Shown piece after piece: positions 1 through 64,000 of a stretch of DNA of 64,000 bases. The stretch is taken from assembly GCF_016097555.1 (NCBI RefSeq), contig NC_054707.1, forward strand, positions 43,534,873 through 43,598,872, read 5' to 3'. Under the pieces are notes generated by a model. That model searched no databases. It was not told the origin of the DNA and worked only from the letters and a program-made list of their open reading frames with translations. Source of the DNA: Gigantopelta aegis. Lineage: Eukaryota > Mollusca > Gastropoda > Neomphalida > Peltospiridae. The stretch's first letter is position 1, and each line of letters starts with the position of its first letter. The position numbers and the translations under genes were made by a program.

Positions 1-389
1 AATTTTATTCATTTTGTTAAAGGGACACACCCTAGTTACAGCTAGTTGTTAACCATTACGGCATTGTTTTTCGCTATTAAACCCAGTTTTCCACAAATAA
101 AATTGCACTTTACTTACCGTTTATTATTTAGAATATATACTCTTCAAAAAAAGAAACGCAAACGGGTACAAATGGGTTATAACTCCGATTTTATGTTTCC
201 TACCGGTTCATGCTTTGTGAATATAAGGTCATTGCATGTCCCAAACACATTCCCACGGTTACATTCGATAAAACGCAGCTACTGTACAATAAAGTTCCAA
301 AATGTGAATATTCACAAAAATGCAGTCACGTGCAAACCATGTCACCACTGCACGTGCGTTGTCTGCACGTGCAACATGAACACCGACAG

Positions 390-397
390 TATAAAAG
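390..397 (+). promoter_or_regulatory. TATA box of the Tc1 transposase gene
   Basis: TATAAAAG lies 58 bases before the transposase ATG at 455. A start site 25-30 bases downstream would fall near 420. That places the upstream in-frame ATG at 404 outside the transcript and favours the ATG at 455. The same box occurs at equivalent places in the other two copies. Confidence 0.6.
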
Positions 398-454
398 TGC
401 AGGGTGTTCGCTTGCCTGGCCTCTGTATCTGGCCGACAGTTGACAATCCAGGAC

Positions 455-1462
455 ATGCCACGTCTCAGTGAAACGCAGAGAAACAATGCCATCGGCCGAC
501 TAGACGCAGGCGAATCCAGAACGGCCGTTGCCAGGGCATTCCATGTGTCCCCAAGCACCATCTCCAGACTGTGGGACCGTTACCAGCAACATGGATCAAC
601 ACGTGACCTCCCTAGATCCGGTCGACCACGGGTCACTACCCCCGGGCAGGACCGCTACATCCGGGTACGCCACCTTCGGGAACGATTGACTACTGCCACC
701 TCCACAGCCGCAGCAATACCAGGTTTGCGCAGGATATCCGACCAGACCGTACGGAACCGCCTACGTGAGGTAGGAATTCGTGCCAGACGTCCAGTTCGAG
801 GTGTCATCTTAACACCACAACACCGTCGACTCCGACTGCAGTGGTGCCAGATTCATCGACAATGGCATCAACTGCGATGGAGACAGGTGTGGTTCAGTGA
901 CGAGTCCCGATTTCTGCTCCGACGTCATGATGGAAGATGTCGCGTGTATAGGCGTTGTGGTGAACGTTATGCGGCAAACTGCGTGCAGGAAGTGGACAGA
1001 TTCGGCGGGGGTAGTGTCATGGTGTGGGCAGCCATCTCACACACTGGCAGAACTGACCTGGTCCACGTGCAGGGCAACCTGAATGCACAGGGCTACATTG
1101 ACCAGATCCTCCGGCCACACATCGTTCCAGTTATGGCCAACGCCAACGCAGTGTTCCAACATGACAACGCCAGGCCTCACACAGCACGTCTCACAACGGC
1201 TTTCCTACAGAACAACAACATTAATGTCCTTCCTTGGCCATCGATATCACCGGATTTGAACCCAATTGAGCATCTATGGGACGAGTTGGACCGACGCCTC
1301 CAACAGCGACAACCACAGCCCCAGACCCTGCCCGAGCTGGCAGCAGCCTTGCAGGCCGAGTGGGCCACCATCCCCCGGGACGTCATCCATACTCTGGTTG
1401 CTTCAATGGGCAGGCGGTGCCAGGCAGTTGTCAACACACGCGGAGGCCACACCCGGTATTGA
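455..1462 (+). CDS. Tc1-like transposase (DD34E), intact
   Basis: The 335-residue protein begins MPRLSETQRNN and has the usual Tc1 length of about 340. It would cut at the element's inverted repeats and paste into TA sites in the nucleus. The N-terminal 110 residues hold two helix-turn-helix DNA-binding units (RTAVARAFHVSPSTISRLWDRY, then the SDQTVRNRLREVGI stretch) joined by a GRPR-type hook (SGRPRVTT). The catalytic core follows: WFSDESRF (first D), HDNARPH (second D) and SPDLNPIEHLWDEL (E). I count 34 residues between the second D and the E, giving DD34E. The open frame extends upstream to an ATG at 404, but the TATA box at 390 makes that start unlikely. No stop or frameshift is visible, so an active enzyme is plausible but unproven. 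Confidence 0.93.
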   Translation: MPRLSETQRNNAIGRLDAGESRTAVARAFHVSPSTISRLWDRYQQHGSTRDLPRSGRPRVTTPGQDRYIRVRHLRERLTTATSTAAAIPGLRRISDQTVRNRLREVGIRARRPVRGVILTPQHRRLRLQWCQIHRQWHQLRWRQVWFSDESRFLLRRHDGRCRVYRRCGERYAANCVQEVDRFGGGSVMVWAAISHTGRTDLVHVQGNLNAQGYIDQILRPHIVPVMANANAVFQHDNARPHTARLTTAFLQNNNINVLPWPSISPDLNPIEHLWDELDRRLQQRQPQPQTLPELAAALQAEWATIPRDVIHTLVASMGRRCQAVVNTRGGHTRY

Positions 1463-2415
1463 CTCCAGATGACCTTGACCTTGGTGGTGTGTCCTATCAC
1501 TTACTCACAATGGACTAGAGTGAATTGTGAACAATCCTGCAACATTTGGTAATTATCGGACTCACCATTCAATAATTAAATCAATTCTCCAAATGTTACA
1601 ATGTGGTTTTGCGTTTCTTCTTTTGAAGAGTATACATTTCCATTCACCTGAAGTGTTTTTGGTAATCCTGGTAATCCTGGTGTTTGTAATACCACAAAAT
1701 GCATTTTTCGTATTTCTGAAAAACGGATGCAGGTTTGAGAAAAAAATGTTGAGCAGACAAGGTCTAATCTATTTTTAGACGGGATATTTCCATTTCAATG
1801 TCACAGACATTGGTATACCACGTGACCGTTATCATTTTGGTTCGGTTTGTTTTCTTGTGCACGGTTCGCGCAATCAACATCCGATTTGTTGTTGTTCATT
1901 TGTGAGATTTTTCTTCACAGTTCGTGAACAGTTTCAGTAACAATAAAGTTCATACAAGTAAGTATCTCAATACAAAACGTTACAAACCCTTAAAACCAAT
2001 AATTTTGCTAAGTCCTACGATATCTGGAGAGGGGATACAACCAGGACAGAACAGTTGGAACATGTCCAGGAGAGGTGAAAAGAACGCACCCCAAGTCTGT
2101 GAAATTTGTCATGACGTAGGCATTGTAGGCATTGTTGTGCTTCGAGCGACATCTACCGGTGACATCAGAATACAAACTTTCAAAATTATTTCAAGCAATT
2201 GGGACATGGGGATTCCCATGGTATTTATCGATATAAAACCTGCTTTTTCACTCCATTTGATAAAAACGTGATCTAAGTGTGTTACAGGTTTGTAGATTAA
2301 CCAAATTATAATTTATTTTCGCTGGATGGAACTAGGGTGTGCGGCTTTAAGTAAATAATAAAAAATAGTAAAAAATTAATTAATTAATATGTATTTAGTT
2401 ATTTCCATAATTAAG

Positions 2416-2565
2416 AGGTGCGGATCCAGGGCTTTGTGAAAAAAAATGGGTGGGGTGTCGGGCATGGTAAGAGGTGTTTGATTGGGCTTTTATTATTTTT
2501 TACGACAGTGAAAAAAAAAAGAGGGCACATGCCCCTCAGCACCCCAACCCCCTGGATCTGCACTT
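2416..2565. mobile_element. Short hAT-like MITE
   Basis: A 150 bp foldback has the left end GGTGCGGATCCAGGG and the right end CCCCTGGATCTGCACTT, imperfect inverted repeats of each other. The GTGCGGATCCAGG terminus resembles hAT-type MITEs. The interior is homopolymer-rich and non-coding. A related but incomplete end lies near 3866-3900. I see no clear target duplication. Confidence 0.5.
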
Positions 2566-2934
2566 GAATAGGAAACCTTGTTCCCAAATAATGTACAGCA
2601 TTGAACAATTCACAATGTTATTGACATACAGTATCATACATGACATAATGTTGCACATTAATTAACTGAGTTATGTGCAGCTATTGTATAACAATGCATA
2701 TTAATATTTACCCCATTAAACAATGTTAGATATACGCCCATTTTTTTCAATCCCCAATCCCTAAAATCAATACCTTAAACATCATCATTCAGAAATTTAC
2801 CATATGGATGTATCTAACAGTTAGAAGTATATGCATACGGTCATTACTGTTGTATTTAAAGATTTGTTATGAGCTTTATGAATGTTTTATTGGAAACTTA
2901 TTCCTATGGTGGGAGGTTCATACATTGCTATGAA

Positions 2935-3113
2935 AAAATAAAGTTTCTTTTGCTTAACAACACCACTAGAGCACATTGATTTGTTAATCATCAGCTATTG
3001 GATGTCAAACATATGGTCATTTTCACAGTCATAGAGAGGAAACCTGCTACATTTTTCCATTAGTAGCAAGGGATCTTTTACCGGTATATGCACCATCACA
3101 CAGACAGAATAGC
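2935..3113 (-). mobile_element. 5'-truncated SINE with 13 bp target duplication
   Basis: The minus strand carries the 3' half of a molluscan-type SINE with a tail ending in an AAACTTTAT-like stretch. On the plus strand it reads AGTTTCTTTTGCTTAAC, then the GGAAACCTGCT and AGCAAGGGATCTTTTA body motifs shared with the other SINEs here. It is flanked by ACATTGCTATGAA at 2922-2934 and 3114-3126. The tRNA-like head is absent, as expected from incomplete reverse transcription. Confidence 0.8.
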
Positions 3114-3208
3114 ACATTGCTATGAACTATCTATATTTTTAAAGTTATCTGTTATCACACGAAATGTTCAGGTATAGAGACTGCATGATACTGTGGAATC
3201 ACTTTTAT

Positions 3209-3600
3209 ATGACCGGCCTCAGTGGCATCGTGGTTAGGCCATCGGTCTACAGGCTGGTAGGTAATGGGTTCGGATCCCAGTCGAGGCATGGGATTTTTAA
3301 TCCAGATACCGACTCCAAACCCTGAGTGAGTGCTCTGCAAGGCTCAGTGGGTAGGTGTAAACCACTTGCACTGACCAGTGATCCATAACTGGTTCAAAAA
3401 GACCATGGATTGTGCTATCCTGCCTGTGGGAAGCCCAAATAAAAGATCCCTTGCTGCTAATCGGAAAGAGTAGCCCATGTAGTGGCGACAGGAGGTTTCC
3501 TCTCAAAATCTGTGTGGTCCTTAACCATATGTCTGACATCATATAACTGTAAATAAAATGTGTTGAGTGCGTCCTTAAATAAAACATTTCTTTCTTTCTT
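3209..3600 (+). mobile_element. tRNA-headed SINE, full length, (TTTC)n tail
   Basis: The head begins GACCGGCCTCAGTGGCATCG and shows a polymerase III A-box-like stretch (GTGGTTAGGCC) and a B box (GGGTTCGGATCCC). The body holds the GATCCCTTGCTGCTAATCGG block and the 3' part ends ACATTTCTTTCTTTCTT. A 10 bp duplication, TCACTTTTAT, flanks it at 3199-3208 and 3601-3610. This is a typical LINE-mobilised SINE. Copies of the same body occur at 4250, 14862, 38583 and 51431 with different heads or truncations. Confidence 0.9.
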
Positions 3601-4249
3601 TCACTTTTATTTGTGGTGATAAAATTTTCGTATGATTCGTGGACTAGTGCAGTCAACTAGTAATATGAAGTTATGATACTACCTTTTTGATCCACAAAGT
3701 TAAATACCCAACGAAATGTGTATTTTAGGAAAACCATGAATTAAAGCCCATGGAAATAGAGGATTTCATAGTATATTTGGTCATGTTGCTGCTGATCAGG
3801 TATTGGCAGGAAACCAATTTACTAGAGAAATGAGAGCTCATACATAACATCTCAAGCACTTCACAGGCGCGGATTCAGGATTTCTGAAAGGGGGGTGGGG
3901 AGTCCAAATGTGATGACTGATCTCTCCTTTACACAGATTCGCTACTGCTTCAACATTTAATCTTTTTGCAGTTACGGTAATAAGTTTCATAGAATAGAAA
4001 TACAGAAACCTTCATCAAAGACTGATTAAAATATAGACTTGATTGGCAGTGATGTATGGTCTTATTTCTGTGGTCCAAGGTGACGATTTCTTAAGTTACT
4101 TAACATAATTAAAATTTTCATATTTTGATGAATGGTAATTTTTATTCTATTTCCGACAGTACTTTAGTGCTTCTCATGTTGTGTTTACAACCTTGGGTAG
4201 TGGGTGATGATCACTGGAATGAGTATCACTCTGTACTCACATTGGGACA

Positions 4250-5040
4250 AGGGAGGGACGTAGCCCAGTGGAACAGCGCTCGCTCGATGAGTGGTCGGTG
4301 TGGGATCGATCCCCGTCGGTGGGCCCATTTGGCTATTTCTCGTTTCAGCCAGTGCACCACGACTGGTACATCAAAGGCTGTGGTAGGTACTACCCTGTCT
4401 GTGGGATGGTGCATATAAAAGATCCCTTGCTGCTAATCGAAAAAAGAGTAGTCCATGAAGTGTCGACAGCAGGTTTACTCCCACAATATCTGTGTGGTCT
4501 TTAGGTCTCACTACACAGATCACTTCCGGGTGACAGTTCATTCATCACGGTCCACTATAGTTCCTAATTGTGACACATGTTATGGTTCACATATTCACTT
4601 CTAGGAAATGGTGAAGAATTAAAACAATATGTATGTTTAATGGTAAGCCTTCTGGCTGTATTTTGCCCATGTTATTTTGTAATATTGTGCATCGACCTTT
4701 TGGGACATGGGTATATAGCGCAAGTGACAGCCGGAGTGAATCAGTTAATGAACCACCTGTTCGGACCGGTACTACAGCCAGATGCGGTCATATAGCAAAA
4801 AACTGAGACGGAAATGTTCTCAATTTTGGAGTGAAAATAAATGCTTATATAATGTATGTTCGCAATGGTGTATGTTGTTGGTGCCAACGAGAACCCATTC
4901 TTCGCTTGAAGTTGGGCAGTTTAACATGGGTTTCAATGGCAGATGACATCTGTGTAGTGAGACCTTAACCATATATCTGACGCCATATAACCGTAAATAA
5001 AATGTGTTGAGTGCATCGTTAAATAAAATATTTCTTTCTT
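4250..5040 (+). mobile_element. tRNA-headed SINE interrupted by a MITE
   Basis: This SINE has a different head from the one at 3209 (GGGACGTAGCCCAGTGG, with B box GGGATCGATCCCC) but the same body and (TTTC)n tail. Its 13 bp target duplication, TCACATTGGGACA, lies at 4237-4249 and 5041-5053. A 461 bp MITE at 4504-4964 splits the body before the TTAACCATATATCTGAC segment. The open frames at 4125-4504 are products of this repeat and not genes. Confidence 0.9.
4504..4964 (+). mobile_element. PIF/Harbinger-like MITE in a SINE
   Basis: The ends are GGTCTCACTACACAGAT and ATCTGTGTAGTGAGACC, perfect inverted repeats. The 3 bp target TTA is duplicated at 4501-4503 and 4965-4967; intact SINE copies have a single TTA there. 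A 3 bp TWA target is typical of PIF/Harbinger elements. Copies: 17485-17933, nearly full length, and a 3' remnant at 47666-47723. No transposase is present. The open frame 4577-4795 is inside it and its counterpart at 17615 is not conserved as a protein. Confidence 0.85.
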
Positions 5041-5053
5041 TCACATTGGGACA

Positions 5054-6439
5054 TATTGCTATGGTTTAATGGATATGATCACATGAACTACAGTTGTTGG
5101 TGTACCAGTACTTTACTAACATGTATATGCTCATCAGTTGCCACTTGGAATCCTTCATCAATGTTTATATGATAATTTTATAGTTCAAAGGCCCAAAGCA
5201 CACAATTCAATCAATTAGAATCAGGTATACTCCTTGAACTCAATGAAGCATATTGCACAGATTACTTACAGCAAATAATGCTGACCAGGAAGAGAATATT
5301 GTGCTGATCATAAAGAATTAATGGCTACCCACATAGGCGTACAGGCTCCCATTTTTTGCTCCCCATATCAATATCTAAAGGTAATTGTGAAATTACTTGG
5401 CAAGTCAATCTTGATTGTTCAAGAAACAGGTAATTGGATCAAAGTCCAAAACCTGAAGGGAACAAAATGTTTGAGAAATCTGCTGACAGTCAGACAAATA
5501 TTGTAGTTGATTGCTACAAGTATTTAACCTATAACTATGTAAAAGAAATAAATGCACAATTTAGGTATATACAAACATGTAAGTATACAAACATGTAAGA
5601 AGGATACCAATGCCTCATAATTGGTTGAGCAGAAAGCAATGTTACTGTGAATAAACAGGAATGCTCTGAACAAATAATGTGTAAAGTGTATGGCATGACA
5701 GTAGACAAGGTACGAAATGTTCTGTCTCAGAAACTGAAAGGTCCAAAATATAATGTTTGCAGACCTGTCAACCTTCCCGATTTACGCAGGAGTCTCTTGG
5801 ATCTGTATCTCCCGAGCAAGCAATAAGTATCCCGAGAAATTGAAAATTTTCAAAAACATTTTTTTTTTCACCATGGGTTTTGTGAAATACATATTAAAAG
5901 GGAAATAAATTCTTAAGGGAAAATCATGAAAATGTGTGAAAATTGCCGTTTACGAATGGGGAAATGTGGGATAAAACCATGCTAAAACAAATGCTCGCAT
6001 ATATGTCACATTTCGGTCAAATTGGACCTGACTTTGAGATGTGTGTATTTTATTCAAAAATTGTAAACATTTTTGTTAAGCAACCATTTTTTAATTACTT
6101 ATTTAACACCAGAAGGCAATATTTATGTGTATTTGTATGCCCTTTAACAATACACACCAAACGTGAAGAGGGAATATAAGCATAATACTAATTTATTAAA
6201 ATATTCCAAAAATACAAGATTTTATTATGGTTTTAAATTTTTACCCCCAAAAATCATATTTAGCATGCAGTTTCGAGAGGGGATTTTTAATATGTCATGC
6301 CAGATACATATATGAATGCAAAAAAACAACACACATCATTTCTGTTCTAATTAATTTTGTTTTGGGTTTACATAATTTTTGGGTTAAATTGACTGGACTG
6401 TAATGAAGAAAATATAATTTCAAACTCCATGAGCAGATG
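5054..6439. other. AT-rich non-coding stretch
   Basis: I see no convincing gene. Around 5760-5830 a segment beginning CAGACCTGTCAACCTTCCCG resembles the terminus of a dispersed hAT-like repeat, but I could not find its other end. The open frames at 5321-5506 and 5943-6179 are short, AT-rich and lack any motif I recognise. Confidence 0.4.
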
Positions 6440-6978
6440 ATATATATACATATATATTCTTCACTTCAATGGCAGATATTTTCAAATCATAAATAAACAC
6501 AACATTTTTGTTAATTGTTAATCCCAAATTTGTTTACACATATAAAATAATCTGTTAAAATAGTCAATTAATTCGTAATCTGTTAATTTGAACTGTTCTG
6601 GTTACACTATAAATGTCCTCTACGACAGATGACTAAAACTTACTTTATTAATTAACTTTGATAAATAAATAAAATAATATGCACTGGATACATATTCATA
6701 TTGTTGAAAAAAATAAATATAGCTATACCTTATTAAATACACATGTACACAGACTTCTTGTTTGTAACTGATGTCAGAATTAAATGTCTTAAACATGACC
6801 TGTATGACACCGACAGTTAATACAATTCAGTATTTGTAGTAAATGTTATTTTTATTAAATGACGGATAATTGTAATTTCAATTACTATATATGAATGTAC
6901 ATGTATTTACATATTTAAACAATATTAACGTGTACTAATTTATAACTAACCAAAAGGTGGCATACAAACAAACTTCCC
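6440..6978 (+). repeat. Duplicated AT-rich block (pairs with 44805-45222)
   Basis: From the ATATATATTCTTCACTTCAA motif onward the sequence runs parallel to 44805-45222 with small indels. Landmarks are TTCGTAATCTGTTAATTTG, TTCTGGTTACACTATAAATG and CAGACTTCTTGTTTGT. The last part, 6813-6978, is separately repeated at 11228-11389 (landmarks GACGGATAATTGTAATTTC and CCAAAAGGTGGCATACAAAC). It is non-coding. Confidence 0.8.
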
Positions 6979-7926
6979 GAATATCGCACTAAAAACCCAG
7001 CGAAAACCTTAATTAAAGGCAAAAAAACAACTGGGAAAAGCGATAGACTAGTGTACATCACTTATAGTCCAGTCAAATTAGCTCAAAAAAGTGGTCGACC
7101 CACAAGTAATTGCAACAGAATTGATTTTAATGTTTTTTAAATCCGAAATACCTCATCTACAACATATTAAAAATATCAAGGCGTAGTCGAGGGGGAAAGT
7201 GCATAAAATTGTATGTATATGACCCATATGAGAAATATTGGCGAGTGTGTTTTATTAGAGGGTAGGGATACATTTTCCAACATAACTTTCTTATTAATTG
7301 GTATATTTTTAAAAATTATTTATCATCTTAAAGATCTTTTTTTGTAAAATATAATTTTGTAAAAACAATTAATCTATGACGTCACAATATCGCCATAATT
7401 ATCTCCCCTTCAGCAAATCCACAATTTTTCATATCTTTACATTAAAATGTTTGTTCTAAAACTATTTTTTTGGAAAAATTATGAACTAAAAGTGATTTAA
7501 ATTGTAATAATATGTATGAATAAATTAGTTGGTATGTTTTTTGTTATTCAGGTGATTTATGTGAACTTTTATATTTGAGCATTGTAAACATACACTTTTT
7601 AAAATCATTGTCAACTGTTTTCTTTGTGTTTCTGTTATTGCATTGTCCCTCTTTGTGCATTTGTGTAATCTATAATATAATAATGCAAGGCCGTTTTAAC
7701 AGTTTCTGACCGTTCTGATAGCTTCTTATCTCTTGATTTGTACTTATGACTGCTTTTTTATACTTGACTGAAGCTGCACTTCGCAAGGATCTTTTGCACT
7801 CAGGACTAGTCTACTACTACACATCATGTTAAACATTGCATACAAATATTAATTCCACAAATACAACGGCATTGGAAGCCGCCATCTATGTCATTTAACG
7901 TACATGTGTCTATATACACGACTGTA
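6979..7926. other. AT-rich stretch with no recognisable feature
   Basis: I find no open frame, inverted repeat or repeat family I can name. Confidence 0.4.
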
Positions 7927-7951
7927 TATATATATATATATATATATATGT
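7927..7951. repeat. (TA)n microsatellite
   Basis: About 12 TA units sit just left of a TTAA-type MITE fragment. Confidence 0.9.
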
Positions 7952-7958
7952 AAATTTA

Positions 7959-8098
7959 TTAAAGGCATATTGTCACAGACCACTGACCTATTTAATGGTC
8001 TAACAAAGTATTACCCGAACAAAAATAATTTGATTTGTTCCTAAATGTACTTTATTCAACCATCTTCAATAACCACCATACTCCATTTATTAATTAAA
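7959..8098 (+). mobile_element. Left part of a TTAA MITE
   Basis: The segment beginning TTAAAGGCATATTGTCACAG and holding CCTATTTAATGGTCTAAC matches the left part of the complete MITE at 34888-35213. The right end is missing here. Confidence 0.7.
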
Positions 8099-8413
8099 AG
8101 CAAAAAAACAACAACTGATAAAAACGCAATATAGTGTACATCACTTAACTGTGCTTCACAATTACAGTCGCTTAATACATCTTCCTAAATTACATAAAAG
8201 GAGTGTGAAAGGGGTGGATGGTGGGATAAAGCAAAGTTTTTGTTTATTTACCTGTGATTCGCTCGAAAGGCAGAATTCTTCCTCAGAGTGCAGAAGTCTT
8301 CTGATTGGTTAATCTATTTATTATTAATTGGAAGTTTGAGCATGATCATCTGGTGTAACATTGGTAGTCACTAACTGTAATGTCCACATATGAATACAGG
8401 ACAGGAGTTATAA

Positions 8414-11118
8414 TAGTCCGGCCATCAGGGGCTTAACCTTGTTTTGAATAACATAGTTTTTTTTATTGGTGATTTTATATGTCTAGGCCATCCACATTTA
8501 GAATCCGAGTGATGCCACACTGGCATCCTTGAGCAATTTGAGATATTTGCATAAATCCAAGATGGCCACCAAATTTCAATATTATTCCATATACATATTT
8601 GCACTTACATGGCATATTTACAAATTTTCAAACTTTGTAAAGCGGTTATTGAGCACAACTAATTGTTTGGGAACTTTTATATTGTAAATGACATATTGAC
8701 GTATTTGCATAAATCCAAGATGGCTGCCAAATTTCAATATCATTCCATATATTTGCACTTATATGGCATATTTACGAACTTTCAAACTTTGTAACACAGT
8801 CATTGGGCACAAGTAATCGTTCAGGTACTTTTATGATGTAAATGACATATTGACTCATTTGCATAAATCCAAGATGGCCACCAAATATTTATTTCGCAAT
8901 ATATTTGTAAATGTAATACAGTATGGCTCATGTAAGAAAACGTAATACGGTGGCGACAACGTATTCATCAAAGCGTGTGCGTCGAGATACCCAACACAAC
9001 CATAGCTATAAGATCCCTAAATGATAGTAAGAATTACAGGAACAACAGCAGACATAAATGAAAAAACAACGGAAGCTCCACAGAACACAAAATTAATACC
9101 AACAGGATTTCTATGAAATATACGCGAAGTACATTAGATTACCACCATGACCACAGCGGAATGTTTATAACCCAGCAATCCCTCATTGATATGCTGGTGG
9201 TATATCGTCTTGTATCTTTAGTTTTGTAACATTTCCATTCTGTGGGCCTTATTTCTATATATTGCAATTTTAGTTTAGATTTTCTTCATGAGGACCTTAC
9301 AGGGCTACATATAGTCGTAGATTAGTCGAGTGTTGTTCAAGGAGCTTTTCAACCTTCATTACATGGGAAATAGGTTGTTCGATGTGAACGACCGTCTTGT
9401 GTTTCCTTCATTCAATTTCTATGTCAACAGCTGACTCCACTGAACTAGTGAGAACATTACAGCAGTTGGTTGCACGACATGCACAAAATATAGTGCATGC
9501 AAGCTTCGATTTGCATCCACGCAAAGATGCACTTGTAACGCCCATTCATCTCAGGGCCCGCGCTTGTCACATTTAGCTAGTATTGCATCTCTAAGTGATT
9601 GGTCACTTTGTCCTTTCTCTACTTGCTGAACTAGGTAAGCCGGTCTCCATCCCTTTGGATTTTTGGGGTCTTTTTTGAAATTGCATTGATTGCCACAGAA
9701 CACACAATGCTGCTTAAAGACGAATGGACGTTCCACTGATCGTCTTAGATATTTCGGTTTGGATAGAGACTCTGTTGCCATTGTGGCTTTCCTTTTATGC
9801 TTCCTGTGGTGCGATGACGTATAAGATGACACACAACTACGGTGACACTGTACTGTACAGGCGTCATCATTATCCAGCAGTTGCTCAAGACCCATGTGAA
9901 CACCATCATCGTGCTCTTTGCTGCAACGAATTATCGTTTTCACCCTATCGGGTCCGGCTGTGGATAACGACTCTTTCTTGTTTCTACATTGAAATGTATT
10001 CTCAAACAGCAACCTTCCATTATGCTCATTATAGTTGTGTCTGCCTTGTTAGACCTAATATATCTAATAGTCTAAAATGCAAACTAGTGAGTAATATCAG
10101 AATTACAAACATGTTGCACTCTATTGTAAAATGACTTCCGGTGTGTTCTTTATTATGATTGGTTAATTACATTCTTTTTCCGGGATCAAATAGACAATAA
10201 CACTCGGAAAGCTAATGATGTCATTAGAAAATGACGTCGTTAGAAATTGAAAGAGGCGAAGTTGACGATTCAGTTAGATTGTAGCCAAATATTTTTTTCC
10301 ACGAAATACCAAATATACAGTTGATTCAGTTTACAATGGACATAACCATATGGAATTTTTAAAAATGACATTTGCGGGATCAAATAGACAATAACACCCA
10401 CAAATCTAAAAACGCAATATGGTTATCTCCTAAGTGGCGGGAAGCAAATGCAACGTACAACGACGTCTGTAACTGGACAATGCGCGTCTAACAACGCTAT
10501 GCTTTTTTCTCAGGACTTTTTGTCGATACGTAACTGTAACGTTGCATAAACAATTATTGCCAATTTCAGAAAATCTACACCAGCTGTATATATCGAGAAA
10601 TACAAACAACCATCAAATTTCTGGAGGTGTTCAATGATTGTATAATGGTAAAGGACGGAGTCCAAAAGCAGAATACTGTATGTTTATATGCATTTCCGCA
10701 CCAATTCTGCAATACAAAACTCTCTCATGCAAAAAAGGCAATATATAGTACATATTCACGACCTGAGAACAATTATGTGGCCAGATTTTGAGATTCGGTG
10801 GCCATCTTGGATTTCCTGAAAATACGAAATGATCTATTTAAAATATAAATTTATCTAAATTTCATATTGTGTAAAAATACACATAACTAGCAGTTTTAAA
10901 TACATAAATGTATCATATAGTGGCGAATATATGAAATAATATTGATAGTTGGTGGCCATCTTGGATTTATGCAAATATCTCAAATTGCTCAAGGATGCCA
11001 GCGTGGCATCACTCAGATTCTAAATGTGGATGGTCTGGATATGTAAAATCGCCAATAAAAAAAACTGTGTTATTCAAAACAAGGTTCAGCCCAAAATCTC
11101 ATTCTGACGGCCGGACTA
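8414..11118 (-). mobile_element. 2.7 kb TIR transposon, superfamily unassigned
   Basis: Inverted repeats of more than 170 bp bound this element: left from 8414, right ending at 11118, both starting TAGTCCGGCC. Landmarks of both arms are CCTTGTTTTGAATAACA and GCATCCTTGAGCAATTTGAG. The flanks show TAA at 8411-8413 and 11119-11121, a 3 bp target duplication. Just inside the left arm a unit of about 160 bp containing AAATCCAAGATGGC is tandemly repeated (8538-8886). The interior holds one minus-strand ORF, 9551-10012, with paired cysteines and histidines. No DDE catalytic core is visible, so it is either non-autonomous or divergent. A 3 bp target and a Cys-rich N-terminal protein could suit the Academ group, but that is a guess. 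Confidence 0.7.
9551..10012 (-). CDS. Cys/His-rich ORF in the TIR transposon
   Basis: The ORF has 153 residues. It holds two potential zinc-binding modules: VQCHRSCVSSYTS at about residue 55, preceded by a Cys near residue 29, and CVFCGNQCNF near residue 103. A basic run, HHRKHKRKAT, lies between them. The C-terminal part (SLRDAILAKCDKRG) ends abruptly, as if an exon boundary or truncation follows. I do not recognise a named domain. The same arrangement, including a His-x-x-Cys motif and a CxxC module followed by a KRGDE-type helix, appears in the decayed gene at 48043-49380. The two therefore look like members of one multicopy family, perhaps the DNA-binding N-terminus of a large transposase. 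Function is not established. Confidence 0.5.
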   Translation of the reverse strand: MLFENTFQCRNKKESLSTAGPDRVKTIIRCSKEHDDGVHMGLEQLLDNDDACTVQCHRSCVSSYTSSHHRKHKRKATMATESLSKPKYLRRSVERPFVFKQHCVFCGNQCNFKKDPKNPKGWRPAYLVQQVEKGQSDQSLRDAILAKCDKRGP

Positions 11119-11227
11119 TAATAGTTCAACATAAATTCATTTATTTGCAATAAATTCTATTTATGTTGATACTATTCTCTGGAGCACAATGAAGCTACAT
11201 GTTTTGTAGTTTTGGTTATTAAATAAT

Positions 11228-11389
11228 AACACAATTCAGTATTTGTAGTAAATGTCATTTTTATTAAATGACGGATAATTGTAATTTCAATTACTATATA
11301 CGAATGTACATGTACATGTATTTACATATTTAAACAATATTAACATGTACTAATTTATAACTAACCAAAAGGTGGCATACAAACAAACC
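11228..11389 (+). repeat. Copy of the 6813-6978 block
   Basis: About 160 bp parallel 6813-6978, with a CATGTA insertion. It begins just outside the right end of the TIR element, so the TIR element lies between the two copies. Confidence 0.8.
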
Positions 11390-11544
11390 GCCAAAGGGCA
11401 AATACATGCTGCCCCACGCCACCCAAAATTGTGCTCCAGTTTTTAAAAGGTGTGACCCCATACTTGAGAAAAAAACATTCAAAATTCTTTAAACATATAA
11501 ACATATAAACCATAGAGCAATTCCCCAAACCAGAGAATGTTAAT

Positions 11545-11810
11545 TAATAATGTTATAGAGTGGAGCAGCCACATGCTGTACTCCTGCATAAGAAAATGGC
11601 ATACAATAAATGCAATCACATGTAAACTATAACTGAATTCACCGTTCCTGAGAATGTTGTATTGTTATTGAGCGGAGCAGCCACATGCTGTACTCCTGCA
11701 TAAGAAAATAACATACAATAAATGCAATCACATGTAAACTATAACTGAATTCACCGTTTCTGAGAATGTTGTATTGTTATTGAGTGGAGCAGCCACATGC
11801 TGCATTTTAA
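11545..11810. repeat. Tandem repeat, ~114 bp unit
   Basis: A little over two units with the core GCAGCCACATGCTGTACTC. The core recurs alone near 12030 and in diverged form near 12195. It lies directly 3' (on the minus strand) of the fossil recombinase region and may belong to that element's terminal repeats. Confidence 0.65.
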
Positions 11811-12299
11811 GAATTCATAAAAACAATAATGCATCCACAAATCATGTAGTCTAAAAACAAAAACATCACCTACAATGTACATGTATGTATTAAAACAGCA
11901 AGGACATTTTAAGTTCATATTGTTCAGTTTCTCAAGTTTGTACGGTACAACTACTGAACATGATGCCACTTCTTAAGAATGCAGACCTTCAAAGTCTCCA
12001 TGGTGTGATTAGTCACCTGTTAAGAGAGCAGCCACATGCTGTACTCTCGTAAATTTGGTCACGTGAAATATTTATTACAAATATACATAAAATCTAAGTT
12101 CTAAGCTAAATTCAAGTTGCTACCTCTCCAGAGAGGTACTACATATATTAACATTAAATTGGTGGTTTTCACCTTCCACAAGTTTCCGACAAGGGCAGCC
12201 AAATGCTGAACCCCATTTGAAAACTTATGGTACAATAGAAGTATCCAAGAATGATGAATTTTGAGCAGTGCAAGCAAACTAAGACCCAGAAAGCTGCAT

Positions 12300-13520
12300 C
12301 TACATATTGAAAGCATCAAATCTGATGCAACTTTTGAATGCCCCAGAGTCCCACCTACCCAGTTTTTGGATGACTCTCTGAATAGCCTAGCTGTGCATCT
12401 TCTGTTGCTTCCCCAATTCTAAAACTATGGCATTTAAAAATGCTGGGTTTAAATCCAACCAAGATGTCACATCTTTAATTGTTGGGAAATGTAAGAATAG
12501 GTGACAGGATACTCATTGTGGAACTGGAACAACGGTCCATCAGTATGAGTGTATTCAGTGCAAAAATGCCATCATGTCTGGACTGAGCATAGATCTGCAC
12601 TATTTTGGGATGTCAAATGTAAATATAAAGGCTCCTTGTTTTTGAAATGACGCAGTGTTATGTCAACAGATGTTGGACGACCCCCCTCTATATGAAAAGT
12701 GACATCCTGGCACTGGACAACTGAGCAGTAATCTGAATTTGTTTTGCAAACCACTTCAGCCATTCGTAAAAAGGTATGGAAGGCCCAGAAGAAAATTGAG
12801 CTGATCACAAGTTGCACTGATTGACTGCATACTGTGTTTTTAGCCCCCTTATCAATCTAGCCAAAATATTCTTGGTGATAGGCAACCGGGTATCCATTGC
12901 ACCCCCAATATTTTTGCAACCCTTTATTACTGTCTGTGGGATCCTCCAACTTAAGTAATTTATGAACATAGCTAATGGCAGAAATGTGTGATGCAATAGT
13001 GGCAGGGCCGTATTTGCGATAATGTAGGAAGGCTAGAAAGTTGGTTACAACCTGTAAAGACAATGGCAACTCAATATTATTAGCTTCAACAAACTCATCC
13101 AAAAAGTGCCAGCTTCTTAAATATGAACACTAGGTCCTACTGGAGTTGGCAGCAGACAAAAGATACAAAGCACCAGTACTCAAATGGACTGCAGATGGAT
13201 AGGTACATGTGTTGCAACTTGATCCAACCAAGGAGCCATCGTAAGTGTTTCCCTGGGAGAACAACCTCTCTATAAGTGACATATAACTGGGGAAGTGGCT
13301 GTATTTCTTCCCAGTTCTGGAGTGTCCGCTACTTCTCCTATGTTGGAGGGCCCAGGGACTTCAGGGACATTCTCACTGTTGAAGTCGGTTCTTGTGTTGG
13401 CTGCAACATTGACACAGCCGCTTGTGCTGGAACAGATTTTTGGGGGTTGGTCCTCCAGCGCTTAAAGACACTGTGACAGACGTGAACCTCTTTTGCTGGC
13501 TTTGGCTTCTTTGGTGCCAT
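12300..13520 (-). pseudogene. Fossil tyrosine-recombinase element (DIRS/Ngaro- or Crypton-like)
   Basis: The minus strand carries recognisable pieces of a tyrosine recombinase of the eukaryotic mobile-element type. These include a core-binding-like stretch (SHISAISYVHKL), the first catalytic-arginine region (FLRMAEV), a strand-rich segment (VDITLRHFKNK) and the second arginine box (HSFRIGEAT). A basic N-terminal segment lies near 13338-13520. The copy is broken, with several breaks, and is probably old. Such recombinases occur in DIRS/Ngaro retroelements and in Cryptons; no reverse transcriptase is visible nearby to decide. It shares strand and neighbourhood with the SGNH-like piece at 14770-15540, which may belong to the same element. 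Confidence 0.65.
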
Positions 13521-13734
13521 TAGTGTAGTTATCTATAAAAGAGAAAATAACCCACACCGGCAGAAGTTACCCTTGTAAAGTGTATATAAAATTAAACATT
13601 TTTAATTATCATAACCAACTGTCAATACTGAAAACATGCTGAAAAACTCAGAAGAGTCTGCATAATATTGTGAATATACATCTGTATAACACATCTATAC
13701 ATTAATAAATGTGTATATATAAGAAAGCCTGTAA

Positions 13735-14590
13735 GACTATACTGAAGGTAGTTTCCAAACACTAAGGACTAATATGATATTTGTATTATACTGAATAAAC
13801 AGCAGCCAACTTTATGTAAACCTACACAAGCCATGTTAGAACATTATACTGAATACCAGATATATAAGTAGTACTAAGTAGCTGTGACATTTATGTATTA
13901 TACTGAATACATAACCGCCAACTATATGTAAACCAAAACAAGCCATGTTAGAGCATTATACTGAAAACCGGCTAGATAAGTAATACTTATAAGCAGCTGT
14001 GAACATTTATGTCTTATACTGAATACATAACAGCCAACTTGATGTAAACTTACTCAAGCTATGTAGAGCATTATACTGAATGCTGGCTATAGATAAGTAA
14101 TACTAAGTAGCTGTGACATTTATGTCTTATAATGAATACATAACAGCCAACTTTATGTAAACTTACTCAAGCTATGTAGAGCTTTATACTGAATGCTGGC
14201 TAGATAAGTAATACTAAGTAGCTGTGACATTTATGTCTTATAATGAATACATAACAGCCAACTTTATGTAAACTTACTCCAGCTATGTTAAAGCATTTTA
14301 CTGAATGCCGACTAGATAAGTAATACTAAGTAGCTGTGACATTTATGTATTATACTGAATACATAACAGCCAACTTCATATAAACTTACTCAAGCCATGT
14401 TAGAGCATTATACTGAATGCTGGCTAGATAATAATACTAAGCAGATGTGAACATTTATGTATTATACTGATTACACAGCAGTAAACTTTATGTAAACCTA
14501 CACAAACCTTGTTAGAGCATTATACTGAATGTTGGCTCGACAAGTAATACTAAGTAGCTTCAACATTTGTGTAATTACTAATATACAAAA
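13735..14590. repeat. Satellite array, ~113 bp unit, left part
   Basis: About seven diverged units carry the landmarks ATACTGAATACATAACAGCC, AACTTTATGTAAAC, AGCATTATACTGAATGC and AGTAATACTAAGTAGC. The units differ by many substitutions, so the array is old. It continues in related form at 15536-16690, on the other side of the SGNH-like segment. Confidence 0.85.
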
Positions 14591-14769
14591 TATTCAGCAG
14601 ACAATTAACTTTCAATAAACCTATGCAAATACTTCTAAGTATTAACTAAAAGCCAAGTTTGGTAAGGAAAATAAGAAACTGCAACATTAATGTACTAAAT
14701 ACACTTTTCTGTATCTTACCTAAGAACATGTAAAAGCATTATACTAAATGCTAACTTATGATATTAATC

Positions 14770-15540
14770 TTTTCTTGGCTTGCAGAATAGCACTTTTAAC
14801 ACTGCAAATATTTTTTCATTGATTGTTTATCTAGATGAACACCATCCACTGACAAGAAAGAAATGTTTTATTTAACGACACACTCAACACATTTTATTTA
14901 CAGTTATATGGCGTCAGACATATGGTTAAGGACCACACAGATTCTAAGAGGAAACCCGCTGTCGCCACTACATGGGCTACTCTTCCGATTAGCAGCAAGG
15001 GATCTTTTATTTGCACTTCCCACAGGCAGGATAGCACAAACCATGGCCTTTGTTGAACCAGTTATGGATCACTGGTCGGTGCAAGTGGTTTACACCTACC
15101 CATTGAGCCTTGTGGAGCACTCACTCAGGGTTTGGAGTTGGTATCTGGATTAAAAATCCCATGCCTCAACTGGGATCCGAACCCAGTACCTACCAGCCTG
15201 TAGACCGATGGCCTGTCACGACGCCACCGAGGCCGGTCCACTGACAAGAAAGACGAATCCTCCTTCCAAAACCTGTGATGGTCCCAAAATATAACATTAT
15301 CTTTGCTTTTTGCCAGATCATGTAGTAATACATTTGTCTCAACCACCTGACTGTTATAACCCATTGATGTCTTATGTCGTGCCCTCCACAACAACTGTTC
15401 AGTTATAATTAAAGTGCCTACACTCCTAGTGCTGAACTCCTCTGCAAAATCAATGTCATTAGCCAATTGTTTTGGTGTTACATCTGTATGTATAAGATCA
15501 TTTCCCCCAATCTGCATACAAATTATCTGTGGAAAAATAG
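14770..15540 (-). pseudogene. Fossil SGNH-hydrolase-like segment with SINE inside
   Basis: The minus strand from about 15540 to 15254 encodes CMQIGGNDL, which resembles block III (GGND) of SGNH/GDSL hydrolases, and a following helix-rich region. The remainder, with a DGVHL block like the family's last Asp-x-x-His motif, lies beyond the SINE at 14862-15236. A splice-acceptor-like TTTTCCACAG precedes it. A second short copy of the MQIGxNDL segment, also after an acceptor-like tract, lies near 16975-17012. SGNH hydrolases are known cargo of some Ngaro/DIRS elements, hence the tentative link to the recombinase at 12300-13520. The copy is broken. Confidence 0.5.
14862..15236 (-). mobile_element. 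Full-length SINE, minus, 17 bp target duplication
   Basis: This is the same head and body as the SINE at 3209, reversed: it ends CGCCACCGAGGCCGG and begins with the tail complement AATGTTTTATTTAACG. TCCACTGACAAGAAAGA is duplicated at 14845-14861 and 15237-15253. The duplicated sequence is part of the SGNH-like coding stretch, so the SINE arrived after that element. Confidence 0.92.
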
Positions 15541-16690
15541 GTGTATTATACTGAATACACGCAGACCACTTTCTGTACTGACCTACACAAGCCATGTTAG
15601 AACATTATACTGAATGCCAGCTTGATAGGTAATACTAAGAACCAGCAAAATAGGTGTATTATACTGAATACACGCAGACCACTTTCTGTACTAACCTACA
15701 CAAGCCATGTTAGAACATTATACTGAATGCCAGCTTGATAGGTAATACTAAGAACCTGCAAAATAGGTGTATTATACTGAATACACGCAGACCACTTTCT
15801 GTACTGACCTACACAAGCCATGTTAGAGCATTATCCTGAATGCCGGCTTCATAAGTAATACTAAGAAGCCGAAAAATAGGTGTATTATACTGAATACATG
15901 CAGACCACTTATACTTATACACAAGCCATGTTAGAGCATTATAGTGAATGCCGGCTTCGTAAGTAATACTAAGAAGCCGCAAAATAGGTGTATTATACTG
16001 AATACACGCAGACCACTTATACACAAGCCATGTTAGAGCATTATAGTGAATGCCGGCTTCGTAAGTGATACTAAGAAGCTGCAAAATAGGTGTATTATAC
16101 TGAATACACGCAGACCACTTTGTGTACTGACCTACACAAGCCATGTTGGAGCATTATACTGAATGCCGGCTTGATAGGTAATACTAAGAAGCTGCAAAAT
16201 AGGTGTATTATACTGAATACACGCAGACCACTTTGTGTACTGACCTACACAAGCCATGTTGGAGCATTATACTGAATGCCGGCTTCATAAGTAATACTAA
16301 GAAGCCGCAAAATAGGTGTATTACACTGAATGCCGGCTTGATAAGCAATACTAAGAAGCTGCAAAATAGGTGTATTATACTGAATACACGCAGACCACTT
16401 TGTGTACTGACCTACACAAGCCATGTTGGAGCATTATACTGAATGCCGGCTTCGTAAGTAATACTAAGAAGCTGCAAAATAGGTGTATTATACTGAATAC
16501 ACGCAGACCACTTTCTGTACTGACCTACACAAGTCATGTTAGAGCATTATACTGAATGTCAGCTTGGTAAGTAATACTAAAAAGCCATAAAATAGATGCC
16601 TTATCTTGAATACACCTCAAACTACATACCAACAAGCATGTTAACTCATTATACTGAAAGTCGGCTTGACAAGTAATAAGGAGCTGCAAA
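15536..16690. repeat. Satellite array, ~117 bp unit, right part
   Basis: About ten units, some shortened, carry the landmarks GGTGTATTATACTGAATACA, CGCAGACCACTTTGTGTACT, ACCTACACAAGCCATGTT and AGTAATACTAAGAAGC. These units are much more alike than those of the left array, suggesting recent expansion or homogenisation. Short identical open frames on both strands (15809-16144, 16090-16555) arise only from the repeat. Confidence 0.9.
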
Positions 16691-17059
16691 CTGTGTGTAA
16701 AATACTAAATCCACCACAAATAATTTTAGGTAGGAAGCCATGCTATTATTAACATTATACTAAATCATAAATGTCTGATAAGTAAAGTCCAAAAGGTTGT
16801 TAGAAAATAGAAATATGTATTCCAGCAAAACATTGTGTACTGTACCTGCATTGAAACAACTGCATATGCGTAGTAGTGCATAAAACTATTAGTATACTCT
16901 GAATACAATTGTAGCTACACATAAGTATGTACATAAAAATCACATCCAGCAAAACCCCTTGCACCTGCATGTGTCAAGTCGTTTACCCCAATCTGCATAA
17001 ACATAACCTGCGGAAACAGGGAAAAAAGTCAACAGGTCCTGTTGCATAAGAAAAGTATA

Positions 17060-17247
17060 AAGTAAAGTTTGTTTCATATAACGATGCCACTAAAGAACAC
17101 TGATTTTTTATCTTATCATCCACTATTGGATGTCAATCATATGGTCATTCTGACACTGTTTTTTTAGAGGAAACCCGCTGTCGTCACATACTTGACATAG
17201 GCTAGTCTTTTACGATAGGCAGCAAGGGATCTTTTATTTGCACTTCC
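17060..17247 (-). mobile_element. SINE 3' fragment, minus
   Basis: A diverged copy of the SINE whose tail reads AAAGTTTGTTTCATATAACG on the plus strand, followed by GGATGTCAATCATATGGTC and AGCAAGGGATCTTTTATTTG. It stops abruptly where duplicated block A begins. Confidence 0.75.
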
Positions 17248-17281
17248 CAGTCAGCACACTTTACACAATTCTAATGACTAA

Positions 17282-17353
17282 AGATCCGTGGCACCAAGGG
17301 AGTTGTACTCTTTCACAATGTAGACTGCACCTCAGACATAACTGACATATGTT
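17282..17353 (+). pseudogene. Truncated copy of LRR-like gene exon 3
   Basis: The segment matches the last 72 bases of the exon at 47405-47532 and its GTAAGA donor. The AG acceptor and the first half of the exon are deleted. It therefore cannot be spliced in the same way. I found no copy of exon 1 or 2 to its left. Confidence 0.8.
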
Positions 17354-17484
17354 GTAAGATAAACATATATATATACTGTAGATCCTGAAATTAATACGTC
17401 CTTAAATTAAGGCGAGTGATGATGGGCAGACTAAAATGCGACATGAAATTAATGTGGCCTCCCTTTGAAATATTACTTTCCTAA

Positions 17485-17933
17485 GGTCTCACTACACAGA
17501 TCACTTCCGGGTGAGAGTTTCACTGATCATGGTCCACTATAGTTCCTAATTCTGACACATGTTATGGTGCACATATTCACTTCTAGGAAATGGTGAAGAA
17601 TTAAAACAATATGTATGTTTAATATGGTAAGCCTTCTGGCTGTATTTTGCCCATGCTATTTTGTAATATTGTGCATCGACCTTTTGGGACATGGCTGTCT
17701 CTTGCGCTATGCAAGAGACAGCCAGAGTGAATCGGTTAATAAACCACCTGTTCGGACCGGTACTACAGCCAGATGCATGCAGTCATATAGCAAAAAAACT
17801 GAGACGTAAATGCTTATATAATGTATGTTCGTGATGGTGTATGTTGTTAGTGCCAATCTATTGGCAATCTTCGTTTGAAGTTGGGCAATTTAACATGGGT
17901 TTCAATGGCAGACAACATTTGTGTAGTGAGACC
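17485..17933 (+). mobile_element. PIF/Harbinger-like MITE, second copy
   Basis: The 449 bp element has the same GGTCTCACTACACAG ends as 4504-4964. The left flank is TAA; the right flank is TAC here but TAA in the duplicated copy at 47724, so the original target was probably TAA. Confidence 0.82.
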
Positions 17934-18278
17934 TACATTGTAACAACACACATCTGTGTACTTTTCGGTTAAATCCAAGTTACAGGCGTCGTCAATGAGA
18001 CCATCTCACTAACATGTCGGTGTACACATCAAGTAACCTTTTTAGTCCCAAGTGTTTTTGGTGAGATCAACTTGAAGCATATTTTTACAGGAATCATTCA
18101 CATAACGTGTATATCTAAATCTAACTATAAACATTAGGATACATGTACCATTGCAACGGTATTTTCCCGAGATATGCCAACAAAGTTGCAGCGAACTGGA
18201 ATAATAAAAACAAAGAAAAAGTCAACCTCACGATTAGTGTGCTAAAATCCTTTCATTAATCACCAGTGTGAATACATG

Positions 18279-18569
18279 CAGGGCTCGAAATTGGAAGTGA
18301 AATATGTCCTGGTAAGAAAAATTATGTCCTGCTTGAAATAAAACAGCTCAGAGTGCGAAGACAATTTGGAATAGTGTAAAAAATTAGGACCTCTGAGATG
18401 TATTTTTGAGCATTATGGAATTAAATGTTAATAGAATCACAACCTAAAAAGCAAATGAGATAATCATACATGACCTTAAACTGTGATTGGTTTTAGCAGG
18501 TGAATTTCTATTTCACTAAATAATGGACTAGCTGCTCTCACTTTTTACAGGCCACTATTTCGAGCCCAG
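18279..18569. mobile_element. hAT-like MITE
   Basis: Ends CAGGGCTCGAAATT and ATTTCGAGCCCAG are inverted repeats; the interior is AT-rich and non-coding. The GGGCTCGAAAT terminus also appears at 57487, where only one end is seen. Confidence 0.65.
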
Positions 18570-18658
18570 TGATTATGATTCTGTTTTCTTCTAAATTTTC
18601 AGCAGCATGGTACAGTGTAAGTAAAACAGATTAGAACATAAAATATCTATTGCTGTTT

Positions 18659-18858
18659 NNNNNNNNNNNNNNNNNNNNNNNNNNNNNNNNNNNNNNNNNN
18701 NNNNNNNNNNNNNNNNNNNNNNNNNNNNNNNNNNNNNNNNNNNNNNNNNNNNNNNNNNNNNNNNNNNNNNNNNNNNNNNNNNNNNNNNNNNNNNNNNNNN
18801 NNNNNNNNNNNNNNNNNNNNNNNNNNNNNNNNNNNNNNNNNNNNNNNNNNNNNNNNNN
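18659..18858. other. Assembly gap (200 N)
   Basis: The run of exactly 200 unknown bases implies a placeholder of unspecified true size. Block B starts at its right edge. Predicted proteins spanning it are artefacts. Confidence 0.99.
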
Positions 18859-19625
18859 TTTGAAGGTGGGGGTTTTTTCATATCATCAAAGCCTTCTGAC
18901 TAAAAGTAGTGGGGGTGACCCTCTCAAAAGTGTGGGCTAATTGTGCCAGGTGGCGAAATCCAAGATGGCCAACAAAATGATCAAAATGCATGTTTTTCAG
19001 CATCTGTTTGTCGTATTAAGATAATTTTGATGTTTAGATATATGTTTTGGGGGTCAAATAGTTCAGTTTGACACATTAGAACAGTGTTCATTATAACATA
19101 TAAAAAAACATTCAGACAAAAATCCAAAATAGTTGTCAAAATTAATCATTTGCTTACTTTTTCACTGAACTCATCTTGAAAAGTAACACAGACAGTTGCT
19201 GTATTATTTTTATTTGCTTTCAAACTGATTTGGATACAAGAAAACGAACTTTTATTGATGATAATTTATGTCCAGGGTGGTATGGCCTCCTCAGGCTCCG
19301 AATCAGTTGTTGAGTTGGACAGGTTTCATGTTCTGCATCCTCTACCTTGGTTGCCATTAATACTGTGTTTTTGATATGAGACTACTTAATATCTTGGGAA
19401 GCATAGGGTTTGTGTCATTGTACTTTCATCAGGTGCCATCCATGATCAAGTGAAAAAGGTGGCCATGGGACATATGGTTTACAATAATTGAGAAGCAGGT
19501 ACACTTAATGTTGTGAGAGTCCTGATCTGGTGTTGACTTCGTTTTCATCATTCTCTTGGAAATCCTGCCTTAACTAGGTTTTAACTAGGCAGATAAATCT
19601 AAACAAAACAATGTGCCTAAGAAAA
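18859..19625 (+). repeat. Segmental-duplication block B (left copy)
   Basis: The segment parallels 50693-51430 at high identity. Landmarks are GTGGCGAAATCCAAGATGGC, CAGGGTGGTATGGCCTCC and GGAAGCATAGGGTTTGTGTC. No coding sequence is apparent in either copy. Confidence 0.9.
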
Positions 19626-19727
19626 TGTAATTTCACAATCCGCTATAATGTCGATGTTATATTATTTAATAATAGCTAGCAGGATAAAATATTAAATACA
19701 TAAGACATTAACTACTGAAAGTAACCA

Positions 19728-19993
19728 ACCTGATTACAATTAGCTCTACTGGTCTACCAGTAGTTCTAACAGAATTGCGTGGACTCCCATGGCCAGGTGA
19801 CATTTCATCAATAAATAACAATTTAAATATCGACCAATTACACTTCATACAAATTCTACAAATATTGGGCAAAACTATTTATGCAATAGGCGAACTTGTT
19901 GGTCTATTTCAATCATTAAAAAAACGGCGGAAAGTGCAGTAATAAACTCTGGATTGTATACTAGTATAAACAGATTTTATGGCTATACCATCA

Positions 19994-20047
<54 letters not shown>

Positions 20048-20330
20048 ATTTTATATAAAATTTTATATTGAAATTAGTTTCCAGCATACTTCGTAATTCA
20101 CTCGAATCATTTCGTATACCCTCGGCATAATCCCGAATGTTTTCAAATTCTTTTCAAATCACTGGCATGATTTTGCAAGTAAGGTGATTCGTCCAATGAA
20201 AGGTCAAATGGACATGAGCTCCAACAGGGTGCTGTTGGATCCACAGGTAATAGTAATTAACCAGTGGAGCTAATTTTAATTAGATTGAAAGTAACAAGCC
20301 GGTTTCATACCCAATCTATGCATAGAGTTT
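19728..20330 (+). repeat. Segmental-duplication block C (left copy)
   Basis: The segment parallels 55409-55834 plus 56897-57022. Landmarks are TAAACTCTGGATTGTATAC, TCGTATACCCTCGGCATAAT and ATGAGCTCCAACAGGGTGCT. It supplies the empty site of the retroposon at 55835-56896. A (TC)n microsatellite at 19997-20042 is present only in this copy. Confidence 0.88.
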
Positions 20331-22109
20331 GAAAGCAACACTGACCCCCACCCAAATTTTTTTTTAAAAATTAAAAATAATATTCAGCAAAAATGATGGT
20401 TGCTATTAAAAACATTAATTAAATCTCTTAAATTATACGTGACCCCCCATTTTTCTTGCAGGTAGATTAGATGTGAGGTGCCACACTTTCTATTGCTGTA
20501 CTTCCTGGGTGTGTTGAAACGCTGCTTATATCAGTTGTATTAGTAAACATTAACATTATCGGCAATAGGAATTGATTTGGTCTATTAGAATCTATAAAGT
20601 ATGACATCGCGGCCATTTTTACAGCTGATAGGGTCACATGATATTTTTTTCTTAACGTGGCGTCTGACGTCAATGGCTTCTTTTGGAAGTGTTTTGAGGC
20701 GTTAAAGACGTGGCTCATTGTAGAGAAAGGTCGATTTTGTCACTAATAACGAAATATGATCTTTAAATGCAGTTTGAAAAACACTGAACTTCAAATGGAT
20801 TCTGAATATATTTCTATACTTCGGCACATCGAGTTCACTAGAGGTGTAACGAATACACAGGGTGGCGAATACGATACGTATCACGAATATAAGGTGACGA
20901 ATACAACTATGTATTCATGAATACAATGCATATAGGCAAAAACATGCTGATAAGTCAGTAATTCACAAATAATAATTAAAATATGGTATTATGATGCATT
21001 TGCTTATTCAGTTGCATGTACACAGTTTAAATAATATATATATATATAGCATAGCACGCCCTATTACCGCATGGCTTATCGGAAAATGGGATTCTGAATA
21101 AAAACATTGGTCTAATCTAACGATTTTTGTTTGCCGTTTTGTTATTCATGCTTTCATGCATATAGTGAAATAAAAAAAATCCCACCGAAGTCATTAATTT
21201 CCAGTAAGAAACATGTACCAGTTTTGATGCGGTGACGTACATACGCAAAGGGAAGGAACTCTCAGTTACCGCAGGTGTTGTGATTGTTTAGTATGGAGGC
21301 CCGTTATGGACAAAATTTTAATAAATGTTACTGTATTATTGAGCGAGAACATCAAACAAGTCCTGGTGTGAATATCACCAGAATTTGTCCTTTTAACGTC
21401 CTATTATCATGGTTAAAGGTACTTAAAACCAATAACTTAAACATTCTCGTTACAAATAATCTGAACAAATCCTGGAATGCAAGATATTTTAAACTGGAAC
21501 AAATCATAAACTTCAATATACTGAACAGTAACACTGTAGGAACTTGCTGAGTATATTATGCATGCAATGAAGGCACAGAAACGAGCTGTCCGCCCTTACA
21601 ACCTTGGTATCACTGGAGAATATAAAACGTTTCTATTGATCACTTTTATCACATTGTACCCATTTGACACTCACAAGATTTACACACTCTGTGTGCCGGA
21701 AGAGAAAACTTTACAAATTACACAGCATTTCGATTCCTCCAAATCAGACCCTTCACTTTCCTCATGAGAAATTGAATTATTTTCAATGAGGTGGATGATC
21801 CAGGCTGGGGTGATGAAGGTAAGTTTTTGTGTTCTTTCCAATTATTTTTTCAGTGCTTTGTTTACTTTTATTTTATTTTATTATTTATTTTTAAAAATAT
21901 TATTATCAGTACCCCTTATAAATTTATAGTTGTGCTTATAATTAAAAAAAAAAATATGATGTTTAAAGTGACAAATATTTTGACGATCTCGCTCATTCTT
22001 TTCGTGATGCAGTCAATCAACAATGTGTGACGTTACAGTTTCATGTTAATATGTGGCCTTTATGCGCCTCCATACAAGCCGTAACACGTCATTACAAAAG
22101 TTGTCCATT
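20331..22109. other. Non-coding stretch, no gene recognised
   Basis: Several open frames of 60-90 codons on both strands (for example 20467-20718 minus and 21284-21550 plus) have no recognisable motif and no conserved partner in the window. I see no repeat ends. Confidence 0.4.
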
Positions 22110-22934
22110 CCCAGTCTGGAGCTCCACGCGGTAAGACGTGTTTGTTTCGCTGGTGCACACTGAACGTGCTTTCGTGTGCTCGATTTGGTTGTTTTTGTCA
22201 GCAAAATGAAGTTTTCTACTGGGATGTATGTGGCCATTGGAACTGATTGAACGCTGAAACGCTTCTCGTTTCGACAGTCTGCACCACCAGGTTGGATTCT
22301 TTTTTAGCGAGATTCCTCATTTCTCCGTCTGACTATGTTGACTTGTTTTTTCGTGACTCGTATGAGGGCCATTCTGCAGAACGCCACGGTTGTTCGCGTT
22401 TCTAGACTTTACTTTGCTTTATAGTGATACCATCTCGTATCCTCCGGAGTCGGGCCCGTCCGCACCACTATACCAACCCATGACGACTGGACTATACCCT
22501 AGTCTGATACCCTCTCTCGTTCAGATGGATCCGGCTTCTCAAGATCTGTATTTCAGCACAGCACTACACCTTCAACGTCTATCGACTGTCAATCTAGGGG
22601 TTTTCTTGACGGGATGCAACCCATCTCGTCCCTATAAGCTATGCACCCAAACGGCCTTAACGAGGCCACTCACGTGGATATATCGATCAGACTTTAAACT
22701 TCTAGATCTGCGTTCAAAAGTTTATGTCGAAATTACTCTTTTTCTTTTTATTATTAAATAGTCAGATCCTCTCTTCTTTCTCTTATTTAATTTTGGACTG
22801 TCCTTCTAAAATGCTCTAAATTATATAAATATTCGGCCGAGCAGTCAATTCTTTTTATTTTTCTTTTCTTTTTTTAAAATTTATTCTATTAACTATTTTA
22901 CTAATTGCTATTTTCAAAATTCTGCCCCCCCCTT

Positions 22935-22972
<38 letters not shown>

Positions 22973-23080
22973 ATCCCAGAGTCCGGTCACCGATCTTATT
23001 GGAGGTCGGACTCGGACTCGGGATGGGCGTGTTCGAAACCCTAGTGGTATATGGGCACGTTAAACAAGTTATCATCATCA
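22110..23080 (+). mobile_element. (ATC)n-tailed retroposon
   Basis: The segment runs from CCAGTCTGGAGCTCCACGCG to an ATCATCATC tail. A reversed copy at 58441-59532 shares its full length apart from indels. The last 430 bp, from ACGGCCTTAACGAGGCC onward, are also shared with the retroposon at 55835-56896, which has a different 5' body. A 123-codon frame at 22390-22761 and a 114-codon frame in the reversed copy read the same protein, but it resembles nothing I know. A 40-base poly-C run lies at about 22930-22969. It is likely a SINE or a 5'-truncated LINE. Confidence 0.7.
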
Positions 23081-24880
23081 CAAAATATTTCAGCTGATCA
23101 GCTGACAAGCCCAAATAGCAGACGACAGGTCTGGGACACGTGGGAAGTCGGTGTGAATTGGAAGGAAATCATAAAAAAAAATTGCAAGTCGGGGGATCAA
23201 TTACTATTTCAAGGTTTGTGAAAATGGCGCATGGTTTATATTTGTTTTTATAACTTGCAAAAGAACGGAACATTCCACACTGATTTGTTCGCATTTGTTA
23301 AAAACCTACTTCCTTCTGTCTATTTGCACATGTCAATAAACGCTAGATGGCGCCTCCAAATGTTTATTCCAAAAATAGCTAGTAACGAGCGAGCCCGACA
23401 TATTTATTCAAAATAAAGTGCAGTTCTCTGTGCTTAAAACATCAAACTACAAAATAAACTGAACAGTCAACAACCACAAATAATATTGATAATGTCAAGC
23501 AAAAATGTCTATTCTTTAATCAATTACAATGTTTTTCTTCAAAATTACTAGAATGTACCTCGGAAAACCTCTATCAATTTCGTTTCGTGAATGTCTCTAC
23601 CGAGTTCACTTCCAGCAGCGTATAATTTGACTTTCTGTATCTTCGCCAGCTAATCATTCCATTTTTGATTTACCTTTGATTTATTTATGGAATCAAGTAA
23701 TAGATGGAATGATATGCCTTAGCTATCGAAGATGATGCCCTGAATTATAATAATTTAATATAAACCAATAAAGCCATCAATTACTAAAATTAGATCTGTG
23801 AATTGTACACGTGATTTTCGGCAGAAAGGTGGTTCGTTTTGTGGGGACACATATACAATATATATTAACATAATGGATCGTGTGATCCATATATCATTAT
23901 TTTATTTGGGACAGTAAAATAATTCCACAAGCATCAGAGCCATTATCGTGTTTTAGGAAAAAAAATACATGTAGGCAACAAACCTTATGACGTGTTGACA
24001 TTGTCTGCATACAGTACTTGTCTCTTTTACAGTTGTTGTCTCGCCATTTTTATATTTGGGGAAAACCGAAATATTTCCATACAATTGATTTAAATTAAAC
24101 CACTAGTTCGGACATTATTAAATGGGACGCCACAGAAAGTTCGAGAACGCTAACCTCATTTCCGTGCGAATGCAGCGGAAACAGCCGAAGTCTGAACTAG
24201 ACTGTCACTAAACCCTCTGCGTATGTTAAATTTTAGACTTACGAAACAGTGGTTCAGACTCCAGTCTAATAATTGTCATGATGGTCTCTAATTAAGTTAA
24301 TAGTATGTATATTGTAAGCCTACGTGTTTTGCAAATGCATTTTTATTGTTACTCAGCTTAAATCAAGACATCCCTCACCAAACCACCACCACCCCCCAAC
24401 AACATTAATTTTTCTTCAAAATATTTTCACTATCATTAAATACATTTGTATTATTATCATTTAAAAATCCATATCTTTCAGCCTTTTATATTTTTTTCCA
24501 AATGTATTTTTTGTTACTCAGCTTAAATCAAGAACTCCCCCACCAAAAAACAAACAACCACCACCATCCCAAAAAGAATCTCCCCCTTCCTCCACCACCA
24601 ATTTTCTTTTTTTTCAAAATCTTTTCACCGTCATTAAACAAACTGTTTTACCCTATCGTATTACAATGGACTAGTCCCTGCCACTAGCTTTCGTCACGTG
24701 CTCATTCAACCGTCGATGTGGACCGTCTTTATTTTTATGTAACATTGTTTCACTACTTATGCATAATAGAAGTATATATACACACACACAGACACACACG
24801 CACGCACAAAACGTTTGTATTTAATTATGAAATACAAGCCCCATATTTTTTATCGTTCTAGGCTCGGTACTCTCCACTGG
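23081..24880. other. AT-rich non-coding stretch
   Basis: No gene is recognised. Around 24360-24420 and 24510-24620 a segment is repeated (landmark TACTCAGCTTAAATCAAGA, followed by C/A-rich sequence and CAAAAT.TTTTCAC). A short (CA)n lies at 24779-24800. Confidence 0.4.
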
Positions 24881-24985
24881 CGTAGGCAGGATTTTATATT
24901 GGGATTGGGGGGGGGGGGGGGGGGGGCACATTATGCATACACATGTGTATATATGATTTTATAAAATTTAATAGTTTAAAAAAAA

Positions 24986-26605
24986 TGTTTGATGGGAATG
25001 GCTTTAGAGCCAAACACTCAACCATAGACCAAATAGTACGATTACAAAACTCAATCAACGATGCCTTTAGGAAATCCCATAAAGTTTGCGCTGTATTCAT
25101 AGACAGAAAAAGCTTTCGACATGGTATGGCGCCAAGGCGTGTTAACTAAACTAAATGATAAAGGTATTAAAGGCAACATGTTCAATTTTATCAATAACTT
25201 TATTCATAATAGATCTATTTCAGTTAGAGTAAATGGTCAATTTTCAGATAAAACAGAAATCACTAACGTTATTCCGCAGGGCTCAATTCTATCCCCCACC
25301 CTGTTCAACATCTTTATTAACGATATTACTAAAGCACTAAACTCTACAGAAAAACCAGGGCAAACTTGCCCACTAAATACTGCTCTCTTCGCCGACGACT
25401 GCGCCTTAAGGCGAGCAGGCAGACATACTTGTTATCTTTTCAAAAAACGTCAACTAGATATAGATAGACTAAATAAACGGGCCCTTGACTGGGGGATTAA
25501 ACTTTCTTCAACTAAAACAGTTTATATGCTATTTGATAAAACCAGAAAACCAGATAAATTCACGCTTAAATCAGATGACAACCTAATACCACGCGTCTCA
25601 CAATTTAGATTTTTAGGAGTACTATTTGACTGTCAATTAACCTTTAAACCTCATATAAACAGCATAATTCAAAATACTAAAAACCTCTAAATCTTCTTAG
25701 AGTTATTGCAGGCACCAGCTGGGGAGCACAGACTGAGGCAATGCTTATGGTCTACAAAGCATCCTCTCCAAGATAGACTATGGAGCCCAGGCCTACAGCT
25801 GTGCTTCCCCGACTCTGCTTCATAAACTAGATATTATCCAAAATAAAGCACTTAGAATTATAGCTAAAGTACCTAATACAACCAGTGGTAAAAGTTTAGA
25901 AGTAGAATTTAACGTAATGCCTTTAGAATACTGCCGAAAACTCCAACTTCTTAAATATCACTTAACAATTCACTCGCTAAATATTAACCATCCAGTACAG
26001 GACCATCTGTCTAAGGAAAACCGACCTGGTCAAACCCCTAAACCAAATCTCAACTTTATGATTCTTTCGCTACCCAGGCCAACAGAATTGAAATTGAAGT
26101 AGGTATAGATAATACTCCAGTGGCAATGTACCATGTCAACCAACCTATCGATTGTCATACGCATTACTTAATTAAACAAACAACTGATAAAACACCTTTT
26201 CCACCTTTTAAAAAAATCTTATTTGAAGTAGCCACTAATTAAAATTACCCAGATCACATCCATAGCTACACGGATGGATCTAAAAATCCCGACAACGGCA
26301 GGGATTGTTTCGCAGTAGTAGAAGAAAAACTTTCCAGACACTCTAAATTAGTCAAATATTTGCGGCTGCCAGATAATCTATCAGTTTATACAGCAGAACT
26401 CACAGCCATTTTACATGCACTTGTCTGGATAAAAAAAAAAATGTAATTTTCTCTAATAGCTTAAGTTCTATTCAGTCACTTCAAACCAATAAATCAACTA
26501 GACCAGATACTGCAGCTGCCATCCACATTGGACTTAAGGCTATCCAACAACTCAACCTTAAGGTAACGTTTGGATGGCTACCAGCACACGTGAGAATCAT
26601 TGGCA
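24986..26605 (+). mobile_element. Decayed LINE with reverse transcriptase and RNase H
   Basis: Reverse-transcriptase blocks run in order: NGFRAKHST, a DMVW segment, VIPQGSILSPTLFNIFINDI, the catalytic LFADDCAL (FADD) and FRFLGVLFD. An RNase H domain follows, with YTDGSKNPDNG and AELTAILHAL, and a late block, FGWLPAH. RNase H after RT places it with the I/R1/Jockey-type LINEs. The longest open stretch is 25121-25690, 189 residues. A one-base insertion near 25105 separates the first RT blocks from the rest. Many stops follow between 25690 and 26250. The 5' end is missing: the element starts inside the RT, directly after a hAT-like fragment with a poly-G run. It is dead. Confidence 0.85.
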
Positions 26606-27477
26606 ATACAATATCGAACCACTCGTCAATTGGGCGGTGGGTCCGGTGGCCGGTTCTCAGCTCGTGAGTAGCCCTACTTAGAACTCGCTTACCGATTATG
26701 CACTCACGACTAGAACATGGTGACCTCTGGCCCACCCTGCATTCGTATACCCCCCCCCCCCCCCACCCCCCCCACCCCCCCCCCCCCATATGGACGACCC
26801 ACCTTAAACAGCATATAAACTCAGCCATTGGAGTTGGCACGCCACAGCCCCCTAGCAACAGCCCCACTAAAGAACTCTCCTAGGAGATATGCATTGCCTA
26901 AACTAGGATAGGAATGCCATGGGCCCCGCTCTTCCCGATTGCTCCCGACAAGAAGCAGCGACCCTAAGCACTCGACCGACGATTATGCACTCCAACTCGG
27001 GAGTACACATTCAGAACAAGCTGTTGTAGCGCACGCCTGTCGTGGGCACAAGAGCCGGCCTTGGCCGGCTCCTCCGTCCATGACAAGAAAGGTGGGGGGG
27101 GGGGGGGGGAGGAGGGACCGCCTACGCTGGCAGGTGCAAGGGAGCTAGCTATCCTAGCTATTTATTATAAAATCCCAGACTGGTCCGGAGACAGTCCGCG
27201 GGACCGAATCTTATGATGTGTATATTTCCACAGCGACCAAGACGGTATATTTTCTTACAAGCCTAGACTGGTCGTCGCCAGTTCGCTAGAGATACCATGG
27301 TCGCGCGGAGGTATTACGTAACCACTCTCCACATGGCCTCCACACCTGGTCTGGGTGTGTATTAGGATGCACGGTCGCGCGGAGGTATTACGTAACCAAG
27401 CTGCACTAGCCCCCAACACAATGGATATAGCCACAGGCGAAAAGATAAGAGCATGTTCCGTCACAGAGTTCTTAAGG
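26606..27477. repeat. GC-rich composite patch of unknown origin
   Basis: A sharp rise in GC follows the LINE. Internal repeats include the pair CGATTATGCACTC near 26691 and 26979 and the pair GGTCGCGCGGAGGTATTACG near 27299 and 27372. Poly-C and poly-G runs sit at 26750-26788 and 27094-27110. Open frames of 60-130 codons overlap on both strands without recognisable motifs. It may be two diverged copies of an unlisted repeat. Confidence 0.4.
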
Positions 27478-27875
27478 GCTCAATGGGTAGGTGTATGGCC
27501 ACTACACCCTCCTCTCCTCACTAACTACTAACCCACTGCCCTGGACAGACGGCCCAGATAGCTGAGGTGTGTGCCCAGGAAAGCGTGCTTGAACCTTAAC
27601 TGCATATAAGTACGAAAATAGGTTGAAATGAAACAACCAGCCTTGATGGCGTTGTGGTTAAGCCATCGGACATAAGGCTGGTAGGTACAGGGTTCGCAGC
27701 TCTGTACCGGCTCCACTCAGAGCAAAATTAACGACTCGGTGGGTAGGTGTAAGGCCACTACACCCTCTTCTCTCTTACTAACCACTACAAACTAACCCTC
27801 TGTCCTGGACAGACAGCCCAGATAGCTGAGGTGTGTGCCCAGGACAGCATGCTTGAACCTTAAGTATGAAATGAA
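27478..27875 (+). mobile_element. tRNA-headed SINE, second family, with partial tandem copy
   Basis: The head near 27638 reads CAGCCTTGATGGCGTTGTGG with a B box GGTACAGGGTTCGCAGCTC. The body ends CCCAGGACAGCATGCTTGAA. The 150 bp before it repeat the body part, so two copies abut. A reversed copy is at 31690-31890. Confidence 0.7.
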
Positions 27876-28080
27876 GAATAGAGTTGATAATTAGTGTTTC
27901 ATATCACAGGCTTAGGAAACGGGGGGGGGGGGGGGGGGGGGGTGACAAGAGGGGCATGTGCTTCCCACTTTTCTTGACACAGTATCAGCAGCGATGTTGT
28001 CCCTCACTTTTTAGCACCTTCCTACGCCATTGATATATCTGATCATCTCAGTCAGTTATAATTTTGGAATATTACATGTT

Positions 28081-28662
28081 GGGGCCGTTCAACAATTACG
28101 TAACGCTCCTAACGTAAAGTAACGTAGGAGTATCAGGAAATGCGTTTCGAGGAGAGGGGATGTTTGTCAACAGTTACGTAAAGTTTTCAAAACAACTATC
28201 TCATTTTTGTTTATAAATTTACATACAGCCGTTGCAATTTTTTAAACGGCTGTTTTATTACCAAACCAAATCAGGAGCGTCGGAAGCAATTAAAAGTTGG
28301 TACGGCCATGAAAGCAAAGCAATGTATATGATGAAATCTATAGGCCTACTATGCGAGCGCCATAGGAAGAGAAAACAAAACGTTCCTGGCCCCAAAAGTC
28401 GGACGGCCAGGTCCGTACCGGCCGTACCGCTTTCGACGTCCCTGCAAACAGAAATACAAACGAATAATCTAATACCACTGGCCAATTGTGTCGTGACAGG
28501 GGGACATGGAAGGGAGTGTATTGGACGTGCGTGTATTGGACGAGCGTTACACAGTCTTAAAGGAGGGAACTGGCCCTTTAACTACAAGCGTTACGAAACG
28601 TTAATGTGGAGAGGGGTATAAAAAAGTAAACTTTTGCGTTACGTAATTGTTGAAAGGCACCC
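28081..28662. mobile_element. MITE with 26 bp inverted repeats
   Basis: The left end GGGGCCGTTCAACAATTACG and the right end complementary to it (CGTAATTGTTGAAAGGCACC) enclose 580 bp. The interior holds a GC-rich 130-codon frame (28232-28621) that I do not recognise. No clear target duplication is visible. Confidence 0.6.
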
Positions 28663-29381
28663 ATTTTGTGGTGCACATGTTGAATTTTTATTTATTATTT
28701 CAAAAAATATAACAATACTAATAATAATAATAATATGACCGTTGAACGTTTATTTATTATTTTTTAAAATATAACAATAGTACTACTACTACTACTACTA
28801 CTACTACTAATAATAATAATAATAATAATAACAGTGAATAATCAATTTTGCAAACAAACAAACAAACAAAAAAAACAAAAAAAAATCACCCAGTTTTATT
28901 TTTGTTTTTATTTTATAAACAAAAATTGTACACCGTTTATGAAACCACAAAATGCCCATTTACGCATAAACCATAAACATGCATGTTCGCGAAAACAACG
29001 GCAGTTATTGAGGATGGCTTTATTTCATTAACAGGAAACTTGCAGCTTATATCAACTGTTTGAAGACTTCTGGGTGCGATGCGATCGCGCAAACCATTAC
29101 AAATCTGGACCAGATTTACAACAGACTTTGCGTTTCAAGCACGCCTCGCGCTAACAACGCATGATCCTTCCTTGTTTCATATGGTAAGCTTAATTCGGTT
29201 TCATCTCACACAACTCCAAGGACACAAGAAGTAACCATATTCGAAATGTGGGCAATGGGGAACGGGGTAGGGGCTCAGAAGTTAATTAGGGCAGTGTTAA
29301 ATGATATGTCTGTGTATGTTGCCTAAAACGCGATTTCCTATTAGTATCTGGTAATGTTTTGGCAATAATGCGTTGTTTTAA

Positions 29382-29426
<45 letters not shown>

Positions 29427-29640
29427 TGCGTGCGTGCGTGCGTCGTATGACAGAAACTACATTTTGTGGTCCTTGGCCAGGGCGGGTCCAATAAAGGGTA
29501 TAAGGGGGACAACTTCACCCCTAAAAAAACGAAGGTACCCCATCTTTTGAACAGTTTGTTTACAATTTTCACTGAAGTGCCCGTTTACCCTTGGTCTTCA
29601 TCCTAAAATATTTCCTGAGTCCACCCTTGTTCACTGTGGC
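28663..29640. repeat. Microsatellites and non-coding sequence
   Basis: TAA/TAC repeats occupy about 28715-28830 and a (TG)n run 29383-29422. Around 29470-29630 a segment with GGCGGGTCCAATAAAGGG and GAGTCCACCCTTG looks like a decayed foldback element. There is no gene. Confidence 0.6.
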
Positions 29641-30333
29641 GGAGGGGGGGGGGGGGGCGGCGGATTGTGGTAGTATGTGACTACCATCTACACTATAACT
29701 ACTTTGATGTTAGTTCACCAAGGTAATCAATGGTCCGTGTTTTTCTTCTTCTTTTTAAAAAAAAAAAATATATATATTTTAACATCTATTGAACCTTCGA
29801 CCCAAAATAACTGTCGACAAAATAAATAAAGGGCAACAATATTTACGTCGTTGAACTACTTTAATGCCACTGTAAAGATAAGTTAATCAACGACAGATAG
29901 ATAACCTGCTATTGCCACATAGACTACTGTTATAAATGATCTTTGTTCTTCTCCATGGACAGAATAGAGACTACAGACTGAATATATTACTACCATTGAT
30001 GGGACACTGAACGATATATCGGATGCCCCCCCCCCCCCCCCAACCGATGACCCTAGTGAATATGGAATTGTATAAAACAAAAGATGTGGACTGTAACTTT
30101 GATATTTCACATCCATTACTGTATAGATATTTGCCATATTCATTGCACTTACATTGCCTTCCTGTTTATTACGTACGGGCCTAACATTTTGACTGAAGGT
30201 GGTAAATATCCGTATAGTAATGGACCCGAAATATAAAGGTTACAATCCAAATACATTTTAAATATTCAGTAGGGTTATCGGTTGTTGTTGGGGGGTTTTC
30301 GGGTTACCCGATATAACCCATGTTGCTAAGGAG

Positions 30334-30738
30334 CGGGTCTAGTTCAGTCGATAGAGCGCTCACCTGAGCCACTGGTGTAGCTAGGATTTTATATGGGGGG
30401 GGGGACAACCCACTATTGGGGGGCAGGGGGCAACCCACACTGTATGATTTTATAAAATTTAATACAGTAAAAAAGAAAAAGAAAGGTGTGATGAGGGGGG
30501 ATTGCCACGTGCCTCCCCCCCCCCCCCCCAGACACACATCTCGCTATGCCACTGACCTAGGGTGTTTTCCCGGTCCAAATCAGTGCCACATGACTGGTAT
30601 ATCAAAGGTTGTGGGATGTGCTGTAAAGTCTGTTTGAAAGTGCATGTAAACGTTCCTTGTGGGAAAATGTAGCGGGTTTCCTCTGAAGACTACGTGTCTC
30701 GATTACCAAACGTTTGACATCTAATTGCCGATGAATAA
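30334..30738 (+). mobile_element. tRNA-headed SINE interrupted by a hAT-like MITE
   Basis: The head GGTCTAGTTCAGTCGATAGA reads like a tRNA A box region. The body resumes near 30560 with GTGCCACATGACTGGTATAT. Between them, about 30370-30555, lies an insert with ends CCACTGGTGTAGCTAGGAT and TCGCTATGCCACTG plus G and C runs, typical of a hAT-like MITE. Its flanks ACCTGAGC and ACCTAGGG may be a decayed 8 bp duplication. Confidence 0.6.
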
Positions 30739-31114
30739 TTAAAGGGACAGGCCCTAGTTTTTAAACACTACAGCATATGTTTCAATATTAGAGCCATTTA
30801 TGATCACTGAAATCAAACATTACTTATATTTTATTGTTTAGATTATCCATTTCCGTAGAACTGAAATGTTTCTGGTTATTCTTGTGTTTCTAATACCATA
30901 AATTGCATTTGTCATATTTTTTAAAACGCACGTGCGTCTGAGACGTAGCGTTTATTGATTCGAGTTCTAGTCTATTTTTAAGGATGTGTCTCGACTTTAA
31001 CGTCAGACTCTTGTTTGACTCTGTTGTGACTTTATCCAAATGAATTACAAGTTTGCAGATTAACTAAACTTAGTGTCAATGTATACGGGTTGAAACTAGG
31101 GTCTGCGGCTTTAA
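30739..31114 (+). mobile_element. Kolobok-like TTAA MITE, complete
   Basis: The element is flanked by TTAA at 30739-30742 and 31111-31114, with ends AGGGACAGGCCCTAGTTTT and AAACTAGGGTCTGCGGCTTT. It is 376 bp including targets. The same family, reversed and split, is at 31920-33118. Confidence 0.8.
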
Positions 31115-31689
31115 TTAATGTGCTCTAGGTAGTACTAAACCAAATAACTTCCGGCTGGGTCAAAGTGCGAGGTGCACCGAACTTTTGATAGAGAAGGGAA
31201 CACCACAAGTCCTGTGATTGGTTATAAATGTGAGTGTGTTGGTTGTAAAAAATAATAGTTTCATCTGGGTAAAAAAAAAAGTGCAATTTTATTTCATCTA
31301 GTACCAATGTGTCAAGTAGCCTTGTGCTTGAAACATGTATGGGGTACCTGTAAAAAAAAGTACTCGAATTTTGTGCGAAACTAGGGTAGTCATAGACGCT
31401 ACCCGTTATCTCAGAAACGAGCAGCTTGACCCCCATTTTTTTCTGATTCACTTTAAGTGTAAGGGGTGGTAGTATTTATATCCGTGGCGTTTATGTCGGT
31501 TGATACGTTGCAGGTAGGAGTTTTAGCCACATATGTTACTATTGTCGTCTATGGGATTTGATTTGGTAGTATACACCCTCTAATTAAATAAAACGAACTT
31601 TAATATTGTTGTACCATGCTTACGATCAACCGAAACTAGTGTAACTTTTTTCTTTTTGTTTTCAACCTTTTTTTGTTGTTGTTTATATC

Positions 31690-31890
31690 CAATTACGGTT
31701 CAAGCACGCTGTCCTGAGCACACACCTCAGCTATCTGAGCTGTCTGTCCAGGACAGTGGGTTTAGTGGTTAGTGAAAAAGAAAAGGTGTAGCGGTCTTAC
31801 ACCTACCCACTCAGTTGTTAAAACTCGTTCTGGGTGTGAGCTGGGCTGCGAACCCTGTACCTACCAGCATTATTGTAACTACTGGTAATG
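31690..31890 (-). mobile_element. SINE, second family, minus
   Basis: The reverse of the 27478-27875 family: GGTTCAAGCACGCTGTCCTG then the complement of the B-box region, GCGAACCCTGTACCTACCAG. It is truncated before the tRNA A box. Confidence 0.7.
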
Positions 31891-31919
31891 TACTTCTTGT
31901 CGTACTTTACGCGAACACT

Positions 31920-33118
31920 CTAAAAATCGCAGACTCTAGTTTCAACTCGTGAAAATGGATGCCAAGCTTGGTTAATCTACAAACCCGTAACACACTTGGA
32001 TAAATTTACAATAGAGTGAAATAAGACTGTAACGTTGAAACGGGGAAAATACCCTTTAAAGGGACACACCCTAGATACGGCTAGTTGTTAATCATTACGG
32101 CGTTGTTTTTCGCTATTAAACCCATTTTTTCACAAATAAAATTGCACTTTACTTACCGTTTATTATTTAGAATATACATTTCCATTCACCTGAAGTGTTT
32201 TTTGGTAATCCTGGTAATCCTGGTTTTTGTAATACCACAAAATGCATTTTTCTTATTTCTTAAAAACGAACGCATCTTTGAGAAAAAAACGTTGAGCAGA
32301 CAAGGTCTAATCTATTTTTAGACGGGATATTTCCATTTCAATGTCACAGACGTTGGTATACCACGTGACCGTTATCATTTTGGTTCGGTTTGTTTTCTCG
32401 TGCACGGTTCGCGCAATCAACATCCGATTTGTTGTTGTTCATTTGTGAGATTTTTCTTCACAGTTCGTGAACATTTTCAGTAACAATAAAGTTCAGACAA
32501 GTAAGTGTCTCAATACAAAACGTTACAAACCCTTAAAACCAATAATTTTGCTCAGTCTTACCATATCTGGAGAGGGGATACAACCAGGACAGAACAGTTG
32601 GGACATGTCCAGGAGAGGTGAAAGGAACGCACCCCAAGTCTGTGCGCACTCTGTGAAATTTGTCGTGACGTAGGCATTGTTGTGCTTCGAGCGACATCTA
32701 CCGGTGACATCAGAATACTAACTTTCAAAATTATTTCAAGCAATTGGGTCATGGGGATTCCCATGGTATTTATCGATATAAAACCTGCTTTTTCACTCCA
32801 TTTGATAAAAACGTGATCTAAGTGTGTTACAGGTTTGTAGATTAACCAAATTATAATTTATTTTCGCTGGATGGAACTAGGGTGTGCGGCTTTAAAACAG
32901 ACTGTAAATTCTCAAAGATACGTGCGTTTCTAAAAATATGAAGAAAAAAAGCTTTTCGTGGTATTACAAACACCAGGATGACTAGAAACTCTTGGATGTA
33001 CGAAAATGGACAATCTAAACAATACAATTTAAGTAAGGTCTGATTTCAACAATTAAAAAACGGCTTTAATAGTAAAACAAAAACCCGTAGTGTTTAAAAA
33101 CTAGGGTCTGTCGCTTTA
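31920..33118 (-). mobile_element. Kolobok-like TTAA element split by a sister element
   Basis: Segments 31920-32055 and 32896-33118 align, reversed, with the two parts of the MITE at 30739-31114 (ends ACTCTAGTTTCAACTCG and AAACTAGGGTCTGTCGCTTT). The element at 32056-32895 sits between them at a TTAA. It is one family member inserted into another. Confidence 0.75.
32056..32895 (+). mobile_element. Kolobok-like TTAA element, uninterrupted copy
   Basis: The same element as 17-2350 but without the Tc1 insertion. TTAA occurs at 32056-32059 and 32892-32895, with ends AGGGACACACCCTAG and CTAGGGTGTGCGGC. The region GAATATACATTTCC at 32170-32183 is the empty Tc1 site. Confidence 0.85.
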
Positions 33119-33349
33119 ACGAGTGATCCATCTTGACAGCATCTTCGCAAGCCATCCGTAATGCAGTATATTGTACGAAATGATAACTTGACTTGCGAAG
33201 ATGCGAAGGGAGCAACTACCCAGCAAAATCGATATACACATTCGAGCAAAACAAATTGTCCTGAAACGATTTCACCATGTATTTGCATCTTTCTACCCAC
33301 AACATGAAGTGCAATCCTGGTAAAAATGCGTAGTGATTCGTTTGCAACC

Positions 33350-33368
33350 CTATATCTATCTATCTATA

Positions 33369-33431
<63 letters not shown>
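33350..33431. repeat. (TA)n microsatellite
   Basis: About 35 TA units follow a short TATC run. Confidence 0.95.
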
Positions 33432-33433
<2 letters not shown>

Positions 33434-33584
33434 GTTTGGCATTAAAGCTAATATGTTCGAGCATTTTCCTTTAATTTGTGCAAAAATTAACCTGTCCCCC
33501 TACAGAAATGGGAACCCTTACGCCCATGGTTGGAATAACGTTTCGTGATTACGGGTATTCGTGTATTAGTTCCCTACCAGTCCA

Positions 33585-34080
33585 ACCGGAGGAGACTATA
33601 GGTTTCATGACCGTCCTTCTGTCTGTCTGTCTGTCCGTCCGTCCGTCTGAAAGTCTGTTTGTCTGTCCGTCTGTATGTCCGTCCCACATACAGTTTTTCG
33701 GATGTTTTTTTTTGCCTTGAGATATTGAGTTAAAAGTTATGAACTTAGGCGATGTGGAAATTTCTTTTCCGGATGTTTGTTTGAGAAGGCCTTGAGATAT
33801 TGTGCTGAAATTCTGTTTATACCTTTATCACGTACTGTTACAGATCAAGTTTATAATTCATAGCAATTTACCCATTTGTGACAGAGTTATGGCCCTTAAA
33901 CATAGGAGATATGAAAATTTGTTTTCCAGACTTTTGTTTTGCAATGCCTGAAGATACTGAGGAGAATTGTTTTTATATAGCTTTATCATATACTGTTACT
34001 GGTCTCATGGTGATTTTAGCGCTTGAATTTAAGAGATACGAAAAAAAATTGGGTTAGGTAGGGGACGTGTATTGCTTTAG
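33585..34080 (+). repeat. Dispersed GTCT/GTCC-headed repeat
   Basis: A CTGTCTGTCCGTCC-rich head is followed by about three diverged units with TTTCCGGATGTTTG, GCCTTGAGATATTG and ATCACGTACTGTTACAGATC. It is non-coding. It resembles repeats I associate with molluscan genomes, but no ends are visible. Confidence 0.5.
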
Positions 34081-34484
34081 CAGTAGGCCTACTCTCAAAA
34101 TTCTTGTTTGTTTTGTTGTTTAAAAAAAAAAAAATCGTGACCTAAACTAGTGATTATATGTTGTACCTTCAGTTTCTCTCCACGGTTTATCACACAACTG
34201 TTCCGCTCTGACTCAGTGCATGTCCAGATTTAATACGATCTTATCAAAGGGAGACTATTCCGGTATTTGCACGTAAGTAAAATGTTTCATCCACAGACGT
34301 CTGGTACATACAGTCTATATAGCGTAGCGCGCATCGGTGTTCCATCGACTGGTACTAATCATACACCTATATCCTCAGATCAGGACCCGAACGTCGGTGC
34401 TCTGGTAGCAGGGAAGAAAATCATAAACCACTATCCATATTTTGTGATTCAAAGATATCTGAGCTGGGTGTTATCAACCTAATC

Positions 34485-34595
<111 letters not shown>

Positions 34596-34887
34596 GCTTT
34601 CCCTTTCCCTTTTGAAGACACCCCTAATCTGTCTTTTCACGGCTGCTAGGAATTCACTACACTCACGGATTGTATTCATACTCTGTGATACAAAAATAGG
34701 TGATGGAAAATATCTCGTATAACAGACTGCCATATAACAGGTGCCATTCTGCCAAATATCTAATTTTTCTCTTGTTTGCCAACCAATGAGACATTTTTGT
34801 TTTCAAACACTGTACTACTGTACATGTGTGTAACACAACGCTGACTAGTCGATTTACTTCCCTGCCACCCTCAGTCATGCGATCATG

Positions 34888-35213
34888 TTAAAGTCATATT
34901 GTCACATACCACTGACCTATTTAATGGTCTAATAAAGTATTACCTGAATAAAAATAATTTGATTTGTCCCTAAATGTTCATAACCACCATACTCCATTTA
35001 TTAATGATATTTTGTAAAAATAATTGAATTATGGCAATGGTCCATAATTCAAAAACTAAAAGTGCAGAGAGGGTTGACATGGATTTCACTCCAACATGGT
35101 TCAGTTAAAGTGATGCGATAGCTAGATTTGGTTTTAAACAATTAATGTAATTTTTATTTATTATCCATTTTCAGAGAAATAAGGTCCTTAAATCCGTGAC
35201 AGTATGCCTTTAA
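34888..35213 (+). mobile_element. TTAA MITE, complete
   Basis: TTAA occurs at 34888-34891 and 35210-35213. The ends AGTCATATTGTCACATACC and GTGACAGTATGCCT are imperfect inverted repeats. A partial copy is at 7959-8098. Confidence 0.75.
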
Positions 35214-35619
35214 CGTTTTGTCTTTTATTAATGACTTACTGTTAGGGGTCACTTACCATTAATCAAGTTTATACTAGTTCATGTAAGTTTAATATTGCAG
35301 ACAAAATAACGCATAATACCGCTTTTCTTTCATTAAAAATTTGATTGCGACTGTACGACGAATTGCTATATCAGTTATTTTTATCATTTCGAACGACGTT
35401 TAAATTGATTATTCAGCATTAATTGTGGGCGTATTTATTTGCTAAAAGTCTTAAATACAGGTCTATAATTGCTTTATTATCAGTTATACCTTTAAGATAG
35501 AGTTTGGTTGTTAGAGACTACAGTTGTATTTACGCCTGGGTTATAGCAGGTCTAAAATTCGAGCGATTTCGTCCCTCCAAGTCCCAGACTTTGGCTTGTC
35601 TACATTCAAGCATTCTCAG

Positions 35620-37522
<1,903 letters not shown>

Positions 37523-37773
37523 TATAGATAGATATATATAGATATATATATATATATATATTATTTATTTATTTATTTTAAATAACTCTTTGGCTATCAC
37601 AGAATTTACATCATATTGATATTCCAAATAATTAGCTTTCAGACATCAATCTATAATATTAATTAATGCAAAAACAACAAGCGAAGTCACGGGGACACAA
37701 GGGAGCTAACTGTACACTGATACGTGACGCGTTGTCCTGGGAGCTTACTGTGACGGCGTTGTCTGTTGTCTGT

Positions 37774-37787
37774 TGACGTACACGTCA
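37774..37787 (+). promoter_or_regulatory. CRE-like palindrome upstream of gene start
   Basis: TGACGTACACGTCA is two TGACGT half sites in inverted order, 25 bases before the ATG at 37812. The surrounding 130 bp are richer in CpG than the neighbourhood and lack a TATA box. A promoter role is inference. Confidence 0.35.
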
Positions 37788-37811
37788 TTTCGTTACTATC
37801 GAGACGAGAAA

Positions 37812-37822
37812 ATGGAAGCAAA
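37812..37822 (+). CDS. LRR-like secreted protein gene, exon 1 (coding part)
   Basis: ATGGAAGCAAA is followed by the donor GTGAGT at 37823. The start context GAAAATGG has a purine at -3 and G at +4. The exon ends in phase 2. Joined to exon 2 (39173) it reads M-E-A-N-M-K-L and stays in frame with the signal peptide there. The first intron would be 1350 bp and contains a SINE split by a MITE. The alternative is a wholly non-coding first exon elsewhere and translation from the ATG at 39174. The three-exon model rests on splice-site and phase agreement only. Confidence 0.45.
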
Positions 37823-38161
37823 GTGAGTTTTGTGGAGTTTATTTTTTGTTTTGAAATCGGTAGTAGACTTATGTGAATTCTAAATTTAGCTCATTAAGTA
37901 TCAGCATGTAAATCGTTATGGATAACTGGAAGTTTACATTTAAGAGAGTAGTATATTACGTGGTCTGACAAAGTAATTTCCCTTGCGTAACCTGTTTTCG
38001 TTAATTTCACGATGCCGGTAACGAATTATTATAATATGCTACCGTATTATTATAATATGCTACCGTATTATAATGATATGCATGTTGGCGAACATGAGAA
38101 AAGAAAAAAAGAATAGTACCCTCAAAACTAGTCCGAAGGTATGTAGAGAGTGTGGTTTTCA

Positions 38162-38258
38162 CTTAATGTGCCCCTAGTTCTTCAAGATTAACCTCAAGTG
38201 CAAGCACACACTTGTGCTTGCTTTCGAGGTTAATCTTGATGAACCAAGCTTAATGTGC
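38162..38258. mobile_element. Tiny hairpin element with 10 bp direct repeats
   Basis: CTTAATGTGC is repeated at 38162-38171 and 38249-38258. The 77 bases between fold into a hairpin with arms CAAGATTAACCTC and GAGGTTAATCTTG, and an inner pair GCAAGCACA and TGTGCTTGC. It may be a minimal MITE or a palindromic insertion. Confidence 0.55.
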
Positions 38259-38582
38259 ACCCTGCACCACCTCAAAATGATTACGCAAATTATAGCAACT
38301 GTGTGTGTATGCAGAGGGTGGCTTTGCTCGCCATAATCTAGATTCCCCCCCCCCCCCCCCCCCCCCCATTTATTTTTATTGTTTACTAGTAATATTACCA
38401 TCCATCTTTATCATTTATGGTTGCCAGGTATGTGTGCGTCCACGCTACACCACTGCTTGCCACAGTCTAGACCCTCTGCTAAAATTCCATCACATGCACC
38501 TAGTTGCATCTAGCAAGAGTACTCTTGGCGGTAACAGAGCTAGACAGACATTTGGACAGTTATCACGCTCTCCAACCATCAG

Positions 38583-39105
38583 AAAAGAAGGAAATGATTT
38601 ATTTAACAAGACACTCAACACATTTTATTTATGCAGGGTTCCAGCTGCTGTTCGCCATTGTCGCCAATTCATAATTATAGTTTGTTAACAATCTGAATGG
38701 GCCATTCAAAAAGCAGTTCAAGAAAACCTGAAAAGAATCACAAATGTATTGCTCACTAGGACAAATACACCACATGAATTTGAGAATAAATTACACAAAT
38801 ATAAATATTAAATTTTTCAATCCACTCTTTTAGCTATAAAATTTATATCGTGGCTATAAAAGTAAACATTTGGCTACAACTTTGGCTATTAATGAACATT
38901 TTCCAGCTGGAACCCTGTTATGGTTATATAGCGTCAAACATATGGTTAAGGACCACACAGATATTGAGGGAGGAAACCCGCTGTCACCACTTCATGGGCT
39001 ACTCTTTTCGATTAGCAGCAAGGGATCTTTTATATGCACCATCCCATAGACAGGATTAGCATATACCACAGCCTTTGATGTATCAGTTGCAGTGCACTGG
39101 CTGGA
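38583..39105 (-). mobile_element. SINE, minus, split by a MITE
   Basis: The tail complement AATGATTTATTTAACAAG starts it. The body resumes at 38918 with GGTTATATAGCGTCAAACAT and AGCAAGGGATCTTTTATATG, ending near the complement of the tRNA head. It lies in intron 1 of the LRR-like gene and stops about 70 bases before exon 2. Confidence 0.8.
38634..38917. mobile_element. CAGGG-ended MITE with 5 bp target
   Basis: The ends CAGGGTTCCAGCTG and CAGCTGGAACCCTG are perfect 14 bp inverted repeats. TTATG is duplicated at 38629-38633 and 38918-38922, and uninterrupted SINE copies support a single original. The termini resemble hAT elements, with a target of 5 rather than 8 bp. Confidence 0.82.
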
Positions 39106-39172
39106 GCGAGAACTAACTGTCAGAGTACTCGAGCCAAGTTGCATTATGTGTTTTTGTTGTTTTCTTTTGCAG

Positions 39173-39343
39173 TATGAAACTACATTCTTTGATTGTGTTA
39201 CTCTGTGTACTGTTACCATACAGTAGTGGTAGGCCTAGGCCGCTTTGCTATCCCGGCTGTGACGTCAGTGAACAAGTACTCAAGTGCTCCAGCCTTAAAG
39301 TTCAACATCTGGAATACCTGAATCCATGCAAAGCAGTAATAAT
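39173..39343 (+). CDS. LRR-like secreted protein gene, exon 2 (signal peptide)
   Basis: The acceptor TTTCTTTTGCAG ends at 39172 and the donor GTGAGT begins at 39344. From the internal ATG at 39174 the exon encodes MKLHSLIVLLCVLLPYSSG, a good signal peptide with a cleavage site after SSG. A Cys-rich start follows (LCYPGCDVSEQVLKCSS), like an LRR N-terminal cap, and then KVQHLEYLNPCKAVI, which has leucine spacing. The exon ends in phase 2 and exon 3 (47405) restores the frame as AVI-I-DLRNLQL. The protein should be secreted or membrane-anchored; function unknown. The 8 kb second intron holds a Tc1 element, several MITEs and a SINE-derived minisatellite. Confidence 0.65.
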
Positions 39344-40410
39344 GTGAGTTGTGTTGTTGTTTGTTTGTTTGTTTGTTTGTTTTTGTTTTTGTTTTTTAAC
39401 TTTTATTGATTGCTGGACCTATCAAGGTTGCAAGGGGACAGTTGCACCCAAAGAAAAATTAAAAAGTGATTTAAAAAGAAACATTTGATATGAAAATGCT
39501 GTTTTTGTGTACATGGAGGATATCTAATGTTTCTAATACTGTGCCCCGATTCTTTTTGTACTACAAGTACAAGGAACATTTTATTGTTTTAAATTTTGAT
39601 TTACAGTTGGTGCTCAATTAAATATTGAGTAGCAACAACTATTTAACATTTTAGAATTGTGCAGTGAATACTGAACTAAATGTTCAATGTATTTTATCCT
39701 ATGTATGTTTAATTGTTATGCAAATGGAAGCACAAGTTATATGTGTTTATAGGCATAATCCTCCTTAAAATACCAAACAACTCCCCACTAAAAGCAAACC
39801 AGCAATCGGGCACAGTAAAATGGAACCTCCGCCATTTTGAGTAAAACGACACTTTTTCTTCTTTTTTTTGAGAGCGGTGGAGGGTCCAGTCGACAACTTT
39901 CCCAGGGCCCCTGCTAGGAACAACCCTGATTTGTTTCTGTATAGTGCAGCGGGAGGGGGCGTACGAGATGTAACTCAGTGGTAGGAGTATGTGACAACAG
40001 CAGGTTTCTTTTTTACACTGCTCTAAACAAGATGTTAATATAATCATATGTTACAAGTAGACACAAAATAATCATGGGACCAGATGTAGCCCAGTGGTAA
40101 TATGTATGTATGTACTATCCTGTTTGTGAGATGGTCCATATAAAATATTTCTTCCTTCCCTCCAAATACCCGGTAATCATGAATAGGAAAGAGAATTGAG
40201 GGTTAATTGTGGAAGATGTTACAAAATATACGGGTGGGAGAGGATAGGGTTTTATGAGTTTTGTAATATGTCTTCAGAATAAAACAATGTCTTTTATTAT
40301 TCATAAAAGAGTTTGCCAGTTGCTTCTGTTGTAGACAGTATTTTATATGAAAGACAAATGATTTGTGCACATACATAGTACTAGTAACAATGTTGACCAA
40401 AATTACATCA
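39344..40410. other. Intron 2, left part
   Basis: A (GTTT)n run lies at 39357-39382. SINE-head fragments near 39960 (TGTAACTCAGTGGTAGGAG) and 40083 (GATGTAGCCCAGTGGTAA) are short and diverged. There is nothing else I can name. Confidence 0.5.
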
Positions 40411-40417
40411 CAGTGAG

Positions 40418-40805
40418 CGATGGTTAGGATGTATAGCTCAGAGGTAGAATAATCAAGTGAGGTGCAATGGGTCACCAGGTCAAACACCCGTAATAAACTC
40501 AGGTTACATTATGACACATCTCAACCAGTGCCCCACAACTAGTACATCAAAGGCTGTGCTGTGCCAGATGACTAGTACATCAAAGGCTGTGCTGTGCCAA
40601 ATGACTAGTACATCAAAGGCTATGCTGTGCCAAATGACTAACATCAAAGGCTGTGCTGTGCCAGATGACTAGTACATTAAAGGATGTGCTGTGCCAGATG
40701 ACTAATACATCAAAGGCTGTGCTGTGCCAAATGCCTAGTTAGTACATCAAAGGTTGTGCTGTGCCAAATGACTAGTACATCAAAGGCTGTGCTGTGCCAA
40801 AAGAC
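40418..40805 (+). repeat. SINE with an internal segment expanded to a minisatellite
   Basis: A tRNA-like head (GGATGTATAGCTCAGAGGTA) leads into the SINE segment CATCAAAGGCTGTGCTGTGC. That segment then recurs about eight times with a period of 37-38 bp (40530-40800), with small deletions in some units. Ordinary SINE copies here have it once. Confidence 0.85.
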
Positions 40806-41541
40806 GCTATGGTGCATTGCAAATACATTGGGAATTGAAGCTAATAATACAAACAAATTCTAATGTGCATAAATATGGGACTATCACTACACAATTGCTT
40901 TTTTGGTCTAATTTCAATATAAAATAGTTTTAATAAAAAAGCCTTTGGTGATATTATAAAAACAGCATTTTTATACTGTTGTTTACAAACATTGTGTACC
41001 GATATATTAGACCTTAGCAACCTGTATGTGTAAACAGATTCTCAGCGTACAAGGATATAGTTTTACAGTTATTATCTCAATTAATTAATAAAATGATTTG
41101 CCATAATGTACAAACAATATTAGGATACGTTTAACTAAGAAAATAGCTAATCGATCGTACAAGTTTTGGAGGAAAATAAACTTTACTGAAGGGCAAGGTC
41201 AATCCCGGCAGCCATGTTAAAACAGTCAATCAAACGGAACTTTATCCCAGGTTTATTTATGAACCTGTGGGATGTTTTCAATGTGTAAGTACACACACTT
41301 TGCAATTATGGAAATATTTACATCAATAATATTAATGTCAACGTTGTATCATAGCTTTTATATGCACAGGAATTTGGGAATTAAATAAACTTGAAGTCGA
41401 AGACCGCAAGACCAAAACACGGACGTCAACGGTCAAGCATTAAATTAAGTTTAACTCATTTAGCGATCGTAATATACTAATATTCCATAAAAAAAATTAC
41501 GGCAACTATTTACAAATATAGTTTCATACACTATAAACATA
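40806..41541. other. AT-rich intron sequence
   Basis: I see no gene, repeat end or motif. Confidence 0.4.
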
Positions 41542-43039
41542 TACTCTTCAAAAAAAGAAACGCAAAAGGGTACAAATGGGTTATAACTCCGATTTTATGT
41601 TTCCTACCGGTTCATGCTTTGTGAATATAAGGTCATTGCATGTCCCAAACACATTCCCACGGTTACATTCGATAAAACGCAGCTACTGTACAATAAAGTT
41701 CCAAAATGTGAATATTCGCAAAAACGCAGCCACGTGCAAACCATGTCACCACTGCACGTGCGTTGTCTGCACGTGCAACATGAACACCGACAGTATAAAA
41801 GTGCAGGGTGTTCGCTTGCCTGGCCTCTGTATCTGGCCGACAGTTGACAATCCAGGACATGCCACGTCTCAGTGAACCGCAGAGAAACAATGCCATCGGC
41901 CGACTAGACGCAGGCGAATCCAGAACGGCCGTTGCCAGGGCATTCCATGTGTCCCCAAGCACCATCTCCAGACTGTGGGACCGTTACCAGCAACATGGAT
42001 CAACACGTGACCTCCCTAGATCCGGTCGACCACGGGTCACTACCCCGGGCAGGACCGCTACATCCGGGTACGCCACCTTCGGGAACGATTGACTACTGCC
42101 ACCTCCACAGCCGCAGCAATACCAGGTTTGCGCAGGATATCCGACCAGACCGTACGGAACCGCCTACGTGAGGTAGGAATTCGTGCCAGACGTCCAGTTC
42201 GAGGTGTCATCTTAACACCACAACACCGTCGACTCCGACTGCAGTGGTGCCAGATTCATCGACAATGGCCTCAACTGCGATGGAGACAGGTGTGGTTCAG
42301 TGACGAGTCCCGATTTCTGCTCCGACGTCATGATGCAAGATGTCGCGTGTATAGGCGTCGTGGTGAACGTTATGCGGCAAACTGCGTGCAGGAAGTGGAC
42401 AGATTCGGCGGGGGTAGTGTCATGGTGTGGGCAGCCATCTCACACAGTGGCAGAACTGACCTGGTCCACGTGCAGGGCAACCTGAATGCACAGGGCTACA
42501 TTGACCAGATCCTCCGGCCACACATCGTTCCAGTTTATGGCCAACGCCAACGCAGTGTTCCAACATGACAACGCCAGGCCTCACACAGCACGTCTCACAA
42601 CGGCTTTCCTACAGAACAACAACATTAATGTCCTTCCTTGGCCATCGATATCACCGGATTTGAACCCAATTGAGCATCTATGGGACGAGTTGGACCGACG
42701 CCTCCGACAGCGACAACCACAGCCCCAGACCCTGCCCGAGCTGGCAGCAGCCTTGCAGGCCGAGTGGGCCACCATCCCCCGGGACGTCATCCGTACTCTG
42801 GTTGCTTCAATGGGCAGGCGGTGCCAGGCAGTTATCAACACACGCGGAGGCCACACCCGGTATTGACTCCAGATGACCTTGACCTTGGTGGTGTGTCCTA
42901 TCACTTACTCACAATGGACTAGAGTGAATTGTGAACAATCCTGCAACATTTGGTAATTATCGGACTCACCATTCAATAATTAAATCAATTCTCCAAATGT
43001 TACGACAATGTGGTTTTGCGTTTCTTCTTTTGAAGAGTA
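41542..43039 (+). mobile_element. Tc1-like DNA transposon, copy 3
   Basis: The 1498 bp element has the same termini as copies 1 and 2, and TA duplications at 41540-41541 and 43040-43041. It lies in intron 2 of the LRR-like gene, in the sense direction. Confidence 0.95.
41859..42866 (+). pseudogene. Tc1-like transposase with two frameshifts
   Basis: The sequence is nearly identical to the intact gene at 455-1462. One C is missing from the run at 42043-42046, and one T is extra at 42534-42536 (TTTATGG against TTATGG). The first breaks the frame after the DNA-binding part and the second before HDNARPH. Catalytic motifs are otherwise present. Few other differences are visible, so it died recently. 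Confidence 0.9.
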
Positions 43040-43110
43040 TATTATTTTGAAATACAACTAACTGTAGATTGCATTGAGCATCCAAACGATCACTAATAAC
43101 AATACAGTGC

Positions 43111-44080
43111 TGTCCGGTGTATCGGCGCACCTAAGCATTCAAGGACCATTTTTTATGTGAACACTGTGAAATACTTAATAAAATTTGTCTCTCACCAATG
43201 AAGCAGTGCATAATCTGAAATACACTATAAATTGTTTTATGTCTGTAGTAAATAAACATTTTAAAATGGTGCATAAATATAGGCACCCCCTTGTATCCAA
43301 AACGATTTGCATGTCCGGTGATTCGGCGCAGTAGATGTGGATCGTTGACCCCGCTATTTATAGACCGCCCATGACCTCACTTTAGCCTATACTATTGTCC
43401 CAAAATTATTTTAGTACTTTTTTGTTTTGTCTTGTTAAAAATATTACTATAAAAATGAACGATCACACATGACCCATCTCATGATCAGTTTCGGAATCGT
43501 TTTCTTGAGTGGCACAGTACTACAGATGTATACATGTTCATTGTCATGCATGGCTAAGATGGCTACATGGATTTTATTTTTTTCGGGTAGATTGTGCACA
43601 TACCTGGATCTTATTTCGCTTTTATTTTTTTATAACAATGTGACAATTGTGAACTGGAATGACTGTCAATTAAGGTGTAAAATTTTCGTTTTGTATGCAT
43701 TTGTCTGTGTTTTCCTTTTCAGTTTAAATAAAAATAATCGAAGAAAATAATTACATTTATACTGTTTACTATAATTTTAAAAATGCGGGAAAGGTGTTTT
43801 CAGACTGGTTTTAACATTCTTAACATCAATAAGCTGACCTACTTCGCGTTTATATACACGAAAACAGGTGAATGATTTATTTTGAAATTATGATATAATT
43901 ATTGATAATTCTTTTTTTCTTTTTTTTTATTGCACCCTTAACAATAAATATGTTGATACTTTATTAAGCATTGAAAAAGAAATTGAACTTTAATTTGTTA
44001 AAAACACCGACAACATGACAACTTCCTAAGCATACTTGAGCAAAATACCAAGTGCGCCGAATGCGCCGATACACCGGACA
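43111..44080. mobile_element. TIR element with TGTCCGGTG ends
   Basis: The ends TGTCCGGTGTATCGGCGCA and its complement TGCGCCGATACACCGGACA enclose 970 bp. The motif recurs internally near 43313 (GTCCGGTGATTCGGCGCA). A 93-codon frame at 43469-43750 is hydrophobic and AT-rich without a known motif. No target duplication is clear. Superfamily unknown. Confidence 0.65.
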
Positions 44081-44259
44081 CGGTTGTAGTATTAGTTGCG
44101 CAATTTCGTTTTTGCGCGACACGACAAACGGCACTACTAAGAATTTCATTAAACAATAACTATATTATAAATGGCATAGTTCCAGACATTACAGAATACA
44201 AGCAAATATTCAAATAATTACTACTAAATGTAAAAATAAGTATTCTGTTTTGTCCAATA

Positions 44260-44662
44260 TTAAAGGGACATTCCTGAGTTTGCTGCATTGTAAGATGTTT
44301 CCGACTAATAAAATATTTCTACGATCAAACTTACATATTAAATATATTTTCTTGTTCTGAATATCATTGTCTGTATATTCAATTATCAATGTGTTTCTGG
44401 TCGTTTTAATATTTGTAAGAAGCCCAAACTGGATTTTGTCTTCAAATAATTTCGTACGTACGAAAAAAAAATTATTTTAGGAAATAAAATTAAATTTAAC
44501 CTAGTACAAATATTAGAACGACCAGAAACTCGTTTAATATGCAGCCACTAATATTTTATGCAATTTTTTTTTTTATATATATATGTAATTACAATCGTTA
44601 AAAAGTCTCTGTTAGTCGATAACATCTTAAAAATTGCAGCAAACTCAGGAATGTCCCTTTAA
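44260..44662. mobile_element. Palindromic TTAA MITE
   Basis: TTAA occurs at both ends (44260-44263, 44659-44662). The ends AGGGACATTCCTGAGTTTGC and GCAAACTCAGGAATGTCCCT are perfect inverted repeats. Inner arms also pair (CCAGAAACTCG against a CGAGTTTCTGG-like stretch). It is Kolobok-like by target and AGGG terminus. Confidence 0.85.
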
Positions 44663-44689
44663 AAGTTCAGAAAATTGTTGGGACAGCCA

Positions 44690-44725
44690 TGACAATATAT
44701 ACATATATACACATATATATATACA

Positions 44726-44804
<79 letters not shown>
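44690..44804. repeat. (TACA)n/(CA)n microsatellite
   Basis: CATA units pass into about 22 CA units. It abuts the duplicated block at 44805. Confidence 0.95.
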
Positions 44805-44806
<2 letters not shown>

Positions 44807-45222
44807 TCTTCACTTCAATGGCAAATATTGCCAGTATATACACACTGAATAAAGTTGAGGGTTTTCAAATGAATAAACAACTTTTTTGTTAATCTCAAAT
44901 TTGTTTACACATAAAATAATCTGTTAAAATTGTTAATTAATTCGTAATCTGTTAATTTGAACTGTTCTGGTTACACTATAAATGTCCTCTATGACAGGTG
45001 ACTAAAACTTACTTTATTAATTAAATTTGATAAATAAAGAACATGATATGCACTGGATACATATTCATGTTGGTTGAAAAATTAAATATACATGTAGATG
45101 TAACTTTTTAAGTACACGTGTATAAATCCCAGACTTCTTGTTTGTTACTTATGTCAGAATGTCTTAAAGTTTGAAAGTTAAAAACATGATCTGTATGACA
45201 GTTAATACAAATGTATATACAG
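44805..45222 (+). repeat. Duplicated AT-rich block (pairs with 6440-6830)
   Basis: The segment parallels the left copy through TTCTTCACTTCAATGGCA, TTCTGGTTACACTATAAATG and CAGACTTCTTGTTTGTTAC. The similarity stops at the TA MITE starting at 45218. Confidence 0.8.
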
Positions 45223-45837
45223 TTAAACCTGTCCTAGCGCCCACCTGTATTCAGTGGTCACCTGCCTTAAGCGGCCACGTTTTTCACTCCCAAACGATTT
45301 ATAATGTAAATGCACCTGTAATAAGCGATCACCTGTCTAACGTGGCCAACGGCCACCTAAATTGGATCCCAAATCGCTAAAATACCTGTATTAAGCGGCC
45401 ACAGTCAAGTTTTACTATTACATAAAAAGGGATATTTTAACAACAGCAATAAACTGCAGCAAATAACCAATCTTCACACCTTCAGGAATACTAGTACCCA
45501 TTCAGTCCTGACATTTCTTCTGTGTATCAATTATGAAAGTCACCACATACACCGCATGAAGTAGGAATTAAATAATTAAATGGAAAAAGAAAAGAAACTT
45601 GTTGAGAACGGTTAATTTAATACATTCCATTTGCATTATTTCTGAAGGTCAAAAGTTGATTTATAGTCAACTGTGAAGCACACATCCATTGATTAGGAGT
45701 ACAGACGGTAAAACAAGAAAGAACAGTAAATGTCTTAAAGACTATATATATGGCAACCTGTATTCAGCGACCACCTGTCATAAGCGACCACTTTTATCTA
45801 CTTCCTTGTCTGACTGTTTAAGACAGGTTTGACTGTA
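45218..45837. mobile_element. TA-flanked MITE
   Basis: The ends TACAGTTAAACCTGTC and GACAGGTTTGACTGTA are inverted repeats with TA duplicated outside (45216-45217, 45838-45839). The left part repeats a CCACCTGTATTAAGCGGCC-like motif several times and the right part twice. The TA target suggests a Tc1/mariner-type source. Confidence 0.75.
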
Positions 45838-45949
45838 TATTGTGTTGTAGTTTTTCTCAGATACAGGTAATGAGGTTAAAACTATTATCAATAATTAACA
45901 ATTGTAATTAAAACTAGTGTCACTAGATCACATGCATTTCAATAATTTA

Positions 45950-46275
45950 GAGGGTGGGACGTAGCCCAGTGGTAAAACGCTCATCTGATGCACGGTCGAT
46001 TAGGATCAATCCCTGTTGGTGGGCCCATGCATTGGTTTATTTCTCATTCCAGCCACTTTACCACCACTAGCATATCAAAGGCTGTGGTATATGCTATCCT
46101 GTCTGTGGGATGGTGCTTATACATTTGTAAAATATCACTTGCTACTAATGGACAAATGAATGGTTTCTTCTCGAAGACTATATGACAAAATTACCAAATG
46201 TTTGACTTCCAATAGTCAATGATTATAATAAACCAATGTGCTCTAGTGATGTCATTAAACAAAAACAAACTTTAA
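45950..46275 (+). mobile_element. tRNA-headed SINE, AAACTTTAA-tail subfamily
   Basis: The head is GGGACGTAGCCCAGTGG and the body contains CATATCAAAGGCTGTGGTAT. The tail is GTCATTAAACAAAAACAAAC. TTTCAATAATTTA before and TTTCAATAGTTCA after form an imperfect target duplication. Confidence 0.82.
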
Positions 46276-46627
46276 GTTTTTCAATAGTTCAAGTGTTTTT
46301 TACATTAGACAACCAAAATGATCACAGAATCAACCTTATGAATTATGCAAAACGAAATTCAGGCAACCCATTTAGTTTTTGTATAACACATCATGACGAT
46401 GTAAATGACATCCTAAATTTAATACAGAAATGAAAAATGGGTTACCCGGTACACAAAACTAGACTTGCATTAGTGATCCGTGAACGAAATTATAATTTTC
46501 GCAATATTCATAATCTTTGTTTATTATTGTGTCTTACTTTGCTACATCAGTTTCAAAGACCACTACAAAATTCTAACATGCTAAATACATAGAGTATCTA
46601 ATTGCTAATCAATTTCAAATTAATAAT

Positions 46628-46768
46628 ACTCAACGAGCTACGAGGCAATACAGTTTAAATCTTGCATGAGTGAATTGATGTTGTCCTTAAATTGCCTCGC
46701 CAAAGGCTCGGGAAGGACAACATCAATTCACTTGAGCAAGGTAAATGGTATTGCCGAGTAGCGAGTTG
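46628..46768. mobile_element. Foldback element
   Basis: A long imperfect hairpin has 19 bp perfect inner arms, GTGAATTGATGTTGTCCTT at 46671 and its complement at 46713. Outer arms include GAGGCAATAC and GTATTGCCGAG. It is non-coding. Confidence 0.6.
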
Positions 46769-47091
46769 GGTATTCTATTTATTACCCATTTTAAATATTT
46801 ATCATTTTATTGAAACTTTTTTAACGACACTGTTCTTAAAAATAAGTTTGCATGTTGAGAACAAGAGGCAATGTTGCGTCATAGCTGTGACGTACATATC
46901 GCTGATGACATATGTTAGTTGTTGACATGACTGCCATCATGGAGACTATTCTTACACACAATTAACTGCGTATAGTGAAGCACTGTTTATGACGTGAAAA
47001 CGTATCTATGGGAAGAATGCTTTTTTTTTTTCTTTCCCCACTTCTCTCTGCCCATATGGGTAATAATAATCCAAAATTTACCCTGCTTTTA

Positions 47092-47283
47092 CAGGGCTAG
47101 CTCTGGGTCAGCAAAACATTTTGCCAAATTATCTATTAAACTTCAAAAATTGCAAAAACCCAGGTCTTTTGTATCAAAATAGCAGTTATTACATAAAATT
47201 GTTTTGCTAAATTAAAATAAAATTCGCCAATTGTTTTTGAAATTCACAATTGGAGAATATGGCGAGTGCCAGAGCTAGCCCTG
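47092..47283. mobile_element. CAGGG-ended MITE with 5 bp target, second kind
   Basis: The ends CAGGGCTAGCTCTGG and CCAGAGCTAGCCCTG are nearly perfect inverted repeats. TTTTA flanks it at 47087-47091 and 47284-47288. Confidence 0.75.
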
Positions 47284-47347
47284 TTTTAACAGAGAAATTT
47301 AAAGTGAAATAAACATGTGTTTTAAATTCTGTTCCTGCTTGGTCACT

Positions 47348-47810
47348 TCAGTCAGCACACTTTACACAATTCTAATGATTAAAATTGATCATTTTCAATT
47401 TCAGTGACCTAAGAAACCTCCAGTTAGAATGTACATGTGACTTTGTGGAATTTGCTGAAAGAATCCGTGGCACCAAGGGAGTTGTACTCTTTCACAATGT
47501 AGACTGCACCTCGGAAATCATTGACATATGTTGTAAGATAAACATATATATATATATATACTGTCGATCCTGAAATTAATACGTCCCTAAATTAAGGCAA
47601 GTGATGATCGGCAGACTAAAATGCGACATTAAATTAATCAGAGTGGCCTCCCTTTGAAATATTACTTTCCTTATGCAAGTTGGGCAATTTAACATGGGTT
47701 TCAATGGCAGATGATATCTGTGTAGTGAGACCTAACAACACACATCTGTGTACTTTTCGGTTAAATCAGAGTTACAGGTGTCTTCAATGAGACCAACTCA
47801 CTAACATGTC
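47348..47810 (+). repeat. Segmental-duplication block A (right copy)
   Basis: Parallel to 17248-18040. It holds the complete host exon at 47405-47532. It has lost about 390 bp of the MITE, keeping only the 3' end at 47666-47723. Confidence 0.88.
47405..47532 (+). CDS. LRR-like secreted protein gene, exon 3
   Basis: The acceptor TTTTCAATTTCAG ends at 47404 and the donor GTAAGA begins at 47533. The exon completes the split codon of exon 2 and reads DLRNLQLECTCDFVEFAE, then a strand-like VVLFHNVDC, ending IIDIC in phase 1. The C-x-C followed 24 residues later by Cys resembles an LRR C-terminal cap, and DLRNLQL resembles a repeat strand. The following exon is not found; it may lie in the gap at 47843 or further right. 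About 104 residues are covered in this window. Confidence 0.65.
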
Positions 47811-47842
47811 CAGTGTTCGAGATTCCCACCTGAGAATTTATT

Positions 47843-48042
47843 NNNNNNNNNNNNNNNNNNNNNNNNNNNNNNNNNNNNNNNNNNNNNNNNNNNNNNNNNN
47901 NNNNNNNNNNNNNNNNNNNNNNNNNNNNNNNNNNNNNNNNNNNNNNNNNNNNNNNNNNNNNNNNNNNNNNNNNNNNNNNNNNNNNNNNNNNNNNNNNNNN
48001 NNNNNNNNNNNNNNNNNNNNNNNNNNNNNNNNNNNNNNNNNN
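47843..48042. other. Assembly gap (200 N)
   Basis: A second run of exactly 200 N, lying between blocks A and B of the right duplication copy, as the first does in the left copy. Confidence 0.99.
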
Positions 48043-49380
48043 CAGTGTCCAAGACCATCTAAGATGCCAATGAGTTTTGATGAGTTTGTCAGGTGGCGCA
48101 TATTCATTCCCAAAGCCCAATGCTTAGGGGTTTGCTTTTTTCCATTACTTGCAAGATAGACAATATCCTGAGCAATTGAAAGTATTTTCTTCTCTTGTTC
48201 TGGCTTAAGATTAACATACTTATCAGTAATGTCTTCAGATAACCCTGTCATACATGCCAAAACATTATACAGTCGACGGGGACTGCAGACCAAGCACTGT
48301 CCAAACTTAGATCTTCTGCAACTAACGGCCAAATGTTGGGGCAGTCAGCATCTACAATAATACTTCTTAAATTTTGTGAAGACAAAAATCTAAGTCTTGT
48401 TTCTTCTGATTTTCGAAACTCGGTTGTACATGAGTCAGTGACATCACTTCTTTCTGAAATTGTATCAATGTCACTATCATCTATGTGTAAACTTTGGAGA
48501 TGGCGATACTAATCATTTTCACTGAAAATAAGTTCACATTCATTCTTTCAGCTTCATTTAACGAATTGATGTTTGGATGCATTTTGATAATGTGTTGCTT
48601 CAAAGTGTAATTTCTATATTCCATTATATCAATATTTTCAAAAATTTTAAGAGTTTTAATACATAATTCAGTTACAGTATTCATTTTTAGTACATCATGC
48701 CCTTTAATAATCCTATCTTCCAAAACTTGTTTGCTGAATTCATTAAATGATTTTTGGTATGGTGTAGGCCTATCAGTGATTTCGGGTTCATCGGACATGT
48801 TTTTTCTATCCAAAATTCTGACATATTTTTTGTGGCACGACGGATGATATCAAAGCTCAATAGCTATTAGATCCTTATCATGAAGGTGCAGCAACAAAGC
48901 TTCATCGCCACGTTTTTCAGCTGCTTCCACTAGTTTTGACTGTCCTGTTTCACACAAACTTAATTTTTTAATTTTTCGCTTACGTGAATGTTTTTCTACA
49001 GTAAACTCATCTTTTTTGCAAATGACACACACTTCTGGTAGAACATTGGCACATTTCCCTTTTGGTTTTGAATGATGCGTTAATTCTGAACGAAGGAGGC
49101 GCTTGCGGAGGCGGGAGAGGAGGGGGGGGGGGGTCTAAATTTTTTAATTCATGTAAACACTTACATTTTCATCATACGTGTCAAATAAATCTGTACTGGT
49201 ACTACATTCTGCCCCCGATTTAGTAGTGTTATTTGTTTTGCTATTTATTCTTCTAATGTTTGTAAAGTCCATGTAACACTGCCTGTGATAACCCAAATGT
49301 TTACACGTTTCAGGGATAGGTTCATTGTTTTCTTTAGTTATTCCATGCTCAATACAGAAGATGGCTGCCAACTTACACTC
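48043..49380 (-). pseudogene. Decayed Cys/His-rich gene, same family as the 9.6 kb ORF
   Basis: The minus strand carries pieces in order. First comes FCIEHG with CKHLGYHRQCYMDF, a His-x-x-Cys module. Next is CVICKKDEF, with a basic helix (KHSRKRKIKKL) and EKRGDEALLLHL. Then YHPSCHKKY, a long helical region (YRNYTLKQHIIKMHPNI), and finally KHWALGMNMRHLT, which runs into the gap. The pieces lie in several frames with stops between, so this copy is dead. The WALGMNMRHLTNS-type segment is one I associate with large multicopy proteins of molluscs and cnidarians that lack an assigned function. It may be a transposon gene or a host family. Confidence 0.55.
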
Positions 49381-50692
49381 TTCTGTGTTTAGAGTTTTCC
49401 ATAAATTAACTGATGTTACACATTTTTTCCAACTTTTTTGTCGAAAATGGTGTAATTGGGCCTAAAATGTTTTTAATGTGCACACAGAACTCACTCAATG
49501 AAGCTGACATTTTTGGACACACAAATTTAGCTATTAAGCGTTTTGATTGGCTGCTGTAGAGTTGCTGTGAAAAAGCTAATTTGTGATTAGTGGAATGGGA
49601 GAGAACTCTGAATAGAGTGATGTCATACCACACTTCTGAAAATAGTACATTTCAATGTGTTCTAGCTAAAAATATGTGCAACATCTGAAGTGACAACATT
49701 GTATTTTTAGTAAAAGAATACATTTCTGAGCCTACATGCAAAAAAAATCAGCTTAGCCCACTGACAATTGTAACGGAATGACAAGATACAGGTTTGGACC
49801 TATGGCCTGTGGTGGTGGTGTTTTGTTTTTTTGGGAGGGGTTTGTTGGGGTTTTAATTATAGTTTTAAAATATATTATCATTTTTATTATTATTATCATT
49901 AAGAAAAAAACAAAAAGCAGAAAAGATAAAAGATTACTACATGTATGTAACTGCCTGTATTCAAATGCCATTAAATGGTTCAATTGTTTTAAAACACAGT
50001 TTGAGTTCTTAATACAATTCCTGTAGTTGTGCGATAGAGACACAGATGATTGAGTAGTGAAATGCCGAGACATTTCTTCAAATGGTTTTAAAGCTCACTC
50101 ATAAAGACAATGATAATGTGTATTTTATACACCAATGGTCTTCTTCATCAATTACTGTAAATGGATACTAAAACAAAAAGTCTACATCAAAGCGAACATT
50201 TAGCCTGCACATAAGGTCATACGATATGACGTAGATTGAAATATTTAAGTGTTCTAAAAATGCATGTAATATTTATTGTTCAACGAGTTTGTAAGATATA
50301 AAACTATTTTAATTATTGACTGGTGTTCATTGTTGTGTTTTCTAGTTGTTTGTTTGGGTTTGGGTTTTTTTCTTTTTCTTTTTCTTTCAAATAACCTAAA
50401 GCAGCAGTACAATATTAGATAGTTGCTGTTAAAATGATCAAGTCTAACACTTCATAAGTTGTGGAGAGAAAGATAGACGAGAGATAGAAGGAAAGAAGGA
50501 TGAGAGGGCAAAAAAACCTACCTGCCAGACGATACTAAGCGGAAGGAATAAATAACTGTTTAACGACACCCATAATAAGCAGATGTAATACCATTAAAAC
50601 CAGCCAATACAGACTAAAAGCGAATTTCACTATATCAGTAATATAGTAGAGAATAAATAATACAGTTCCGTGACCAATTTACTGGGACAAAT
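49381..50692. other. Non-coding stretch right of the decayed gene
   Basis: Short frames at 49406-49633 and 49753-50073 show no motifs. The 49406-49633 frame may be the gene's 5' edge. Nothing else is recognised up to block B. Confidence 0.35.
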
Positions 50693-51430
50693 GTTTGAAG
50701 GTGGTTTTTTCATATCAGCAAAGCCTTCTGACTAAAAATAGTAGGGGTGACCCTCTCAAAAGTGTGGGCTAACTGTGCCAGGTGGCGAAATCCAAGATGG
50801 CCGACAAAATGATCAAAACATGTTTTTCAGCTTTTGTTTGTCGTATTTAGATAATTTTGATGTTTAGTTATATGTTTTGGGGGTCAAATAGTACAGTTTG
50901 ACACATTAGGCCAGTGTTCAATAACAAAACAATTTCAGACAAAAATCCAAAATAGTTGTCAAAATTAATCATTTGCTTTCTTTTTCACTGAACTCATCTT
51001 GAAAAGTAACACAGATAGTTGCTGTATTATTTTTATTTGGTTTTAAACTGATTTGGATACAAGAAAACAAACTTTTATTAATAATAATTTATGTCCAGGG
51101 TGGTATGGCCTCCTCAGGCTCCGAATCAGTTGTTGACTTGGAGAGGTTTCATGTTCTACATCCTCTACCTTGGTTGCCATTAATACTGTGTTTTTGATAT
51201 GAGACTACTTAATATCTTGGGAAGCATAGGGTTTGTGTCATTGTACTTTCATCAGGTGCCATCCATGATTAAGTGAAATAGGTGGCCATGGGACATATGG
51301 TTTGCAATAATTGAGAAGCAGGTACACTTGATGTTGTGAGAGTTCTGATCTGGTGTTGACTTCGTCTCCATCATTCTCTCTTGGAAAACTGCCTTAAATA
51401 GGTTTTAACTAGGCAGATAAATCTAAACAA
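50693..51430 (+). repeat. Segmental-duplication block B (right copy)
   Basis: Parallel to 18859-19625, in the same direction. It ends where a SINE begins. Confidence 0.9.
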
Positions 51431-51982
51431 AGAACGAAATGTTTTGTGTAACGACGCACTCAACACATTATTTTACGGTTATATGGCGTCAGACATATGG
51501 TTAAGGGACGGTCCATAAATATCGATGTGCTTCACAATCCGAACAATGTTCGGATTGCTTTTCAGGTAAAAACATCGGTCCATCGAAGGTCAATGTTTCG
51601 TACACATTATATCAATGTTTTTATGTTAGGATTAGGGGAGGGGGGAGGGGGTCAAACCCAATCCTAACATTGTTAGGATTATGAAAACCATTGACATTTA
51701 TGGACCGTCCCAAAGGACCACACAGATTTTTAGAGGAAACCCGCTGTCGTCACTACATGGGTTACTCTTCTGATTTGCAGCAAGGGATCTTTTATTTGCG
51801 CTTCCCACAGACAGGATAGCACAAACCATGGCCTTTGTTGAACCAGTTATGGATCACTGGTCGGTGCAAGTGGTTTACATCTACCCATTGAGCCTTGTGG
51901 AGCATTCACTCAGGGTTTGGAGTTGGTATCTGGATTAAAAATCCCATGCTTCGACTGGGATCCGAACCCAGTACCTACCAGC
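51431..51982 (-). mobile_element. SINE, minus, split by a MITE
   Basis: Tail complement AATGTTTTGTGTAACGACGC, then GGTTATATGGCGTCAGAC; the body resumes at 51712 and ends at TACCTACCAGC, short of the tRNA head. The MITE at 51505-51711 splits it. Confidence 0.85.
51505..51711. mobile_element. MITE with GGGACGGTCC ends
   Basis: GGGACGGTCCATAAATATCG at the left pairs with CATTTATGGACCGTCCC at the right. Inner arms CAATCCGAACA and the related CAATCCTAACA also pair with nearby sequence. The flanks TAA and AAA may be a decayed 3 bp target. Confidence 0.75.
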
Positions 51983-52509
51983 AACAATTTCTAAAGGTCA
52001 AAAAGGCTTAAAATCCACCCTCATACTTTTGTCCCGAAAAATGGTCACGGGATAGTGATATTTTATCCCACTATAACCATAGAATTATACGGTTCTAACT
52101 GATATTTTGTTTACAAAACAAATTAGTTATGTACCCTTAAAGAAAATTCTGTCTTTTTACGCTATAAACAGACGAAACTCCACCTTTTATGGGAGGGGGT
52201 TAGCTACAAAGTTACAAAGTTCTGTTTGCACAGAAGTATTGCCAGAAATAATTACAAAGTTCTCACTGATATATTTAAGATTACAAGGTGAACGTTTTAG
52301 CTATTTTTTCAGCGAGTAACATAAACTATATTCAAACGAGTAAGTACAATAGTTTAAGTCTAATTCCAAACTTAGGTGAATATTGGCAATAATCACATGT
52401 ACAAAGTTCTACCCAAGGATCTACAAAATTCCTGTAAGCTGGATTTTTTTGTCAATAATAATGTGTGGATTTTTCTTATTATTAAAAAATGTTTTGAGGA
52501 TCTGGGTTA

Positions 52510-53630
52510 TTCAAAATGATCATAGTAAATACTGCATTTAATATTACAACTGCTAACATGTTCACCTTCCAAAGTTCGTGTAAATATAATGGATATCCTA
52601 AAGCTAATTGTTATATGTTGAAATGTCATGACGAAACTGGTAAAATTAATTGGGCATCGCATGTAAGAACACTGTTGTTTCAAACAGGGTTTTCTTATGT
52701 TTTGATTGCTCAAGAATGTGGCAGTAACAAGTTATTTATGTCAGGCATGGTAAAATTAATTCTTCTCATTTTTAAATATTTTTATAAATCTCTTCTAGAA
52801 ACAGAAAAATATATATTATATTTGTCACAATATAAGGCCAGTATTTTTTTTTATTATTCGGTTTACAAAATCGCCGACGTAAATTTTGCTCAAATAAATT
52901 TGTTTAAAAAGTCGTATTTTTCACTTTTATTTTTTTATTTTTTTTGCCGCCGACTTCCACAAATAGCTCTAAAGAAAAAACCAGTTACCATTCTAGTCTA
53001 TTGTGGCGCATTTCGTAATGTAACAGTGAGAAATAACACTTATTTCGTCAATAAATATACCGTTGTAGATACGAATTGTTAATTCGTCTTCGGTCGCTCT
53101 CTTTCGGTCCGATTCGCTATTTCGCTCCGATTTCTATGCACCGCGCGGTTGCGCACAGAGATGCCTTGTCAATCTTATTTTGTTACAAAGAATCCACATC
53201 TATCAAAGTAGCCATATTAAAAAAAAAAATCACCCCTACTGATACACCCCAAAAAGGTTGTTTTGGGGTTTTTTGTTGTTGTTGTTGGTTTTTTCCTTCC
53301 TCCTACCTTTGTGCGCAAAAGTTCTTGTTCGTAAACCTAAAAATTAAAAAATACTGGCCTAAGCATTTCTTGAGAATGTTTTCTAAATTTAGGTGTTTGT
53401 TACATAAATTAAAAGTACAGAGAAGCAGATATAATCCAGAAATAGAAAGAAATGAAACTGTCTATTTAAAGTGTAATCTTAATCAAGTGGAAGATGAATA
53501 TCATTTTCTTTTAGTATGTTCATATTATACTTTGAGCAGGAAATATTTCATATCAGAACACTTTATAGTAAATCTTTCTAGAAAAAATATATTTATTGAT
53601 TTCCACTCAAAATATAAAGTGTATTAAAAG
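52510..53630 (+). mobile_element. LINE 3' coding remnant
   Basis: Two open frames (52516-53082 and 53076-53627) hold segments typical of the C-terminal part of LINE proteins: GKINWASHVRTLLFQTGFSY in the first, and in the second a zinc-knuckle-like tail with YLKCNLNQVEDEYHFLLVC. Between them lies AT-rich sequence that does not look coding. No RT core is present. Family assignment is by resemblance to LINE tails, not by a decisive motif. Confidence 0.55.
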
Positions 53631-54087
53631 AATAACCTTGTTTTTAAAAAGAATTCTGTCAGTTCAAATCGAAAACCATAATAATTAATTAATTATAGAC
53701 CTAGCCTATATCTATTTTACCCACAATTTCTAAATATTTGAAAAACATGTTTCAAAACATTTAACATATTATCTTTATAAATATGAACTACTACACAATG
53801 TTCAGTCAGGTTTTAGAGACAAACACTCATGTCAGACAGCACTAACATCCCTGATAGACAAGTGGTTAGAATAACTAGGTAAAGGAAATATGATTGGCTC
53901 TGGGGTTGTTTTTTTTAGATTTGTGCAAAGCATTTGACTTGGTGGATCGTCAAATCTTGCTACAAAAACTTCAGGTATACCGACTATCGCCGAATACAGT
54001 TGAATGGTTTAAGTTGTACTTAGAAAACAGAAAGCAGCTTATCGAAATTAACAATATTAGCTCCAAAGAATTGAATATAGTATCTGG

Positions 54088-54225
54088 CCCCGTGCTTATA
54101 AAACTTAAAGTCTAGACTTTATTAAAGTCCAGACTTTAAAGTAATGCTATTTGAATGGCGTTGCCATGACGTTAAAAAGTCTGGACTTTATTAAAGTCTA
54201 GACTTTAAGGTTTATAAGCACGGGC
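54088..54225. mobile_element. Small palindromic MITE in a LINE
   Basis: Arms CCCGTGCTTATAAAACTTAA and the complementary right arm enclose AGTCTAGACTTTATTAAAGT-type palindromes. CTGG occurs on both sides (54084-54087, 54226-54229), and the LINE codons S-G-V-P read on after it. The AGTCTAGACTTTA unit recurs inside both arms. Confidence 0.75.
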
Positions 54226-54407
54226 CTGGTGTGCCTCAAGGCTCTATTCTTTGGCCTATTTTATTTCTTATGTTTATAAATGATGTTTCAGATTCTACCC
54301 AAAATATCAGTGTAGATATGTATGCAGATGACACGACATTACACACATCTGGCAGACATTTGTCCGTAACAGAGGCTACGTTACAAACAAAAAATCTTAG
54401 ATGCCGT

Positions 54408-54677
54408 CCCCTGCGTGTGCTGTAACCTCACCGTGGTGCAGGGGTGTAACATTCTCTTTGAGAATGGCCAATACAGCACAAAATTGAAGTTTTGAGTAAA
54501 ATTCGGTGTCCGTAAAATTCTGTGATATTTGTGTTTTTGCACAGTTCTTTACACTGTTTTTGAATTTTTATATTGATGTTGATCATCGCTTTGTTTGTTT
54601 GCGTTGCCATAGTTTGACACCCAATAGCCGATGTATTTTTCGTGCTGGGGTGTCGTTAAACATTCATTCATTCATTC
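54408..54677 (+). mobile_element. SINE with (CATT)n tail
   Basis: The segment begins CCCTGCGTGTGCTGTAACC and ends GTCGTTAAACATTCATTC. TTAGATGCCGT is duplicated at 54397-54407 and 54678-54688. The 3' part (AATAGCCGATGTATTTTTCG) also appears reversed near 57540-57595. Confidence 0.88.
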
Positions 54678-54741
54678 TTAGATGCCGTAAACGCTTGGTG
54701 CATCAATATTATTGATGCACCAAGCGTTTACGGCATCTAAG
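54677..54741. repeat. Perfect 65-base palindrome
   Basis: Two 32-base arms, starting CTTAGATGCCGTAAACGC and running to GCATCAATA, with a single central base. The left arm overlaps the SINE's right target duplication. The right arm reads the same LINE segment backwards. Confidence 0.9.
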
Positions 54742-55408
54742 ATTTGTCTAATAATATGTCTATAAACCCATCTGAAACTACATGTATATTAGTTGGTACA
54801 CAGCAAAAATTAGGCCACACTGGTCAGTTGCAATTAGCCTAAGTATCAATAATAATCTTATATCACCTGCTCATTGCCAAAACATTTAGGATCAAAATCT
54901 TAGCTGGAACACACAAGTCGATCATATTTGTTTACAAGTTTCATCTAAACTGGCTCTCTTGATACGAATTAGCAAACTTCTCACCTCAGAATCAAAATCT
55001 CTATTCTATAATGCATATATATATATTCTTCCCATATTTGATTAAAGGTAAGTAACATGGGGTCGCTGCAGTAAAACATACGTTGACAGATTAATAAAGC
55101 TACCCCAAAAAAAGAGCGGCTAGGCTAATCTTTGATAAACCACTGTTCTCTCATTCAAAGGCAGAGTAAACTAAAACATGAGCCTTATGTGTTGGAAAGA
55201 TGCATACCCGGACCACCAACACATACTGACATTTTAATAAATGAAAAACGCGTAATTTTAGTGTTAATAAAAACAAAACTTGATTATTCCTGCTAACTGG
55301 GGGCAGCCATTTTCTTTTCTTTTCGAGGCGTCCGGTACTATAGGTTGGAGCGAAGTGACGTCAGCTCCTGTATGTACACTGTAAACAAAAGCAGTAATTT
55401 ACGACACA

Positions 55409-57022
55409 TTCTGATTAACAGTAGCTCTACTTGGTCTACCAGTAGATCTAACAGTATTGCGTGGCCTCCCATATCCAGCTGACACTTCATCTATAAATAA
55501 CAATTTTAATATCGACCAATTACACTTCGCCTTTTATAGCGTTATTTGGGAGCATACAAATTCTAAAAATATCGTGCTAGACTATTTATGCAATAGGCGA
55601 ACTTCTTGGTCTATTTCAGCATTGAAAAAACAGGGGGGAAAGTGCAGTAATAAACTCTGGATTATATACTAGTATAAACAGATTGTATGGCTATACCATC
55701 ATGGTTTTTTGTTTCGTCTTGAAACGAATTTTATATAAAATCTTATACTGCAATTAGTTTCCGGCATACTTCGTAATTCACCCGAATCATTTCGTATACC
55801 CTCGGCATAATCCCGAATGTTTTTAAATCACTGGACTTCCAAGCTAACTTGCGATGAGGACAGACGTCTCGCCATGTACTCTCGAGTTACCCCCACCCCC
55901 ACCTGGGGGGACTCTTACTGAGTTACGGGAAGCTACTTGAGTATCACGTCACGTACACCGGGTCACGGGCTTCCGTGACTTTGCTGTACGGCGACGCGAT
56001 CGTACAGAAGAAGAGGAGATGGAGGAAGAGAAAAAGCGCGCCAGGAAAGGCACGGGGAGGGGGGGGGGGGGACCAAAACTGGCGACTTAACCGCCAGAGG
56101 CGGTCCCTTCTGCGACGCCGCCCCCAGCCTAGCCTGAGTTGAGGAAACCAGCTACGCCGGAACCGTCGACCACCGAGAGGGACAGACTCAACACCGCGGT
56201 GTGTGAGACGCCCCGTAAAGGCCCTCCATCGCCGACCACTACGTGGCCCAGACAGAACTGGCCGGTATCCCTGGTACTGCCAGTCGTCAAACCACCGGCC
56301 CGATCAGCCGCCATTGGAAAGAGGAAGGCCGTCGCTCGGCCGAGCGACCAACCTGACAAGGCCCGGCCTCCTCCAACACCCGCACCTTCACCCTCCGACT
56401 CGGAAGCCGTCTGGAACGTTCAGATCGGGAAAATCAGGTCCGGCTTACCTCCAACGGCCTTAATGAGGCCACTCAAGTGGACATATAGATCAGACTTTAA
56501 ACATTTAGACCTTCGTTCAAAATTTTATGTCGAAATTACTTCTTCTTTTTTTTTTTAATCTTATTAAATAGTCCGATCCTCTCTTCTTTCTCTTATTTAT
56601 TTTTGGACTGTCCTTATAAAATGCTCCAGATTATATAAATATTCGGCCGAGCAGTCAATTATTATTATTTTTTTTATTATTATTCTATTAACTTTTACTA
56701 ATTGCTATTTTTTTTAATTCTGCCCATTTTCAAAACTACCCTCGCCCCCACCCCACCCCCCACCCCCACCCCCCACACACACACATACTGAGTCAGGCCA
56801 CCGATCTTATCGGAGATCGGACTCGGAATGGGCGTGTTCGAAACCCTAGTGGTATATGGGCACGTTAAACTAGTTATCATCATCATCATCATCATCAAAT
56901 CACTGGCATGATTTTGCATGTAAGGTTTTGATTGGTCGAATGAAAGGTCAACTGGACATGAGCTCCAATGGGCTACTGTTAGATCCACATGTAATAGTGG
57001 AGCTAATTTTAATTAGATTGTA
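55409..57022 (+). repeat. Segmental-duplication block C (right copy), with retroposon
   Basis: Parallel to 19728-20330, split by the retroposon at 55835-56896. Confidence 0.88.
55835..56896 (+). mobile_element. (ATC)n-tailed retroposon with GC-rich 5' body
   Basis: AAATCACTGG is duplicated at 55825-55834 and 56897-56906, and the left duplication copy has it once near 20166. The 5' 600 bp are GC-rich and encode a Pro-rich 139-codon frame (56139-56558) without a known domain. The last 440 bp match the tails of 22110-23080 and 58441-59532. It is likely a 5'-deleted LINE or a SINE using a LINE tail. Confidence 0.82.
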
Positions 57023-57388
57023 GCGAACACACGCAAGTTTTTATAAAATGCATTTGAGCTTGTATTTCATATTTGTACATGATGTTATAATATGGTAACC
57101 AGAGACTAACTTTAACAAAGACTGATTTTCCTTTTTTAATTGTCTTCTTACGCTGCACTAATTTTATAACGCGGTTCTATCTTAGGACTGATTATGAGAT
57201 AAACTACCAGACGTAGACTACTATTCACGTTTTGCGTTCCCAGTTTGACCAACACGAAGGCGGGGTTATTAACTCCAATGACGCGGCTGTGACGCGAACA
57301 GCTCAAATTCTGTAACGTAAGTAATCATTAGATCAGGAAACTCGAGCTCTGTGCCACTAATGTATTGGCAGCAACTAAGTAAATTACT

Positions 57389-57424
<36 letters not shown>

Positions 57425-57637
57425 TCATGTTTGTTTTAACTTTAATGAAAGTACATTGTGACTGTCGCATATATAACAGAGACTCAGGGCTCGAAATGTA
57501 TGGTACGAGAATTAAAGGAGCATTTCTTTTAGAGAATGAATGAATGTTTAACGACACCTCAGTACAAAACCACACATCGGCCACTGGGTATCAGATAAAG
57601 CGATACCTAATCACATTTTTAACAAAAGAGAGCGAGA

Positions 57638-57678
<41 letters not shown>

Positions 57679-57728
57679 AGATTGAGAGTGAGTGAAAAGT
57701 GAGACAGACAGAGAGAGACACACACAGC

Positions 57729-57775
<47 letters not shown>

Positions 57776-58160
57776 AGAGACAGAGAGAGATAAAGAGACA
57801 GAGATAGAGACAGAGTAATGCATCCAGTTTGGTCCATCTAATTTTATTGGCATCTCTGTCCAGCTTCCCAGAAACTAGTACTGCTCACACCTGTAAAATG
57901 TTGCTCTACAGAAAGTGTGATTTCCTGATGAAATGTCCGCTGATTTTCAAGAGGATGTCCAAGAAGAAAGCAGTACTAAATGTTTAACTGAAATACTTTT
58001 AAATCACCAAAGGAGCTATTAACCTATAGTTAAAGAAAAATAGGGGATATTGTTTTGTATACTTAAGAGAGGGTGTAATATTATTTATTATAATATTGTT
58101 AGCATAGTTTATTTAAACAATATATTTAATGGAAAACTGTGTTAATATGAGCATGGCATC
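57023..58160. repeat. Non-coding with poly-G and (GA)n tracts
   Basis: A poly-G run occupies 57390-57418, a reversed SINE tail about 57535-57600 and GA-rich microsatellites 57640-57812. No gene is seen. Confidence 0.7.
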
Positions 58161-58189
58161 AAAAATTAACTGTTTTCGATGAGTCGGGT

Positions 58190-60080
58190 ATTAAAGTTCG
58201 CAAAACGGTCGCCTCTTGTATCAATATCGGCATTGCACTGATGTCTCATACTCCGAAAAAGATGACCGATGGTCAGTTGTGGAATCTCCCGCCACCCTTC
58301 TTGGATGGTCAAGCCTAGTTCCTGCAGCTTTATTGGTGTCTGTTTTATTACTTGTATATTCAACGTCTCAAATGTTTGTGTTTTATCGGCAATAGGTCTG
58401 TATACATGAACTGCCATAATTGTTTGAGTTTGACGTCTTTGATGATGATGATGATGATAACTAGTTTAATGTGCCCATATACCACTAGGGTTTCGAACAC
58501 GCCCATCCCGAGTCCGACCTCCGATAAGATCGGTGGCCTGACTCGGGATGGAGGGGGGAGGGGGGGGGGGAGGGTGAAAATGGGCAGAATTTTCAAAAAA
58601 TAGCAATTAGTAAAAAAGTTAATAAAATAAATTTAAAAAATAAAAATGTTACAAGCCAAAAATAAAAAGAATTGACTGCTCGGCCGAATATTTATATAAT
58701 TTGGAGCATTTTAGAAGGACGGTCCAAAATTAAATAAGAGAAAGAAGACAGGATCGGACTATTTAATAATATTTAAAAAAAAAAGTAATTTCGACATAAA
58801 ATTTTGAACGCAGATCTAAAAGTTTAAAGTCCGATCGATATGTCCACGCGAGTGGCCTTGTTAAGGCCGTTTGGGTGCACAGCTTAAAGGGACGAGATGG
58901 GTTGCATCCCGTCAAGAAAACCCCTAGACTGACAGTCGATAGACGTCGAAGGTGTAGTGCTGTACTGAAATACAGATCTTGAGAAGCCGGATCCGTCTGA
59001 ATGAGAGAGAGTATCAGACTAGGGTATAGTTCAGTCGTCATGGGTTGGTATAGTGGTGCGGACGGGCCCGACTCCGGAGGATACGAGATGGTATCACTAT
59101 AAAGCAAGGTAAAGTTTAGAAAAAATAGTAGGGGCCGACCCCGCTTCCTATTTCTTCTTAGAGTGGGGCGGTCAATCTTCCAGTGCTGCTAGGACAGGCT
59201 CGGACATGTAGAGACTAAACGCGAACAACCGTGGCGTTCTGCAGAATGGCCGTCATACAAGTTACGACAAAAACAAGTCGACAGTCAGACGGAGAAATGA
59301 CGTGGAGGCAAGGAATCTCGCTAAAAAAGAATCCAACCTGGTGGTGCAGACTGTCGAAACGAGAAGCGTTCCAGCGTTCAATCAGTTCCAATGGCCGCAT
59401 ACATCCCAGTAGAAAACTTCATTTCGCTGACAAAAACAACGAAATGTAGGACCCCAAGTCGAGCACACGAAAGCACGTGCAGTGTGCACAAGCGAAACAA
59501 ACACGTCTTACCGCGTGGAGCTCCAGACTGGGAAGATACTCGATGACGATTTGCGCACTGTGAGCTCGTCAACTGTCGTGTTCGAAACCAAAAGCAGACC
59601 ATACCTATATAGCAAATGTAATAACGTGAGAGATGTCCGAGTAGTATAGACCAGTAACTTGCCCTTCGGGCTTGGTAACTATGGAGACCAGTTCTTCCAG
59701 TAACTAAGATCCCTGCCCACACCATCAATGAACCTCTCCCATAACGATTAGGAGGAACCACATCTGTTTGTTGATACTGTTCACCAGGACAACCATCATT
59801 GAAGTCCAGCATGAATCTAGACTCGTCACTGAACACTACACGAGACCAACGCGCCCCTGTTTATGTCCATGTCTGGCAGTGAGGTCAACAGTGATGCATG
59901 GTCGATGTGCTCTCAAATGGACTCGAAGGAGACGATTTCTAACAGTCCGAGTACTGACGTGCAACTCTATTGCATATGCAAGCTGTTGTTGGAGTAGCAT
60001 TGATCTGACAATTACACAAGGCCAAAGTAACCAAAAGTCTGTCCCCTGGGCGGTGCGACGATTTACCCAATACTACCCAT
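58190..60080 (-). mobile_element. Decayed Tc1-like transposon, split by a retroposon
   Basis: The minus strand from about 60060 to 59560 shows Tc1 transposase segments: TRTVRNRLL, VFSDESRFML and YGRGSLMVWAG. After the insert, 58400-58190 encodes the family's C-terminus (LQELGLTIQEGWREIPQLTI, then MRHQCNADIDTRGDRF). It is a different, older family than the three complete copies. Stops and frameshifts are present, the D-N-A-R-P-H region is missing, and I could not find its terminal repeats. Confidence 0.7.
58441..59532 (-). mobile_element. (ATC)n-tailed retroposon, minus, inside Tc1-like element
   Basis: The reverse of 22110-23080: tail GATGATGATG at 58441 and 5' end at GAGCTCCAGACTGGG near 59532. 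It has an extra 100 bp segment (59115-59215) not in the other copy. A 114-codon frame at 58763-59107 parallels one there. No clear target duplication is visible. Confidence 0.75.
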
Positions 60081-60112
60081 AGGCCTACTACACAATACAT
60101 ATAGAATACTAT

Positions 60113-60204
60113 ACGAGTTTTCGCTAGATATCATTTGTACGAAACGAGTTAACTTCCCAAACGTATCTGACCGAACGAAAAATGGTATCTAGCGAAAACG
60201 AGTG
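60113..60204. repeat. Hairpin of 25-base arms
   Basis: ACGAGTTTTCGCTAGATA at the left pairs with TATCTAGCGAAAACGAGT at the right. It is non-coding and lies between the Tc1 remnant and the next element. Confidence 0.65.
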
Positions 60205-60216
60205 TGGTATTTTATT

Positions 60217-60972
60217 TATTACCCTCCTTTAAATCACGCAAATTATGAAAAATGAATAAATCAATCAATCAATTTTGTATTTCAAGACCGGAGGTTGATT
60301 TGCATAACTAGCCGGTGCACGACTACGTACTTCTGCATTGAGAAATAGTTCGTTGTACTTCCGCTACTTCTCAGTGACGTTTTCATGGGAATGGTGTAGA
60401 CGTACTTCCTCATAAATTTCCATCGGGTTTCTTTTTTTAATTTAAAAAAAGCTGTAAGGTACATGTATAAATATATGTTTATTTTCACATTGGGTGAAAA
60501 ATGGGTAAAACTAATGCATAATTCCATATTTTAACAAAACGCCCCCAAGAAACAAATGTTCCCGTTACCCCACTGGTTATGCTAATAATGATGAATTCAC
60601 AAATCACAACTGACAATAACAATTTGTAGACCAAAAATCCACATAATAAATAAAATAAATATGTTGAATTATTGTCCTGTTCATTATTTTATTTTTATTT
60701 TTTATTTAAGAATATTTCTCGCGCGGTCCAGTTTACATAAACTTTTAATGACTGACATTGCTGAATCGGTGAATGACATTTGTAGTAAAAGTTGTGGGAT
60801 GTTACTGACCTTGACATTAATTGTGAATGAAAAAAAATAGTCCCGTTATGCTAATAAGGTCGCTGTTCAACCAATCGAAATCGACTCTGTTCCGTTGACA
60901 AATCAAAATACAGTTTGTAATAGCGTACGAAATTTGTACGACACCGCTATATCTTCACCAGGAGGGTAATAA
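60217..60972. mobile_element. Possible DNA element with TATTACCCTCCT ends
   Basis: TTATTACCCTCCT and AGGAGGGTAATAA are inverted repeats 750 bp apart. The interior is non-coding. A neighbouring pair, ACCCAATACTT near 60975 and its complement near 61400, may bound a second element. Both are tentative. Confidence 0.4.
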
Positions 60973-61004
60973 TACCCAATACTTATCCAATACTACTAAC
61001 TACT

Positions 61005-61941
61005 AAAAAAAAATTATAATTCTAATCTTGATTATATGGACAAATCAGGTACAAGACCTTTAGTCATTAGATATTATATATTTACATTACCAGTTTATTA
61101 GATGCAGTTTTTGAGCGGGCAAGTCTAAAAATATTTTTTAAAGATATTCTAAAAAATTTAAAACTTTGACGAAAAAATTGAAATTATTTGTGATTGTGCT
61201 CAAAATCCACACCCCTCTTGTTATGTTCCCAAGACGAAAAGTGGGAGTGCGTTTTAAGCAAACATTCGATAAATAATATGTTAATTATTCAAATATGAAT
61301 ATGATTGTTGTTGTTAATATCAATATAATAATTAAACACGTGTAACTAATATCCAGGTTTAGGGGTTCTTGCGTGATGATATAATAGTTAGTAGTGGTAT
61401 TGGGTAAGTATTCGGTAGTATTCGGTAAGTATTTGGGTAAATCTTTTTTTTACCTACTCTGTATAAATAAAGATAAAATTAGAACAGACTTTTTTAATGT
61501 AACTGCTGAAAAGTTGGATTAAAACCTAAGATTTTAAATATGTGAAATCAAACAAACAAAAAACAAACGAAGAAAAAACAAAAACCCTGTATATTAAAAT
61601 TAAATTACATTTGCTAATTATTTTTTTATCATTTGGATATTTAATATTTCTGTAATTTTACATTTCCTACTGAATATTTGTTTGTATTACTATTACCCAG
61701 GGGTTTTAAATATGTATAATAATATTCATATTATATCACCAAATTTTTTTTTTTACAGAAGACAGACGTAAATAACAGCGAAGAGTGGAACGTGGTCTTC
61801 CAAAAATAAAAACATGAGGCAAACACTCAAGTATTATCAGTGAACTTTAATGATTTGACATGCTGAATATTTGATGAAAACTTGTGGGAACAATAGTGAA
61901 TATTCTATAATGATTTCACAAGTATATGGACTATACATTTA
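61005..61941. other. AT-rich non-coding stretch
   Basis: Nothing is recognised apart from the GGTATTGGGTAAGTATTCGG repeat near 61397. On the minus strand an ATTAAA near 61850 could serve as the poly-A signal of the exon at 61942. Confidence 0.4.
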
Positions 61942-62066
61942 CTACATTTTTCTTCGGTAAAGCCTTCTTTTTTTTGCGACCACTGTGGCATTTCGTAGAC
62001 TTTTATCATTTAGCTTAATTTTTATCAGATCTGCGTCCCAATCATCAAACATACTTATAATTGGGC
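61942..62066 (-). CDS. Possible terminal exon of an unidentified gene
   Basis: Acceptor-like CTATTGTTTCAG (minus) is followed by a frame reading PIISMFDDWDADLIKIKL and ending in a basic VAKKRRLYRRKM before a TAG stop. The charged, helix-prone composition looks coding in an AT-rich setting, and an ATTAAA lies about 90 bases downstream. I do not recognise the protein. It could belong to a gene downstream of mfap1 or be chance. Confidence 0.3.
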
Positions 62067-63191
62067 CTGAAACAATAGTCATTATAGCGATTGGTACATT
62101 ACGAAAATACAAATGAGAATTAAGAAATTGTATACAATTCAGCATGGGGTGTTACCTCTGTCCAAAGATGCTTAGTAGTCATATTCCCCACCGTTTTGGT
62201 TCATTTACATACCCTACTGCTCTAATTTAATGAATACAGCTAATAATAACCCTATGTGCTAGTCCAGAAAGGACACAAATAAGCACTTCAACACGAAGTC
62301 ACATGATAAAATCTTTAATACATTTATTTCAATTTTAAGTTATTCATTATCACAAATATCTCCCGAAATGTGACTGAAATATTTTTCTTTTCTCCAAACA
62401 ATCTGCTTGAAAGTGAACATCTGAAATCTGCGAACTACCATGCCATAAATGTTTTTTTCTTGTTGATGATGATAATGAACACAATGTTTACTTTATGCAT
62501 TTCAGTTGTCATAAATCAATATTACAATCACCGTTTTAAAACGTTGCAACCAGGGTCTCACATTTCATGTGAGAAAGCAAGAAGCTGCATAAAAAGAAAC
62601 TCTACAGTTTCAAACAGCTCCATGCTAGTTCATATCCCTGTCAAATAAACGAAGATCTCATCCACACGGCTTTCAAACAAGGATACAGTATAACACACAA
62701 CACACCTTCCACAAGCCACAATCATTCATACACATAGTTCTCCTGATGCTGCCATTTCTCAAGTACTTGAAATCTTCGTACTTGTCCACATACACCGACA
62801 CTGTGTTGCTACTATGTTATGACAGCGTGCTGCAACCATGTTATGACAGTGTGCTGCCACTAAATCCCCACATTAAATTTTTTTTATCCTTAAATGAGAC
62901 ATTTTGTTTTGATAACCATTTTAGTTTTTGTATACTTTAGTACAGTTTGTAGAACATTTTAAATGTATCTATTTATGTAAAACCACCAGTATACTTCCAA
63001 GTGGACCAGTTCAATTAAAGTGAACTATAAGGGATTTTGATTTTTGAAAATAATTTTTAATAACTTTTCAGGCAGTCACGAACATAAAATGGGTGCCTCA
63101 TTTAATAGTATTAACGAAACCCTAATTAACCCTAATTATGACAGCGTGCTGCCACCATGTTATGCCAGCATGCTGCCACCATGTTATGCCA
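62067..63191. other. Region downstream of mfap1, with short tandem repeats
   Basis: A unit of about 23 bp with ATGTTATGACAGCGTGCTGC occurs at 62812-62860 and again at 63135-63190, up to the mfap1 stop codon. The rest probably includes the mfap1 3' UTR. ATTAAA on the minus strand near 63100 is a candidate poly-A signal. Confidence 0.45.
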
Positions 63192-63371
63192 CTATGTTCT
63201 GTTCTGTTTGCCAGACGGCCTGTCAAACACCTGCTTCATTCCTCCGCCCTTCGCTGTGTGGAACTTGAGGTTCTGTGCGGTGTCCGAGATCCACGGGGAA
63301 TCAAACTGGGTCGTGTCCTGGTCAAGTAGATGTGTGTATTTGGTCCGGCCGGATCGTCCAAAGTTCTTCAC
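63192..63371 (-). CDS. mfap1: MFAP1 (spliceosome component), last coding exon
   Basis: The acceptor TCTTTGATTCAG (minus) is followed in phase 0 by [20 protein letters not shown], then [14 protein letters not shown] and VFDRPSGK, ending NRT and a TAG stop. This is the conserved C-terminal 59 residues of microfibrillar-associated protein 1: the animal protein reads [20 protein letters not shown], with a SAQNTKF and VFERPS continuation. Despite its name MFAP1 is a nuclear protein of the spliceosomal B complex needed for pre-mRNA splicing. The earlier exons are not in the remaining 630 bases and must lie to the right of the window. The last residues are less conserved, as usual. Confidence 0.93.
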
Positions 63372-64000
63372 CTGAATCAAAGAGAAAGTAAATGTAGCAA
63401 AATTAATTGAAAATAAGTATTCAAATCCAAACAGCTTAGACTGTAATTCCACGTCATGTGCATGACAATGTACAGAAATGTGCGTTTTAAGGAGATAACA
63501 TATTTAGTAATTGTTTTGAAGAAGTAAAATTGATCAACATATTTAGTATGTATCGGATTCCACTGAGCATGCAATTCACAGTTCGAACCAGTCAACACAA
63601 TCCTCACGATTAGAAAATAAGTGCTAATTTCTTATTATGTCTGTAAAGTGTGTGTCTCTGTGAGTGAAAATGCAGCAGAGAAACCGATTCACAAACCTAA
63701 TCAAACATATGCCGTGTTCACACTGAAAGCAATTTGACAACATTTTCTCCAAATCGGTTTTGTGAAATAATTTTTACATCATACTAAGCATAAATACTAA
63801 CAATCCGGTGCATTTTCACATACTTTCAAACCATTCACACTTGAAATGGTTTAAAATCCTGAAATCACTACTCGTGTATTTGAAACTGTGGTGGTGAACG
63901 ACTGAGAACCTGTGACACCACTATGTGAGGTAGTGTGGATTTTGAGATATTCTCGTCTTTTCGAAACATTTAGGAAGATGTTCGCTGCACCAGAACAGTT
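63372..64000 (-). other. mfap1 intron, right edge
   Basis: By position this is the intron before the last mfap1 exon. I find no upstream exon, whose end should read MQ followed by a GT donor. Confidence 0.6.

Follow-up and report, generated by a model that had tools for sequence, protein, structure and literature searches.

Does a short transposon whose only open reading frame lacks any recognisable catalytic core represent a class of its own, or is it a reduced form of something larger? The question is raised by an element of the Gigantopelta aegis genome lying in the window, i.e. the whole stretch of 64,000 nucleotides analysed here. The original prediction, made from the letters alone, described it as an unclassified terminal inverted repeat (TIR) transposon with a two-module Cys/His protein. 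That it is a TIR transposon holds, that it is unclassifiable does not, as longer kin have similar ends, 3-bp target site duplications and the N-terminal part of its protein. The element is a deletion derivative and not a new class; we consider it probable that it is a DNA transposon of the AcademX type of the Academ superfamily, non-autonomous after internal deletion and decay, an assignment made by setting it against published descriptions of Academ. The window element itself looks like an ordinary relic, probably of a known transposon type, and it illustrates how a deletion derivative that retains only the ends and two damaged gene fragments can mimic a new transposon class.

Termini and internal organisation

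The features of the element are collected in Table 1. The terminal sequence TAGTCCGGCC occurs at both 8414 and 11118, and the predicted long inverted repeats are present as arms of 165 nt, 93% complementary (8429-8593 versus 10928-11092), together with outer arms of 20 nt that are 90% complementary. The difference of about 7% over 165 nt indicates that the element is not fresh. Subterminal repeats are likewise found, three direct copies on the left, spaced by 158 and 154 bp, and inverted copies on the right; the motif AATCCAAGATGGC, which we take to be YY1-like, lies in the left copies at 8554, 8712 and 8866 on the plus strand. Isolated occurrences of the same motif outside the element were seen at 18957 and 50789 (plus strand), and no long inverted repeat pair was found around that at 18957 (searched from 17500 to 21500). 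The stretch at 10124-10433 is probably a separate small repeat.

The flanks of the element also fit the 7-base TATAATA on both sides, which makes the duplication ambiguous from the flanks alone. A 7-bp duplication was considered and ruled out by the 3-bp duplications of related elements, described below, and because of these the window duplication is read as the 3-bp TAA preceding TAGT, as the original prediction had it.

Table 1. Coordinates of the element and of its parts within the window.
Feature	Position	Strand	Details
Whole element, non-autonomous TIR transposon	8414..11118	none	2705 bp; from ends and duplication
Target site duplication, left	8411..8413		TAA
Target site duplication, right	11119..11121		TAA
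Left terminal inverted repeat	8414..8593	+	starts TAGTCCGGCC
Right terminal inverted repeat	10928..11118	-	extra 11 nt near its terminus compared with the left
Three direct subterminal repeats	8538..8905	+	starts at 8538, 8696 and 8850; AATCCAAGATGGC in each
Inverted subterminal repeats	10785..10983	-	minus-strand AATCCAAGATGGC at 10801 and 10955
Internal repeat-like stretch	10124..10433	none	repeated several times, in several orientations, in sampled stretch L020 (C6:35 Mb)
Open frame, what is left of a large protein's N-terminal Cys/His modules	9554..10048	-	own-genome homology
N-terminal homology beyond the TGA stop (9551-9553)	9494..9553	-	stops short of the YHxDC motif that closes module 2
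Remnant of that protein's Cys-rich (CXC-like) C-terminal tail	9423..9536	-	frame other than that of the open frame; tblastn and shuffles

Relatives in the same genome

A search of the own genome with the open reading frame (1.149 Gb in 5216 contigs) returned 34 match rows at E<=0.001, among them the window frame itself and a few places represented by two rows; the next four matches covered most of the frame at 39-46% identity. Eight relatives were fetched (C5, C14, C1, C1440, C4, C3, C10 and C12), and both N-terminal Cys/His modules are found in all of them. One frame of C5 spans 1087 codons, and no relative among the eight has the complete protein within a single frame when the fetched sequence is read as continuous frames. 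Three further blocks were checked by tblastn at E<=1e-3. A transposase-like middle block (LPMLDMYPADPD, TNDQQLYK, LGGMHMLMSF), which carries candidate Asp and His motifs, is present in five relatives (C5, C14, C1, C4 and C10), a nuclease-like C-terminal block (EEAD, DTDVFVLL, GCDTVAQ..GIGKATV) in seven, and a Cys-rich tail also in seven, the exception being C10, whose sequence passes into 200 bases of N and into tandem repeats. The middle block is missing from C3, C12 and C1440, and internal deletion therefore recurs in the family. C1440, with 3720 bp that hold the N-terminal modules, the tail and a portion of the nuclease block, is a less reduced analogue of the window copy.

Duplications were scored in six of ten elements, C5, C14, C3 and C10 being left out; C5 yielded the right end only and C10 the left end only, while no such end was found in the fetched sequence of C14 and C3, the right end of C14 falling at the edge of that sequence. 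In all five elements whose protein kinship is demonstrated and whose two ends were located, the duplications are of 3 bp, viz. TAA for the window element, CCA for C1, GTT for C4, CTA for C12 and CAT for C1440, and all five start TAGTC. The sixth, L018, starts TAGTA and has the duplication CAA. A random pair of window sites shares a triplet with a probability of 0.02, which for six out of six gives about 6e-11, a value to be read with the ends having been chosen partly by eye. The longer elements measure 5375 bp (C1), 5358 bp (C4) and 5329 bp (C12, which has a deletion in the middle), so longer genomic elements with similar ends, a search for which had been suggested with the original prediction, do exist and reach 5.4 kb. 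A terminal box, AATCCGAGTGATGCCAC...CTTGAGCAATTTG, is common to the window TIR, C1, C4 and C12 and is partly present in C1440. Exact CCAAGATGG is absent from the fetched sequence of C1, C3 and C4, and this motif is therefore not general. At the C12 locus (L041, reversed) the C12 element is flanked on the outside by an inverted repeat of 340 bp (260-599 and 6296-6635), its two copies being 99.7% identical.

L018 was drawn from 20 sampled 10-kb stretches by its paired AATCCAAGATGGC motifs. It holds a TIR element at 1147-4848 with TAGTAGGG ends and subterminal motifs of a similar kind, and one of its frames carries EAD, DTD and GCD motifs. Because its C-terminal frame aligns with that of C1 at 24%, and no block tested gave a tblastn match, its putative kinship to the window family is a guess at the level of motifs.

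The left TIR gave 52 rows when searched against the own genome. Near copies were found at C9:26206849-26210786 (ends 97% and 88%, about 3.9 kb) and C789:25387-29143 (ends 89% and 85%, about 3.8 kb), with further ones at C4:9447014 (96%, left end) and C621:88706 (90%). All four are absent from the 34 rows obtained with the open reading frame, a search that scored only the best candidates and may have missed weak matches. Four weaker TIR rows lie within 5 kb of such rows (C1:40796681, C4:15642775, C12:44294557 and C4:111366190), and about thirty match a 49-nt subterminal segment only, which is common to a larger group of elements. The genome holds exact TAGTCCGGCCATCAG at three other places, which were rejected as copies because nothing else there matches the element at E<=1e-5. 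Two findings had been named in advance as able to overturn the original prediction, namely ends belonging to a described family and a frame absent from all other copies, and each was encountered in part: the ends are those of a wider family, and the nearest DNA copies are not listed among the matches to the frame, which is present in other relatives.

Remnants of a large gene in the window copy

The single reading frame that had been predicted is present, as a stop-to-stop frame of 165 codons, and is backed by the homology within the genome; when the bases of the element were shuffled 300 times, a frame of at least this length arose once. Its two Cys/His modules are real in the family, but both are incomplete in the window copy, where only a fragment of the protein is present. 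Module 1 has Leu in place of its first Cys, and the CHRSCVSSYTS and CVFC motifs are kept. A Pfam scan of the frame gave no match, and AlphaFold2 applied to it alone gave a mean pLDDT of 40, which is uninformative on the structure of the Cys modules.

The other end of the gene was recognised when the Cys-rich tail of C3 was found by tblastn to match the element at 9423-9536 on the minus strand. The scores of this remnant are 71 against the tail of C1440 and 69 against that of C3, neither of which is reached by any of 1000 shuffles, and 53 against C14 and 50 against C12, each reached by one of 1000; with all four tails the same frame is the top scorer of the six frames of the element. It was found with the tail alone as query, and missed with the proteins of the relatives (frames of at least 90 codons, E<=0.01). 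The N-terminal and tail matches overlap, placing the deletion junction within about 9494-9536, and searches with the relatives' proteins and by tblastn detected neither the middle nor the nuclease-like block in the window element. The N-terminal modules are therefore joined directly to the tail, as expected of an internal deletion followed by decay. The original prediction rightly saw no recognisable catalytic core in this copy, because it was lost by the deletion.

A decayed relative of the protein had also been placed at 48.0-49.4 kb, and this claim could not be confirmed. A profile of the eight relatives, run against 1597 window peptides of at least 25 residues, matched the frame of the element alone, even at E<=1; in 12 shuffle-tested comparisons of pieces of the 48 kb stretch with four relatives, the score was reached by 2/100 shuffles in one and by 10-93 in the other 11. 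The stretch was accordingly rejected as a demonstrable relative. The decayed frames at 48045-49400 (minus strand), which lie beside a run of N, have a CxxC...HxxC-like pattern, and one matches the Spin-doc zinc finger model at E 0.00083, below the model cut-off; they possibly belong to another transposon family. Elsewhere in the window, near-identical Tc1/mariner-type transposase frames were observed at 395-1459 (plus), 36179-37225 (minus) and 42020-42863 (plus), the first two with DDE_3 and HTH domains in Pfam and the third split between frames, as well as a LINE-type reverse transcriptase fragment at 25103-25687 (plus; RVT_1, E 8.8e-19).

Candidate enzymatic domains of the relatives

Pfam searches with six large frames of the relatives gave one weak match, to the CXC domain (E 0.52), and no helicase. 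Nothing below E 0.08 was found for three of the frames in PHROGs and NCBIfam, the PDB sequence searches gave nothing credible (the best being a designed TPR protein, E 0.015), and searches of phages, plasmids and viral contigs provided no useful lead. When a profile built from 8 rows of the C-terminal part (effective number 1.4) was compared with 49 archaeal FEN1 proteins, drawn from 53 loci, the probability was 0.2%, against 0.5% for a control with the transposase middle.

An ordered pattern assembled from what we take to be the FEN/XPG motifs fits C1, and none of 20000 shuffles of that part of C1 matches it; nor does any of the 55 window peptides of at least 100 residues. Its two halves are found in separate frames of C14 and C12, the first half in C4 and the second in C5, and C3 fails the full pattern. 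The pattern was loosened after both families had been viewed and fits 22 of the 49 FEN1 proteins. The comparison of profiles was thus null, and the nuclease and DDE assignments are inferred, that of the nuclease from the order of its motifs.

Proposed mechanism

Inverted ends are shared, in similar form, by long and deleted copies, 3-bp duplications flank them, and in the window copy an N-terminal remnant leads into the remnant of the tail. A scheme that would accommodate these observations is one in which the N-terminal Cys/His modules bind the ends or the subterminal repeats, a DDE core in the middle of the large protein cuts and joins, and the FEN/XPG-like part aids processing, such that cut-and-paste transposition into staggered cuts would leave the observed duplications. 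The window copy has kept its ends and subterminal repeats and could therefore once have moved in trans; it may have been mobilised in this way and then decayed, its gene being reduced now to damaged N-terminal modules and a damaged Cys-rich tail.

Alternative explanations and classification

The short frame could instead encode a functional small protein, such as an end-binding factor or repressor, kept under selection. Its 165 open codons and preserved Cys motifs would suit such a role, but the homology continues beyond the stop, module 2 has lost its closing motif and module 1 its first Cys, a remnant of the tail lies in another frame, and the nearest DNA copies are missing from the matches to the frame, all of which make this highly improbable. 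Scarcely credible is an origin from PIF/Harbinger, whose target triplet is TWA. The TAA of the window copy fits this triplet, but its kin duplicate the unrelated CCA, GTT, CTA and CAT (and L018 CAA), and no Harbinger-type Pfam match was obtained. EnSpm/CACTA elements have CACTA-type termini, whereas all six elements with both ends here have TAGT.

A lineage of Kolobok with an accessory nuclease deserves comparison, as KolobokP is described in PMC9587614 as a mollusc lineage with a His-Me nuclease, 3-5 bp duplications and long terminal direct repeats. As a mollusc DDD/E transposon with an accessory nuclease and short duplications it resembles what is proposed for the present family; it has a different type of nuclease from the FEN/XPG-like one suggested by the motifs here, and no direct repeat spans both ends in C1, C4, C12 or C1440 (E<=1e-10) or in the window element. 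The duplication typical of Kolobok and piggyBac is TTAA, and this is seen in none of the six elements with both ends. We regard a Kolobok origin as very unlikely. A non-autonomous relic of some other DDE superfamily, perhaps one not yet described, likewise moving by cut-and-paste and having 3-bp duplications and a nuclease-like C-terminus, is unlikely but carries somewhat more weight: the sequence profiles were null and Academ is known here by description only, set against which the duplication length, the nuclease-like part and the element length agree with AcademX and Academ. There is a similarly small chance, slightly the lesser, that the longer relatives (C1, C4, C5, C12 and C14) belong to an undescribed lineage and not to AcademX; such a lineage may combine a pair of Cys/His modules with a DDE-like core, a FEN/XPG-like nuclease and a CXC-like tail, and the AATCCAAGATGGC arrays near the ends of some relatives may be its putative binding sites.

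Returning to the favoured placement in Academ, the nuclease of AcademX is XPG-like, and Academ proteins probably resemble the proteins of the relatives found here. A literature search returned no paper that combines Academ, XPG and transposase as whole words. PMC10045372, citing Kojima 2020, gives AcademX duplications of 3-4 bp and a nuclease, and AcademH duplications of 9-10 bp and a helicase. AcademH, placed in the same superfamily by that literature, differs from the present family in both respects, as the duplications here are of 3 bp and Pfam found no helicase. According to PMC10294476, Academ has undergone an expansion in bivalves, where its elements average 5565 bp, and is poorly represented outside them, which counts against an AcademX filing. 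If the filing holds, the long and deleted copies of this genome would allow the accessory nuclease and the subterminal arrays to be studied. The window copy departs from AcademX in being half that length and in having none of the catalytic parts, and the likeness is one of description and not of protein alignment; the relatives fit AcademX because they combine 3-bp duplications, a nuclease-like C-terminus and lengths of 5329-5375 bp, near the mean of bivalve Academ elements.
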